NCBI GenBank assembly: GCA_035550055.1
Contig: DASZRO010000117.1
Span: 1 to 60,341 of the forward strand
DNA length: 60,341 nt
From: Mycobacteriales bacterium
GTDB lineage: Bacteria > Actinomycetota > Actinomycetes > JAFAQI01
Direction: 5' to 3'
Each line of letters begins with the position of its first letter. Position 1 is the first letter of the stretch. Below are positions 1-60,341 of this stretch, piece after piece. Position numbers and translations under genes: made by a program. The notes under the pieces are model-generated. The model searched no databases. It saw only the letters and a program-made list of their open reading frames with translations, and was not told where the DNA came from.

Positions 1-461
1 GCGTGGTACCAGCCGCCGAACGGCTCGTAGATGCGGCCACCGATCGAAGAGATGTTGATGATCCGACCACGGCGCTGCTCACGCATGTGGGGCAGCACGA
101 GCTGCGTCAGGCGCGCCAAGCCGAACACGTTGACGTCGAACTGGTAGCGCGCCTCGGTCATGGCCACGTCCTCGACCGACCCGTACGACCCGTACCCGGC
201 GTTGTTGACCAGCACGTCGATCCGGCCCGTCTCCGCCACGATCTGCTGAACGCCGGCGACCATCGACGCGTCGTCCGTGACGTCCATCTTCAGCGCCCGG
301 ATCCCGGCCTGCGCCAGGTCCGACATTCGCTCCACGCGCCGGGCTGCGGCGTACACGGTGAACCCGGTCTTTGCCAGCCGGAGCGCGGCCGCCTCGCCGA
401 TGCCGGACGAGGCGCCGGTCACCAGCGCTGTGCCCGTCGATCCAGCAGTGCTCTCGGACAT
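1..461 (-). CDS. SDR family oxidoreductase, C-terminus cut by window edge
   Basis: Short-chain dehydrogenase/reductase that would oxidise or reduce an alcohol/ketone with NAD(P)(H). The ATG at 461 opens a frame with the Rossmann motif TGASSGIG at residues 15-22, the NNAG motif, a catalytic serine in NISSIGG, and the catalytic tyrosine at residue 152 (WYH) just before the window ends, so about 100 C-terminal residues are missing. It is divergent from the monooxygenase starting at 505, leaving only about 43 bp for both promoters. Pairing of an SDR with a Baeyer-Villiger-type monooxygenase suggests alcohol-to-ketone-to-ester chemistry, but substrate is unknown. Confidence 0.85.
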   Translation of the reverse strand, partial: MSESTAGSTGTALVTGASSGIGEAAALRLAKTGFTVYAAARRVERMSDLAQAGIRALKMDVTDDASMVAGVQQIVAETGRIDVLVNNAGYGSYGSVEDVAMTEARYQFDVNVFGLARLTQLVLPHMREQRRGRIINISSIGGRIYEPFGGWYH

Positions 462-504
462 GAGGCCTCCCCGCATCGAGTCGCTCCGTGGGATCATCCA
501 CCAC

Positions 505-1986
505 GTGGCGGATGAGCATGTCGATTTGCTGATCATCGGTGCCGGCCTGTCCGGCGTCGGCACCGGCTATCAGTTCGCGAAGACCTTCCCGCGCAAGAGC
601 TACGTGATCCTCGAGCAGCGTGAAGAGCTCGGCGGGACGTGGAGCCTGTTCAAGTACCCGGGCATCCGCTCCGACTCCGACATGCACACCCTCGGCTATC
701 GCTTCAAGCCGTGGACGGCCGCCAAGGCGATCGCCGACGGTCCGGCAATCCTGGACTACGTCCGCGAGACCGCGCGCGAGGGCGACGTCGAGCGCCACAT
801 CCGTTACCGGACGAAGGTGGAGCGCGCAGAGTGGGACACCGCCACCGCGCTGTGGACGGTCGAGGCCCGCAACGTCGCCACGGACGAGGTGACGACCTAC
901 ACCTGCCGGTACCTGTTCTGCTGTGCCGGCTACTACGACTACGACAACGGCTACCGGCCGGACTTCCCGGGCGAGGAGCGGTTCACCGGGCCGATCATCC
1001 ACCCGCAGTTCTGGCCCGAGGACCTCGACTACACGGGCAAGCGCGTGGTCGTGGTCGGCAGCGGAGCAACCGCCATCACGATCGTCCCGGCGATGGCCCA
1101 GACCGCCGAGCACGTCACGATGCTTCAGCGATCGCCGACGTACATCGTGTCGTTGCCGGGCGAGGACGCGCTGGCCAACCGGCTGCGCAAGCACCTGCCG
1201 GCGAGCTGGGCGTACGGCATCGTGCGCTGGAAGAACGTCCTGCGCGTGCTGTTCAGCTTCCAGATGAGCCGCCGCAAGCCCGAATGGGTCAGGTGGGTGC
1301 TGCGCAAGGCGCTGGAGAAGAACGAGGGACTGTCGCCCGCCGAGATCGACGCGAACTTCACGCCGACCTACAACCCATGGCAGCAACGGTTGTGTGCGGT
1401 CCCCGATGGTGACTTCTTCCAGGCGATGCGCGACGGCAAGGTGTCGGTCGTCACCGACCACATCGAGACGTTCACCGAGACCGGCATCCGGCTGAAGTCG
1501 GGCGAGGAGCTGCCGGCTGACATCGTCGTGACCGCGACGGGACTGAGCCTGATCCCGTTCGGCGGCGTCGAGCTCGTGGTGGACGGCGAGAAGATCGACG
1601 TCGCCAACACGGTGACCTACAAGGGCATCATGCTCAGCGGCGTCCCGAACTACGCCATCGCCTTCGGCTACACGAACTCCTCCTGGACGCTGAAGGTCGA
1701 CCTGACCTACGCCTACATGTGGCGGTTGATCAAGCACATCGAGCGGAGGGGGTTGCGGCAGTTCATGCCGCGGCACAACCCGCCGGTCAGTGACACGCCG
1801 TACATCGACTTCAACTCCGGCTACGTCCTACGAGCCCTCGACAAGATGCCGAAGCAGGGCATCGAGCAGCCGTGGCGGCTGTCGATGAACTACGCGATCG
1901 ACTTCTTCGAGCTCCGCTACACCAAGGTCGACGACGGCGAGATGCAGTTCAGCAACCCCGCGTCGAGGTCTACGAAGACCACATAG
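505..1986 (+). CDS. FAD-dependent Baeyer-Villiger-type monooxygenase (EthA-like)
   Basis: Flavoprotein monooxygenase of about 493 residues, the usual size for the EthA/MymA group. An N-terminal FAD-binding GAGLSG lies at residues 12-17, and an NADPH-binding VVGSGATA follows in the middle. Between them, FTGPIIHPQFW (residues 160-170) fits the Baeyer-Villiger fingerprint F-x-G-x3-H-x3-W. I chose the GTG at 505 because it puts the dinucleotide fold near residue 10 as in homologues; an in-frame ATG at 460 would overlap the start of the divergent SDR. Likely inserts oxygen into ketones or S-oxygenates xenobiotics; the natural substrate cannot be read from sequence. The gene converges on the ABC permease 15 bp downstream. 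Confidence 0.88.
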   Translation: MADEHVDLLIIGAGLSGVGTGYQFAKTFPRKSYVILEQREELGGTWSLFKYPGIRSDSDMHTLGYRFKPWTAAKAIADGPAILDYVRETAREGDVERHIRYRTKVERAEWDTATALWTVEARNVATDEVTTYTCRYLFCCAGYYDYDNGYRPDFPGEERFTGPIIHPQFWPEDLDYTGKRVVVVGSGATAITIVPAMAQTAEHVTMLQRSPTYIVSLPGEDALANRLRKHLPASWAYGIVRWKNVLRVLFSFQMSRRKPEWVRWVLRKALEKNEGLSPAEIDANFTPTYNPWQQRLCAVPDGDFFQAMRDGKVSVVTDHIETFTETGIRLKSGEELPADIVVTATGLSLIPFGGVELVVDGEKIDVANTVTYKGIMLSGVPNYAIAFGYTNSSWTLKVDLTYAYMWRLIKHIERRGLRQFMPRHNPPVSDTPYIDFNSGYVLRALDKMPKQGIEQPWRLSMNYAIDFFELRYTKVDDGEMQFSNPASRSTKTT

Positions 1987-2001
1987 GGCTCGACGGGAGG
2001 G

Positions 2002-3282
2002 TCAGCGGCCGATCCGGCCGCGGTGGGAGACCGCGTCCACGGTGACCGCGGCGAGCAGTACGACGGCGATGACCATGTCCTGGCCGGCTGCACCGATCTG
2101 GATCAGGCCCATGCCGTTGTAGATCGTGGTGATGACCAGGCCGCCGAGCAGCGCGTAGCTCATCCTGCCGCGACCGCCGAACAAGCTCGTGCCGCCGATG
2201 ACGGCCGCCGCGACGGCGTAGAGCACGTAGTTGCCGCCGTCGATGTCGCTGCCGATCGAGCCGAGCTGCGACAGGTACACCAGGCCGGCAAGGCCGGCGG
2301 TGAAGCTCGACAGCGTGAACGCCAGCGTGCGGACGTTCTTCACCCGGATGCCGGCGCGGCGCGCCGCTTCGGGATTGCCACCGATCGCGTACATGTAGCG
2401 ACCGAAACGGGTCTTGCCGAGCATCACGGTGTAGACGATGAGGACCACGGCCAGGAACGGCACGATCCAGAGCACGCCGGACAGATGGACCAGCAGCGAC
2501 CCGCGGTTGTGGTTGCTGATCAGGACGAGTACGACGCCGGCCGCGGCGACCCCGGCGACCTTGAGCGCCGTCAACGACAGCGGCGGCGTGACCAGGCTGC
2601 TCGCACTGCGCCGACGGTGCTGCAACAGCGCGTAAGCCGCGAACACGGCGACCGCGACGATCATCACGATCCAGCCGGTCGAGTTCGACATCGAGCCCTG
2701 GTCGATGTCGTTGAGGACGTTGCTCGTCACCGCGATGCTGCCGCCGGGCGCGTGCTTGTCCTTCTGCACGAGATAGAGCAGGAAGCCTTCGCCGCCGAGC
2801 AGGCCGGCCAACGTGACGACGAACGAGGGCAGACCGAGCCGCGAGATCAGCAGACCCTGGATCGTGCCCCAGACTGCGCACACGGCCAGGCCGGCGAGGG
2901 CGGCGAGGAACCAGTTCACGTTGTGGGGCGCCGCGTTGAGCTCGGCGGTGACGGTCGCACCGATGCCCATCACGAACCCGGTCGACAGGTCGATCTCGCC
3001 GAGCAGGAGGGCGAACGACTCCGCCATTCCCAGCAACACGAACACGCCGCACTGCTGAATCAGGTTGTTCAGGTTCGTGGCGGTGAGGAACTTCGAGTTC
3101 TGGGTCTGGAACGCGATCACGATGATGATCAGGCCGACGACGACGGGAAGCACGCCGCTCTCGCCCGCCTTGATGCGCTTCCACTGGGCGGCGGCGTACT
3201 CGCTGAGGCTGTCCGCGACCAGCTCGTTGCTTGCGGTCGGCGCCTGGGCCGCGACGTCGGTCGCCGCAGGCTCTGAGGTCAT
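2002..3282 (-). CDS. Sugar-type ABC transporter permease (XylH/RbsC family)
   Basis: Inner-membrane permease of a carbohydrate-type ABC importer (BPD_transp_2 family). The 426-residue product has a soluble N-terminus of about 40 residues and then roughly ten hydrophobic segments. The family landmark AIGGNPEAARRAGI lies in the C-terminal half, where the cytoplasmic coupling loop is expected. Its ATG overlaps the stop of the ATPase gene by 4 nt (3279-3282), so the two are translationally coupled. It is the last gene of the minus-strand cluster. Resemblance is to xylose/ribose permeases, but the neighbouring catabolic genes (amidohydrolases, decarboxylase-like) make a non-sugar substrate possible. 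Confidence 0.9.
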   Translation of the reverse strand: MTSEPAATDVAAQAPTASNELVADSLSEYAAAQWKRIKAGESGVLPVVVGLIIIVIAFQTQNSKFLTATNLNNLIQQCGVFVLLGMAESFALLLGEIDLSTGFVMGIGATVTAELNAAPHNVNWFLAALAGLAVCAVWGTIQGLLISRLGLPSFVVTLAGLLGGEGFLLYLVQKDKHAPGGSIAVTSNVLNDIDQGSMSNSTGWIVMIVAVAVFAAYALLQHRRRSASSLVTPPLSLTALKVAGVAAAGVVLVLISNHNRGSLLVHLSGVLWIVPFLAVVLIVYTVMLGKTRFGRYMYAIGGNPEAARRAGIRVKNVRTLAFTLSSFTAGLAGLVYLSQLGSIGSDIDGGNYVLYAVAAAVIGGTSLFGGRGRMSYALLGGLVITTIYNGMGLIQIGAAGQDMVIAVVLLAAVTVDAVSHRGRIGR

Positions 3283-4097
3283 GACGGGCCCTTCCTTCCG
3301 GCCGATCCGGTGGAGCCGCGGAGTGCGCCGGTCGTGATGAGCTCGACCGCCTGCTGGGTGTCGAGCTGAGAGGTCGGGTAGGTGCCGGCCAGGTGGCCGA
3401 GGTAGAGGACCGCGATCTGGTCCGCGACGCTGAACACGTCGACCAGGTTGTGGCTGATGATCAGCACCGCGACGCCCGAGTCGCTGAGGGTCTTGACGAG
3501 GTTGAGCACCATCGCGGTCTGCGAGACGCCGAGGGCCGCGGTCGGCTCGTCCATGATGACGAGCTTGGCGTCCTCCAAGACGGCTCTGGCGACCGCGACC
3601 GCCTGGCGCTGACCGCCGGACAGCGAGCCCACCGGCTGCCGGATCGAGCGCACCGTCGTGACGGAGAGGTCGCTCAGCGTCTTACGTGCGGCGAGCTCCA
3701 TCGCGGTCTCGTCGAGGAACCCGAACCGCTTCGGCTCCCGGCCGAGAAACATGTTCTGGACGATGTCGAGGTTGTCGCAGAGCGCGAGGTCCTGGTACAT
3801 CGTGGCGATGCCGAGCGCCGCCGCGTCGCGCGGACTGCGGACGTGGACTTCCTTGCCCTCCCAGAAGACCTGGCCGCCGTCGGGCGACCACATTCCGGAG
3901 ATGGTCTTGATCATCGTGGACTTGCCGGCCCCGTTGTCGCCGACGAGCGCCACCACCTCGCCCGGGTAGATCTCGAGCTCCACGTCGGTCAGCGCCTGCA
4001 CCGGGCCGAAGTTCTTGCTGACCTTGGCGAGCTTCAGCAGCGGCGTGCCGGAGGCCCGGTCTTTCGACCGGGCCTCCGCTCCTTGCACGTTCGCCAT
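3279..4097 (-). CDS. ABC transporter ATP-binding protein (XylG-like, single ATPase domain)
   Basis: Energises the importer encoded around it. The 272-residue protein carries one nucleotide-binding domain: Walker A GDNGAGKST, signature LSGGQRQAVAVARAV and Walker B LVIMDEPTAALG. Classical RbsA/XylG proteins of about 500 residues carry two such domains; the single-domain form is common in actinobacterial CUT2 systems and presumably acts as a homodimer. It lies 4 nt after the binding-protein gene and overlaps the permease gene by 4 nt. Confidence 0.92.
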   Translation of the reverse strand: MANVQGAEARSKDRASGTPLLKLAKVSKNFGPVQALTDVELEIYPGEVVALVGDNGAGKSTMIKTISGMWSPDGGQVFWEGKEVHVRSPRDAAALGIATMYQDLALCDNLDIVQNMFLGREPKRFGFLDETAMELAARKTLSDLSVTTVRSIRQPVGSLSGGQRQAVAVARAVLEDAKLVIMDEPTAALGVSQTAMVLNLVKTLSDSGVAVLIISHNLVDVFSVADQIAVLYLGHLAGTYPTSQLDTQQAVELITTGALRGSTGSAGRKGPS

Positions 4098-4101
4098 GCG
4101 G

Positions 4102-5313
4102 CTAGCTGATCCCCGCTGCCGTGCACTCCGCTGCGTAGCTGCCCGTGCAGAGCTGCTTCGCGGTCACGAAGTTGTCCTTCACGACGGTGTCACCCATGTT
4201 CGCGGTGGTGACCCACTCGGGGGTCAACAGCACCGACGGCATCGGCTTGTTGTTGTCGTTCGGGTTGTCGGTCGACCCGTTGACCAGCGCCGAGGGCGGC
4301 GTCTGGCCGGCACGGGCGAACATCGCCACGGCGGCGGCAGCCTGCGCCTCCAGGAAGATCGGCTTGTACGCCGTCCCGCACTGGTAGCCGTCGAGGATGT
4401 TGTGCAGGCCGTCCAGCGTGGCGTCCTGACCGGTGATCGGGAACGTCTTGGCCTTGACGCCGCGGCCCTTCAAGTAGTGGATGATCGGCGCGGCGTTCTC
4501 GTCGTTCGGGATGATCGCCGAGTTGGCCGACGAGTGGGCCGTGTAGGCCTGCTGGAACTCGGTCAGCGCGGTCGGCGGGTCCCAGGTGCCCGGAGGCGTC
4601 GCGAGGACCTTCCAGCTCGGGTTGGCCTTGATGACCGAGTCGTAGCCCTGCTTGAACAGCGTGGCGTTGTTGTCGGTCGGGTCGCCGGCCATCTCGATGA
4701 TCTGCGGGCTGGTGACGTTCCAGTCCTTGGCACATGATGCGAAGCCCTGACCGATGAGCTTGCCGACCTCGACGTTGTCGAAGCTGATGTAGTACGAGCC
4801 GGCCGTGATGCGGTCGTAGTCGATGACCGCTACGCCGTGCTGTGCGGCGTACTTGGCGACGGTTTCGCCGGTACCCGGGTCCTCAGGGTCGATGAGCAAG
4901 ACGGTGGCACCGTTGGTGATCATCGCCTGCGCGTCGGAGATGAACGTGCTGTCGCTGTGCTGCGCGTTCTTGATCGAGATCTGCGACGCGTTGAGCCCGG
5001 CCATCGTGAAGGCCTTGGTGAGCAGCGGGGCGTCGAACTCGGTGTAGCGCGACGAGGTGGTCGTGTCGGGCAGGATGACGCCGACCGAGCCCTGGCCCTG
5101 CGCGGCGAGCGGGGCCAGCTGCGACATCGCCGAGAAGTCCTGTGTGAACGATGACGCCGTGATGTTGATCGACGACGACGACGATCCGGTCGACGGCGCA
5201 GTGCTGCTTCCCACCGAGCTGTTGCCGCCCGACGAGCTGCTACCGCACGCCGACACGAGCATGGCCGCTCCGCAGAGCGCCGCGCCGTACGCGTGCTTCC
5301 TTGTTACCCGCAA
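4102..5313 (-). CDS. Substrate-binding lipoprotein of sugar-type ABC transporter (XylF-like)
   Basis: Extracellular solute receptor of the importer. The frame opens with TTG at 5313, six bases after a near-perfect Shine-Dalgarno (AGGAGG within 5319-5325). This gives a 403-residue protein with a short basic n-region, a hydrophobic stretch and the lipobox VSAC, followed by a Ser/Gly-rich linker typical of actinobacterial lipoproteins. An ATG lies 54 nt further upstream in frame, but it would leave a long hydrophilic leader before the signal. The periplasmic-binding-protein fold (Peripla_BP_4 type) is suggested by VGVILPD near the N-terminus and DPEDPGTGETV, GDPTDNN and ITGQDAT later. Ligand unknown; xylose-like proteins are the nearest resemblance. 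Confidence 0.9.
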   Translation of the reverse strand: MRVTRKHAYGAALCGAAMLVSACGSSSSGGNSSVGSSTAPSTGSSSSSINITASSFTQDFSAMSQLAPLAAQGQGSVGVILPDTTTSSRYTEFDAPLLTKAFTMAGLNASQISIKNAQHSDSTFISDAQAMITNGATVLLIDPEDPGTGETVAKYAAQHGVAVIDYDRITAGSYYISFDNVEVGKLIGQGFASCAKDWNVTSPQIIEMAGDPTDNNATLFKQGYDSVIKANPSWKVLATPPGTWDPPTALTEFQQAYTAHSSANSAIIPNDENAAPIIHYLKGRGVKAKTFPITGQDATLDGLHNILDGYQCGTAYKPIFLEAQAAAAVAMFARAGQTPPSALVNGSTDNPNDNNKPMPSVLLTPEWVTTANMGDTVVKDNFVTAKQLCTGSYAAECTAAGIS

Positions 5314-5318
5314 GATTG

Positions 5319-5325
5319 CCCTCCT
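5319..5325 (-). promoter_or_regulatory. Ribosome binding site fixing the TTG start of the binding protein
   Basis: The minus strand reads AGGAGGG here, six bases before the TTG at 5313. This is one of the strongest Shine-Dalgarno matches in the window and decides in favour of the TTG start over the upstream ATG at 5367. Confidence 0.75.
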
Positions 5326-5390
5326 AGTTCCCGGCAGATGCTGCCTGTGGGACATCGTGCCCCGCACGGACCCGTTGCGTGATCACGAAC

Positions 5391-5400
5391 CTGTAACGGT
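5391..5400. promoter_or_regulatory. Possible TetR half-operator before the ABC importer genes
   Basis: CTGTAACGGT in the gap between the TetR gene and the binding-protein gene repeats nine of ten bases of the left half of the palindrome at 10299-10315 (CTGTAACGGC). A separate perfect 10-bp palindrome CGTGATCACG sits just beside it at 5378-5387. A regulator shared by both ends of the cluster is an inference. Confidence 0.4.
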
Positions 5401-5407
5401 CTGGTCA

Positions 5408-6043
5408 TCAAGCGGTAGGAACGAACCGGTAGAGCAGCGCGTCGAGCGTCACGTCGAAGGCGCCCTGGTAGTCGACCGGCCCGGCCAGGGCGGCGATCAG
5501 ATCCGGGTCGTCGGTGATCGCGGGCCAGGCGGCGGGGTCGGTGGCCGCGGTTGCCGGCCCGCGTTCGGCGGTGCGGGCGATCACCACCGACGACACGACG
5601 TGCAGCTGAAGGGTTCTGATCGCGGTCGCCGCGGCGCGTCCGCGCAGGCCGACGGCGTGGAGCTCACGCGCCAGCGCCGCCTGCATCGGCTGGAACATCG
5701 CGGCGGTCTTCCCGCGCTCGTGTGCCACGGCGATCAGGTGCGGGTGCTCCCAGAGCCTGCGCCGCCACTGTTTGCACAGCGACGTGATCCGGGCTCGGGG
5801 GCTGCGCCCGTTGACCGTCACATCAGCCATGTCGGAGAGCAGCCGGTAGACCATCAGGTCGAGCAGCGCGTCGCGGTTGCCGACGTGCCAGTAGATGGAG
5901 GTGACCGCCGTGCCCAGCTCGGCGGCGAGTCGGCGCATCGTCAGGGCTTCGAGGTCGAACTCCTCGACGAGGCGTACGGCGGCCTCGACGACCACCTCGC
6001 GATTGAGCGTCGGCTCACGGGCTGGTCGCGAGGCCTGGCTCAT
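5408..6043 (-). CDS. TetR/AcrR family transcriptional regulator
   Basis: A 211-residue regulator with an N-terminal helix-turn-helix around residues 14-60; the recognition-helix region reads TMRRLAAELGTAVTSIYWHV, typical of TetR proteins. The C-terminal ligand/dimer region is not assignable. It sits inside the cluster, 4 nt after the second amidohydrolase and 94 nt before the binding protein. It is therefore the likely local repressor, and its operator may be the palindrome at 10299-10319. The inducer is probably the cluster's substrate or a derivative (inference). Confidence 0.88.
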   Translation of the reverse strand: MSQASRPAREPTLNREVVVEAAVRLVEEFDLEALTMRRLAAELGTAVTSIYWHVGNRDALLDLMVYRLLSDMADVTVNGRSPRARITSLCKQWRRRLWEHPHLIAVAHERGKTAAMFQPMQAALARELHAVGLRGRAAATAIRTLQLHVVSSVVIARTAERGPATAATDPAAWPAITDDPDLIAALAGPVDYQGAFDVTLDALLYRFVPTA

Positions 6044-6047
6044 CCGC

Positions 6048-7322
6048 TCAGCCTGGCACCGGGGCGAACGGGAACTCGTGGCCGGTCAGCCAGTGCCGGC
6101 CGACCTCCCGGTGGCCGGCCCAGCGCGCCACGTTGGCCGCGTCGTCGGTCTGCCCGAGCGAGGCAGGGGTCACGTTGATGCGTTCGGCGTGCGGGCGCAG
6201 CGACGCGAGGTCGAATCCGTAGATCTCGGCGGCCGCCTCGCCGATCATCCGCCGCGTCTCAGCGATCGGCACGTCGTGGTAGGTCTTCGCCAGCCACTCG
6301 CGCGACCGCGGCCAGGTGCCTTCGGGGTGCGGGAAGTCGTTGCCCCACGGCATGTTGTCGATGCCGATCTCGTAGCGCATCCCGATCTCGCGCCGTTTCG
6401 TGTTGGACGACCCGATGAAGCAGTTGCGGTCGAACAGCTCGCTGGGCTGGGTCTGGATCCCCATCGAGGAGAGCTTCTCGGCGCCCTTCTGGCCCAGGAA
6501 GAGCCGGTCCCAGAACCACAGCAGGTTCGGCACCCACCAGCAACCGGCTTCGGTCACCCCGAACTTCAACCGCGGGAACCGGTCGAACACGCCGGACCAG
6601 AGCATGAACCACATCGGCCGGGCCGGCCACCACACGACCTCGGTCACGTAGATCCCGAGGTGGTCGCCGTAGGACTCCTTGTCGGCCGGTCCGCTGTGGG
6701 TGCACACCGGCATCTCGAGGTCCTGGCACAGCTCCCACACCGGGTCGTAGTGGCGCGAGTGATATGGCTCCTGGTTCATCCACATCGCCGGGATCATCAC
6801 TGCGCGCAGTCCCGACTCGTGGGCGCGGCGGATCTCGGCGAGCACGTCGTCGAGCGGAGCGGTGATCTGCACCAGGGCGACGCCTTTGCGTCGCTCGGGG
6901 GAGTCCGCGCAGAGCTCGGCGAGCCAGCGGTTGTGGGCGCGCGCACCGGCGAGACCGAGCTCCGGATCGGTGTCGCCGGACAACCCGAGACCGACCCCGA
7001 ACGGGGCGCAGGTGCGGCTCTCCACGGCATCCGCGTCGGGGAAGATCACCTCTGCGGTGATGCCGTCGTTGTCCATCTCCTTGTTGCGGCGCTCGGCGTC
7101 CCAGCCGCCTTCGAGTCCTTCTTCGTTCTCCGCGAACCACTTGTCGGCGAACGCCTTGTCCGACGTACCCATCCGGTGGATCTCCTCGACCGCCTGGTCA
7201 CGCCCGGCGAGGAACTCCTCGAACGCCGGCCAGTACTTCTGCTCCAGGTAGTCGCGGTACTGCGGCGTCGGCAGGCCCGCGTGCGCGTCGGAGGAGATGA
7301 CGGTGTAGACGTCGTCGCTCAT
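6048..7322 (-). CDS. Amidohydrolase family protein (ACMSD-like, COG2159 type)
   Basis: A 424-residue TIM-barrel metal-dependent hydrolase or decarboxylase of the amidohydrolase-2 family. Start ATG 7322 is preceded by AGGAG nine bases away. The N-terminal metal motif is D12-x-H14 (ISSDAHAG) rather than the canonical H-x-H. Further likely ligands are the histidine in VCTHSGPAD and the late aspartate in GNDFPHPEG. These features are shared with the second copy at 9043-10275, so the two may be paralogues acting on successive intermediates. Members of this superfamily decarboxylate or hydrolyse cyclic carboxylates; the exact reaction is unknown. Confidence 0.85.
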   Translation of the reverse strand: MSDDVYTVISSDAHAGLPTPQYRDYLEQKYWPAFEEFLAGRDQAVEEIHRMGTSDKAFADKWFAENEEGLEGGWDAERRNKEMDNDGITAEVIFPDADAVESRTCAPFGVGLGLSGDTDPELGLAGARAHNRWLAELCADSPERRKGVALVQITAPLDDVLAEIRRAHESGLRAVMIPAMWMNQEPYHSRHYDPVWELCQDLEMPVCTHSGPADKESYGDHLGIYVTEVVWWPARPMWFMLWSGVFDRFPRLKFGVTEAGCWWVPNLLWFWDRLFLGQKGAEKLSSMGIQTQPSELFDRNCFIGSSNTKRREIGMRYEIGIDNMPWGNDFPHPEGTWPRSREWLAKTYHDVPIAETRRMIGEAAAEIYGFDLASLRPHAERINVTPASLGQTDDAANVARWAGHREVGRHWLTGHEFPFAPVPG

Positions 7323-7356
7323 CGCGTGGTGCTCCTAACTCGGTTCTGCACTGCGT

Positions 7357-8232
7357 TCATCCGGGCACCGCCCGCAGGTAGTTGTCGGGTTGGCTGCGCT
7401 CGAGGATCGACTGCGTGCGCTGGCGCAGCGCGTCGTCGGTGCGCGGGTTGTCGGGATGGATCCAGAACTTGTCGTTGCGCACCGCGTCGAGGGTCGCCGC
7501 CGCGACCTCGGTGGGCTCGGTGTAGGCGATCTGCACGCCGGCGGCGCGCATCTGTTCCTCGAGCGCCTCGACGGTGGTGTACGGCGTCTTGCGCTCTCGG
7601 GTCTTCGCGAAGCGGTCCGGCCGCGACCGCCACGACTCGAACAGGCCGGTGCGCAACATGTGCGGGCCGGGGAAGAGCACCGATGCCGACAGCGCGGTGT
7701 CGGCGAGCTGTCCGTACAGACACTCGGTGATCGTCACGACGGCGGCCTTGGTGGCGGCGTACTGCGGGGTCGACGGCAGCGGGGAGATGCCGCCGTTGCC
7801 GCTCGAGGTGTTGACGATGTGGCCGGGCTCACCCGCTGCGAGCATCGCCGGCACGAACGCGTTGATGCCGTGGACGACTCCCCAGATGTTGACGGCGATC
7901 GCCCACTCCCAGTCGCGGAGCTCGTGTTCCCAGATCGGACCCTCGGCACCCGCGCCGATGCCCGCGTTGTTGCACACGACGTGGACGCCGCCGTACTTCG
8001 CGATCGCGGCGTCGCGAAGCGCACACACCGAGTCGAAGATCGAGACGTCCGTCGGCACCCCGATGACGTCGATGCCGTCTGCCTCCAGCGCCGAGACGGT
8101 CTTGGCGAGCGGCTCCGGTTGGACGTCGGCGAGCACGACCTTCATGCCGGCCTTGCCGAAGACCTCTCCCATCGCGCGGCCGATCCCGCCCGCGCCGCCG
8201 GTGACGACCGCAACCTTGCCGTCTGTGTCCAT
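7357..8232 (-). CDS. SDR family NAD(P)-dependent oxidoreductase
   Basis: Classical short-chain dehydrogenase of 291 residues. Cofactor motif TGGAGGIG is at residues 11-18, NNAG at 88-91, serines at 143-144 (NTSSGNGG), and the catalytic pair Y158-x3-K162 (YAATK). Acidic D36 after beta-strand 2 (VVLADV) suggests NAD rather than NADP. It lies between the acetoacetate-decarboxylase-like gene and an amidohydrolase, all on the minus strand with short gaps, so it probably oxidises a hydroxyl intermediate in the same pathway. Confidence 0.9.
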   Translation of the reverse strand: MDTDGKVAVVTGGAGGIGRAMGEVFGKAGMKVVLADVQPEPLAKTVSALEADGIDVIGVPTDVSIFDSVCALRDAAIAKYGGVHVVCNNAGIGAGAEGPIWEHELRDWEWAIAVNIWGVVHGINAFVPAMLAAGEPGHIVNTSSGNGGISPLPSTPQYAATKAAVVTITECLYGQLADTALSASVLFPGPHMLRTGLFESWRSRPDRFAKTRERKTPYTTVEALEEQMRAAGVQIAYTEPTEVAAATLDAVRNDKFWIHPDNPRTDDALRQRTQSILERSQPDNYLRAVPG

Positions 8233-8249
8233 CGTTGAGCCGCGCCCGG

Positions 8250-9032
8250 TCAGTCTGAGCCGACCGGGGACAGGTCGTCGTAGCGCTGATGCACGTACGG
8301 CGCCACCCAGTCAGCGGGGATGGTCGAGACGACCTCACCGGTCTGGACGCTGGAACGTTCCGCCAGCTCGATGCTGCGCAGCTTCCGCACCGGCAGGTCG
8401 GCGACCGGGTCGAACCGCGACTCACGAAGCACGACCTCGCCGTCGACGTTCCACATCGCCTTCGTCTTCTCGGCGCGGCGGCAGTAGACGAGCATCGGGT
8501 CGCCGTCGAAGCCCTTGCCGGTCGGCGATGGCAGGAACTTCAGGTAGAAGCTCGTGCGGGTCCGCTCCGGCGACGGTTCGACCTCGCCGGTGACGCGGCC
8601 GGTGACCTCGACGAACGTCGTACCCATGCGCGTGAAGTGGCCGCGAATGTCGTCGCCGTTGCGGTCGAGTCCGATCTCGGCCAGCTTCTTCGGCTCGCCG
8701 AACGTCTCGCGCCCGCCGACGACCGCCTGCTCGGTCGTCATCGGCATGACCAGCGCGTAGTCACCGTCGACGTCGTCGTGGCGGGCGTGCACCGCGAACG
8801 TCCCGGCACCGAAGACGGGGTAGCCGCGCCCGAGGTCGACGGTGGCGATGGTCAGCCGGACGAGTGGCTCGGCGGGTGGCGACAGCGGCGGCGGCAGCAC
8901 GGCCGCGATCGCGTCCGGATCGGTCTCGTACGTCGCGACCAGCGTGGTCGCCCAGGTGTCGACTTTGGTCGCCTCCACCTCGCGGTTGCGGAGCTCGTCG
9001 AGCGAGCGTGCGCCGTACCTGACTCGTGCCAT
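8250..9032 (-). CDS. Acetoacetate decarboxylase family protein
   Basis: A 260-residue member of the acetoacetate decarboxylase (ADC) fold. The motif GEPKKLA puts lysines at 115 and 116, the same numbering as the Schiff-base lysine and its pKa-lowering neighbour in clostridial ADC, so imine chemistry is likely conserved. Start ATG 9032 has AGGAG seven bases before it. Many ADC-like proteins catalyse aldolase/dehydratase or retro-aldol steps rather than decarboxylation of acetoacetate, so the substrate is open. It follows the first amidohydrolase after 10 bp. Confidence 0.87.
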   Translation of the reverse strand: MARVRYGARSLDELRNREVEATKVDTWATTLVATYETDPDAIAAVLPPPLSPPAEPLVRLTIATVDLGRGYPVFGAGTFAVHARHDDVDGDYALVMPMTTEQAVVGGRETFGEPKKLAEIGLDRNGDDIRGHFTRMGTTFVEVTGRVTGEVEPSPERTRTSFYLKFLPSPTGKGFDGDPMLVYCRRAEKTKAMWNVDGEVVLRESRFDPVADLPVRKLRSIELAERSSVQTGEVVSTIPADWVAPYVHQRYDDLSPVGSD

Positions 9033-9042
9033 GTGCTGACTC

Positions 9043-10275
9043 CTATTCAGGTTTGCCGAAGCCGACCAGTGCGGGGCACTTCTCTGCTTCAGCCGGAAGG
9101 GTGTGTGGCGTGAGCGGCTCGTCGACTGCCGTGACGAGCGGGCCGAACTTGTCGGCGAGCGGCGCGAGGGCGTCGACGTCGAAGCCGTAGACCCGAGCGG
9201 CGTTGAGGCCGAGCATCGTCTGGACCTCGTCGTGGTCGATGCCGGCGAAGCTCGCTCGCAGCGCCTCGAGGGTGAACGGGTTGCTGCCTTCTTTGTGGGG
9301 GTAGTCGCTGCCCCACATGATCTTGTCGAGGCCGACCGAGTGCCGGATGCGTGCTTCGTCGGGGCGGATGAACGACGAGCCGACGCTGACCTGGCGGGTG
9401 AAGTACTCGCTGGGTTTCAGGCTCATCCGCTCGACGACCGGCAGCCCCCACTCGGCCTCCTGCGAGCCCGACGCGTTGCGGAACCGGTCGAAGAAGAAGT
9501 CCAGGCGCATCAGCTCGTCGGGGATCCACGCCGTGCCCTGCTCGGTCAGCACCAGGTGCAGGTCCGGGTGTCGCTCGAAGGCGCCGGACACCAGCAGGTG
9601 GGTGAACGCGCGGTGGGCCCACCAGGTGACTTCGAGGATGAGGATGACCTGGTCCTCCGGCCGGTCACCGGTGTTCGGGGCGGCGCTGCCGCTGTGGTGG
9701 TTCACCGGCATCCCGAGCTCGGCGCACGTCGCCCACAACGGCTCGTAGTAGTCGGGGTCGAACAGCGGCGGGAGGCCGGAGCCGGGCGGGGCTCCCGGCA
9801 GCAGCACGCCGCCGGTCAGCCCGTTCTGCTTGGCCCAGTGGATCTCGGCGATCGCCTCGTCGAGGTTGTGCAGCATGATCTGCGCGACGCCGGCGCGACG
9901 GCCAGGCGCCTTCGCGCAGAACTCGGCGAGCCAGCGGTTGTGAGCTTGCAGACCGGCCCAGCGGGCCGCGAGGTCGCCGGCGTTCTGGGGCGGTGGCTGG
10001 TCGGCGAGGCTCGCCTTCGGGAAGAACGGCGGAACCGTGTTGGGGTAGATGACCTCGGCGACGATGCCGTCGGCTTCGAGGTCGGCGAGGCGGCGCTCGG
10101 AGTCCCAGTTCCGTTCCCCGTCGGGACCTTTCATGTCCTCATACGGGATCTCGTACGTCGACGCCCAAGCGTCGAACTCGTCGTGCCAACGACGGGCGAG
10201 AAACGGCTTGTAGTCGGTGATGTTGCCGCCGCCGTGGCAGTCGGCAGAGATGACCAGATACCGCTCGTTGTCCAT
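9043..10275 (-). CDS. Amidohydrolase family protein (second copy, first gene of cluster)
   Basis: A 410-residue amidohydrolase-2 protein with the same D12-x-H14 metal motif (ISADCHGGG) as the copy at 6048-7322, plus NHHSGSAAP and the late GSDYPHKEG signature. The ATG at 10275 follows a GGGGA Shine-Dalgarno. It appears to be the first gene of the minus-strand catabolic/uptake cluster because a palindromic operator lies 24 bp upstream and a gap separates it from the next gene. The reaction is unknown; a cyclic carboxylate or lactone hydrolase/decarboxylase role is likely from the family. Confidence 0.85.
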   Translation of the reverse strand: MDNERYLVISADCHGGGNITDYKPFLARRWHDEFDAWASTYEIPYEDMKGPDGERNWDSERRLADLEADGIVAEVIYPNTVPPFFPKASLADQPPPQNAGDLAARWAGLQAHNRWLAEFCAKAPGRRAGVAQIMLHNLDEAIAEIHWAKQNGLTGGVLLPGAPPGSGLPPLFDPDYYEPLWATCAELGMPVNHHSGSAAPNTGDRPEDQVILILEVTWWAHRAFTHLLVSGAFERHPDLHLVLTEQGTAWIPDELMRLDFFFDRFRNASGSQEAEWGLPVVERMSLKPSEYFTRQVSVGSSFIRPDEARIRHSVGLDKIMWGSDYPHKEGSNPFTLEALRASFAGIDHDEVQTMLGLNAARVYGFDVDALAPLADKFGPLVTAVDEPLTPHTLPAEAEKCPALVGFGKPE

Positions 10276-10298
10276 GCCCAGTCCCCGGCAAGAGGTTG

Positions 10299-10319
10299 CT
10301 GTAACGGCGTTACAGTAAC
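10299..10319. promoter_or_regulatory. TetR-type operator palindrome at head of catabolic cluster
   Basis: CTGTAACGGCGTTACAG (10299-10315) is a perfect 7-bp inverted repeat around GGC. It overlaps a second perfect repeat, GTTAC-A-GTAAC (10309-10319), so three GTAAC-type half sites are stacked in 21 bp. The site is 24 bp before the first amidohydrolase start, where a repressor would block transcription. The TetR encoded at 5408-6043 is the natural candidate. Confidence 0.65.
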
Positions 10320-10382
10320 CGCTCGCCGGGGAGGGCGCCAGACCCGCTCTAGCCGGGGGAGCGGGCCCCCATCACGTCACGC

Positions 10383-10637
10383 TCAGACGTAGGTGTCCTG
10401 GTCCTGGATCACGGTGCTGCCGCCAACGGGTGCGCCGTATCCGGGGCCACTGCTGACGACCCGGGTGCGCCGCCGACGCGGCATGAAGATGATCAGGTCG
10501 AGCGCTACGCCGACGATGCCGACGATCATCAGGATCACGCCGATCGTCTGGATGTCGATGCCGTTCACCGTTGCGTTGACGCCCCAGGTGAGCACCGCAC
10601 CGACCGCTACTAGGAACAGACCGCCGCCGACACCCAT
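10383..10637 (-). CDS. Small two-helix membrane protein (DUF6458-like)
   Basis: An 84-residue protein with two hydrophobic segments (about residues 3-20 and 29-50), a basic RRRRTR patch just after the second helix, and a short Gly-rich polar tail. This matches the small actinobacterial DUF6458 membrane proteins; no function is established. The ATG at 10637 has AAGGAG eight bases upstream, a strong start. It appears to be transcribed alone. Confidence 0.8.
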   Translation of the reverse strand: MGVGGGLFLVAVGAVLTWGVNATVNGIDIQTIGVILMIVGIVGVALDLIIFMPRRRRTRVVSSGPGYGAPVGGSTVIQDQDTYV

Positions 10638-10740
10638 GACTTCAACTCCTTGTCCAGACGGCTGCGCCGTGCAGCCGAAGATGTAGTGGAGTTATTGGCT
10701 TTTCCCGGCCGAGCAAACCGGCCGAACGGGCGACACTGCG

Positions 10741-10762
10741 GGCGGTCACCCAGGTGACCGCC
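10741..10762 (-). terminator. Hairpin downstream of the GrpB-like gene
   Basis: GGCGGTCACC-CA-GGTGACCGCC is a perfect 10-bp inverted repeat starting about 15 nt after the stop codon at 10777. There is no U-tract, as is common for actinobacterial terminators. It separates the GrpB-like gene from the small membrane protein gene. Confidence 0.55.
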
Positions 10763-10776
10763 GTGCCCCGCGGCCG

Positions 10777-11367
10777 CTAGTCGAGGAGGCCGGCGGCCCG
10801 GAACATGCGGTCGTAGATCTCGCGCACGACGGGCTGTTTCCTCGCGTTGTAGTCCATGACGTTGCCGCCGCCCGGCACGGCGGCCCGCTTCGCCTGCTCG
10901 TACTGCTCGCGGTCGGCCGGGTGGGAGCGCAGCCAGTCGCGGAACATCAGGTGTCGGACCACTTCCGGGCAGTCCGGGCCGAACACGTGCAGGTTCGCTC
11001 GCGGCTCAGCGAAGCGAAGCAGGCGGTGTTGGTGCCAGGAGGGTTCGCGGACCCGCAGCTGCCAGCCGCCCGCTTCGAGTGCGGGGACGTACGCCGCCTC
11101 GTCGGAGGGGTCGGCGACGACCAGGTCGAGATCGATGACGTCCTTCGCGGCCAGCCCGGGAACCGCCGTGGAGCCGACGTGTTCGAGCTCGAGGACGCAC
11201 TCGCCCAGGCATCGCCGGACGGCGCCGGCGAGCTGGTCGAAGCGGGCCGGCCAGCGGGCGTCGTACTCGACGATCTCGACGGACTCTTCGGGCTCGGGCG
11301 CGACGACCCAGGGGTTCTCCGCCGGGTCCGGCTCATGATGCCGCGTGATGTCCTCAGCGGTGGCCAC
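10777..11367 (-). CDS. GrpB family protein (UPF0157 nucleotidyltransferase-like)
   Basis: A 196-residue GrpB/UPF0157 protein. Family hallmarks are visible: VEIVEYDARWPARFDQ at the start of the domain, EHVGSTAVPGL, then KDVIDLDLVV where the aspartates match a nucleotidyltransferase-fold active site, and a C-terminal YNARKQPVVREIY. The GTG at 11367 is the start used here; there is no good Shine-Dalgarno, so the start is uncertain within the acidic N-terminal 27 residues. Cellular function of the family is poorly known. It lies beyond the palindromic element at 11397-11483. Confidence 0.85.
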   Translation of the reverse strand: MATAEDITRHHEPDPAENPWVVAPEPEESVEIVEYDARWPARFDQLAGAVRRCLGECVLELEHVGSTAVPGLAAKDVIDLDLVVADPSDEAAYVPALEAGGWQLRVREPSWHQHRLLRFAEPRANLHVFGPDCPEVVRHLMFRDWLRSHPADREQYEQAKRAAVPGGGNVMDYNARKQPVVREIYDRMFRAAGLLD

Positions 11368-11396
11368 TCCCCGACGCTATGCGACCCCCCCCGCTT

Positions 11397-11483
11397 GTTC
11401 GAAGTAGCACACAACGCGCTGCGATTCGCCGAGTACGTGCCCGGATGTCCGGTTCGGAAGCGACGTTGTGTGCTACTTCGAAC
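11397..11483. repeat. 87-bp palindromic intergenic element, copy 1
   Basis: GTTCGAAGTAGCACACAACG (11397-11416) is exactly reverse-complemented at 11464-11483, giving 20-bp perfect arms around a 47-base centre. The core from GAAGTAGCACAC to GTGTGCTACTTC spans 79 bp and recurs as an 80-bp core at 37220-37299. It fills the gap between the glycosylase stop and the GrpB-like start. No transposase is nearby. It may be a REP/MITE-like repeat or a conserved transcription terminator. Confidence 0.8.
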
Positions 11484-11495
11484 CCGCGGGCGGGG

Positions 11496-12401
11496 TCAGA
11501 TGGCGCGGTAGTCGAGGCGCGACATCCGCGGGCCGCGGCGTTCTCGCCGTACGCCGCTGAGCTCGAGGAGGCGGACCAGCCGGTAGCGGTGCGGTCGCCA
11601 CGGCTCGAGGAACGCCTCGCACTCCTCGTGGGGTATCGGGGTGCCGTCACCGAGCCCCTCGCCGAGCAACGCCGGCAGGTGGTAGTCACCGATCGGCGCG
11701 GCATCGGCGTCTCCCAGGGCGCGGTGGCCGACCTCGGCGGCGGTCCACGCGCCGATCCCGGGAAGCGCGGTCAGCATGCGGTAGACCTCGCTCGGCGCGG
11801 CGGTGTGCGCTGCGGCTTCCAATCGCGCGGCGTACGACGCGGCCAGCGCGATCGTCTGCGCCTTGCGCTGCTCGACACCCGCGCGGTGCCACTCCCACGT
11901 CGGGATGTCCTGCCACTGCTCGGCCGTCGGTGGCAGCCGCATCCCGTCCGGGGCAGGTCCCGGTGCCGGGCCGCCGTACTTCGTGACCAGCCGGCGCCAC
12001 GCCGCAAAGGCGTCGACGCCGACGATCCGCTGTTCGAGTACGGCGGGCACCAGTGACTCCAGCACGCGACCGGTGCGTGGCACCCGCAGCCCGCGCAGCC
12101 GCCGGTGGGCGACGCGGACGATCTCGACGCGAGGCTCGAAGGACTCGGGATCGTCTCGGCTGCCGAGCAGGTCCGGCAGTGTCGCGATCAGCTCGTCGGC
12201 GCCGGGCCCCCACGCGCCTGCCTCGACCGCGGCAAGCCCGCGCTGGCGGATCCGGTAGCTGACCGGCCCGGTCGCCAGCCGGCTGGTCCGCCAGATCGAG
12301 CCGTCGCCGTCACGCCGATGACACGGGTCGGCCGCTCCGTGCTGGAGCACCGAGAGCGTGAGGCCGACCGAGATCGGATAGCCGGGCTGCCAGATGGTCA
12401 A
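11496..12401 (-). CDS. DNA-3-methyladenine glycosylase, AlkA-like (HhH-GPD)
   Basis: Base-excision repair glycosylase of 301 residues that would remove alkylated bases. The helix-hairpin-helix reads LTALPGIGAWTAAEV and the catalytic aspartate of the HhH-GPD family follows in GDYHLP. It starts with TTG at 12401, three bases after the stop of the enoyl-CoA hydratase gene; the N-terminal TIWQPGYPIS matches the usual family beginning, supporting this start. It lacks the Ada methyltransferase domain found in Ada-AlkA fusions. Confidence 0.88.
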   Translation of the reverse strand: MTIWQPGYPISVGLTLSVLQHGAADPCHRRDGDGSIWRTSRLATGPVSYRIRQRGLAAVEAGAWGPGADELIATLPDLLGSRDDPESFEPRVEIVRVAHRRLRGLRVPRTGRVLESLVPAVLEQRIVGVDAFAAWRRLVTKYGGPAPGPAPDGMRLPPTAEQWQDIPTWEWHRAGVEQRKAQTIALAASYAARLEAAAHTAAPSEVYRMLTALPGIGAWTAAEVGHRALGDADAAPIGDYHLPALLGEGLGDGTPIPHEECEAFLEPWRPHRYRLVRLLELSGVRRERRGPRMSRLDYRAI

Positions 12402-12404
12402 TCG

Positions 12405-13265
12405 TCAGTCGGACGAGCGGTCCGGGTCAGCGGATCGGTCGGCCTGCCCGTAGTCGTTGAAGGGCTTGTCGCGCTGCGCGAGCGAGTCGGACAGCTTGCC
12501 TTCCACCATCGCGCGCAGGTACTCCTTCGACGAGCGCTGGTGCAACCCGAGCGCGGTGAGCTCGGACCCGTAGCGGATCGCGCTGCGCATCCCCATGACG
12601 TCCATCGCGCGGTGGACCGTGCGCTTGTTGATCTGAAGGAGGTCGGCGGGGATCTTCGCCATCCGCTGTGCCATCTCGAGCGTCTTCGCTTCGAGCTGGT
12701 CGGCGGGGAAGGCGCGCGTCGCCCATCCCAGCTGCGCCGCCTCGGTCCCGGTCATCGAGTCGCCGGTGAGCATCTGTTCCATGGCGGCCCGCATCCCCAT
12801 GAGCCACGGGTGGTACTGCATGTCCGCCGTGCTCATGGTGCGGATCGCCGGATAGCCGATGGTCGCGTCCTCCGCGACGTACACGACGTCACAGCCGGTC
12901 GCGAGCTCACTGCCGCCCGCCAGGCAGTACCCGTGGACCTGGGCGATGACCGGCTTGCCCAGATCCCAGATCTCGAACCAGCCGGCGACCACGTTGCGCG
13001 GCCACTGGCCGTCCCCGCCGGCGGTGTGCCACGGGAACGGGTCGCCCTTCCTGGGGGTCAGGTCGTAGCCCGCCGAGAAGCAGGGTCCGGCACCGCGGAT
13101 GATCATGACGCGTACGGCGGGATCGGCGTCCCCCTCGTAGAGCGCGTCGAAGAGCTGGCGGCGCAGCGAGTTCGACAGTGCGTTGCGCTTCTCGGGCCGG
13201 TTGAGCGTGATCCGCCGGATGCCCTCGACCGGCTCGTCGACCAGCACCAGCGCCTCGTCCGTCAT
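12405..13265 (-). CDS. Enoyl-CoA hydratase/isomerase family protein
   Basis: A 286-residue crotonase-fold enzyme. The N-terminal strand LNRPEKRNALS and the first oxyanion-hole motif CFSAGYDL are present; the second oxyanion-hole region reads HGYCLAGGSELATGCDVV. An acidic residue aligned with the classical hydratase glutamates is not clear in the GTEAAQLGWA stretch, so isomerase or another crotonase reaction is possible. It sits 3 bp upstream of the glycosylase gene, so co-transcription is likely although the functions look unrelated. Confidence 0.88.
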   Translation of the reverse strand: MTDEALVLVDEPVEGIRRITLNRPEKRNALSNSLRRQLFDALYEGDADPAVRVMIIRGAGPCFSAGYDLTPRKGDPFPWHTAGGDGQWPRNVVAGWFEIWDLGKPVIAQVHGYCLAGGSELATGCDVVYVAEDATIGYPAIRTMSTADMQYHPWLMGMRAAMEQMLTGDSMTGTEAAQLGWATRAFPADQLEAKTLEMAQRMAKIPADLLQINKRTVHRAMDVMGMRSAIRYGSELTALGLHQRSSKEYLRAMVEGKLSDSLAQRDKPFNDYGQADRSADPDRSSD

Positions 13266-13283
13266 AGGACCATCTTCGCCCAG

Positions 13284-14453
13284 CTACGGCTTGGGGAACT
13301 TCGTGAGGTGGTTGTAGACCTGGGTGCCGTTCGGCGCCTGCGGGCTGCTGAGGTCCGGGGTGAGCAGGTCCGGTCCGTAGCCCGGCTGGCCGCACGACGG
13401 CGACCCTTTGTCGCTGGCGACGAAGGCCCAGGCGAGGTAGCTGACGCCGTGGGCGTCCGCCCAGTCCATCCACTGGGTGTCGAACGTGGTCTGGCAGGCG
13501 AACTGCCCGAACTCCCCGGTGACGACCGGGACCTTGCTCGCGACGGAGGTGATGGTGGTGTTCCAGCACGTCGTCGTCGCGCAGCTCGATCCTTCGTAGT
13601 TGTGGTACGACGCCGCCAGCTGGGCGGGCCTGAGGGTGTCCTTCGGCTCGTTGGCCAGCCAGCCGGACAGGTCGTTGGCCCAGTTCAGGCCGCCGAGCAT
13701 GATCGGCTCGGTGGCACCGGCGGAGCGGATCGCGCTGACCAGAGCCTGCATGCCGACCGCCGGGTAGGTGTGAGCGGTCGAGCCGTAGGTGCTCGAGACC
13801 GGGCAGCCGCCGTTGCGCCAGCACGCCCAGCTGATCGGGGCGCCGGGCTGGGAGACGGGTTCGTTGAACGCGTCGAAGATCACGGCGTGGTCGCTCTTGA
13901 ACGCTCCCGCGACCGACTTCCAGAAGGCGACCGAGTGGTCGTCACCGAGCTGTGCCTGTGCCTTCGACTGGGTCGAGCCGTTGGCCGACCAGTGCAGGTC
14001 GAGGATGGCGTACATGTGTTGGGCGTTGACGTCCTTCACGAACCCTTCGATCGCCTGGCGGTACCCGGCGGCCGTGTCGCCCTGCCATGCCGGCTCGCCG
14101 TTCAGGCCGAGCCAGCAGTCCTCGTTGAGCGGGATCCGGACCGCGTTGGCGTGCCAGCTGGCGATGTACTTCGCCTCCGCCGGAAGCGTGTAGGTCGCGT
14201 ACTGCGGCGTGCCGGTCGAGAAGCCGAACGTGCACCAGTACTCCGTACTGATCTCGTCGACGCCGCGGAGCTGGACCGTCTTGCCGGTCCCGTCGACGAA
14301 GTGGTTTCCCTTGATCGAGATCGACAAGCTCGCCGCCGCCGCGGCGCGTGGGACCGCCGGCGCAGCCACTGCTGCCAACAGAGCCAGCAGGCCGGCGACG
14401 GTGACCAACCGCCGGCGGGTGAGCTGTTCGTGACGCGCCTGTCGAAACGGCAT
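13284..14453 (-). CDS. Secreted glycoside hydrolase family 5 (cellulase-like)
   Basis: A 389-residue exported hydrolase. The signal region has twin arginines (TRRRLVTVAG) followed by a hydrophobic core and an AxA-type cleavage zone around residue 38. The catalytic domain has the GH5 general acid E198 in DAFNEP and the nucleophile E314 in TGEFGQF. No carbohydrate-binding module is seen. It probably attacks beta-1,4-glucans or related plant/fungal polysaccharides outside the cell. It follows the alpha-glucan operon in the same direction but a hairpin at 14550 separates them. Confidence 0.85.
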   Translation of the reverse strand: MPFRQARHEQLTRRRLVTVAGLLALLAAVAAPAVPRAAAAASLSISIKGNHFVDGTGKTVQLRGVDEISTEYWCTFGFSTGTPQYATYTLPAEAKYIASWHANAVRIPLNEDCWLGLNGEPAWQGDTAAGYRQAIEGFVKDVNAQHMYAILDLHWSANGSTQSKAQAQLGDDHSVAFWKSVAGAFKSDHAVIFDAFNEPVSQPGAPISWACWRNGGCPVSSTYGSTAHTYPAVGMQALVSAIRSAGATEPIMLGGLNWANDLSGWLANEPKDTLRPAQLAASYHNYEGSSCATTTCWNTTITSVASKVPVVTGEFGQFACQTTFDTQWMDWADAHGVSYLAWAFVASDKGSPSCGQPGYGPDLLTPDLSSPQAPNGTQVYNHLTKFPKP

Positions 14454-14549
14454 GAGGTTCCTCGATCCCGGTGACCGCGCGGGGGGTCCGCTGTCGGTGC
14501 GGGCAGCAAACCTCTCATCGTCCGCCGGGAAAAGAAACCGACGTTCGAG

Positions 14550-14567
14550 CTGTCGGCGATCCGACAG
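14550..14567 (-). terminator. Hairpin after the alpha-glucan/trehalose operon
   Basis: CTGTCGG-CGAT-CCGACAG forms a 7-bp perfect stem about 15 nt downstream of the treY stop at 14582. A T-rich stretch follows about 13 nt later on the minus strand. It is a plausible weak terminator of the seven-gene operon. The rest of the gap (14454-14549) shows nothing else distinct. Confidence 0.45.
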
Positions 14568-14581
14568 TCCGCGCGACGAGG

Positions 14582-17143
14582 TCAGGCGCGCAGCAGCAGC
14601 GCAACCGGCAACGCCGCCAGGAGCTCGGCGACCGGCGCGCCGGTCACGAGGTCGACCGAAGCGCCGGTGAGCACGTCGGTGTAGGTACCGGCACAGTCAC
14701 CGGGGATCGCGATGCGGGTGTCACCCCACGCGCCGCCGACCGGGAACCGATCGGGGCCGGCAACGGAGTGGGCGAGCCTCGGTACGACGGCGACGGCGAC
14801 CTCTGATCCGCGACGTCGCACGAAGCCCACGACGTGCTGCGCCGCCTCGCCGGTGGCCTCCAGCGCCAGGTAGTCGCCGGTCGCGAAGAGGTCCGGGTGG
14901 TCCCGGCGGGCTTGCAGCCCGGTTCGCAGGACCGCCTGCTTGACGCGGCCGTCGTGCCAGGCGTCGAGCAGGTCACCGACCCGCGCGGTCGCCAGAGCGG
15001 CCATAGCGGTGCGGTGCCGTTCGAGCTCGAGCGGGCGCCGGTTGTCCGGGTCGACGAGCGCCAGCTGCCAGAGGTCGTCGCCCTGGTAGACGTCGGGTAC
15101 GCCGGGGGCGGCCACGCGCAGCACGGTTGCCGCGAGCGCGTTGCTCACCCCGGCGCGCATCACCTCCGAGACGACCGCCGACAGCACCTTGCGCGTTGCG
15201 TCGTCGTCGAGCAGCCGCTCGGCGAAGCTGCCGAGCGCTTCTTCGTACGACGCGTCGGGCGCAAGCCAGCTGCTGTGCCGCTTCGCCTCGCGCGATGCCT
15301 TGACCAGGTGCTCCTGCACGCGTCGGGTGAACTCGGCGTCGGGCTCGCCCGCAGCCGGCCACGCGCCGACGATCGTCTCGTAGGCGTAGCGGCGGTCCGC
15401 CGCGTCAGGCAGTACGTCGGTGGCGCCGTCCGCAGCGGCGCCGGGAGACACGAGGTGCTCGAGCTCCTCGACGGCGGCGAGCCACTGGGGCGCGATCTCG
15501 GTGAGCACGGCGAGCCGGCTGCGGACGTCCTGGCTGCGTTTGCTGTCGTGGGTCGAGGCGGCGCTGAGGCTGCCGGGCCAGCTCTGCGCGCGCCGGTCGA
15601 AGAACTCGTGCAGCTCGGCCGGCGAGACCGCGGGACGGTCAGGGTCGGTCCCTACGTCGACCCCGACCAGGGCGGCGCCGGCGGCGTAGAGCGAGGTGTC
15701 CTCGACGCCCTTCGCCACGATCGGGGCGGTCAGCTGCTGCCATGAGGCGATCGCTTCCCAGGCGGCCGAGCCCGGGTTGACCGGCCCACGCAGGACGTCG
15801 AGCACGCGGTCGAGCGCAGCCTGCTCCGGCGGTGTCAACGCCGGCGCCGCGGCGGCCGCGGCCGCCGCGAGGTGGTGGCGGTCGGCCTTCGACAGCTGGT
15901 CGCCCGGACGCCGGTACGTGCGGTAGACCGTCACGTTCGTGGTGAGCTCCTCGACAGCGACGGAGGTGTCGGCGAGCGACGGCCGAGGGGGCTCGATCGC
16001 CCGGTTCAGCCGCCGGGTCACGACGCCGAGCGACCCGATGAACAGCTGGCCGGCCACGAGGTGCTTGTTGTCGACCGCGCGCTCGCCGAACGTACGGCTG
16101 TCGCCGGTCACCGTCGCCGTCTCCGCGGCGATCCGGCTCGCGCCGGCCTCGTGCACGAACAGGCCGGTGACCGCGGCCGCGAACTCGTACCCGGTCGTCC
16201 CTGACACCGGCCAGGGCGGCAGCTGCTCGCTGCGTTCGAGGATCTTCTCGACGACGATCACGGGCTGACCGGCCCAGCCTTCCGCGGCGGCGTTGAGCCC
16301 CGCGCGCAACGAGGACAGGTACGCCGCCGGGTCGCGCAGCCCGTCGATGTGGTCGACCCGGAACCCGGCGACGCGCGGATCGCGGGCGAGCTCGAACACC
16401 AGCGTGTGCGTGGCGGCGAACACCCGGGCGTCCTCTTGCCGCACGCCGATCAAGTCGTTGATGTCGAAGAAGCGGCGGTAGTTGACCAGCCGGGCGGCGT
16501 CACGCCAGTTGACCAGCCGGTAGTGCTGGCCGGCGAGGACAAGCTCCAGCTGGCGGCGCCCGGCTGCATCGAGGTCGCCGCGACTGGCGGCGAGCTCGGC
16601 GACGATGTCCTCGTTGCCCGTCGGGTCGAGCGGCAGCTCGTTGTCCCGGTACGTCAGCACGTACTCCGCCGCCGACGTTCGTCGCAGTCGGATCTCGTTG
16701 GCGTCGAGGACGTCGGCAAGGGCCGCGTCGAGCATCGGCAGCACGATCGTGTTGTCCGCCGTCTCCCACGCCACGTCGAAGAACGAGGCGTACTGCGAGC
16801 GCCGGCCGTAGCGCAGCACGTCGGTGAACAACGGGTTCTCGACGGTCGCGGCCATGTGGTTCGGCACGATGTCGACCAGCAGCCGCATCCCGTGCTCGTC
16901 CAGCGTCTGCAGCAACGCCGCCAGGCCGTCGGCACCGCCCAGCGCCGGGTCGACCTGCGTCGGGTCGACGACGTCGTAGCCGTGGCTGCTGCCGGAGCGC
17001 GCTCGGGTGATGGGGGAGACGTAGAGCGTCTCGACTCCCAGATCGGCGAGGAACGGGACGGTTGCCGCCGCGCCCGCGAACCCGACACCGTTGAGCTGCA
17101 ACCGGTACGTCGAGCCGAGCGCACGAGAGGGGCTCGTGGTCAT
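14582..17143 (-). CDS. treY: Malto-oligosyltrehalose synthase
   Basis: Converts the reducing-end alpha-1,4 linkage of a malto-oligosaccharide to alpha,alpha-1,1, creating maltooligosyltrehalose. The 853-residue GH13 protein begins with the TreY signature TYRLQLNGVGFAGA and LGVETLYVSPI. It carries VDIVPNHMA, the predicted nucleophile D264 in FRVDHIDG, and the acid E299 in VVEKILE. The C-terminal half has GVPDVYQGDDLW, also typical. ATG 17143 has GAGGAGG eight bases upstream. It is the last of seven operon genes, separated from glgX by 13 bp, the only non-overlapping junction. Confidence 0.95.
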   Translation of the reverse strand: MTTSPSRALGSTYRLQLNGVGFAGAAATVPFLADLGVETLYVSPITRARSGSSHGYDVVDPTQVDPALGGADGLAALLQTLDEHGMRLLVDIVPNHMAATVENPLFTDVLRYGRRSQYASFFDVAWETADNTIVLPMLDAALADVLDANEIRLRRTSAAEYVLTYRDNELPLDPTGNEDIVAELAASRGDLDAAGRRQLELVLAGQHYRLVNWRDAARLVNYRRFFDINDLIGVRQEDARVFAATHTLVFELARDPRVAGFRVDHIDGLRDPAAYLSSLRAGLNAAAEGWAGQPVIVVEKILERSEQLPPWPVSGTTGYEFAAAVTGLFVHEAGASRIAAETATVTGDSRTFGERAVDNKHLVAGQLFIGSLGVVTRRLNRAIEPPRPSLADTSVAVEELTTNVTVYRTYRRPGDQLSKADRHHLAAAAAAAAPALTPPEQAALDRVLDVLRGPVNPGSAAWEAIASWQQLTAPIVAKGVEDTSLYAAGAALVGVDVGTDPDRPAVSPAELHEFFDRRAQSWPGSLSAASTHDSKRSQDVRSRLAVLTEIAPQWLAAVEELEHLVSPGAAADGATDVLPDAADRRYAYETIVGAWPAAGEPDAEFTRRVQEHLVKASREAKRHSSWLAPDASYEEALGSFAERLLDDDATRKVLSAVVSEVMRAGVSNALAATVLRVAAPGVPDVYQGDDLWQLALVDPDNRRPLELERHRTAMAALATARVGDLLDAWHDGRVKQAVLRTGLQARRDHPDLFATGDYLALEATGEAAQHVVGFVRRRGSEVAVAVVPRLAHSVAGPDRFPVGGAWGDTRIAIPGDCAGTYTDVLTGASVDLVTGAPVAELLAALPVALLLRA

Positions 17144-17156
17144 GGTCGACGCCTCC

Positions 17157-19270
<2,114 letters not shown>

Positions 19271-19274
<4 letters not shown>

Positions 19275-20986
19275 GCCGCTGATCCGGCCGGGGTGCGGAC
19301 CGAGAGGGCGTACGGCGCAGCGAAGTCGAAGGTGATCGTCAGCTCCTCGTCGTCGCGCCGCCGGGTCACGGTCAGCGTGGAGCCGCTGACCTCGGTCGTG
19401 GCCGCTGCGGCCGGGTCGCGCAGCAGTGGGTACGTGCGGCGTAGCTCGATCAGTCGTCGAACCATCTTCAACACCTCCGCGCCGTCGGTCGTGTCGCGCT
19501 GGGTGCGGTCGAGCCGGGCGGCGTCGTACGTCGACTCCGCGGCCGGGTCGAGCTCGTCCGCGTCGCGTCCGAACTCCTTCGCCCGCCCTTGGCGTACTGC
19601 TTCGAGCAGGTCCGCGTCCTCGTGGTCGACGAAGTACGGGAACGGGGTCGTCGCGGCGTACTCCTCTCCCATGAACAGCAGCGGGATGTTGGGGGACAAC
19701 AGCGTCGCCGCAACCGCGAGGCGGTTCTGCGCCGGTTCGAGCAGCGCGGCCAGTCGCGCCGCGTCGGCTCGGTTGCCGATCTGGTCGTGGTTCTGCGCGA
19801 AGACCACGAGACGGTCGCACGGCACCGGAGGCGTCGCCACGCCGTGGCGGCGGCCCCGGAACGCGGAGTACTCGCCGCGGAAGACGAAGCCGTCACGGAA
19901 GGCGGCGGCGAGCTGGTCGAGCCGGCCGTAGTCGCGGTAGTAACCGTCCTGCTCGCCGGTGAGCACAGTGTGCAGAGCATGGTGAAAGTCGTCATTCCAC
20001 TGTTGCCGGAAGCCCAACCCGCCGTTGGCTGCCGGAGTCACGACCATCGGGTTGTTGTCGCCGCTCTCGGCGATCGGGACCAGTTGCCGGCCGAGCTCCA
20101 TCGACAGCTCGGCGATGGCGGTCGTGGTCTCGCGCAGGAACGGCGACGCGGTGGGGTCGACGATGCCGTGGACGGCATCGAAGCGAAGGCCGTCGACGTG
20201 GAAGTCCCGCAGCCACATCAGCGCGTTGTCACGGAAGTAGCGGCGGACCTCGTCGGATCCCGCTTCGGAGAAGTTCATCGCGGCGCCCCATGGCGTCGCG
20301 TAGGTGTCGGTGAGATACGGCCCGTAGCTGGCGTGGACGGCGCCCTCCGGCCCGAGGTGGTTGTAGACCACGTCGAGAATCACGGCGAGCCCGCGCTCGT
20401 GGCAGGCGTCGACGAAGCGCTGGAAGCCGGCAGGACCGCCGTAGCTCTCCTGGACGGCGTACGGGAACACGCCGTCGTACCCCCAGTTGTGGGTGCCCGG
20501 AAACGACGCGATCGGCATCGGCTCGACGGCGTTGATCCCGAGCTCGGCCAGCTCGTCGAGATGCTCGATCGCCGAGTCGAACGTTCCGGCGTCGCTGAAG
20601 GTGCCGACGTGCAGCTCGTAGATCACCAGGTCCCGCGCTGGTGGAGCGACGAACTCGGCGTCGTGCCAGACGTGCGCCTGCGGGTCGAAGCCCTGCGAGG
20701 GCCCGTGTACGCCGTCGGGCTGACGGCGCGACGCCGGATCGGCGAGGACCTGACCGTCGGCGAGCACGAAGCGGTAGCGCGGCTCGCCCGCCAGCCCAGC
20801 CACCGTGGCCGAGTGGTAGCCGCCGTCACCGGCGGCCAGCTCGACCTCGCGGCCGTCGCCGTCGTCCTCGACCCGTACCGATACCTGAGAGCTCAGTGGC
20901 GCCCACACGGTGAAGCGCCAGCGGTCGTCGGCGACGCGGACCGCGCCTAGCGGGTAGGTGCACTCCGCAGCGCCAGCCGGGCTCAC
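19271..20986 (-). CDS. treZ: Malto-oligosyltrehalose trehalohydrolase
   Basis: Releases trehalose from the TreY product. The 571-residue protein has an N-terminal sandwich domain (WRFTVWAPLSSQVSV), then the GH13_10 barrel with YELHVGTFS, VVYNHLGPEG, predicted nucleophile D270 in LRFDAVHG, acid E307 in IAESGDNN and FAQNHDQIGNR. The start is the GTG at 20986, which overlaps the glgB stop as GTGA; extending upstream would only read through glgB. It overlaps glgX by 4 nt. Confidence 0.94.
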
Positions 20987-22904
20987 TCCGCAGCCTTGAA
21001 CGCGACGATGCCGAGTGGTGGCAACGTGACGGCGACGCGGTAGGGCAGGCCGCCCCACTCCTGCTCGGTCGCGACGACCTGGCCGAGGTTGCCCACTCCG
21101 CTCCCGCCGTAGATCTCGGCGTCGCTGTTGAGCAGCTCACGCCACGGTCCGCCGAGTGGCACGCCGAGGGTGTGGTTGTCGCGGGGGATCGGAGTCATGT
21201 TCATCGCCACCAGCATTGCCTCGCCGGAGCGCGAGTAGCGCAGGAAGCTCGCGGTGCTGTTGTCGGCGTCGTCGTGGCGCAGCCAGCGGAAGCCGGCGGC
21301 GTCGCAGTCGAGCTCGTGCAGCGCCGGTTCGCTGCGGTAGAGCCGGTTGAGGTCGCTCACCCAGCGCAGCACTCCGGCGTGAGCCGGCTGTGCCAGCAGG
21401 TCCCAGTCGAGCGACTGCTCGTGCGCCCATTCGCGGGCCTGCCCGAACTCGCCGCCCATGAAGAGCAGCTTCTTGCCCGGATCGGTGAACTGGTAGCCGA
21501 GCAGCAGACGAAGGTTGGCGAAGCGCTGCCACTCGTCGCCGGGCATCTTCGTGAGCAGCGAGCCCTTGCCGTGCGTGACCTCGTCGTGCGAGAGCGGCAG
21601 CGTGTAGTTCTCGGTGAAGGCGTAGACCGCGCGGAAGGTGAGCTCGCCGTGGTGGTGGCGGCGATGGATCGGGTCGCGCTCGAGGTAGGACAGCGTGTCG
21701 TGCATCCAGCCCATGTCCCATTTCATGCCGAACCCGAGACCGCCCGCGTCCACGGGCCGGGACACCGACGGCCAAGCCGTCGACTCCTCGGCGATCATCT
21801 GGACGTCGGGGTGGTCGGCGTACACCCCGGTGTTGAGTGCCTTGAGGAAGTCGACGGCTTCGAGGTTCTCCCGCCCGCCGTACTTGTTCGGCAGCCATTC
21901 GCCGGGCTGCCGGGAGTAGTCGCGGTAGAGCATCGATGCGACGGCGTCCACCCGCAGCCCGTCGGCGTGATAGGTGCGCAGCCAGTGGTCGGCCGACGAG
22001 GCCAGGAACGAGCGGACCTCGTGGCGGTCGTAGTTGAAGATCAAGCTGCCCCAGTCGGGGTGGAAGCCCAGCCGCGGGTCGGCGTGCTCGTAGAGGTGCG
22101 TCCCGTCGAAGCCGGCGAGCGCGAACGCGTCACCCGGGAAGTGCGACGGCACCCAGTCGATGAGTACGCCGATCCCGGCCTGGTGCAGCCGGTCGATCAG
22201 GTACATCAGGTCCTGCGGGGTGCCCTGACGAGCGCTCGGCGCGAAGTACGACGTGACCTGGTAGCCCCACGACCCGTAGAACGGATGCTCCATGACGGGC
22301 AGGAACTCGACGTGGGTGAAGCCGGCCGACGTGACGTACTCGATGAGCGGCTCGACGATCTCGCGATAGCTCAGCAGCTCGGACGGTCGTGCCGGGTCGC
22401 GACGCCACGACCCGAGGTGCACCTCGTAGATCGAGATCGGCGCGTCCAGGGCGTTGCGCCGGCCGCGGGTTGCCATCCATTCGTCGTCGTGCCACTCGTG
22501 GTCGAGATCCCACAGCACCGATCCGGTCTGCGGCGGCCGCTCGGTCGCGAAGGCGAACGGGTCCGCCTTCTCGAGCACCAGTCCGTTGCGCGTGGTGATC
22601 GCGTACTTGTAGATCTGGCCCTTCTTCGCGGTGGGTACCACGCCCTCCCAGATCCCCGAGCTGCCGCGCGGGTGCAGCGGCGATGCGGCAACGTCCCACG
22701 CGTTGAAGTCCCCGATGACGCTGACCGCAGTGGCGTTGGGCGCCCACACGGCGAACGAGTACCCGGCCGGCTTGCTCCGGGCCGTCTTGCCCGGCACCCG
22801 ATGCGCCCCGAGGTGCTCCGCGAGCCGGCGGTGCGTTCCCTCGTTGAACAGGAACAGGTCCGCGTCGCTGAGCAGGCTGTACGGCTGATGCGCCGTCTCG
22901 ACGC

Positions 22905-22908
<4 letters not shown>
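20983..22908 (-). CDS. glgB: 1,4-alpha-glucan branching enzyme
   Basis: Introduces alpha-1,6 branches into linear glucan, here probably the chains made by GlgE. The 641-residue protein has a CBM48 domain (SFAVWAPNATAVSVIGDFN) and the GH13_9 core: DWVPSHFP, nucleophile D321 in LRVDAVASML, acid E374 in IAEESTAWP and LSHDEVTHGKGSL. The D-to-E spacing of 53 residues equals that of E. coli GlgB. It is shorter than E. coli GlgB at the N-terminus. The ATG overlaps the malQ stop by 4 nt (22905-22908). Confidence 0.96.
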
Positions 22909-28113
<5,205 letters not shown>

Positions 28114-28117
<4 letters not shown>

Positions 28118-30126
28118 GACCGCACCTGCTCCGCCGGCGCCGGAGCGATCGCGGGTTCGATGCGGAAGACGTGCGCCGGCGTCACGTTGGGATCGAGGAT
28201 CACGAAGCTGCGCGGCCCGGTCCACGTGTAGCGCGATCCGGTGAGCAGGTCGTGGACGTCGTACGACGAGCCCTCGGCGACGCCCAGCGCGCCGAGGTCG
28301 AGGTCGACCCAGGCTGACTGACGGTAGCGATCATCGAGGTTGACGATGACCAGGATCGGCGCGCTCGAAACCGAGTAATCCCCGCCGAGACCGGCGGGGA
28401 GCGTCTTCGAGTACGCGATGATCGCGTCACTGTCGGTGTGGTGGAAGCGCAACGTCCGGTCGTGCTGGAGGGCGAGCTGCTCGCGGCGGATCCGGTTCAG
28501 CTCGGCGAGCAACGGCGCCAGGCTGGTCGCGGCGTCGAGGTCGTAGCTGCGCAGCTCGTACTTCTCACCGGCGAGGTACTCCTCGGACCCTTCGTGACGC
28601 GGCTGGCGCTCGGCGAGCTCGAAGGACGGCCCGTAGATCCCGTAGTTGGCCGCGAGCGTGGCGGCGAGCACCGCGCGCATCGCGAACGTGCGGCGGTCGC
28701 CACGCTGGAGCTGCTCGGTGAGGATGTCCGGGGTGTTGGGCCAGAAGTTGGGACGGAAGTAGTCCGCCATGTCGGTGCGGGTCAGCTCGGTGAGGTAATG
28801 CTCGAGCTCCCACTTCGCGGTGCGCCACGCGAAGTAGGTGTAGGACTGCGAGAAGCCGAGCTTTGCCAGCCGTTTCATCACCTTGGGGCGGGTGAACGCC
28901 TCGGCGAGGAAGAGCACCTCGGGATGCGTCTCGTGCACCGTCGGGATCAGCCACTCCCAGAACGGGAAGGCTTTGGTGTGCGGGTTGTCGACCCGGAAGA
29001 TCGAGATGCCCTGCTCGATCCAGAACTCAACGACGCCGTGCAACGCCTCCCACAGCTCGCGCCAGTGCGAGGTGTCGAAGTCGAGCGGATAGATGTCCTC
29101 GTACTTCTTCGGCGGGTTCTCCGCATAGCGGATCGTGCCGTCCGGGCGGTGGCGGAACCACTCCGGGTGCTCGCTGACCCAGGGGTGGTCGGGCGAGCAC
29201 TGGAAGGCGATGTCGAGGGCGATCTCGATCCCCGCGTCGCGGGCGGCGCCGACCAGCTTGGCGAACTCCTCCAGCGTGCCGAGGTCGGGGTGGATCGAGG
29301 TGTGGCCGCCGGCAGCGCTGCCGATCGCCCACGGGCTGCCGACGTCGCCGGCTTCGGCGGTCACGGCGCCGTCTCGGCCCTTGCGGTTGGTCACGCCGAT
29401 CGGGTGGATCGGCGGCAGGTAGAGGACGTCCGCACCGAGGCTGCGCACGTAGTCCAGCCGGTCGATGACGTCGAGGAACGTCCCGTGCCGGCCGGGCTGC
29501 GCCGCGGCAGAGCGCGGGAACAGCTCATACCAGGTGCTGAACCGGGCGCGCTCGCGGTCCACCCACAGGCCGTACGCCGGCGACAGCGTGGCCGGGTCGG
29601 GCGAGTAGCGCGCGACGAGCGAACCGAGTTCTTCGAACTCGGCATCGCCTTCCGCCGCAATCGCGGCGGTCCTGACGTCGCTGGCGAGCGCCAGCAGCTG
29701 CTTGGAGTGAGCTCCGCTGGCCCGGTCGGCGGCCTGCTCGGCGAGCCGGGCGCCGACTTCGAGCTCGCCGCTGATGTCCTGACCGGCGGCCGCGCGGGCG
29801 CGCAAGTCCCGCAACCAGGTCGCGAACCCGTCAACGCGGGCGCGGACCTGGAACAGGTAACGGCCGACGTGGTCGGGGGTGAACGCGCCGTGCCAGCGGT
29901 CGTCCCCGATCGGCGCCATTCGCACCTGCTGCCACGCCCGGTCGCCCTCCCGGCGGTACAAGACGTCCACCCGGAGCTGGTCGTGTCCGTCGACGAAGGC
30001 GTCGGCGTACACGTCGACCGGAGCGCCGACGGTGGCTTTGGCGTCGAAGCGGCCGTCGTCGACCCGCGGTCGGACATCTTCGACGACGGGGCGTGGCGGG
30101 GCCTGCTTGGCCGGGCTGATCTTCAC
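28114..30126 (-). CDS. glgE: Alpha-1,4-glucan:maltose-1-phosphate maltosyltransferase
   Basis: Transfers maltosyl units from maltose-1-phosphate to growing alpha-glucan. The 670-residue GH13_3 protein has an N-terminal beta domain, nucleophile D380 in FRVDNPHTK and acid E409 in FLAEAFTRPK. The D-to-E spacing of 29 residues and the total length agree with Streptomyces GlgE. I chose the GTG at 30126 because a promoter-like pair (30154-30182) lies just upstream; an in-frame start at 30195 would lie upstream of that promoter. It is the first gene of the seven-gene operon. Confidence 0.93.
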
Positions 30127-30153
30127 TGTGGTCCGACCTACCCCACCAGCCGG

Positions 30154-30182
30154 GCGATAAGTCCCGGTGACGCCGATGTGAA
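30154..30182 (-). promoter_or_regulatory. Candidate promoter of the alpha-glucan/trehalose operon
   Basis: On the minus strand TTCACA (30182-30177) and TATCGC (30159-30154) are separated by 17 bp, resembling housekeeping -35/-10 boxes (5/6 and about 3/6 matches). Transcription would begin near 30147, leaving a 20-nt leader before the GTG at 30126. Confidence 0.4.
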
Positions 30183-30208
30183 CGGCCCGCGTCACACCCG
30201 GCGCGGGT

Positions 30209-31084
30209 TCAGCAGACCAGGTCCACCAGTCGGTCGAGCTCGGCGAGGTCAGCCGACGTCGGGACCAGGATCAGCTCGTCGCAGCCCGCGTCCTCGAGCC
30301 GCTTGACCGCGTCGGTGACCGCCCCGGCGTTGCTCGCGGTGCACAGGTCGGCCATCGAGTCGCCGACCGCGGCGCCGAAGATGGCGAGGTAGCGCGACGC
30401 GTAGTCCTTCAGCTGGGTCGCGCCGTCCGCGGCGAGGGCGTACCAGAAGCTCGTGACGTGACGCGGCCGCTCGCTGCGCCCGGCGGCGCTCCAGGCGTCC
30501 TCGACCATCCTGAAGGTCGCGGCGTGGTCCTGGCCGATGGGGTCGAGCACGAAGCCGGCCACCCCTTCGGCCCACCGGGCCGCGCGCGCCGTCGCCTTGG
30601 GGCCGAGCGCCCCTGAATACAGAGGAGGGCCGCCGGCTCGGACCGGCGCCGGGCCGACCGGGCTGATGCCCTCGGCCGGTGCGGCACCCGCCCACACCCG
30701 TCGCATCGTCGCGACCTGTTCGTCGAGCATCTGATGGCGCTTGGCGTCCGAGCGTTCGAGGGCGCGAAAGTCCTCGCCGCGCCCGCCGATGCCGACCCCG
30801 AGCCGCAGCCGGCCGGCCGAGATGACGTCGATCGTGGCGGCCATCTTGGCGACCTCGATCGCCGGATGCGCGGGGAGTACGACGATCGTGGTCATCAGCG
30901 TGACCCGCTGCGTGACCGCCGCTGCCGCCGCCAGCGTCGTGAACATCTCCACGTTGGGGTAGGCGATCCGCTCACCCACCGCGAGAGTCGAGAACGGGCC
31001 TTCGTCGACTCGGCGGCACCACTCGAGAATCGTGTCTCGGTCGAGGCCCGACACCATCGACGGCAGCGTCATGCCGATCTCCAT
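30209..31084 (-). CDS. LLM class (F420-type) oxidoreductase
   Basis: Luciferase-like monooxygenase fold protein of about 291 residues, in actinobacteria usually using coenzyme F420. The N-terminal EIGMTLPSMVSGLDRD, the strand VTLMTTIVVLP with AHPAIEVAKMAATID, and RLRLGVGIGGRGEDF are typical. The ATG at 31084 is preferred over an in-frame GTG at 31105, as the ATG begins at the usual MEIG strand. Substrate is unknown. It is divergent from the AAA ATPase gene with a 33-bp gap. Confidence 0.87.
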   Translation of the reverse strand: MEIGMTLPSMVSGLDRDTILEWCRRVDEGPFSTLAVGERIAYPNVEMFTTLAAAAAVTQRVTLMTTIVVLPAHPAIEVAKMAATIDVISAGRLRLGVGIGGRGEDFRALERSDAKRHQMLDEQVATMRRVWAGAAPAEGISPVGPAPVRAGGPPLYSGALGPKATARAARWAEGVAGFVLDPIGQDHAATFRMVEDAWSAAGRSERPRHVTSFWYALAADGATQLKDYASRYLAIFGAAVGDSMADLCTASNAGAVTDAVKRLEDAGCDELILVPTSADLAELDRLVDLVC

Positions 31085-31117
31085 GGTGCCGGACCCTAAC
31101 GTCACTAAGGTGCGGCT

Positions 31118-33358
31118 ATGACTGTGCCCGGGCCGGCACCCGCAGCCGGGAGCGCCCCGGTGAGCATCCAGCTGCGCGCCGAGGCGTCCGAGGTCGGCAT
31201 CAACGCCCGACGAGGCATGGTGCGCATCGCGCCCGCCGTGCTGGCTGCGCTCGGCGCGCGGCCGTATTCGGTGGTGAAGCTCACCGGCACGAAGGCGACC
31301 GGCGCGCTCGTCGCGCAGAGCGGACCCGATCTGGACCCGGGCGTGATCCGGGTCGACGACCTGATCCTGGGCAACCTGGGGGTGGCTCCGGACACTGCGG
31401 TCACCGTGGAGCTCGTACCGTCGCTGGCCGCCGACCGGATCGTCGTCAGCGGCCCCGAGCAGGTCTCGTCCGTGCTGCCGCCGCAGACCGTCCGGCTCGC
31501 TCTGCTGGGCAAGGTGGTGTGTCAGGGCGACGCCGTGTCACTGCTCCAGCAGGACGTGGCGTTGCCCGAGGGGTCGAGCGCTGAGCTCATGGGTCAGGGC
31601 CGACTCCAGCTGCAGCAGCTGTTCGGCCAGGCCTGGCAGGGCATGGTGCTGACCGTCGTCGAGGCTCCCGCAGTCCCGACCGTCGTCACGATGACAACGG
31701 AGGTCCAGTGGGCAAGCGGGCAGCCCGCCGCCGCGGCCCCGGTGGCCGGTACGCCGCTTGCGGTGGCGACGGTCATCCCGCCGGCGGCCGGTGCCGCGGC
31801 GCCCACCTCGGCCGAGGCGAAGCAGCTGCGGGAGCTCCTCGACGTCGGTCTCAACCATCCGGAGCTGCTGGCGAAGCTCGGCACTTCGCCGTCGCTCGGC
31901 GTACTGATCAGCGGGCCGTCGGGCAGTGGCAAGAACACGATGGTGGGCCAGGTCGCGTCGGCGCTCGGCCTGACGGTCAAGGCCGTGTGGTGTCCGCAGC
32001 TCGCGTCGTTGGCGCCTGACAAGGCGGCTGCCGAGATCGCGTCGCTGAAGGCCGACCTGCTCGCCGCCGCCGACGCCCGATCGGTGCTCGTCCTCGACGA
32101 CGTGGAAGATCTCGCGCCGGCCGACGGCGACGCGCCGCTTGCCGCCGTGCTGGTCGCCGCCGTCGCGGACCTGGTGAAAGCCGGGCGCGCCGTCGTCGCG
32201 TTGACCGCGGCGCCGCAGTCGGTCAGCCACGACCTGCTCGGTCCGGCGATGTTGTCGAACCGCATCGTCGTCCCGCTGCCGGACCAGCCGACCAGGCGGG
32301 CACTGCTGGCCGGCCTGACGCAGACCGTCGCGCTGTCCGCCGACGTCTCCCTGGACGACCTTGCGGCGAAAACCCCCGGCTTCGTCGTCGCCGACCTGCT
32401 CGCCCTCGTCAACGCCGCCGGCCGGCTGGCGGCCGTGCGCGAGCAGTCGGCGCCGACTCCCACCCCGGCCATCGCGGCCGCGGACTTCGCTGCCGCGCTC
32501 GCGACGGTCCACCCGTCGAGCATGGACGGGCAGCTGGTCGATCCCGGGCAGGTCGGGATGGCGGACATCGGCGGGCTGGGCGAGGTGAAGCAGGTCCTCA
32601 CGGAGACCGTGCTGTGGCCGATCGCCTACCCCGACACCTTCGCCCGGCTCGGGGTCGCACCGACCCGCGGCGTCCTGCTCTACGGGCCGCCCGGCTGCGG
32701 CAAGACCTATCTCATCAAGGCGCTCGCGCATGACGGCCACGCCAACGTGCTGTCGGTCAAAGGTGCCGAGCTGATGAGCAAGTGGGTCGGTGAGAGCGAG
32801 GCCGGAGTACGCCAGCTCTTCGCGCGCGCCCGTGGCGCCGCGCCGAGCTTGGTCTTTCTCGACGAGGTCGACGCGCTCGCCCCGGTACGTGGCGGCGGCG
32901 GCGCCGGCGACGACGGGGTGGGCGACCGGGTGGTCGCCGCTCTGCTGACCGAGCTGGACGGCATCGACCAGCTCCGTGGCGTGGTCGTCGTCGCCGCGAC
33001 GAACCGTCCCGACATGGTGGACCCGGCGCTGCTTCGACCCGGCCGGCTCGAACGGTTGCTCTTCGTGCCGCCGCCTGACCAGGCCGCTCGTGCCGCGATC
33101 CTCACTGCGGCGGCCGCGCACACCCCGCTGGATGCCGGCGTCGATCTCGCCGCCGTCGCGGCGCGCACCGAGGGCTTCTCCGGCGCGGACTGCGCGGCGC
33201 TGATCCGCCAGGCGGCGTTGGCCGCGATGCGCCGGTCGATGGACGCGCCAAACGTCACCGGCGCGGACATCGACGCCGCGCTCGCCGTCGTACACCCGTC
33301 CCTGGATCCGGCACAGCTCCAGAAGCTTCAGGAGTTCGCCGCAGAGCGCGGGAAATAG
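31118..33358 (+). CDS. Cdc48/VCP-like double AAA+ ATPase
   Basis: Type II AAA+ ATPase of 746 residues that probably forms a hexameric unfoldase or segregase. An N-terminal domain (residues about 15-190) resembles the Cdc48 double-psi barrel (GINARRGMVRIAPAVL). D1 has Walker A GPSGSGKN (266-273), where the usual Thr/Ser is Asn, and an atypical Walker B VLVLDDVEDL. D2 is canonical: GPPGCGKT (523-530), VFLDEVDAL, and ATNRPDMVDPALLRPGRL with the arginine-finger region. D1 therefore may bind but hydrolyse ATP poorly. Similar proteins occur in mycobacteria; their substrates are unsettled. Confidence 0.92.
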   Translation: MTVPGPAPAAGSAPVSIQLRAEASEVGINARRGMVRIAPAVLAALGARPYSVVKLTGTKATGALVAQSGPDLDPGVIRVDDLILGNLGVAPDTAVTVELVPSLAADRIVVSGPEQVSSVLPPQTVRLALLGKVVCQGDAVSLLQQDVALPEGSSAELMGQGRLQLQQLFGQAWQGMVLTVVEAPAVPTVVTMTTEVQWASGQPAAAAPVAGTPLAVATVIPPAAGAAAPTSAEAKQLRELLDVGLNHPELLAKLGTSPSLGVLISGPSGSGKNTMVGQVASALGLTVKAVWCPQLASLAPDKAAAEIASLKADLLAAADARSVLVLDDVEDLAPADGDAPLAAVLVAAVADLVKAGRAVVALTAAPQSVSHDLLGPAMLSNRIVVPLPDQPTRRALLAGLTQTVALSADVSLDDLAAKTPGFVVADLLALVNAAGRLAAVREQSAPTPTPAIAAADFAAALATVHPSSMDGQLVDPGQVGMADIGGLGEVKQVLTETVLWPIAYPDTFARLGVAPTRGVLLYGPPGCGKTYLIKALAHDGHANVLSVKGAELMSKWVGESEAGVRQLFARARGAAPSLVFLDEVDALAPVRGGGGAGDDGVGDRVVAALLTELDGIDQLRGVVVVAATNRPDMVDPALLRPGRLERLLFVPPPDQAARAAILTAAAAHTPLDAGVDLAAVAARTEGFSGADCAALIRQAALAAMRRSMDAPNVTGADIDAALAVVHPSLDPAQLQKLQEFAAERGK

Positions 33359-33406
33359 GCCCCTCGAGGCATTACACGTTTGCCGGGCCGCAGGCATCTT
33401 AGAGAC

Positions 33407-33925
33407 GTGACGTTCGAGGAGTACGCCGCAGCCCGACTGCCCCGCTTGCTCCGTTACGCCGTCATCCTGACCGGCGACGCCGACCTGGCCCAGGACGTCG
33501 TTCAGGAGGTGCTGGCCCGCGCGCAGGTCCGGTGGAGCCGGATCCTGCGCGCCGGCTCACCCGACGCCTACGTCCGCCAGATGGTGCTCAACGAGTACCT
33601 GTCGTGGCGGCGGCGCTGGGCGGTCCGCAACATCCAGGCGGTGGGTGAGCGGCTCGTGGAAGTGGGCGACCGCACCAACGCCCATCGAGACCACGCCCAC
33701 GACCTCGTCGAGAGCGACGAGATCTGGGCTCGGCTCGCCACCTTGCCGCGAAAGCAGCGCGCGGTCCTCGTCCTGCGCTACTACGAGCAGCTGTCCGACG
33801 GCGAGATCGCCACGTTGCTCGACTGCGCGCAGGCCACCGTCCGCAGCAACGCATCAAAGGCCTTGGCAACCCTGCGGCTTCAACAGGAGCCGCAGCGAAT
33901 CCCCGTAGCAGGAGACGCCCGATGA
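33407..33925 (+). CDS. SigE-family ECF RNA polymerase sigma factor
   Basis: A 172-residue sigma-70 family factor of the actinobacterial SigE-type ECF group. Region 2 starts at FEEYAAARLPRLLRYAVILT with DLAQDVVQEVLARAQVRW; region 4 has LATLPRKQRAVLVLRYYEQL, DGEIATLLDCAQATVRSNAS. The GTG at 33407 is preferred to an in-frame TTG at 33380; no good Shine-Dalgarno is visible and the transcript may be nearly leaderless. The stop overlaps the next ATG by 4 nt, so the factor is coupled to the repeat membrane protein, which has the topology expected of its antagonist or sensor. Confidence 0.9.
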   Translation: MTFEEYAAARLPRLLRYAVILTGDADLAQDVVQEVLARAQVRWSRILRAGSPDAYVRQMVLNEYLSWRRRWAVRNIQAVGERLVEVGDRTNAHRDHAHDLVESDEIWARLATLPRKQRAVLVLRYYEQLSDGEIATLLDCAQATVRSNASKALATLRLQQEPQRIPVAGDAR

Positions 33926-34926
33926 CTCCCAACCTTCACCAGCTCGACGAGGCCTTCTCGACCCACGAGCTGCTCGCGCCCGACGCGGATGCGGTGCTGT
34001 CCCGATCCCACGAGATCGCCCGCAACCTCAAGCGTCGGCAGTGGGCGGTGCGCGCGACCGGCGGCGGCGTACTCGCCGCAGGCTTGATCGCCGGCGGCGT
34101 CGTCATCCCACACGCGCTGCAGCACCCGTCGCACAACGTGGTCCTGCACGAGGCCTCCGAAGGTGACGGGTCGTCGCCCAAGGACGTCGCACCGACGCCG
34201 ACCGCGGCGAGCTCGACCGACGATGCGTACGCGGCGTACTTCGACGCCGGGTACACCTACTCCGACGCGCAGCAGCTGGCGCAGCTCTGGCACGAGTCGG
34301 GTCCTGACGCGATTGCGAACGTCAAGGCCGAGGCCGGTGCCAAGCTGCTGAAAGGCCAGACGCTGCCGATCCCGCCGAGCGGGACTCCTGCCTCGCCGCA
34401 GGAGCTCGCGATGGACGCGTTCTGGAACGCGGGCTACGACTACAGCGACGCGCAGACGCTGGCCCAGATGTGGCACGAGACCGACATCACGCAGGTCAAG
34501 GCCGAAGCCGGTCAGAAGCTCGAGGACGGGCAGACCCTGCCGATCCCGCCGAGCGGTGGTCCGGTGACACCGGAGGACAGTGCGGACACCGACGCCGTCG
34601 ATGCGTTCTTCGCCGCCGGTTACACCTACGACGATGCCGTCCAGCTCGCGCAGACCTGGAACACCGCGGACCCCTACCACGCGAAGATCGAGGGCGGTCA
34701 GAAGCTGGAGGACGGGCAGTCGCTGCCGATCCCGCCGAGTGGTACGCCGTCGACGGCGTACGTCGACCAGCAGGCTCGGCAGGCGTTCTTCGCCGCGGGC
34801 TACGACTACAACGACGCGGTCCGGCTCGGTCAGCTCTGGCACCAGACCGACACCGACCAGATCAAGGCCGAGGCCGGGCAGAAGCTCGAGAACGGGCAGA
34901 CCCTGCCGATCCAGCCGTCATCCTGA
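33922..34926 (+). CDS. Single-pass membrane protein with four ~50-residue repeats, putative sigma-factor partner
   Basis: I do not recognise a named family. The 334-residue protein has a cytoplasmic N-terminus (1-44), one membrane helix (about 45-66), an acidic/Pro-rich linker, then four repeats at residues 103-154, 163-212, 225-274 and 283-334. The consensus is F-x-A-G-Y-x-Y-x-D-A-x2-L-A-Q-x-W, then K-A-E-A-G-x-K-L-x2-G-Q-T-L-P-I-P-P-S-G. The repeats would be outside the cell. ATGA overlap with the sigma factor gene suggests an anti-sigma-like or surface-sensing role (inference); no classical ZAS zinc motif is present. The amidoligase gene follows after 4 nt. Confidence 0.85.
   Translation: MTPNLHQLDEAFSTHELLAPDADAVLSRSHEIARNLKRRQWAVRATGGGVLAAGLIAGGVVIPHALQHPSHNVVLHEASEGDGSSPKDVAPTPTAASSTDDAYAAYFDAGYTYSDAQQLAQLWHESGPDAIANVKAEAGAKLLKGQTLPIPPSGTPASPQELAMDAFWNAGYDYSDAQTLAQMWHETDITQVKAEAGQKLEDGQTLPIPPSGGPVTPEDSADTDAVDAFFAAGYTYDDAVQLAQTWNTADPYHAKIEGGQKLEDGQSLPIPPSGTPSTAYVDQQARQAFFAAGYDYNDAVRLGQLWHQTDTDQIKAEAGQKLENGQTLPIQPSS
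34228..34923 (+). repeat. Four tandem coding repeats (~150-156 bp each)
   Basis: Units at 34228-34383, 34408-34557, 34594-34743 and 34768-34923 are separated by linkers of 8-12 codons rich in Pro, Ser, Thr, Asp. Conservation is strongest in the AGY-x-Y-x-DA stretch and the GQTLPIPPSG end; repeat 3 is most divergent (WNTADPYHAKIEGG) and repeat 4 ends LPIQPSS at the stop. The pattern indicates internal duplication of a folding unit, not a DNA-level satellite. Confidence 0.85.
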
Positions 34927-34930
34927 AGCG

Positions 34931-35971
34931 GTGACGACGCTCCATTCGCGGATCGGCTTCGAGGTCGAGCTCCTCGCGCCGCGCGGATCGAGTCGTCGCA
35001 CCCTGGCCGAGGAGCTCGCCACCCGATCGGGTGGCGAGCTCCTTCCCGTCTGGCACCTGGACAGCGAGCCCGTCCCGCTGGAGTCACTCGGTGGGCGCTT
35101 CCTTCACCTGACCCACGGCTTCGAGGTTCGCCGCGCGGGCGGCGAGCAGTTGTGCACGCTGGTCGACGACATCACGATCGCGGCCGACCTGGACCCGACC
35201 GCGCCGGCGGCCGACGGCTGGCATCGGCTGTTGACCGACGACATCCGGCTGGCCCGGCTGCTGGACCGGCAGTGTGACCCCGCGGCGGGGATCGAGGCGG
35301 TGCTCGACCCGGTCGCGCGGCTGTGGGGTACGCCGGTCGAGACCATCGGCCACATCCGGCGGCTGGACGTCGCGGGTGCGACCGTCGTACTGGCCGCACC
35401 GGCCGGGGGCGAGCGGGAGCGGCCCTGCGAGATCGTCACGCCGCCGTTGACCGCCGATCACGGTGACGCTCTTGAGGAGCTGCTCGCGCCGGCTCGTGAG
35501 CTCGGTTTCGTCGTACCGCGCGAGGCCGCCATCCACCTGCACGTCGACGGCGCGCCGTACCGGAACCCGGCCGCGCTCGCCAACGTGGTGCGGCTGTTCG
35601 GTTACTGGCGGGAGCCGTTGCGCGAGCTGCTCGGGACCAATCCGCAGTGCCGCCGGCTCGCGCCGTTGCCCGACGAGCTGGTCGCGGCAGTCGCCGGGGA
35701 GCCGACGTATGACGAGCTGCGCGCGGCGGCGAAGGCGGGCGGGCTCACGAAGTTCTACGACGTGAACCTCACCCAGCTCTTCCGTGACGACCCGATCCGC
35801 GACACCCTCGAGATCCGCATCCTGCCCGGCGCGATCAGCGCCGAGGATGTCGTGTCCCGCGCCGCGGTGGTCGAGGAGCTGCTGCAGCGCTGCCTCGACC
35901 CGGCCCCGATCGCGCGTCCGCGCGAAAACCCTCCGCCGAGCCCAACCTTTTTGGTCTCTCCCGGCCCCTGA
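34931..35971 (+). CDS. Amidoligase family protein (putative COOH-NH2 ligase)
   Basis: Likely ATP-dependent amide-bond-forming enzyme of the Amidoligase_2 family (glutamine-synthetase/GCS fold). Seen in the 346-residue product: RIGFEVELLAPRG at the N-terminus (the acidic strand that starts this fold), EIVTPPLTADHGDALEEL, AAIHLHVDGAPY, and late TLEIRILPGAIS, matching the usual E..E/ H-x-H-x-D / R-x-LPG order. The GTG at 34931 is 4 nt after the repeat-protein stop. Substrate is unknown; cell-wall peptides or the neighbouring repeat protein are possibilities, the latter pure inference. The C-terminal tail is Pro-rich and ends inside the palindrome at 35938-35992. Confidence 0.78.
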   Translation: MTTLHSRIGFEVELLAPRGSSRRTLAEELATRSGGELLPVWHLDSEPVPLESLGGRFLHLTHGFEVRRAGGEQLCTLVDDITIAADLDPTAPAADGWHRLLTDDIRLARLLDRQCDPAAGIEAVLDPVARLWGTPVETIGHIRRLDVAGATVVLAAPAGGERERPCEIVTPPLTADHGDALEELLAPARELGFVVPREAAIHLHVDGAPYRNPAALANVVRLFGYWREPLRELLGTNPQCRRLAPLPDELVAAVAGEPTYDELRAAAKAGGLTKFYDVNLTQLFRDDPIRDTLEIRILPGAISAEDVVSRAAVVEELLQRCLDPAPIARPRENPPPSPTFLVSPGP

Positions 35972-35992
35972 GAGACCAATATCGTTGGGCTC
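35938..35992. terminator. Nested palindrome overlapping amidoligase stop, possible terminator or leader hairpin
   Basis: Outer arms GAGCCCAAC (35938-35946) and GTTGGGCTC (35984-35992), inner arms TGGTCTCTC (35952-35960) and GAGAGACCA (35970-35978). A symmetric 5/5 internal loop separates the two stems and the apical loop is 9 nt. The amidoligase stop codon (35969-35971) is inside it, and the next ATG (35996) is 4 nt beyond it. No U-tract follows. It could end the sigma-operon transcript or control translation of the next gene. Confidence 0.6.
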
Positions 35993-35995
35993 GAC

Positions 35996-36400
35996 ATGAT
36001 CGCGGACCTGGTCGGGCGTTGGCACCGGTTTGTCGAGGCCGGGGATCCGGCTCTTCTCGACGCGTTGCTCGCCGACGACGTCGTCTTCTACTCGCCGGTC
36101 GTCTACACGCCGCAACGCGGCAAGGCCGTCACGACGATGTACCTGAAGGGCGCGACGCAGGTGCTCGCGGGTGACGGCGGGGACGGCGCGTTTCGGTACG
36201 TGAAAGAGGTGCTCGCCGGGGACAGCGCCGTACTCGAGTTCGAGACCTCGCTCGACGGCAAGTACGTCAACGGCGTCGACATCATCAGGTGTGACGAGAC
36301 CGGGAAGATCGTGGAGTTCCGGGTGATGCTGCGACCGCTGCAGGCGATCAACGCCGTGCACGCCGCGATGGGTGCGATGCTCGAGGCGCTCGAGGGCTGA
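35996..36400 (+). CDS. NTF2-like / SnoaL-like domain protein
   Basis: A 134-residue protein with the alpha+beta cone pattern of the NTF2-like superfamily: HRFVEAGDPALLDALLADDVVFYSP, then alternating strands around AVLEFETSLDGKYVNGVDIIR and IVEFRVMLRPLQA. Members are small enzymes (isomerases, cyclases) or ligand binders; no catalytic assignment is possible. The ATG at 35996 has only a weak ribosome site (GGG within the palindrome's outer arm). It is followed 4 nt later by the hotdog hydratase gene, so the two probably act together. Confidence 0.82.
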   Translation: MIADLVGRWHRFVEAGDPALLDALLADDVVFYSPVVYTPQRGKAVTTMYLKGATQVLAGDGGDGAFRYVKEVLAGDSAVLEFETSLDGKYVNGVDIIRCDETGKIVEFRVMLRPLQAINAVHAAMGAMLEALEG

Positions 36401-36404
36401 CCGG

Positions 36405-37226
36405 ATGATCGTCGAGCCGTTCCTCGCTGCCGGGCTCGCTGCGCTCTTCGACGACGGCCTGCCGGCGCCGCAGCCGGGCGAGCCGTTGCCGGCGTACTGG
36501 CATCTCGCGGCGTGCGCAACACCGGCCGCGAGCCGCGATCTCGGTGCTGACGGGCATCCCCGAACCGGGATCCTCGTGCCGCCGGCCGACTTGCCCCGGC
36601 GGATGTTCGCGGGCGGGTCGCTGCACATCGACCGGCCGCTGGTCGTCGGCGAACGGGTGGAGCATTCGGCGGCGGTCGTCGACACGAGTGACAGGCAAGG
36701 CCGCAGTGGGCCGCTGCGCTTCGTGACCGTCGAGCACACCTTCTCCCGGGCGGAAGGCGCAGCGCAGGTCGAGCGGCAGCAGATCGTCTACCGCGCGCCG
36801 ACCGAGAGCCTGGCGGCGGCTCCCGGCCAGCCGCGACACTCCACACAGGAGCGGCTGCTCACCCCCGGGCCGGGGGCGATGCGCGCGCAGCTTTGCGCGG
36901 ACCCGGTCGCGCTGCAGCGGTTCTCGGCGCTCACGAGCAATGCGCACCGGATTCACTACGACTACCCGTGGGCCACCGGGGTCGAGGGGTACCCGGACCT
37001 CGTCGTACACGGGCCGCTGCTTCTGCTCGCGTTGCTCGAGCTGCTGCGCCTGGACGACCCGCATCGCCAGGTCACCGATGTCGAGTTCACCGCGAGCGCC
37101 CCGGTGTTCTGCGGCGAGGAGGTGGAGCTGACCGGTACGCCGGACGGCGACCGCGTCGTCCTCTGCGCGCGCAGTCGCGGCCAGGTCGCGATGACCGCGA
37201 CCGCCGCCCTCGGTTTCCCGAAGTAG
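36405..37226 (+). CDS. Hotdog-fold acyl-CoA dehydratase/hydratase (MaoC/HTD2-like)
   Basis: A 273-residue protein of the FAS1-like/mesaconyl-CoA-hydratase type. An N-terminal hotdog half contains PRRMFAGGSLHIDRPLVVGE, and the C-terminal half has RFSALTSNAHRIHYDYPWA, the hydratase motif with Asn/His in the active site, then VHGPLLLLALLELL. It would hydrate an enoyl- or methylene-dicarboxylyl-CoA. The stop TAG (37224-37226) lies in the left arm of the palindromic element at 37217-37303. A CitE-like lyase converges on it, resembling itaconyl/mesaconyl-CoA hydratase plus citramalyl-CoA lyase pairs. Confidence 0.85.
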   Translation: MIVEPFLAAGLAALFDDGLPAPQPGEPLPAYWHLAACATPAASRDLGADGHPRTGILVPPADLPRRMFAGGSLHIDRPLVVGERVEHSAAVVDTSDRQGRSGPLRFVTVEHTFSRAEGAAQVERQQIVYRAPTESLAAAPGQPRHSTQERLLTPGPGAMRAQLCADPVALQRFSALTSNAHRIHYDYPWATGVEGYPDLVVHGPLLLLALLELLRLDDPHRQVTDVEFTASAPVFCGEEVELTGTPDGDRVVLCARSRGQVAMTATAALGFPK

Positions 37227-37303
37227 CACACAACTGCCCCGCGGCGGTGCGCTTTGTGGTGGTTTGCCCCGGCCGGCGGAGGACTTCGTGTGCTACTTCG
37301 GGG
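37217..37303. repeat. 87-bp palindromic intergenic element, copy 2
   Basis: CCCGAAGTAGCACAC (37217-37231) is reverse-complemented at 37288-37302, with core GAAGTAGCACAC to GTGTGCTACTTC over 80 bp (37220-37299). The end sequences match copy 1 at 11397-11483 while the centres differ. The TAG of the left arm ends the plus-strand hydratase and the CTA of the right arm is the TAG stop of the minus-strand lyase; both proteins end in Pro-Lys. It may act as a bidirectional terminator. Confidence 0.8.
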
Positions 37304-38192
37304 ACGGGGGGCGGGTGGTGGTGGCGCGGCGCAGGAGCGCCCGGGCAGTGGCGACCACCGGCGCGTCGACCATGCCGCCGTCGACGACGACCACGCCGAT
37401 GCCCTCGGCCTCGGCCGCGTCGGCGGCTTCGACCACCTTGCGGGCCCACTGCGCCTCTGCGTCGGTCGGCGCGAAGGCTGCCGCGATCGGCTCGATCTGA
37501 GCCGGGTGGATCAGCGCTCGTCCGGAGAAGCCGGCGTGGCGCAACCGGGCGGTCTCGGTACGAAGCAGATCCGCGTCGTGGATGTTCACGCTGACCGGGC
37601 CCACCGAACCAGCCAGCCCCGAGGCGGCCGACGCGATCACCACGCCGTCACGCGCAGCCTGCATTGGGCCGGGCAGGGGATCGGCCCCTTTCGACAGATC
37701 CGGCGGCAGCCCGAGGTCGGCGCGCAGGTCCTGCTCGCCGAGCTGGAAGAGCGCGACGCGGTCGCTGGCCGATGCGAAGTCGCGACAGCGAAGTACGCCG
37801 CGCGCGGTCTCGACCATCAGCATCAGCGGCCGGCGAGCCGATCCGGCGGGCTCGAGCCGGTCCAGGACCGAGCTCATCGCCGCGACCTCGTCGGGCGACT
37901 CGACCTTGGGCAGGCAGAACCCTTCGACCAGCGGGTGCATCGCGGCGGCGACGTCGTCAGCCACCGACCCGGCGTTGACGCGGACCCACAGTCGCGGGCG
38001 CGGCGCGGCCGGATCGACATCGGCCAGCCATGACGCGAGGCAGTCCCGTGCGGCGTCCTTGCCCGACGCGGACACCGCATCCTCGAGGTCGGCAAGGACC
38101 GCATCGGGCCCGGCACTCAGCGACTTGTCAAGCTTGCGGCGCGAGTCGCCCGGGACATACATCCACGTCCGGACGTCGGAGATCCCCATCAT
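37293..38192 (-). CDS. HpcH/HpaI aldolase family CoA-ester lyase (CitE-like)
   Basis: A TIM-barrel lyase of about 299 residues cleaving 3-hydroxyacyl-CoA such as citramalyl- or malyl-CoA. The start SDVRTWMYVPGDSRRKLDK, VLADLEDAVSASGKDAAR (metal-binding acidic residue), RVNAGS, LMVETARGVLRC, and late FSGRALIHPAQIEPI are family features. ATG 38192 is used; a second ATG follows directly and a longer in-frame start at 38216 is less likely. It converges with the hydratase at 36405 and could act on the hydratase product. Confidence 0.88.
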   Translation of the reverse strand: MMGISDVRTWMYVPGDSRRKLDKSLSAGPDAVLADLEDAVSASGKDAARDCLASWLADVDPAAPRPRLWVRVNAGSVADDVAAAMHPLVEGFCLPKVESPDEVAAMSSVLDRLEPAGSARRPLMLMVETARGVLRCRDFASASDRVALFQLGEQDLRADLGLPPDLSKGADPLPGPMQAARDGVVIASAASGLAGSVGPVSVNIHDADLLRTETARLRHAGFSGRALIHPAQIEPIAAAFAPTDAEAQWARKVVEAADAAEAEGIGVVVVDGGMVDAPVVATARALLRRATTTRPPSPK

Positions 38193-38258
38193 CGCAGCGG
38201 ACCCTAGCGGGCGCACCCGGCGGCAGCTCTCGTCACCCGCCGCCGCTACCGTCGCGCC

Positions 38259-38690
38259 ATGGAGCAGCGCGTCAGCCTCATCACCCTCGGCGTCGAAGAC
38301 CTGACACGCTCACGCGCGTTCTATGAGGCACTCGGCTGGCAGGGCCAGGAGGTCGAGGAGACCTTCTTCGTGCAGACCGGCGGCAGTGCCGTCGTGCTGT
38401 GGGACCGCGGCAAGCTCGCCGCCGACGCGGGAGTCCCCGATGCCGGCAGAGCCACGTTCGGCGGCATCGCGCTGGCCCACAACGTCCGCAGTCGCGAGGA
38501 GGTCGACGCGATCCTCGCCGCCGCCGACGCGGCGGGTGCCACAGTGACCAAGCCCGCGGCGGAGACCTTCTACGGCGGGTACGCCGGCTACTTCGCCGAT
38601 CCCGACGGGCACCTGTGGGAGATCGCCCACAACCCCGGGTTCACCCTCGACGCGGACGGGTCGCTGACGCTGCCGGACTTCGGCGCCTGA
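38259..38690 (+). CDS. VOC family (glyoxalase-like) protein
   Basis: A 143-residue vicinal-oxygen-chelate protein with paired beta-alpha-beta-beta-beta modules: RVSLITLGVEDLTRSRAFYEALG at the start and FADPDGHLWEIAHNP near the end, the latter carrying the glutamate typical of metal ligation. The first module lacks a clear histidine ligand, so it may be a binding protein rather than an enzyme. Divergent from the CoA lyase (66-bp gap) and convergent with the alpha/beta hydrolase. Confidence 0.88.
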   Translation: MEQRVSLITLGVEDLTRSRAFYEALGWQGQEVEETFFVQTGGSAVVLWDRGKLAADAGVPDAGRATFGGIALAHNVRSREEVDAILAAADAAGATVTKPAAETFYGGYAGYFADPDGHLWEIAHNPGFTLDADGSLTLPDFGA

Positions 38691-38697
38691 GCCGACG

Positions 38698-39465
38698 TCA
38701 CATCAGCGGGTCGGGAACCCCGTCGCGCAGGAAGCCGACCAGCAACTCGTTGACGACCTTCGGCTGCTCGATCGGCAGCCCGTGACTTCCGGGGATGACC
38801 GCGAGCCGCCCGTCGGGCAGCCGGTCGGCGACCTCGGCGCTGTGGGCGAGGGTGACCTCGTCGCGGTCGCCCTGCAGCACCAGCGTCGGCGCGGTCACGC
38901 TGGCGAGGTCAGCCAGGTCGATCTCCGGCTCACTGCCGAACATCGCAAGCAGCTTGTCGCGGACGACCGCAAAGTGCTCAGGGCCGTCGGGGGAGTACGG
39001 GTCGTACATTCCCCGCAGGAAGCCTTCGGCCTCCGGTGAGGCGATCATCGACAGCAACGTGCTGCCGGGCACCTTTCCCGAAGAGTTGAAGTACTGCCCG
39101 ATCAGCACCATCCGGTCCACCAGGTCGGGGCGGCGCATCGCGACCAGCAACGCCACCACCGCCCCGTCGCTCCACCCGACGAGGTGCGCCGCACGGCCGA
39201 CGACGTCGTCGAGGTAGGAGACGGTGTCCTCGGCCATGAGTCCGTAGGTGATCGGACCGTCGACGTCCGGCGTACGCCCGTGGCCGCGCCGCTCCGGCAC
39301 GAACACCTGGAACCCGGCGGCCTCGAGGGCCGGCGCCTGCAGCAGCCACGAGTCGGCGCTGGCGAACCCGCCGTGCAGCAGTACGACGGGGTCGCCGTTG
39401 CTGCCGTGCACGGCGTGCCAGACGCGTTGCCCGCGGACGTCGAGGTAGCCGGTCTGCTGCGTCAC
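38698..39465 (-). CDS. Alpha/beta hydrolase
   Basis: A 255-residue single-domain alpha/beta hydrolase. The oxyanion motif LLHGGFASADSW is followed by nucleophile S99 in GWSDG, the acid in LQGDRDEVT and the histidine in GSHGLP. Substrate class (ester, lactone, epoxide) cannot be told. It lies 17 bp downstream of the GH78-like gene and could be co-transcribed with it. Confidence 0.88.
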   Translation of the reverse strand: MTQQTGYLDVRGQRVWHAVHGSNGDPVVLLHGGFASADSWLLQAPALEAAGFQVFVPERRGHGRTPDVDGPITYGLMAEDTVSYLDDVVGRAAHLVGWSDGAVVALLVAMRRPDLVDRMVLIGQYFNSSGKVPGSTLLSMIASPEAEGFLRGMYDPYSPDGPEHFAVVRDKLLAMFGSEPEIDLADLASVTAPTLVLQGDRDEVTLAHSAEVADRLPDGRLAVIPGSHGLPIEQPKVVNELLVGFLRDGVPDPLM

Positions 39466-39482
39466 GACTCCTTCCTATCCGC

Positions 39483-41654
39483 CTATCCGGCCGCGGCGTA
39501 GGTCGAGGTGCCGGCCTGCTGCGCGACGTCGACGCGTGCACCCACGCGCCGCGCGCCGGAGCCGCCGACCGCGTGGCCGTCGCGCCAGATCACGACGCCG
39601 TCACGGGCGAGGGTCGCGTGCCGGGAGTCGGTCGGGACCGACACGGTGCCGTGCTCACCGGGCGGTGAGTGCACGGTCATCACGAACTCGCCCGTGCGTG
39701 GCCGTCGCCACCGCACGCTGATCGGGCCGTGTGGGGTCGGGACCGTACCCTGCGCCCACCGCAGCCCGGCCGGCTGCGGCGACACCTGCCAGCTCGCGAA
39801 GCCGGGCGCGGCCGGGCTGACACCGAGCACGTACTCCGACAGCGCCGGTGTCGGGCCGGTCGACCATGCGTGGGCCATGCTGTCCGACACCGCGCCGAGA
39901 CTGCCGCCCGCGGGCAGCCCGTCGAGCTGGATCCGCTCCCACTCCACACCGCCCGGGTCGTGGTCGACCATGTAGCCCCACTCCTGGCGGATCAGCCCGA
40001 GGGCAGCGCCCGCCCGGCCGGTGGCGAAGTCGGCGAGCACGTTGAAGCTGCCCATGTACGGCGAGATGTCGAGCTTGTACGCCGTCGGCGCCGGCCGCGC
40101 CGCCACCAGCGGACCGAACCGGGTGTGCAGCTTGCGGGCGAGCACCGCGAGGATCTGGCGAGCTCGGGACCTCCCGGGGATGCCGGCGAGGATCGCCGTC
40201 ACGTTTGCGTCCTGGACGTAGTTGTCCCGCAGCGTGGTGCCGGCGTCGTAGACGTGTGTCCGCGGGTTCCACAGTTCACGGTTGACCGTCCGCTTCACGG
40301 CGAGCGCGGTGTGTCGCCAGGCGCTGGCATCCGTGTGGTCGCCGACCACGTGTGCCAGCTTCGCGGCGTCGTCCAGCGCGAGGACGTAGAGCGCGTTGAC
40401 GTAGGTCAGCTCGCCGCTGATCATCTCGAGGTTCCACGACGCGTCGTCGGTGGCGTCGACCTTGACCAAACCGTCGGGCGCGGTCTGGGTCGCGTCCCAG
40501 CGCATCTGCCGGAGCACCGCTGCCCAGTGAGCGCGGACGAAGGCGGCGTCCGCGGTGAAGCGGAAGTAGTTGTAGACCGCCGGGATCACGGCGAGTGAGT
40601 AGCTCGTCGACCAGGTGACGCAGCCGTCGTCGAGCACCAGCGGGTTCGGGCTGCACGCGCCGGGCAGCGGTCCGGGCAGCGCCATCAGTCCGGCGGCCGG
40701 GGTGACGAAGCTCGAGGCCGAGGCCGGATGGTCGAGGAACAGTGCGTCGGAGTCGCGGGCGTACACCGGATCGCTGACGTAGTAGTCCGTCAGGTCGGAG
40801 ATCATGTGGTCCCCGCTCCACACCGCGCGGTCCCGCTTCGCGCCGTCGAGAAGCAGATGGCGGCGGTTGACCTGACCGAGTGCGACCCGGGTGCCCGGCG
40901 TCAGCTGGTTGATGTTGAGCGTGTACGCCCCGGCGTACCAGATGCGGTTGAGCAGATCGTCGCTGGACAGGAAGTGTCCGCGCATCCGGCTCGGGGTCTC
41001 CCGCAGTGGAGTGAACCGGATGCCGGCGCTGCGTAGCGTGACCGATCCCGGCGTCGCCAACGTCAGTCGTTCATAGCGTTCCCCGCCCTGCACGAGGGTG
41101 CCCTCGACCACCCCGGGCGACAGGATCGGGAACACGTCGCTGCGGGCGATGTCGCCGGCTTGGAAGAGGTCGACGCTCGTCGCGCTGTCGACGCCGAGGT
41201 TGCGCAACGTCTCGGAGTACGTCGCGCCGATCGAGGTCCCGGACGTCCTGGTGACGTCGAAGGTCGGGTAGCCGCCGACATCCTTGCCGTAGTCGAGCAG
41301 CAGCGACGGGGCCGGCCCGCCGACCCGGTAGGTGAGCGTCGTCGCGTCCGCGGTCGTGGGCGTCGTGAGCGCGAGCGGGTCGCTCACCTGACCGCTGACC
41401 GACGCGATCGCAACCGGTGCGACCTGTGCCGAGCGCGGTGCCTCGTCGTAGCGACGCCACCCCGGGTCCGTGGGGACCGGCGTCTGCGACAACGCGGCTG
41501 CGGTCGGGTACGCCGGGCGGTCGGTCGAGACCGGCCGTGCGGTCGCGGGACTGACCGTGGCGGTGGCGACGGCAGCAGCTGCCGCCAGCAACCCGACGAG
41601 GGGCGATCGGCGCACCCGCGAGAGTCTGCCGCAGCGTCCGGTCCGCCCGGTCAC
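39483..41654 (-). CDS. Secreted alpha-L-rhamnosidase-like glycoside hydrolase (GH78)
   Basis: A 723-residue exported hydrolase with an N-terminal signal (basic MTGRTGRCGRLSRVRRS, then an Ala-rich core). The central (alpha/alpha)6-barrel carries the GH78 signature DGAKRDRAVWSGDH, containing the general-acid carboxylate region. Later EWGYMVDHDPGGVEWERI and SMAHAWSTGPTPALSEYVLG are also typical of bacterial rhamnosidases. An alternative GTG start at 41615 would shorten the leader. It likely removes terminal rhamnose from plant glycosides or bacterial glycolipids. The endoglycoceramidase-like gene is 32 bp upstream on the same strand. Confidence 0.85.
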   Translation of the reverse strand: MTGRTGRCGRLSRVRRSPLVGLLAAAAAVATATVSPATARPVSTDRPAYPTAAALSQTPVPTDPGWRRYDEAPRSAQVAPVAIASVSGQVSDPLALTTPTTADATTLTYRVGGPAPSLLLDYGKDVGGYPTFDVTRTSGTSIGATYSETLRNLGVDSATSVDLFQAGDIARSDVFPILSPGVVEGTLVQGGERYERLTLATPGSVTLRSAGIRFTPLRETPSRMRGHFLSSDDLLNRIWYAGAYTLNINQLTPGTRVALGQVNRRHLLLDGAKRDRAVWSGDHMISDLTDYYVSDPVYARDSDALFLDHPASASSFVTPAAGLMALPGPLPGACSPNPLVLDDGCVTWSTSYSLAVIPAVYNYFRFTADAAFVRAHWAAVLRQMRWDATQTAPDGLVKVDATDDASWNLEMISGELTYVNALYVLALDDAAKLAHVVGDHTDASAWRHTALAVKRTVNRELWNPRTHVYDAGTTLRDNYVQDANVTAILAGIPGRSRARQILAVLARKLHTRFGPLVAARPAPTAYKLDISPYMGSFNVLADFATGRAGAALGLIRQEWGYMVDHDPGGVEWERIQLDGLPAGGSLGAVSDSMAHAWSTGPTPALSEYVLGVSPAAPGFASWQVSPQPAGLRWAQGTVPTPHGPISVRWRRPRTGEFVMTVHSPPGEHGTVSVPTDSRHATLARDGVVIWRDGHAVGGSGARRVGARVDVAQQAGTSTYAAAG

Positions 41655-41686
41655 GGGGCCGTCACGTCACGGCGACGCGCTGGAAC

Positions 41687-43150
41687 CTAGCGCGGGCGCA
41701 CCGTGACGGTGACGGTCGCACCGTGCCGATCGCTGACCAGCGTCAGCCGCTGTGCTCCTGGGCGCGAGGTGACGTGTGCGCCCGAGACGTCGGCGCGGTA
41801 TCCGTTGCGGTAGACGAAACGCGGCACGAAGACGACCGTCGCCGTACCCTTCGCGAGCGTCGCGCCGGGCACCGCGGTCGCGGCGTAGGACAACGTCATC
41901 GTCCGGCTGGTCCGGTCGTAGCGGTACCCGCCCGGCGTCCCTGCGATCGCCTGCGGATACGGCACCTCGAACGCGCCCAGCTTCGCCGTCTTGACGTTCG
42001 CGAGGCTGCCGGGTCTCGCGTCGTCGCGCAGCAGGCCCTGCCCGGGACAGTTCGCGGGGTCGTCCTTCGCTGCGTAGTACATCCATGCCATCCACGAGGT
42101 GTACCGCTCGTCGGCGGCATCGACCATCGCGGCGTTGTCGTCGGTCGCGTCGTTGCAGGAGAACTCGCCGAGGATCGCCGGGACGTCATGACGGGCCGCG
42201 AACGACTCGAAGCTGCCGATGCCGTGCCGCTCGAGCGGCTGGCAGGCGGCGTCCGTCGGCTGGACCGCGGTCGCGTCCTGCGTGAGCGGGCAGTAGTAGT
42301 GGAAGCTGAACGCCGTCTGCGGGTCGCCGAACCGCGGCAGCGACGGCTGGGCGAGACCGTTCTGCGCGACCCCCTCCGGGAAGATCACGTGGCGGTCGCC
42401 GGTCGACCGGATCGCTTTGATGACCCGCCGGTAGAACGCCGCGAGGGGACCGGACTCGAATGCCGGACAGGGTACGAACGGGGCGCACAGTGACTTGGTC
42501 CCGGCGTACGGCTCGTTGAACGGGTCGAGTCCGATCAGTGACGGTGCGGCGGGGCTCGCGTCGATCAGCCGTACGACGTGGCGCCACGCGGCAACGAAAC
42601 GGGTCTGGATGCCGACACCGCCCGGGCCCGGCCGGTTGTCCCAGAACGCCTGGAAGTCCGACAGCAGGTTGTTGCCGAGCGTCGCCCACCGCGGGGCGCC
42701 GTCACCGCCGGCCGACGCCGACCAGGCGTCCTGGTGGAAGTCGACGAGGGCATGGATCCGGTGCGCTGCGAGCAGGTCCGCGAACCTGATGAACGTGCGG
42801 AGGTAGCGGTCGTCGTAGACCCCGGGCCGCGGCTCGACCGCTGACCAGATGAGTCCGATTCGTACGCCGGTGAACCCGTTGCGCACCAGGAAGTCGGCGT
42901 CTTTCGCCGTGAAGTGCGACGGGTAGAACGGCGCGGTCTTGCGGATGATGTCGAACCCGTGCAGCTCGACGACGCGACCTTGTCGGTCGACCAGCCACGA
43001 GTCGACCCGCGAGATGTCGGTGCGTGCACCCGGCGAGCGCCGCGCCGCGGTGGCGAGGCTCGGGACCGCGGTGGGCAGCAGCAGTGCGAGGACCGCCCCC
43101 AGCGCCAGGCGGGCTGGCCAGGTCGCGCGACGCACCCGGCAAGTCAACAC
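41687..43150 (-). CDS. Secreted endoglycoceramidase-like GH5 hydrolase
   Basis: A 487-residue exported glycosidase. From the GTG at 43150 (another GTG at 43135 is possible) the protein has a signal segment with core LALGAVLALLLP. The GH5 barrel has the endoglycoceramidase-type GFDIIRKTAPFYP and VDFHQDAWS, general acid E213 in DPFNEPYAG, and nucleophile E329 in ILGEFSCND. A C-terminal beta-sandwich of about 90 residues ends in TVTVRPR. Endoglycoceramidases cleave between glycan and ceramide; actinobacterial relatives act on glycolipids, but the exact linkage here is unknown. The frame is open far upstream but antisense to the PfkB kinase gene. Confidence 0.85.
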   Translation of the reverse strand: MLTCRVRRATWPARLALGAVLALLLPTAVPSLATAARRSPGARTDISRVDSWLVDRQGRVVELHGFDIIRKTAPFYPSHFTAKDADFLVRNGFTGVRIGLIWSAVEPRPGVYDDRYLRTFIRFADLLAAHRIHALVDFHQDAWSASAGGDGAPRWATLGNNLLSDFQAFWDNRPGPGGVGIQTRFVAAWRHVVRLIDASPAAPSLIGLDPFNEPYAGTKSLCAPFVPCPAFESGPLAAFYRRVIKAIRSTGDRHVIFPEGVAQNGLAQPSLPRFGDPQTAFSFHYYCPLTQDATAVQPTDAACQPLERHGIGSFESFAARHDVPAILGEFSCNDATDDNAAMVDAADERYTSWMAWMYYAAKDDPANCPGQGLLRDDARPGSLANVKTAKLGAFEVPYPQAIAGTPGGYRYDRTSRTMTLSYAATAVPGATLAKGTATVVFVPRFVYRNGYRADVSGAHVTSRPGAQRLTLVSDRHGATVTVTVRPR

Positions 43151-43192
43151 CGGTTGTGGTCCGCGGTCGCGCGATGACCAAAGATGTTTCCC

Positions 43193-44125
43193 ATGAGCGA
43201 GATGCGCGTCGTTGCCCTCGGAGTCCACGTTCTCGACGTGCTGGTCCGTCCGGTCGAGTCGATCCCGGAAGGCCAGGGCGGCGCGATCGTCGAGGAGATC
43301 CGGATGACCGGCGCGGGCACGGCAGGCGGCACCGCGATCACCCTCGCCAAGCTCGGCGCCGTCGTGCGGTCCGCCGGCGCGATCGGCAACGACCCGCTGG
43401 GCGACGCGCTGCTGCGACTGCTCACCGCGGCCGGCGTCGACGTGTCGAACCTCCTGCGGCGCGACGACGTCCAGACCTCCTCCAGCGTGCTGCCGATCCG
43501 CCCGGACGGCTCCCGGCCGGCGTTCCATGTGATCGGCGCGAACGGGACCTATCTCGCCGACGACGCGCCCTGGGAGGTGATCGCGGACTCGACCCATCTC
43601 CACCTCGGCGGTCCGGAGTTCATGGGCGGCGAGGAGGCGGCGCGCATCCTGTCGTTCGCCCGCGAGCACGGCGTCGTCACGTCGGCCGACTTCCTGGCAC
43701 CGGGCGAGCAGCTGCGCGACCTGGTCGACTGGGTGGCGCCGATCTTCCCGCTGGTGGACTACCTGTTGCCCAACGACGAGCAGGTCCGGGGGCTGACCGG
43801 GCTGGAGTCGGTGGCGCAGGGTTGCCAGGCCCTGGTCGGACGCGGGATCGGGTGCGTCGCCGCGACGGTCGGCGCCGATGGGGCCGTCGTCGCGACCTCG
43901 GACGGCGTCGAGCGGGTGCCGGCGTACACCGTCCCGGTCGTCGACACCACCGGCTGTGGCGACGCGTTCTCCGCAGGGTTCCTGCGCGGTCTGTCCCTCG
44001 GTCGTGACGTCGCCGCGGCAGCGGCGCTCGGCTGCGCCACGGCGGGCCTAGTGGCCCAGGGGCTGGGCACCGACTACGGCGAGTTCGACCTGGCAACCGC
44101 CGACGCCCTCGTCGCCGAAGCCTGA
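43193..44125 (+). CDS. PfkB family carbohydrate kinase
   Basis: Sugar or nucleoside kinase of the ribokinase fold, 310 residues. The N-terminal GAGTAGGTAITLAKLGA substrate/glycine motif and the C-terminal anion-hole signature DTTGCGDAFSAG with catalytic base D257 are intact. Substrate not assignable. The ATG at 43193 follows a short gap to the divergent endoglycoceramidase-like gene, so it could phosphorylate a sugar released by the neighbouring hydrolases (inference). Confidence 0.9.
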   Translation: MSEMRVVALGVHVLDVLVRPVESIPEGQGGAIVEEIRMTGAGTAGGTAITLAKLGAVVRSAGAIGNDPLGDALLRLLTAAGVDVSNLLRRDDVQTSSSVLPIRPDGSRPAFHVIGANGTYLADDAPWEVIADSTHLHLGGPEFMGGEEAARILSFAREHGVVTSADFLAPGEQLRDLVDWVAPIFPLVDYLLPNDEQVRGLTGLESVAQGCQALVGRGIGCVAATVGADGAVVATSDGVERVPAYTVPVVDTTGCGDAFSAGFLRGLSLGRDVAAAAALGCATAGLVAQGLGTDYGEFDLATADALVAEA

Positions 44126-44132
44126 CGCGCCC

Positions 44133-45611
44133 TCACAACCGCGCGAGGACCTCCTCGGCGGCGCGGTAGCCCGAGGAGATCGCACCGTCCATGTAGCCGT
44201 TCCAGTACGTCGCGGTCTCGGTGCCGGCCCAGTGCGTGCGCAGGAACGGCGTGGTCAGGTGCGGCAGGAACTCGGTGACGACGCCGGGGGCGACCACGGA
44301 CACCGGGCAGCCGCGTGACCACTGCTCGGCGGTCCAGTCGTGCTCGAAGTAGGCGATCGGCTCGCGCGCGCGCTCGCCGAACGCCTGGGCGAAGTCGTTC
44401 AGCGCGCCGCGACGGCGCCCGACCGGGTCGTTGACGTACTTCCGCCACGAGTGCCCGCCGTGAAAGCCCATCAGCACGCCGGGCGTGCCGGACGTCGGCG
44501 TGTTGTCGAACATCTCCGGTACGACGCCGCCGACCTTCAGCGCCATCCAGACGCCCGGGTCCTCGCGCCACCACGGCTTGTCGTAGACGGCGTGGATCTT
44601 CATCAGGGTGCCGAGGGTCATCCGCCGCCGCATCGCGTCCTGCACCGCAGGCATCAGCGGATGCCAGACGATGTCGGCGGCCAGCGACGGGGGAGTCGCG
44701 ACGATGACGTGCTTGCCCTTCCACATGCCCGCGTCGGAGTGGACCGTCACCGAGGTCTTGTCCTGGTCGATGCGGCGTACCGGCGCGTTGAGCACGACCC
44801 GTCCGTCGAGGCGGCGGGCGGCCTCGATCGAGATGCGCTGGCTGCCCCCGACGATCCGGCTGTCCTGGGCGCCGCCCTTGCTGGAGATGCCCCGCTCGAT
44901 CGTGCCGGGCGTCGTGCGGTTGCCGAACCCGGCGACCTGGGCGATCACGTACAGCGCCGACACCTCGGCGGCGGTGCCGCCGTAGGCCGAGTCGAAGAAC
45001 AGGTCGACCAGCTCGATCGCGGTGTTCGGGTCGACCGCCATCGACCGGACGAGGCTTTCGGCGCTCTGCCGGTCCATCTCCTCGGCCTTGCTCCACCTCC
45101 ACGGCGCCTCGACGGGGACGTTCGCGGCGTACTGGTCGAGCGTGGTCACGAGCTGGACGAGGTCGACGATGCCGGTCACGCCCGCCGAGGGCAGGTCACC
45201 GGAGTACGTCGAGCGGTGGCCCTTCCCGTCGATGTAGACGCTGTCGAGGTCGAGGTAGGCCGGATAGGTCTTCAACCCGAGGTCGCGGATCAGGCCGAGC
45301 GCGTAGTCCTGGGTCGGGCCGACGAACTCCCCGCCGACCTCGACCGTCTCGCCGTGGGGGAGCGGGTGGTTCAGGGTTCGCCCGCCGACCCGGTCGCGCG
45401 CTTCGAGCACGACCGCCGAGTGTCCCGCCGCGACGACTCGACGGGCGGCCGCGAGCCCGGCGAGGCCGGCGCCGACGACCACGACGTCGGCGCTGCGCGC
45501 GCGGGGAGCGGTGACCGCGGCGGCGGCCGCACCGGGCAGCAGCACCGCGCCGCCCGCGGCCGCGGCACCGCCGGCGAGGAGCTGGCGGCGTGACAGCGGT
45601 GGGTTGCTCAT
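44133..45611 (-). CDS. Tat-exported flavin monoamine oxidase family protein
   Basis: FAD-dependent amine oxidase of 492 residues. A twin-arginine signal (SRRQLLAGG followed by an Ala-rich core) precedes the dinucleotide fold VVVVGAGLAGLAAARRV and EARDRVGGRT. The C-terminal THWAGTETATYWNGYMDGAI contains the FAD-binding motif of monoamine oxidases. Oxidises an amine outside the membrane, releasing aldehyde, ammonia and peroxide. ATG 45611 overlaps the stop of the TetR gene by 4 nt, so the regulator and enzyme are co-expressed. Confidence 0.9.
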   Translation of the reverse strand: MSNPPLSRRQLLAGGAAAAGGAVLLPGAAAAAVTAPRARSADVVVVGAGLAGLAAARRVVAAGHSAVVLEARDRVGGRTLNHPLPHGETVEVGGEFVGPTQDYALGLIRDLGLKTYPAYLDLDSVYIDGKGHRSTYSGDLPSAGVTGIVDLVQLVTTLDQYAANVPVEAPWRWSKAEEMDRQSAESLVRSMAVDPNTAIELVDLFFDSAYGGTAAEVSALYVIAQVAGFGNRTTPGTIERGISSKGGAQDSRIVGGSQRISIEAARRLDGRVVLNAPVRRIDQDKTSVTVHSDAGMWKGKHVIVATPPSLAADIVWHPLMPAVQDAMRRRMTLGTLMKIHAVYDKPWWREDPGVWMALKVGGVVPEMFDNTPTSGTPGVLMGFHGGHSWRKYVNDPVGRRRGALNDFAQAFGERAREPIAYFEHDWTAEQWSRGCPVSVVAPGVVTEFLPHLTTPFLRTHWAGTETATYWNGYMDGAISSGYRAAEEVLARL

Positions 45612-46165
45612 CTGGTGGCTGCCTTCAGCTCGGCGAGTGAGTCGCGGACCAGCGCGCCGTAGGAGCGCTTCTCGCCCTTCGCGATCCAACGTTCGAACGC
45701 GACCTTGAACACGGCGACGCCGGTCTCGGCAGCCAGTGACGCCGCCGGCTCGTCGATCCCGCGCTGCCGGAGCGCTTCGGCGAACGCGCTCGCCAGGTGG
45801 CTGAGCTTGATCAGCTCACGTTCCTGCAGCTCGGCGTGGGCGGTGATCACCTGATGGCGCACCCGCGCCAGGTCCCGCGGGGCGAAGATGTCGTCGGCGT
45901 GCTCCACGGCCATGACGATCTGGTCCAGCGGCGAGGCCGACGGATCGGTCTTGGCCAGCTCCTCGAGCAGCAGCGCCTGCAGGATCGGCGACCCCGCGAA
46001 CAACACCTCACGCTTGTCGGCGAAGTAGCGGAAGAACGTGCGTTCGGTCAGCCCGGCGCGCTCGGCGATCTCAGCGACGGTGGTCTTCTCGTAGCCGTGG
46101 TCGCGATAGAGCTCGAGCGCCGCGCGCTGGAGGCGTCCCATCGCGTCCGGCTCCCACCGCCCCAT
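45608..46165 (-). CDS. TetR/AcrR family regulator of the amine-oxidase/epimerase region
   Basis: A 185-residue TetR protein with helix-turn-helix TVAEIAERAGLTERTFFRYF at about residues 29-48. It is divergent from the NAD-dependent epimerase gene, with two inverted repeats sharing CTGACATC between them, so it probably represses itself with the amine oxidase and also the epimerase. A second ATG at 46141 is a possible start. Confidence 0.88.
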   Translation of the reverse strand: MGRWEPDAMGRLQRAALELYRDHGYEKTTVAEIAERAGLTERTFFRYFADKREVLFAGSPILQALLLEELAKTDPSASPLDQIVMAVEHADDIFAPRDLARVRHQVITAHAELQERELIKLSHLASAFAEALRQRGIDEPAASLAAETGVAVFKVAFERWIAKGEKRSYGALVRDSLAELKAATR

Positions 46166-46192
46166 GGCGGCAGAGTCTAGGTGATGACAGAT

Positions 46193-46233
46193 CCTGACAT
46201 CAGGTGTAACGTTCGATGTCAGCGACTGACATC
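46193..46233. promoter_or_regulatory. Paired TetR operators between tetR and epimerase genes
   Basis: Two inverted repeats: CCTGA-CA-TCAGG at 46193-46204 and GATGTCAG-CGA-CTGACATC at 46215-46233 (perfect 8-bp arms). The octamer CTGACATC occurs in both. They fill the 83-bp gap between the divergent TetR and epimerase genes, the standard position for an autoregulatory TetR operator. Confidence 0.65.
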
Positions 46234-46248
46234 AATAGAGGACATCAC

Positions 46249-47139
46249 ATGCGCATCTTCATGACGGGGGCCTCCGGCTGGATCGGCTCGCCGACCACGA
46301 GCCGTCTGGTCGCCGCCGGTCACGAGGTAGTCGGCCTCGCCCGAAGCGACACCGCCGCCGCGGCGATCGAGGCGGTGGGAGCTACGCCGGTCCGCGGCGA
46401 CATCGAGGACCTCGATCTGCTGCGTGCCCAGGCCGCCGAGACCGACGGCGTAGTGCACCTGGCGTTCCGGCACGACGTCGCCTTCACCGGCGACTTCCTG
46501 GCCGCGGCCACGAGTGACCGCGCCGCCATCGAGGCCTTCGGTGACGCGCTGGGAGGCAGCGGCAAGCCGCTCGTCATCGCCTCGGGGACGCTGGGGCTCA
46601 CGCCGGGCGCCGTCGCGACCGAGCGTGACCGGCCGGGCGCCGACTCCAACCCGCGGGCTGCCAGTGCGGCCGCCACTTTGGAGCTGGCCAACCGCGACGT
46701 CCGATCGGTGGTGATCCGGTTCGCACCCACGGTCCACGGGGCCGGCGACCACGGGTTCATGGCGACGCTTGTTGCCATCGCGCGGGAGACGGGTGTCTCG
46801 GGCTATCCCGGCGCCGGCACGAGCCGCTGGCCCGCGGTCCACGTGTCCGACGCGGCTGAGCTCGTCAGCCGGGCCGTCGTCGCCGCGCCGGCCGGTTCGG
46901 TGCTCCACGCGACCGCGGAGACCGCCGTCACCACCAAGGCGATCGCGACGGCCATCGGGGCCCAGCTCGACGTACCGGTGGAGTCCATTCCCGCCGAGCG
47001 TGCCGCGCACTTCAGGTTCCTGGCCCCGTTGTTCGGCATGGACTCGCCGGCGTCGAGTGAGCTCACCCGCGAGCTGCTGGACTGGCACCCGACCGGCCCG
47101 ACGTTGCTCGACGACCTCACCGCCGGTCGCTACACCTGA
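46249..47139 (+). CDS. NAD-dependent epimerase/dehydratase family protein
   Basis: Atypical SDR of 296 residues with the N-terminal cofactor motif FMTGASGWIGSPTTSRL and strand VVGLARSD. A clear catalytic Y-x3-K is not evident, as in many NmrA/atypical members, so it may be a reductase or a redox-sensing protein. ATG 46249 has GAGGA six bases upstream. It is divergent from TetR and behind the paired operators, so likely induced together with the amine oxidase. Confidence 0.85.
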   Translation: MRIFMTGASGWIGSPTTSRLVAAGHEVVGLARSDTAAAAIEAVGATPVRGDIEDLDLLRAQAAETDGVVHLAFRHDVAFTGDFLAAATSDRAAIEAFGDALGGSGKPLVIASGTLGLTPGAVATERDRPGADSNPRAASAAATLELANRDVRSVVIRFAPTVHGAGDHGFMATLVAIARETGVSGYPGAGTSRWPAVHVSDAAELVSRAVVAAPAGSVLHATAETAVTTKAIATAIGAQLDVPVESIPAERAAHFRFLAPLFGMDSPASSELTRELLDWHPTGPTLLDDLTAGRYT

Positions 47140-47151
47140 GCCGACGCGGGC

Positions 47152-47171
47152 TCCCGGCCGGAGGGCCGGGA
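47152..47171. terminator. Bidirectional hairpin between epimerase and ABC ATPase genes
   Basis: TCCCGGCC-GGAG-GGCCGGGA forms a perfect 8-bp GC-rich stem with a 4-nt loop in the 32-bp gap between convergent genes; it abuts the stop codon of the minus-strand gene at 47172. It would terminate both transcripts. Confidence 0.65.
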
Positions 47172-47942
47172 CTAGCTGGTGGTGCGGCGGGTGCGGGCGG
47201 TGGACGTCGGTCGGGTCGCGGCGCGGGCCGTCGTACGACGGCGCAGCGTCGCCGCCACCTCGCCGTCTCGCAGCTGGATCCGTCGCTTCGCGGCGCTCGC
47301 CACCTCCTCGGAGTGCGTCGCGAGGATGATGGTGACCCCGGTGTCGACCAACCCGGCGAGCAGCGCCATCACCTCGGCTGCCGTCGCCGAGTCGAGGTTG
47401 CCGGTCGGCTCGTCGGCGATGACCACGCGCGGCCGGTTGGCCAGCGCTCGGGCGATCGCGACGCGCTGCTGCTCGCCGCCGGACAGCCGGGATGGCAGGT
47501 GGTGCACCCGGTCGGCCAGCCCGACCTGGGTCAGCAGCTCGCGTGCCCGGTCGAGCCGCTCGGGGCGGGAGACGCCGCGCGGCACCATCGCGAGCGCGAC
47601 GTTCTCCTCGGCGGTCAGCGTGGGGATGAGGTTGAAGTGCTGGAAGACGAACCCGATCTCCTCGCTGCGCAGCCGGGTGAGCTCGGCGTCGGACTCGCGG
47701 GAGAGCTCACGGCCGTCGAAGCGGATCGAGCCGCGGGTCGGCACGTCCAGCGCGCCGAGCAGCTGCAACAGCGTCGACTTGCCCGATCCGCTCGGCCCTT
47801 CCAGTGCGACCAGTTCGCCGGCGAAGATCTCGAGGGAGATCGAGCGGATCGCCTCGACCGTCACGCCACCCTTGGCGTAGGCACGGCCGACGCCGTCGAG
47901 CACGTAGAGCGGCGCCGCTGCGACCGCGGTGGTGGCGCTCAT
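47172..47942 (-). CDS. ABC transporter ATP-binding protein (MacB/LolD type)
   Basis: A 256-residue ATPase with Walker A GPSGSGKSTLLQ, Q-loop in FVFQHFNLIP, signature LSGGEQQRVAIARAL and Walker B VVIADEPTGNLD followed by the H-loop ATHSEEVA. The LolD/MacB-type signature and partner permease indicate a mechanotransmission or lipid/peptide export system rather than an importer. A basic Arg/Thr-rich tail of about 30 residues is unusual. It overlaps the permease stop by 4 nt. Confidence 0.92.
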   Translation of the reverse strand: MSATTAVAAAPLYVLDGVGRAYAKGGVTVEAIRSISLEIFAGELVALEGPSGSGKSTLLQLLGALDVPTRGSIRFDGRELSRESDAELTRLRSEEIGFVFQHFNLIPTLTAEENVALAMVPRGVSRPERLDRARELLTQVGLADRVHHLPSRLSGGEQQRVAIARALANRPRVVIADEPTGNLDSATAAEVMALLAGLVDTGVTIILATHSEEVASAAKRRIQLRDGEVAATLRRRTTARAATRPTSTARTRRTTS

Positions 47943-49663
47943 CCGAGGTCCCGCAGGGCAGTCGCCGGGGCGAGCCGTGCGGCTCGCCAGCCGCCGAGGG
48001 CGCCGGCTAAGGCGCCGCCGATCAGAGCTCCCAGGAAGCCGAGGACGACGGAGGTCAGCTCGATGGGTGCGGTCAGCGCCACGGAGCCCGTGCTCGATCC
48101 GCTGGTCGACTGACCGAACAGCGCGCTCGCGGCTGACGCCCCGACGCTCAGGCCGCTGCTGGTCACCGACAGGCTCGGGCCGACGGCGTCGATCAGGCCG
48201 CAGATTCCCGCGCCCAGCGCGATGCCGATCACGCCGCCGAGCACTCCGATCCCGATCGTCTCGGCAAGGATCTGGCGCACGACCAGACCGCGAGACCAGC
48301 CCATCGCGCGCAGCGATCCGATCTCGCGGACCCGCTTGGTGATGTTCGACAACGTGAGCAGCACGGCGATCGCGAAGCCCGCCAGCAGGACCACGATGGC
48401 CAGCGCCGCACCGAGGTCGTCGGCGAGCTTGTGCGCGTTGGCGAGGCTGCCGCTGACCTGGTCGGCGAGGTCTTTCGAGGTGAGGACCTGCGCGCCGGGC
48501 AGGGCCTTGTGGATCGCCGCCGCCACCGCGGAGACCTGGCCCGCGTCCTTGACCGAGACCAGCACCTCGTTGACCCGTCCGGCGCTCGACGACAGCTTCT
48601 GCAACGTGGGCAGGTCGAAGTAGAGGTCGGCGACGTTGCCCGTCAGGGTCGGCGACACCAGGCCGACCACGCGATAGGAGGCGGCGTTGATCTTCACCTG
48701 CTGACCGACCGCGATCTTGTGGGTGTTGGCGTAGGCGGTGTTGACCAGCACCTCGTCGGCGGCGTGCCCGTCGTACCAGTGGCCCTTGGTGACCTGGCTG
48801 CGGGTCACCAGCCCGGAGGTCGGGCTGGCGGGGTCGACGCCGGCGACGGAGTACGTCGTGGTCTTCGTGTCGGTCGACGGCGGGTTCACGACCTGGTGGA
48901 TGGTCTCGGCCGGGACGACAACGGTCGTGTAGTAGGCGCGGTCCTGGGCGGGCAGGCAGCTCGCGATGACGTCGCTGCTGGCCTTCAGGTGGCTGGTCTT
49001 CGACGCTGCTGCGGAGTGCTGGACGCAGGCGAGCGTGCTCTCGAGCTGCGCCACTGTGAAGGAGCTCGGCTTGGCGGCGGTCTTGACGGTCTGCGCCGTC
49101 GTGGTGAGCGAGGCCACGATCTTGGGAACCGTGCCGGTCTCGTGGACCGCCGACACCGACAGCGCTCCGACGGCGGAGGTGACGCCGGAGATGTGCGAGA
49201 CGGCGGAGATGGCCTGGCTCGGGAACGTGATGAGGGTGCCCTGCACGAAGAAGTCGTGAGTGAACTTCGTTCCCGGCGGACCGAGCTTGGCCAGGTCGGT
49301 GATCACCGACGAGTTCGCCTGGATCAGTGCCGACTGGTCGGAGGAGTCGAGCTTCGATGCCTCGGCCACCAGGCCTTTGCCGGCGCCGGCGCCGAAGAAG
49401 CCGGAGGCGTCGGAGCCGCTCGTGCTGGCCGCCGGTTGCGACGAGGCCGACGCGGACGTCGTCGCGGCGACCGTCCGGGTCACGATCAGGTCAGTGCCCA
49501 CCGACGACAGCGGCGACAGGACCTTGTTCTGTGCCCGGGAGACGCCGGTGGACACGCCGATGATGGCCATGACCAGGCCGACGCCGGCGGCGAGGCCGAG
49601 GGCCGTCACGACGGTCCGGCCGAGGCGGTGCCTCAGCTCCCGCCACATGTAGCTCAGTGCCAC
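47939..49663 (-). CDS. FtsX-like ABC transporter permease (MacB family)
   Basis: A 574-residue permease: one N-terminal membrane helix (TALGLAAGVGLVMAIIGVS), a large external domain of about 330 residues rich in Ser/Thr/Ala, then three C-terminal helices typical of FtsX (LAIVVLLAGFAIAVLLTL, ETIGIGVLGGVIGIALGAG and a last one near SVVLGFLGALIGGALAG). The GTG at 49663 is preceded by an AAGGG-type ribosome site; longer in-frame starts are less likely. With the ATPase it would move or release an envelope substrate. The palindrome GACGCA-AA-TGCGTC (49768-49781) lies in the upstream gap and may be an operator. Confidence 0.87.
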   Translation of the reverse strand: MALSYMWRELRHRLGRTVVTALGLAAGVGLVMAIIGVSTGVSRAQNKVLSPLSSVGTDLIVTRTVAATTSASASSQPAASTSGSDASGFFGAGAGKGLVAEASKLDSSDQSALIQANSSVITDLAKLGPPGTKFTHDFFVQGTLITFPSQAISAVSHISGVTSAVGALSVSAVHETGTVPKIVASLTTTAQTVKTAAKPSSFTVAQLESTLACVQHSAAASKTSHLKASSDVIASCLPAQDRAYYTTVVVPAETIHQVVNPPSTDTKTTTYSVAGVDPASPTSGLVTRSQVTKGHWYDGHAADEVLVNTAYANTHKIAVGQQVKINAASYRVVGLVSPTLTGNVADLYFDLPTLQKLSSSAGRVNEVLVSVKDAGQVSAVAAAIHKALPGAQVLTSKDLADQVSGSLANAHKLADDLGAALAIVVLLAGFAIAVLLTLSNITKRVREIGSLRAMGWSRGLVVRQILAETIGIGVLGGVIGIALGAGICGLIDAVGPSLSVTSSGLSVGASAASALFGQSTSGSSTGSVALTAPIELTSVVLGFLGALIGGALAGALGGWRAARLAPATALRDLG

Positions 49664-49767
49664 GAGTTGCCCGCCCTTCACGCCGGCGTTGCCGGCTCCC
49701 GCTGTGAGGTGTCCCGAATCGGGCTCAACCACCACGAACGGTATCGATCAGCGGGACTCGCCTCTAC

Positions 49768-49781
49768 GACGCAAATGCGTC
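49768..49781. promoter_or_regulatory. Palindrome upstream of the MacB-type ABC genes
   Basis: GACGCA-AA-TGCGTC is a perfect 6-bp inverted repeat in the 162-bp gap (49664-49825) before the permease gene. On the minus strand it overlaps a TTGACG box, so a regulator binding here could compete with RNA polymerase. The same gap also holds TAGTCAC/GTGACTA arms (49791-49797 and 49822-49828) beside the CocE-type stop, a possible weak terminator. Confidence 0.4.
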
Positions 49782-49825
49782 AATTCCCTTTAGTCACAAG
49801 GGCTGCGATGCCTAGTCCGAAGTGA

Positions 49826-51583
49826 CTACCGGTTCGGCGACACCGGCAGCGTGATGGTCGTCCCGCCGTCGCCGAGCCGGACGGTGTTCGTCGCCGGCAA
49901 CAGCGGCTCGATGTCGACGTCGGTCGGGTTCGACAGGCTCACCCGGAACACCCCTGGCAGGGCGTTGGGCATGTTGTACGACGTCAACCGGACCTGGAGC
50001 CGGTGGCCGGGCGCGAACCGGTACGCCGTCGGCGCGACCGCGATCTGGTAGCGGATGAAGGTCCCCGGCGTGATGTCGTGCGGGTCGTCGAGGGTCTGCA
50101 CCGGCTCGATCCGGGTGCTCGCGCGTGCCAGCCGGCGCATCGAGGCGCGCAGCTGCCCCTCGGTCACGATCGACTCGGTGCCGTCGGGCGCGACGTCGGA
50201 GATCTTGACGAACCAGTCGGTGTCGGCCGCGCTCGACGCCGCGACGAGGTGCATCGCGATCGGGCCGTCGAGGGTCAACGCGCGCGAGAGCACCGGCGTA
50301 CGCCACGTGATGCCCTGGTTGTCCTCGAGCCGCTGGTCCAGCGGCAGGTACGGCGAGATCGCGACCGTCCCCTGCTCGTCGAGTGCCATCGACAGTCCCG
50401 CGGTCGGGTTGCTGACGAAGCTCTCGGACGTGCGACGCGACGGCCGGGTCGAGATCGCTCCGGCACCCAGATGCATCGTCGTGAACCGGGTCGACCGCAG
50501 CGGCCAACGCGTCCCGTCGACGTAGCGGTCGAGCTGCTGGACGTAGACGCGCACTCGCGGCGGCGGCGGCACCGCCCGGTCGCCGTTGAGGTAACGGTCG
50601 AAGAAGGCGATCTCGAGAGTCGTCAGGTCGTCGGGGTTCGGCGGGTCGAGGGTGGGCGCGAACTCGTTGCCGCAGCCCTTGTGCGTGCACGGGTCGATGT
50701 GGACGAAGGTCGGTGCGCTGCGCCGCTCGAGCGCCTCGTACATCCGCAGGTCGCCCGCCTCGAACGCGTCCCGCCAGCCGTCGAACACGTACACCGGGAC
50801 GTGGATCCGGCCGACGTGCGTGATCGGCGAACGTGCCTTGTAGAACGCGTCGTCGGTGTTGTGCGCGAGATAGTCCAGCGCGACCGTCCGTCCGCTCGCC
50901 TGGTCGAGCTTCGCGCCGATCGTGCCCGGCAGCATTTGCGGCGCGGTGTTGGGCGTCACCAGTCCGGGCGCGCCCTGGACGGCGAGGTACTGCGCATCGA
51001 AGGACAGCGACAGGATCCCGCCCGGATAGGCAGCGTCGTTGTACAGATCCGCGAGTGCCTCGTCGGGAGCGATCGCGGCCAGATGCGGCGGGTCCTGCTC
51101 GGCGACGAGGTACTGCATGATCCCGAGGTAGGAGCCGCCCGACATCCCGACTTTGCCCGTCGACCACGGCTGGGTGCCGAGCCACTCGACGACGTCGTAC
51201 CCGTCCTTCGCCTGCCGCGGCGAGAAGTAGTTGCCGTCGAGGTTGCCCCCGCTGCCACCCGTCCCTCGTACGTCGACGACAGCGAGGACGAAGCCGGCCT
51301 TGTTGAACGGGCCGGGCACGTCGCAGCCGCACTCGGCGTCGCGGCCGTACGGCGTCATGTCGAGCACCACCGGGAACCTGCCGGGCGCGATCGACGAGCC
51401 GTTGGTCGACGGGAAGCTGATGGTGGCGCCGAGCTGGACGCCGTCGTCCATCCGGATGAACCGCTGGATCGTGTACGTCTTCGGGTACGACGCCGGCGTG
51501 GCGGCAGCCCGCGAGACCGCGGGGGCGGCCAGCAAGGCGGCCGCGAGCGCTGTGACGGCGAGGGCGATCCGGCGACTGGTCAT
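49826..51583 (-). CDS. Secreted CocE/NonD family hydrolase (X-Pro dipeptidyl-peptidase-like)
   Basis: An exported 585-residue hydrolase. The signal sequence (MTSRRIALAV with an Ala-rich core) ends near residue 27. The alpha/beta domain has S151 in GGSYLG, the nucleophile position of the CocE family, preceded by VDVRGTGGSGG. A C-terminal jelly-roll domain (from about residue 370) is indicated by FRVSLSNPTDVDIEPL and similar strands. Family members cleave esters or Xaa-Pro amides. A cysteine-rich CGCD and DPCTHKGCGNE suggest extracellular disulfides. It is divergent from the MFS exporter. Confidence 0.87.
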   Translation of the reverse strand: MTSRRIALAVTALAAALLAAPAVSRAAATPASYPKTYTIQRFIRMDDGVQLGATISFPSTNGSSIAPGRFPVVLDMTPYGRDAECGCDVPGPFNKAGFVLAVVDVRGTGGSGGNLDGNYFSPRQAKDGYDVVEWLGTQPWSTGKVGMSGGSYLGIMQYLVAEQDPPHLAAIAPDEALADLYNDAAYPGGILSLSFDAQYLAVQGAPGLVTPNTAPQMLPGTIGAKLDQASGRTVALDYLAHNTDDAFYKARSPITHVGRIHVPVYVFDGWRDAFEAGDLRMYEALERRSAPTFVHIDPCTHKGCGNEFAPTLDPPNPDDLTTLEIAFFDRYLNGDRAVPPPPRVRVYVQQLDRYVDGTRWPLRSTRFTTMHLGAGAISTRPSRRTSESFVSNPTAGLSMALDEQGTVAISPYLPLDQRLEDNQGITWRTPVLSRALTLDGPIAMHLVAASSAADTDWFVKISDVAPDGTESIVTEGQLRASMRRLARASTRIEPVQTLDDPHDITPGTFIRYQIAVAPTAYRFAPGHRLQVRLTSYNMPNALPGVFRVSLSNPTDVDIEPLLPATNTVRLGDGGTTITLPVSPNR

Positions 51584-51638
51584 CGGAGTCAGTTCGCCGT
51601 CGTTGCACGCGCGTCCTGCGCCTCGACCGCTCCCGAAG

Positions 51639-51691
51639 CGGAGCAGCGGCTCCGCTTCCGGTAGCCTCATCGATCCGGAGTGATCGCTCCG
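51639..51691. promoter_or_regulatory. Tandem operators CGGAG-N6-CTCCG before the MFS gene
   Basis: Two copies of CGGAG-N6-CTCCG occur at 51639-51654 and 51676-51691, centres 37 bp apart. The first is part of a longer perfect stem, GAAGCGGAGC-AGCG-GCTCCGCTTC (51635-51658); the second is extended to CCGGAG-N6-CTCCGG. They lie between the divergent CocE-type and MFS genes, where the TetR encoded after the MFS gene would act. Confidence 0.6.
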
Positions 51692-51709
51692 GTTGTCGAG
51701 GGGAATCTC

Positions 51710-53182
51710 ATGTCTGCGGCCCAGGCCCGCGCGCACCGAAAAGCCACGTTCGCCGTGCTGTCAGCGGCCTCGATCGGCTACGCGCTGTTGCAGTCGCTCG
51801 TCGTACCGGTGCTGCCCACGATCGAGCACGGGCTGCACACGTCACAGAACAACGTGACCTGGGTGCTGACCGCCTATCTGCTCTCGGCATCGATCTTCAC
51901 GCCGATCGTCGGCCGGTTCGGCGACATGTGGGGCAAGGAGAAGCTCCTCGTCGTCGCGCTCGTCGCGCTGCTGGTCGGCTGCGTCATGTCGGCCGTCGCG
52001 AGCTCGCTGTTCGTGATGATCCTGGGCCGGGTCGTGCAGGGCGTCGGCGGCGGCGTGCTGCCGTTGGCGTTCGGGATCATCCGCGACGAGTACCCCGAAG
52101 AAGAGGTCGCGGGTGCGGTCGGCCTGATCGCGGCAATCATCGCGGCGGGCTCCGGGCTCGGCCTCGTGCTCGCCGGCCCGATCGTGGACGCCCTCGACTA
52201 TCACTGGCTGTTCTGGTTCCCGGCGATCATGCTGGTCGCCGCGACCGTCGCGGCGCACCTCGTCATCCCGGCCTCGCCGGTGCGGGTGCCGGGCAAGGTC
52301 AACTTCCTCGCCGCAGGGTTGCTGTCGGCCTGGCTGGTTGCCGCGCTCATCGCGGTGAGCGAGGCGCCGGACTGGGGGTGGATCTCGGCGAAGGTGATCG
52401 GGCTGTTGGTCCTCGGCGTCGTCCTTGCCGTCGGCTGGATCCTGGTCGAGCTGCGCTCGGCGCAGCCGCTGATCGACATGCGGATGATGCGGCTGCCGGT
52501 GGTGTGGACGCTGAACCTCGTCGCGTTCATGTTCGGCTTCGGCATGTACGCCGTCATGGGCTTCGTGCCCGAGTACCTCCAGACCGACCCGAGCGCCGGA
52601 TACGGCTTCGGGCTGTCCGTGACGCACTCCGGCGTACTGATGCTGCCGCTGTCGGCGGTGATGTTCGTCGTCGGCCTCGGCACCGGCAGGTTGACGATCC
52701 GCTTCGGCGGCAAGCTCGTGATGCTCGTCGGGTCGATCATCAGCGTGGTGCCGTTCCTCCTGCTGGTGTTCGCCCACGACCACCAATGGGAGATCTTGCT
52801 GTCGACCGGTCTGCTGGGCGGCGGCTTCGGGCTGGCCTACTCCGCGATGTCGGCCCTGATCGTCGCCGGCGTGCCGCCGGAGCAGACCGGCGTGGCGAGC
52901 GGCATGAACGCCAACATCCGCACGATCGGCGGGTCGATCGGCGCGGCGGTGATGAGCAGCATCGTGACCGCCTCCGCGCATCACGGTTCGCTGCCCACCG
53001 AGGCCGGCTACAACCACGGCTTCGCCCTGCTGACCGTGGGCTCGTTTGCGGCGGCCGGCGCCGGGCTGCTGGTCCCGACGGCCCGTCACAAGCTGACCAA
53101 GCCCGAGCTCGACCACGCCATGCCGCACGCGGAGCTGGGCTTGGTCGCAGCCGGCACGCTGGTCGGGGACGAGCCCGAATGA
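51710..53182 (+). CDS. MFS transporter, drug:H+ antiporter type
   Basis: Integral membrane exporter of 490 residues with 12-14 hydrophobic helices. Motif A-like GRFGDMWGKEKLL is between helices 2 and 3, and LGRVVQGVGGGVLPLAFGII matches the antiporter motif region of helix 4-5; AGSGLGLVLAGPIVDAL is motif C-like. These features point to a DHA2/EmrB-type multidrug exporter. ATG 51710 follows GAGGGGA. The TetR gene overlaps its stop by 4 nt and paired operators lie upstream: a self-contained efflux unit. Confidence 0.9.
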   Translation: MSAAQARAHRKATFAVLSAASIGYALLQSLVVPVLPTIEHGLHTSQNNVTWVLTAYLLSASIFTPIVGRFGDMWGKEKLLVVALVALLVGCVMSAVASSLFVMILGRVVQGVGGGVLPLAFGIIRDEYPEEEVAGAVGLIAAIIAAGSGLGLVLAGPIVDALDYHWLFWFPAIMLVAATVAAHLVIPASPVRVPGKVNFLAAGLLSAWLVAALIAVSEAPDWGWISAKVIGLLVLGVVLAVGWILVELRSAQPLIDMRMMRLPVVWTLNLVAFMFGFGMYAVMGFVPEYLQTDPSAGYGFGLSVTHSGVLMLPLSAVMFVVGLGTGRLTIRFGGKLVMLVGSIISVVPFLLLVFAHDHQWEILLSTGLLGGGFGLAYSAMSALIVAGVPPEQTGVASGMNANIRTIGGSIGAAVMSSIVTASAHHGSLPTEAGYNHGFALLTVGSFAAAGAGLLVPTARHKLTKPELDHAMPHAELGLVAAGTLVGDEPE

Positions 53183-53811
53183 GTACGACGATCCTCGCCT
53201 GCGAGCGCAAGCAGCTGCGCCGCGACGCGGCCGAGAACCGTGAGCTGCTGCTGGCCGCGGCGGCAAAGGTGTTCGCCGAGCAGGGGCTGAGCGCGGGCGT
53301 GGAGGAGATTGCGCGGGTCGCCGGCGTCGGCGTCGGAACCCTCTACCGGCGCTTCCCGAACAAGGACGCGCTGATCGCCGAGCTGGTGCGCGACGTGCTC
53401 GAGCGGATGTCGGCACTGGCCTCGGCGGCGATCGAGATCCCGGACGGCGGCGGCCTCGAGCACTACCTCGAGGGCTCCAGCGCCTACCAGATGGAGCATC
53501 GCGGCTGTCTGCCCCGGCTGTGGCACACCTCGCCCGACAACGAAGCCCTGGTCCAGCTCCGCGCGAAGATCGCCACGCTGCTCGCCGACGCCAAGCGCCA
53601 CGGCCGGGTGCGCGAGGAGATCACCGCGACCGACCTCACGATGTTGATGTGGTCGATCCGGGGGGTGATCGAGACGACGCGTGACGTCGCCCCGGAGGCG
53701 TGGCGGCGCCACCTCGCGATCCTGGTTGCCGGGTTGCGGCCACCGGGGGAGCCGCTGCACCACAAGCCGCTCACTCGCGCCCAGGTCGACCGGGTCCTCA
53801 CCGACTCCTAG
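53179..53811 (+). CDS. TetR/AcrR family regulator of the MFS exporter
   Basis: A 210-residue TetR protein. The helix-turn-helix region reads AGVEEIARVAGVGVGTLYRRF (residues 34-54 approximately), followed by NKDALIAELV. The ATG overlaps the MFS stop as ATGA, so repressor and pump are made together. Its likely operators are the CGGAG-N6-CTCCG pair at 51639-51691 (inference from position). A GCCGGC stem at 53811-53829 may terminate the unit. Confidence 0.88.
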   Translation: MSTTILACERKQLRRDAAENRELLLAAAAKVFAEQGLSAGVEEIARVAGVGVGTLYRRFPNKDALIAELVRDVLERMSALASAAIEIPDGGGLEHYLEGSSAYQMEHRGCLPRLWHTSPDNEALVQLRAKIATLLADAKRHGRVREEITATDLTMLMWSIRGVIETTRDVAPEAWRRHLAILVAGLRPPGEPLHHKPLTRAQVDRVLTDS

Positions 53812-53829
53812 CCGGCCTGCGCCGCCGGC
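53811..53829 (+). terminator. Weak hairpin after the MFS-TetR unit
   Basis: GCCGGC-N7-GCCGGC directly at the TetR stop codon could fold into a 6-bp GC stem. No U-tract follows, so it is only a possible terminator. The remaining gap to 53893 shows nothing distinct except an AGGG ribosome site before the next gene. Confidence 0.3.
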
Positions 53830-53893
53830 CCGAGTCCGTCGCAGTCGTGCCGGTCGTCGTGTTCCGGGCGGTCGGCCGGGTAGGGCTGCCGAC

Positions 53894-54973
53894 ATGACGC
53901 GCGTGGTGATCGTCGGAGCAAGCGGAAACGTCGGGTCGCGGGTCGTCGAGAACCTGCGCAATGCGGGGGTCGATGAACTCGTCGGCGTCGCGCGACGGCC
54001 GCCGCGAAACGAGACGGCCTTGTCGTGGGTCGCATGTGACATCGGCCTGCCCGACGCGGCGCAGCGCCTGAGCGCGACGTTCCGCGGCGCTGACGCGGTC
54101 GTCCACCTGGCGTGGCAGATCCAGCCGGGTCGTGACACTCATCTGCAGTGGCGTACCAACGTCCAGGGATCCCGGCAGGTGATGGCGGCGGTACGCGGCG
54201 CCGGGGTTCCGGCGCTCGTCTACGCGTCGAGTGTGGGCGCGTACTCGGCGGGTCCGAAGAACGAGCCGGTCGACGAGTCGTGGCCGACGCGGGGCACGCC
54301 GTCGTCGACCTACGCCTGTCACAAGGCCGCGGTCGAGCGCCTGCTCGACCAGCTGGAGGCGGAGGTCCCGGCGCTTCGGGTGGTGCGCTTCCGGCCCGGC
54401 TTGATCTTCCAGCGTGCCGCGGCCAGCGAGATCGCGCGCTACTTCCTCGGTCCGTACGTCCCGCTCAGTGCGGTACGCCGACGGCTCATCCCGGTCGTGC
54501 CCGCCTTTCCCCGCCTGGCATTCCAGGCGGTCCACTCCGACGACGTGGGAGCCGCGTTCGCGAAGGCCGTCCTCGACCCGACGGCGGTCGGTGCCTACAA
54601 CCTCGCCGCCGAGCCGGTCCTCGACGCGGCCGGCCTGGCCGCAGCGCTGCACGCCCGTCCCGTGCCGGTGCCGTACGCCGCGCTGCGGGCCGCTGCCGAC
54701 GCCGCCTTCCGGTTGCGGCTGACGCCCACGGACGCGGGCTGGCTCGACATGGCTGCCGCGGTCCCGGTGATGTCCTCGCAGCGCGCCCGGGCCGAGCTCG
54801 GCTGGGTGCCCCGGCATTCGTCGAAGGCGGCATTCGTCGAGCTCCTCGACGGGATGCACGACGCGGCAGGCGGGGCCACCCCGCCGCTTCGCAAGATGCC
54901 CGCGGCCGCGGGTCGGCTGGCCGAGCTGGCGCGCACCGCCGCACACGGCGGACCGGGCTCGGAGAACCCATAG
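53894..54973 (+). CDS. NAD-dependent epimerase/dehydratase family protein
   Basis: Extended SDR of 359 residues with the cofactor motif VVIVGASGNVGSRVV at the N-terminus, YASSVGAYSAG, and the catalytic Y-x3-K as YACHK. RPGLIFQRAA and the C-terminal substrate domain are typical of NAD(P)-sugar or 3-beta-hydroxysteroid type epimerase/dehydrogenases. The extra C-terminal 70 residues are Ala/Arg rich. Reaction unknown. AGGG lies 8 bases before the ATG. Confidence 0.88.
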   Translation: MTRVVIVGASGNVGSRVVENLRNAGVDELVGVARRPPRNETALSWVACDIGLPDAAQRLSATFRGADAVVHLAWQIQPGRDTHLQWRTNVQGSRQVMAAVRGAGVPALVYASSVGAYSAGPKNEPVDESWPTRGTPSSTYACHKAAVERLLDQLEAEVPALRVVRFRPGLIFQRAAASEIARYFLGPYVPLSAVRRRLIPVVPAFPRLAFQAVHSDDVGAAFAKAVLDPTAVGAYNLAAEPVLDAAGLAAALHARPVPVPYAALRAAADAAFRLRLTPTDAGWLDMAAAVPVMSSQRARAELGWVPRHSSKAAFVELLDGMHDAAGGATPPLRKMPAAAGRLAELARTAAHGGPGSENP

Positions 54974-55018
54974 CCGCCGGAACCGGGTGCGCGGTGACAG
55001 GCCTGCCAGACTGCGCGG

Positions 55019-55909
55019 ATGGCGGAGCGTGAGAAGGATCAGGTCGCGGTCTACATCGACTTCGACAACGTGGTGATCTCGCGCTACGACGAGTTGCACG
55101 GCGAGCGCGCGTTCCACAACGACAACGCCTCGCGCGCGCCGGAGGCGATCGCCGGAAAGCTCGAAGCGGCGCACGTCAACGTGGCGGCGATCCTGGAGTA
55201 CGCCGCCTCCTTCGGCACGGTCGCGATCTCCCGCGCCTACGCCGACTGGTCGGCGCCGGTCAACGCGGCGTACCGCAACGACCTGGTGCGAGCCTCGATC
55301 GACCTGGTCCAGATGTTCCCGCTGTCCGGGACCAAGAACGGCGCCGACATCCGGCTCGCCATCGACGTGATCGACGACCTGTCGCGCTACGACTACGTCA
55401 ACCACGTGCTGATCGTCGCGGGGGACTCCGACTACGTATCGCTCGCACAGCGCTGCAAGCGACTTGGTCGCACCGTGGTCGGCGTCGGCGTCGCGGGGTC
55501 GGTCGGCCGGTACTGGCGTACTGCGGTGGACGTGTTCCGCGTCTACGACCAGCTTCCCGGTCTGAACGCCTCCGCGCCCGACGCCGGGGCCAAGCCCAAG
55601 AAGGCGGCGAAGACCGCGACGAAGAAGGCGACTGACAGCAAGCCGGCCGCTCGCAAGACCGCTACCAAGAAGCCCGAGCCGCCCTACGCCCAGTTGCTGC
55701 GGCGCGCCATGTCGCTGCAGGCCGAGCGCAGCGCCGACGGCTGGGTGACCGCGTCCGGCCTGAAGAACCAGATGCTGCGCCTCGACGCCGGCTTCGACGA
55801 GAAGAGCGAGGGGCATCGGTCGTTCACCGAGTTCCTCGCGGCCTACCCGGGCGTGGTCGAGACGAGGACGGTCAACCAGGTCCTCTCGGCGAAGCTGAAG
55901 GACGGCTAG
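55019..55909 (+). CDS. NYN-domain ribonuclease-like protein with C-terminal LOTUS/OST-HTH domain
   Basis: A 296-residue predicted RNA-processing protein. The NYN (PIN-like) nuclease domain covers residues about 8-180, with acidic residues D14/D16 in YIDFDNV, D110 and D116 in KNGADIRLAIDV, and D136/D138 in IVAGDSDYVSL. A Lys/Ala-rich linker (190-220) leads to a C-terminal OST-HTH/LOTUS-type domain (222-292: YAQLLRRAM, DGWVTASGLKNQM, HRSFTEFLAAYP). This two-domain form is known in bacteria and may cleave or bind structured RNA. It stands alone between the epimerase and the HTH/nucleotidyltransferase pair. Confidence 0.87.
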   Translation: MAEREKDQVAVYIDFDNVVISRYDELHGERAFHNDNASRAPEAIAGKLEAAHVNVAAILEYAASFGTVAISRAYADWSAPVNAAYRNDLVRASIDLVQMFPLSGTKNGADIRLAIDVIDDLSRYDYVNHVLIVAGDSDYVSLAQRCKRLGRTVVGVGVAGSVGRYWRTAVDVFRVYDQLPGLNASAPDAGAKPKKAAKTATKKATDSKPAARKTATKKPEPPYAQLLRRAMSLQAERSADGWVTASGLKNQMLRLDAGFDEKSEGHRSFTEFLAAYPGVVETRTVNQVLSAKLKDG

Positions 55910-55931
55910 AAGACGTAACCGCGTTCGCTGA

Positions 55932-55940
55932 TAAGATAAT
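55932..55940 (+). promoter_or_regulatory. -10 box for a probably leaderless HTH gene
   Basis: TAAGATAAT contains TAAGAT (55932-55937) and GATAAT (55935-55940), rare AT-rich hexamers in this GC-rich DNA. With a normal 6-8 nt spacing, transcription would begin at or next to the ATG at 55944, and no Shine-Dalgarno is visible. The mRNA is therefore probably leaderless. Confidence 0.6.
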
Positions 55941-55943
55941 GCG

Positions 55944-56273
55944 ATGGCGGCGGTCGGCGCAGACGAACTTGCTGGTGTGCTGCTGCGCCGCGCCCGGCGG
56001 CGTCGAGAGTGGAGCCAGGCTGAGCTGGCACGACGGGCGGGAGTGCCCGCCAGCCAGCTCTGTGCTTACGAGACGGGCGCCAAGCAGCCCGGCGTCGCGA
56101 CCCTGGCGCGGATCCTCGAGATTGCCGGTGCCGGGCTCGGTCTCACCGACTCGCGTGCCGAGCGTTACCGCCAAGCTCAGGAGCTCGCGGACGTGCTCGC
56201 GTTCGTCGATGCCATGCCGCCGAGCCCGAGCCGAGAGGCGCCGCCGACGTTCCGGCAGCTCCTGGCGTCATGA
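55944..56273 (+). CDS. XRE-family helix-turn-helix protein (putative antitoxin)
   Basis: A 109-residue DNA-binding protein. The HTH_3 domain spans about residues 12-65, with WSQAELARRAGVPASQLCAY followed by ETGAKQPGVATLARIL. A short helical C-terminal part may contact its partner. The stop overlaps the following nucleotidyltransferase gene by 4 nt (ATGA at 56270). The gene order, size and coupling are those of an HTH antitoxin ahead of a nucleotidyltransferase-type toxin, and the leaderless promoter fits autoregulation. Confidence 0.85.
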   Translation: MAAVGADELAGVLLRRARRRREWSQAELARRAGVPASQLCAYETGAKQPGVATLARILEIAGAGLGLTDSRAERYRQAQELADVLAFVDAMPPSPSREAPPTFRQLLAS

Positions 56274-56806
56274 CGTCGTTCGTCGACAAGATCCTGCACG
56301 TCGACCGCGCGCTCGACGACGCTGAGATCGAGCACGCGTTCGGCGGGGCGATCTGCCTCGGCTACCACACGGACTCGCCGCGGGCGACGGTCGACATCGA
56401 CCTGAACATCTCGCTGGTGCCCGCCGAGGCAAGGCTGGCCTTGCAGTCGCTCCCGCGAGCCGTGGCCTGGGACTCGGCTGACGTCGAACAGATCGAGCGT
56501 GATGGTCAGGCCAGGGTCTTCTGGGAGCACACGCCCATCGACCTCTTCTTCCCGCAGCACGAGTTGCATGAAGCGCTGCGCGAACGCGTCGAACGCGTTC
56601 CGTTCGGTGGCGCGACCATCCCGATACTGTCGGCGACCGACTTGGCGGTGTTCAAGGCGTTGTTCGACCGCCCGAAGGACTGGGTCGACATCGCAGAGAT
56701 GCTGTCGTACGGCGAGGTCGACGCAGCGGCGGTTCGCAAGTGGCTGGTTCGCATGATCGGCGCGAAGGACCGACGCGTCGCCAAATGGGACTCCGCGCTG
56801 ACCTGA
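56270..56806 (+). CDS. Nucleotidyltransferase-fold protein (AbiEii/DUF6036-like), putative toxin
   Basis: A 178-residue protein with the polymerase-beta-type nucleotidyltransferase pattern: GG at 25-26 (AFGGAICLGY), paired aspartates D42 and D44 (RATVDIDLNI), and a third acidic residue D91 in TPIDLFFPQ. The C-terminal helices (LSATDLAVFKALFDRPKDW) match AbiEii/DUF6036-type proteins, whose relatives act as toxins by adding nucleotides to tRNA or proteins. It is coupled to the upstream HTH gene. The actual target is unknown; a housekeeping nucleotidyltransferase role is possible. Confidence 0.8.
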   Translation: MTSFVDKILHVDRALDDAEIEHAFGGAICLGYHTDSPRATVDIDLNISLVPAEARLALQSLPRAVAWDSADVEQIERDGQARVFWEHTPIDLFFPQHELHEALRERVERVPFGGATIPILSATDLAVFKALFDRPKDWVDIAEMLSYGEVDAAAVRKWLVRMIGAKDRRVAKWDSALT

Positions 56807-56819
56807 CGGAACGGATCGC

Positions 56820-57836
56820 CTAGCGGCGACGCAGCGAGGCGTCGGTCAGCCACGGCGGGTCGTAGCCGCGATCCTCCTCGAGCAGCGTCACGCCTGGCGG
56901 CACGATCCCGTCGATCGCATCGAGGATCTCCTCGGACAGCTGGACATCGACCGCACCGAGCTGGCTGTCGAGCTGCTCCATCGTCCGTGGGCCGATGATC
57001 GCCGCGGTCACCGCCGGATGGCGGATCACGAACGCGAGCGCCATGTGGATCAGCGAGATGCCGTGGCTGTCGGCGAGCTCGCCGAGTGCGTCGGCCGCGT
57101 CGAGCTTGCGTTGGTTGCCCGGCAGCGACAGGTCGTAGCGCGCCGGCAGCAGCGCCGATCGCCGGCTCTCGTTCTTCTCGTTGGACTTGCGCCACTTTCC
57201 CGACAGCCAGCCCCCCTGCAGCGGGCTCCACGGGATGACGCCCATGCCGTACTGCTGGGCGACCGGGAGCACGTCGCGTTCGATCCCGCGGGCGAGCATC
57301 GAGTACGGCGGCTGCTCGCACACGAACCGTTCGCGGCCGCGGTCGCGGGCGACGTACTGCGCTTCCACGATGCTGTGCGCGGCGAAGGTGGACGTGCCGA
57401 GGTAGCGGACCTTGCCGGCGCGGACCAGGTCGGTCAGCGCGCCGAGGGTCTCGTCGATGTCGGTGTCGACCCGTGGCCGGTGCACCTGGTAGAGGTCGAT
57501 GTAGTCGGTCTGCAGCCGGCGCAGCGAGTTCTCGACCTCCCGGACGATCCAGCGGCGCGACGTGCCCTGCTCGTTGGGGTCGAAGCTCATCGCGCCGTGG
57601 AACTTCGTGGCGAGGACGACGTTGTCCCGCTTGCCTTTCAGCGCCTTGCCGACGATCTCCTCGGACTCGCCGGAGGAGTACATGTCGGCGGTGTCGATGA
57701 AGTTGATCCCGGCGTTCAAGGCCCGGTCGATCATCCGGATCGACTCGTCATGGTCGGGCTCGCCCCACGCCCCGAACATCATCGCGCCCAAGCACAGCGG
57801 GCTGACCTTCACACCGGTACGACCGAGTACGCGCAT
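56820..57836 (-). CDS. Aldo/keto reductase
   Basis: NADPH-dependent TIM-barrel oxidoreductase of 338 residues. The catalytic tetrad is visible: Asp and Tyr in FIDTADMYSSGES, Lys in LATKFHG and His in YQVHRPR. The C-terminal cofactor motif IIGPRTMEQLDSQLGA is present. The ATG at 57836 is chosen because GTGAGG sits eight bases upstream and the protein then begins MRVLGRTG as usual; an ATG at 57842 would be too close to it. It converges with the nucleotidyltransferase gene 13 bp away. Confidence 0.9.
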   Translation of the reverse strand: MRVLGRTGVKVSPLCLGAMMFGAWGEPDHDESIRMIDRALNAGINFIDTADMYSSGESEEIVGKALKGKRDNVVLATKFHGAMSFDPNEQGTSRRWIVREVENSLRRLQTDYIDLYQVHRPRVDTDIDETLGALTDLVRAGKVRYLGTSTFAAHSIVEAQYVARDRGRERFVCEQPPYSMLARGIERDVLPVAQQYGMGVIPWSPLQGGWLSGKWRKSNEKNESRRSALLPARYDLSLPGNQRKLDAADALGELADSHGISLIHMALAFVIRHPAVTAAIIGPRTMEQLDSQLGAVDVQLSEEILDAIDGIVPPGVTLLEEDRGYDPPWLTDASLRRR

Positions 57837-58056
57837 CTCCATGGCCTCACCCAACCACGCGCCCCGCCCCTCTCCGGTGATCTTGACGCTTTCGGCCTGA
57901 AGACGCCCGCAATCCGCCGATTACGTCGACCTCGGCGTCCTGGGAGCCGACCCGGTTGATCTGCCGGAAACAAATCCGCCATACCGTCAAGGGGTCATCG
58001 ACCGGGTCGTTCGACGCCTCGGGCACGCAACGGAACGCGCACTAGGGGAGATCTGC
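57837..58056. other. 220-bp intergenic region upstream of glnN
   Basis: Divergent promoter region for the aldo/keto reductase and glutamine synthetase genes. It contains AT-richer stretches such as CGGAAACAAATCC around 57965-57978, a small palindrome CGACC-G-GGTCG (57999-58009), and the strong glnN ribosome site AGGGGAG just before 58057. A GGAAAC piece recalls one half of a GlnR box, but spacing to a partner box does not fit, so no nitrogen-control site is claimed. Confidence 0.4.
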
Positions 58057-60234
58057 ATGGCTGGCAACGCCGTACGACGGCAGGCAATCGAGGCGTTGGC
58101 GGCCTACGTCCCGCCTCCCGTGACCTTCTCGCTCGACGAGGAGCCGGGGGCGGTCTTCGGCGAGAACGTGTTCAGCAAGGCGGTCATGCAGAAGGTGCTG
58201 CCGAAGGCGGTCTACAAGTCCGTCATGGCCACCATCGACCAGTCCCAGCCGCTCGACCCGACCGTCGCGGACGCGGTCGCGGTCGCGATGAAGGACTGGG
58301 CGATGAGCAAGGGCGCGACGCACTACGCGCACGTGTTCTACCCGCTGACCGGCCTCACCGCCGAGAAGCACGACAGCTTCCTCGAGCCCAACGGCGACGG
58401 TACGGCGCTGGCCGAGTTCTCCGGCAAGACCCTCACCCAGGGTGAGCCGGACGCGTCCAGCTTCCCCAACGGCGGGATCCGCTCGACGTTCGAGGCCCGC
58501 GGTTACACCGGCTGGGACGTCACCAGCCCGGCGTACATCCTCGAGAACCCGAACGGCAACACGCTGTGCATCCCGACCGTGTTCGTGTCGATGACCGGTG
58601 AGGCGCTCGACCACAAGACGCCGCTCCTGCGCTCGCAGCAGGCGATGGCCAAGCAGGCCGAGCGGGTGCTGAAGATCTTCGGCCACGACAACCCGGATGC
58701 CGTCGTCTCCTTCGCCGGTCCGGAGCAGGAGTACTTCCTGGTCGACCGCCACTTCGTGCTGGCCCGCCCGGACCTGCTCAACTCCGGCCGCACCCTGTTC
58801 GGGGCGAAGCCGCCGAAGGGCCAGGAGTTCGACGACCACTACTTCGGCGCGATCCCCGATCGCGTGCTCGCCTGCATGTTCGACGCGGAGCGGGAGCTGT
58901 TCAAGCTCGGCATCCCCGCCAAGACCCGCCACAACGAGGTCGCGCCCGGCCAGTTCGAGATCGCTCCGGTCTTCGAGCGCTCCAACATCGCCTCCGATCA
59001 CCAGCAGCTGCTGATGACGACCATGAAGAAGGTCGCCAACCGGCACGGCATGGAGTGCCTGTTCCACGAGAAGCCGTTCGCCGGCATCAACGGCTCCGGC
59101 AAGCACGTGAACTTCTCGATCGGCAACGCGTCGCAGGGCAACCTGCTGCTGCCGGGTGACACGCCGCACGACAACGCGCAGTTCCTCGTGTTCTGCGCGG
59201 CGGTGATCCGCGGTGTGCACAAGTACGGCGGGCTGCTGCGCGCGGCGATCGCGTCGGCCGCGAACGACCACCGGCTCGGTGCGAACGAGGCGCCTCCGGC
59301 GATCATCTCGATCTTCCTCGGCGAGCAGCTAGCGGATGTCTTCGACCAGGTCGCCAAGGGCGGCGCGACGTCGTCGAAGGAGAAGGGGACGCTGACCATC
59401 GGCGTCGACACCCTGCCGGTGCTGCCGACCGACCCGGGTGACCGCAACCGAACGAGCCCGTTCGCCTTCACCGGCAACCGGTTCGAGTTCCGCGCGGCGG
59501 GCTCCGGCCAGACGATCGCCAACCCGATGACGACGATCAACACGATCCTCGCCGAGGCGCTGGACTACATCGCTGACTCCCTCGACGCCGCTCTCGCTGC
59601 GGGCACGGAGTTCAACGTCGCGGTGCAGAAGCTGCTCGAGGAGATCATCACCAACCACGGCAACGTGGTCTTCAACGGCAACGGCTACTCGGAGGAGTGG
59701 CAGGTCGAGGCCGCGGCGCGTGGCCTGAAGAACCTGCGCACGACGCCGGACGCGCTGCCGGAGCTGATCGCGCCCGAGTCGCTGGACCTGTTCTCGAAGT
59801 ACGGCGTGTTCAGCGAGCGCGAGATGCACAGCCGCTACGAGATCGGACTGGAGCAGTACGTGCTGAGCGTCGGTGTCGAGGCGCGGACGGTGCTGGAGAT
59901 GGGCACGACGACGATCCTTCCGGCGGCGGTCCGCTACCAGACCGAGCTGGCCTCCAACGTGGCTGCGCTGAAGGCGGCCGGAGTCGAGGCTGACGTGTCG
60001 GCGCTGAACGAGGTGACCGGGCTGATCACCTCGCTGCGCGCGGCGCTCGGCTCGCTGTCGGACGCGCTCGCGCACGAGGCCGATGACGACCTGCTCAAGC
60101 ACGCGCTGCACTCCCGCGACGCGCTGCTGCCGGCGATGCTCGAGGTCCGGACGGCGGCGGACGCGCTGGAAGGCATCGTGGCCGACGACCTGTGGCCGCT
60201 GCCGACCTACCAGGAAATGCTGTTCATGCTGTGA
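58057..60234 (+). CDS. glnN: Glutamine synthetase type III (GlnN)
   Basis: ATP-dependent synthesis of glutamine from glutamate and ammonia. The 725-residue length and motifs identify [37 protein letters not shown] (metal/glutamate site), [19 protein letters not shown], and the flap/ATP region [15 protein letters not shown], with [25 protein letters not shown] forms large double-ring dodecamers unrelated in length to GlnA (about 470 residues). ATG 58057 follows AGGGGAG by six bases. No GlnB or AmtB neighbour is in view. A 17-bp perfect hairpin ends the transcript. Confidence 0.95.
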
Positions 60235-60253
60235 CGCTTCGCGTCTGAAGTGA

Positions 60254-60299
60254 ACACGACGAGGGCCCGCGGCGATTCGCCTGCGGGCCCTCGTCGTGT
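60254..60299. terminator. Very strong hairpin downstream of glnN
   Basis: ACACGACGAGGGCCCGC (60254-60270) pairs perfectly with 60283-60299, a 17-bp stem with a 12-nt loop that can itself pair partly. It lies 20 nt after the glnN stop. No long U-tract follows. It is the most stable hairpin I found here and may stop transcription from both sides. Confidence 0.85.
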
Positions 60300-60315
60300 G
60301 TGCGTGCCGCGGGAG

Positions 60316-60341
60316 CTAGGAGGCTTCGGCGACCGCTTTGA
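60316..60341 (-). CDS. Possible C-terminal end of a minus-strand gene
   Basis: A minus-strand frame entering from the window edge reads KAVAEAS and stops with TAG at 60318-60316. Its position just past the bidirectional-looking hairpin fits the end of a gene convergent with glnN. Only seven codons are visible, so identity is unknown and the frame could be chance. Confidence 0.3.

Follow-up and report, generated by a model that had tools for sequence, protein, structure and literature searches.

Gene order and sequence comparison indicate that the core of a rare, well-supported and apparently undescribed module is a pair of genes, one for an amidoligase and one for an exported repeat protein, to which some actinobacteria have added a sigma factor of their own. 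The example analysed here lies in a 60,341-nucleotide contig of a Mycobacteriales bacterium (DASZRO010000117.1; hereafter the window), where the three genes form one compact unit. An earlier note on this DNA had described a three-part operon. Its gene order does recur in other genomes, but the note missed that the sigma gene is optional (4 loci with it, 5 without, and 1 cut off) and that the amidoligase/repeat-protein pair, which we regard as the core, extends across phyla. An amidoligase with a dedicated partner and an ECF sigma factor with a membrane antagonist are known themes; the new part is the repeat domain family.

A compact three-gene unit

The unit lies on the forward strand and is present in a single copy in its own genome. 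The ECF sigma gene (33407–33925), which starts with GTG, overlaps the gene for the repeat protein (33922–34926) by 4 nt (ATGA). The amidoligase gene (34931–35971), also with a GTG start, begins 4 nt past the stop codon of the repeat-protein gene. These coordinates bear out what had been read from the sequence alone, namely a SigE-type ECF sigma gene overlapping the gene of a single-span repeat protein by 4 nt, with an amidoligase gene 4 nt downstream. Rfam and tRNA searches and PADLOC gave no match. A CDC48-like AAA ATPase (N-domain plus two AAA modules; 31118–33358) is encoded on the same strand and ends 48 nt upstream of the sigma gene; no counterpart was recognised in the lists of gene starts for the other sigma-bearing loci.

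The third gene encodes an Amidoligase_2 enzyme of the glutamate-cysteine-ligase-like family (PF12224, E 2.7e-13; 50.8 bits compared to a gathering score of 22). Residues E11, E13, R162-E163-R164, H202, H204, E294 and R296 are invariant among nine amidoligase sequences, and a catalytic role seems likely for these charged residues. The enzyme has no signal peptide and its N-terminus has no hydrophobic stretch, so that a cytoplasmic location is expected. To our knowledge, the substrates of Amidoligase_2 enzymes are mostly not known; amidoligases of this fold use small carboxylates as substrates.

The amidoligase and repeat-protein genes occur together across phyla

Scanning 297 genomes of the class with a profile of the window's four repeats led to three genomes (G005, G067, and G082), and a two-row amidoligase alignment led to Virgisporangium aliadipatigenens, Frigoribacterium sp. 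VKM Ac-2836, Synechococcus sp. UW105, and Cellulomonas septica. The pair is also carried by a further cyanobacterium (G471) and by a genome from another actinobacterial class (G901). A direct pattern search of genome contigs for the whole repeat protein gave no relatives; it was the amidoligase alignment that found them. Together with the window (G000), this makes ten loci, from actinobacteria of several families and two Synechococcus-type cyanobacteria. At every one of the ten loci with this amidoligase subfamily, the gene immediately upstream of the amidoligase gene encodes the repeat protein, in several cases with a 4-nt overlap.

Amidoligases (profile A3) and repeats (profiles A1 and A4) were searched for separately. 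In the class sample, the amidoligase profile identified G000, G005, G067, and G082 among 394 genomes, and the repeat profile identified the same four among 297, plus two short marginal matches (G112 and G159; E about 5e-4, 19 to 31 positions) that we took as chance. Both profiles picked exactly G396 and G471 from 250 genomes of the cyanobacterial order, and exactly G000 and G901 from the phylum samples (396 and 301 genomes). G067, G082, G471, and G901 were absent from the repeat profiles that found them. Neither protein was seen without the other in the genomes sampled. Since separate profiles return matching sets of genomes, we conclude that the module is rare and that its two genes travel together; the samples comprise about a thousand genomes and not all, so exceptions may exist.

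Some weaker matches were set aside. An amidoligase match in G038 turned out, by eye, to lie antisense to a glutamate-dehydrogenase-like gene, and repeat-protein matches in G007 and G032 cover only the N-terminal head and membrane region described below; the G007 protein follows a sigma-like gene and is accompanied by neither repeats nor amidoligase. Searches of IMG/VR and of phages with the amidoligase, and of plasmids with both proteins, gave no match. In Synechococcus UW105, the pair (L080:8366–10116) has approximately 44% G+C within a region of 54%, which suggests that it was acquired there.

The repeat unit is a predicted three-helix domain

The presence of four repeats of approximately 50 residues was confirmed. 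The units lie at 34231–34377, 34414–34551, 34600–34737, and 34780–34917 on the forward strand and are 56% to 70% identical at the protein level. The conserved unit spans 46 to 52 residues, with linkers between units and a period of 58 to 62 residues, and follows the consensus [FY]-F-x-A-G-Y-x-Y-x-D-A-x-x-L-A-x-L-W-...-K-x-x-A-G-x-K-L-L-x-G-x-x-L-P-I-x-P. Each protein of the family carries 2 to 4 copies. When the units of the ten loci (27 to 29) are compared, a tryptophan and a leucine in helix 2 and a glycine in helix 3 are invariant, the helix-3 lysine (K135, K193, K255, and K315 in the four window units) is present in 26/27, and an aspartate is present in 27/29. The invariant residues are mostly fold-forming. 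The aspartate fits a capping box and is probably a helix-capping residue, and the lysine could be structural too.

AlphaFold2 modelling of one unit, repeat 4, alone and with a 14-unit alignment gave three helices at residues 2–9, 14–24, and 29–41 (mean pLDDT 97.0, pTM 0.80). In the model of the full repeat protein, three helices are seen in every unit, at a low overall pTM of 0.30. The repeat protein has no meaningful match in Pfam, NCBIfam, or PDB sequences, and in PHROGs the sole match covers 15 residues of an uncharacterised family (E 5e-4). Fold searches with repeat models against the PDB and viral libraries stayed at noise level; such searches have low power for so small a helical domain, and their outcome is no proof of a new fold. 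Given the models and the absence of a Pfam, NCBIfam, or PDB match, we propose that the approximately 46-residue three-helix repeat constitutes a previously unregistered domain family.

A dedicated sigma factor accompanies the pair in one clade

The order sigma-repeat-amidoligase is found at four loci (the window, G067, G082, and Virgisporangium), where most neighbouring genes overlap by 4 nt. The search for the three families in the same order that the earlier note had suggested thus finds the arrangement in three genomes besides this one, with the sigma factors in one clade, and a peculiarity of a single genome it is not. No sigma factor of this kind is present in the surroundings examined of Frigoribacterium, UW105, G471, and G901, nor on the short Cellulomonas contig; in G005, the contig ends inside the repeat gene and the sigma status is cut off.

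The window sigma factor (33407–33925) has 172 residues and consists of regions 2 and 4 only, with PF04542 and PF08281 above cut-off. Its best family match is TIGR02983 (SigE-fam_strep), at 137.7 bits against a cut-off of 141.55; because this cut-off is missed, we call the protein SigE-like and not a certified member. The four module sigma factors form one clade (support 100/99), sharing 66% to 72% identity with each other and at most 56% with 29 other SigE-type sigma factors of related genomes. In the amidoligase tree, a moderately supported branch (77/89) separates the sigma-bearing loci from the others. The pattern agrees with the sigma gene having joined the pair only once; alternatively, the sigma factor may have been lost from an ancestral trio.

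Upstream of the sigma gene, all four sigma-bearing loci (4/4) share the layout KTRCACS-N16-CRTC followed by N8/9-GTG. The window has an ECF-like promoter of this type at 33372–33398 (forward strand), with TTACACG at 33372 and CATC at 33395–33398, 8 nt upstream of the sigma start codon. The best promoter block has 8 invariant columns, compared to a maximum of 7 in the controls (1000 shuffles and 1000 random genomic sets). ECF sigma factors typically recognise CGT in the −10 element and switch on the operon that encodes them (PMC8103513). The −35 part of the module promoter is unlike the AAC that is usual for ECF promoters (PMC8103513). The sigma gene is probably autoregulated, activating its own expression. 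Its transcript is probably leaderless, the distance from promoter to GTG suggesting that it begins at or near the start codon. A second promoter-type sequence (TTACACC-N16-CATC) is found on the reverse strand at 46183–46209, with an ATG 17 nt on; it may mark a regulon member or be due to chance.

The N-terminus of the repeat protein differs between loci with and without the sigma gene. At sigma-bearing loci, it opens with 44 to 48 predicted-cytoplasmic residues that contain the motif EAFxxHExLAPD and, after it, an arginine-rich stretch, followed by a membrane span. In the window, this head is encoded at 33922–34062 and the predicted span (residues 48–66; hydropathy maximum 1.76 at residue 48) at 34063–34119, both on the forward strand, which would leave the four repeats outside. 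At sigma-free loci, the head is lacking and there is a signal-peptide-like start instead. Other SigE-type sigma genes in the genomes of this family likewise overlap a gene whose product has one membrane span and a short basic head. No Pfam anti-sigma domain matched the head at E 1. We take the architecture as good indirect evidence for an anti-sigma role of the head, and the protein is likely both an anti-sigma factor and the partner of the amidoligase. The idea that the repeat protein is the antagonist or sensor of the sigma factor is supported as regards architecture (gene overlap, a head with one span, and a head that is absent where sigma is absent), with binding of the sigma factor a plausible consequence.

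Possible functions of the pair

Our preferred reading, with a probability of roughly 0.4, is that the amidoligase modifies the repeats, that these act at the cell surface, and that they feed back on the sigma factor where there is one. Gene association and fold prediction point to a two-gene core in which a cytoplasmic amidoligase would serve its own exported partner of 2 to 4 three-helix domains. The enzyme would form one amide bond in each unit of the repeat protein before export, with the conserved helix-3 lysine as the likely acceptor, and the modified repeats would act at the surface. In one actinobacterial branch, which includes this genome, the pair is preceded by the gene of its own ECF sigma factor, which probably activates itself, and architecture and promoter suggest that the head lets the repeat protein double as a membrane-bound anti-sigma factor. 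The state of the repeats would then report to the sigma factor, switching the operon up or down.

We rank modification of the repeats first because the lysine of each unit is a natural acceptor and because there is a precedent of related fold, PafA, a glutamine-synthetase-fold ligase that joins Pup to protein lysines (PMC3511204, PMC2588565). Since only these two genes are common to actinobacteria and cyanobacteria, and no other biosynthetic gene was seen to be common to the loci, the substrate is likely to be the partner protein or something universal, such as a universal metabolite. The earlier note had cast the repeat protein as a substrate or scaffold of the amidoligase. The pairing at 10/10 loci argues for the functional partnership, of which modification may be a part. 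The main difficulty for repeat modification is that the predicted topology puts the two proteins on opposite sides of the membrane; with the repeats outside and the enzyme inside, modification would need to come before export. The stronger claim of a new modification system, in which a dedicated amidoligase tags the lysine of every repeat and some actinobacteria read the resulting state via their own sigma factor, is tentative, and we consider it rather unlikely to hold in full.

The topology difficulty would disappear if the amidoligase amidates a cytoplasmic envelope precursor or metabolite and the exported repeats bind the product, with sigma-bearing strains sensing the product or the modified wall and controlling the sigma factor in this way. 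We rank this below repeat modification but regard it as a serious contender: it fits an enzyme inside and beads-on-a-string repeats outside, a compact folded unit repeated several times within each protein, in the manner of wall-binding modules, and the activity of this amidoligase fold on small carboxylates. However, the pair is kept across the very different envelopes of actinobacteria and cyanobacteria, and at the loci examined no further biosynthetic gene, transporter, polymerase, or other pathway gene is seen to accompany it. A simpler arrangement would be a plain sigma/anti-sigma pair with the amidoligase as one regulated effector, the repeat protein and the enzyme having no action on each other. 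Sigma genes with an overlapping single-span gene are indeed common in the genomes of this family, and the repeat protein has an N-terminal head of that kind, but this is largely contradicted by the five loci that keep the pair with no sigma gene nearby and by the fact that neither protein was found alone, which makes it improbable. We give even less credence to a multi-core graspetide-like RiPP precursor that the amidoligase would crosslink and a protease release. Graspetides of the microviridin type also combine repeated units with an amide-forming enzyme, one enzyme here stands beside one repetitive partner with an aspartate and a lysine conserved per unit, and multi-core graspetide precursors are on record (PMC8939145). 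Yet the models predict that the units are stably folded domains (pLDDT 97) with conserved core hydrophobics and not flexible core peptides, the enzyme has another fold (PF12224, not ATP-grasp), and no common protease or dedicated exporter is seen.

If the amidoligase does modify the repeats, a close parallel is PafA, also a ligase of the glutamine synthetase superfamily, which joins a carboxylate to protein lysine; unlike PafA, the operon has no Pup-like gene and the target would be one dedicated partner. The fold relationship between PafA and the amidoligase is only distant. Amidoligase-linked peptide modification systems were reportedly predicted by Iyer et al. in 2009. The module resembles the Amidoligase_2 peptide-modification systems in enzyme family and in having the ligase gene beside a probable peptide or protein partner; it differs in its partner, a folded, exported repeat protein that belongs to no described family, and in that no peptidase or ATP-grasp partner is seen. 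With the SigE-type ECF/membrane anti-sigma pairs of actinobacteria (RseA/RsiW-like logic), the sigma-bearing form shares a two-domain sigma factor, an overlapping downstream single-span gene with a cytoplasmic head, and a promoter with a CGT-like −10 upstream of its own gene. Unlike in those pairs, the outer repeat domain also occurs at loci that lack the sigma factor, none of the known anti-sigma domains is recognised, and an amidoligase follows. In the literature searched, no paper connected PF12224 with repeats of this kind or with sigma factors; the main survey of these enzymes (Iyer et al. 2009) may describe a similar neighbourhood. Strict pairing across phyla with one small exported domain offers a testable substrate/ligand pair in named strains (Virgisporangium, Frigoribacterium, and Synechococcus). 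The pair also defines a new domain family and ties it to a sigma circuit whose sensor would be the repeat protein.

Hairpin and inverted repeats

The palindrome that had been taken to close the unit is a real nested hairpin (35937–35993, forward strand; −35.5 kcal/mol, z −7.2), but its role as an end of the unit is doubtful. We rejected a classical terminator since the hairpin lies across the amidoligase stop codon, is not followed by a U-run, and ends 2 nt before the ATG (35996) of the next ORF, which is SnoaL-like. It could instead be an operator or attenuator of that ORF. Two further symmetrical elements were observed: a perfect 34-bp palindrome (17-nt arms, no spacer) within the amidoligase coding sequence at 35010–35043 and, near the end of the window, a perfect 17-bp inverted repeat with a 12-nt loop at 60254–60299.
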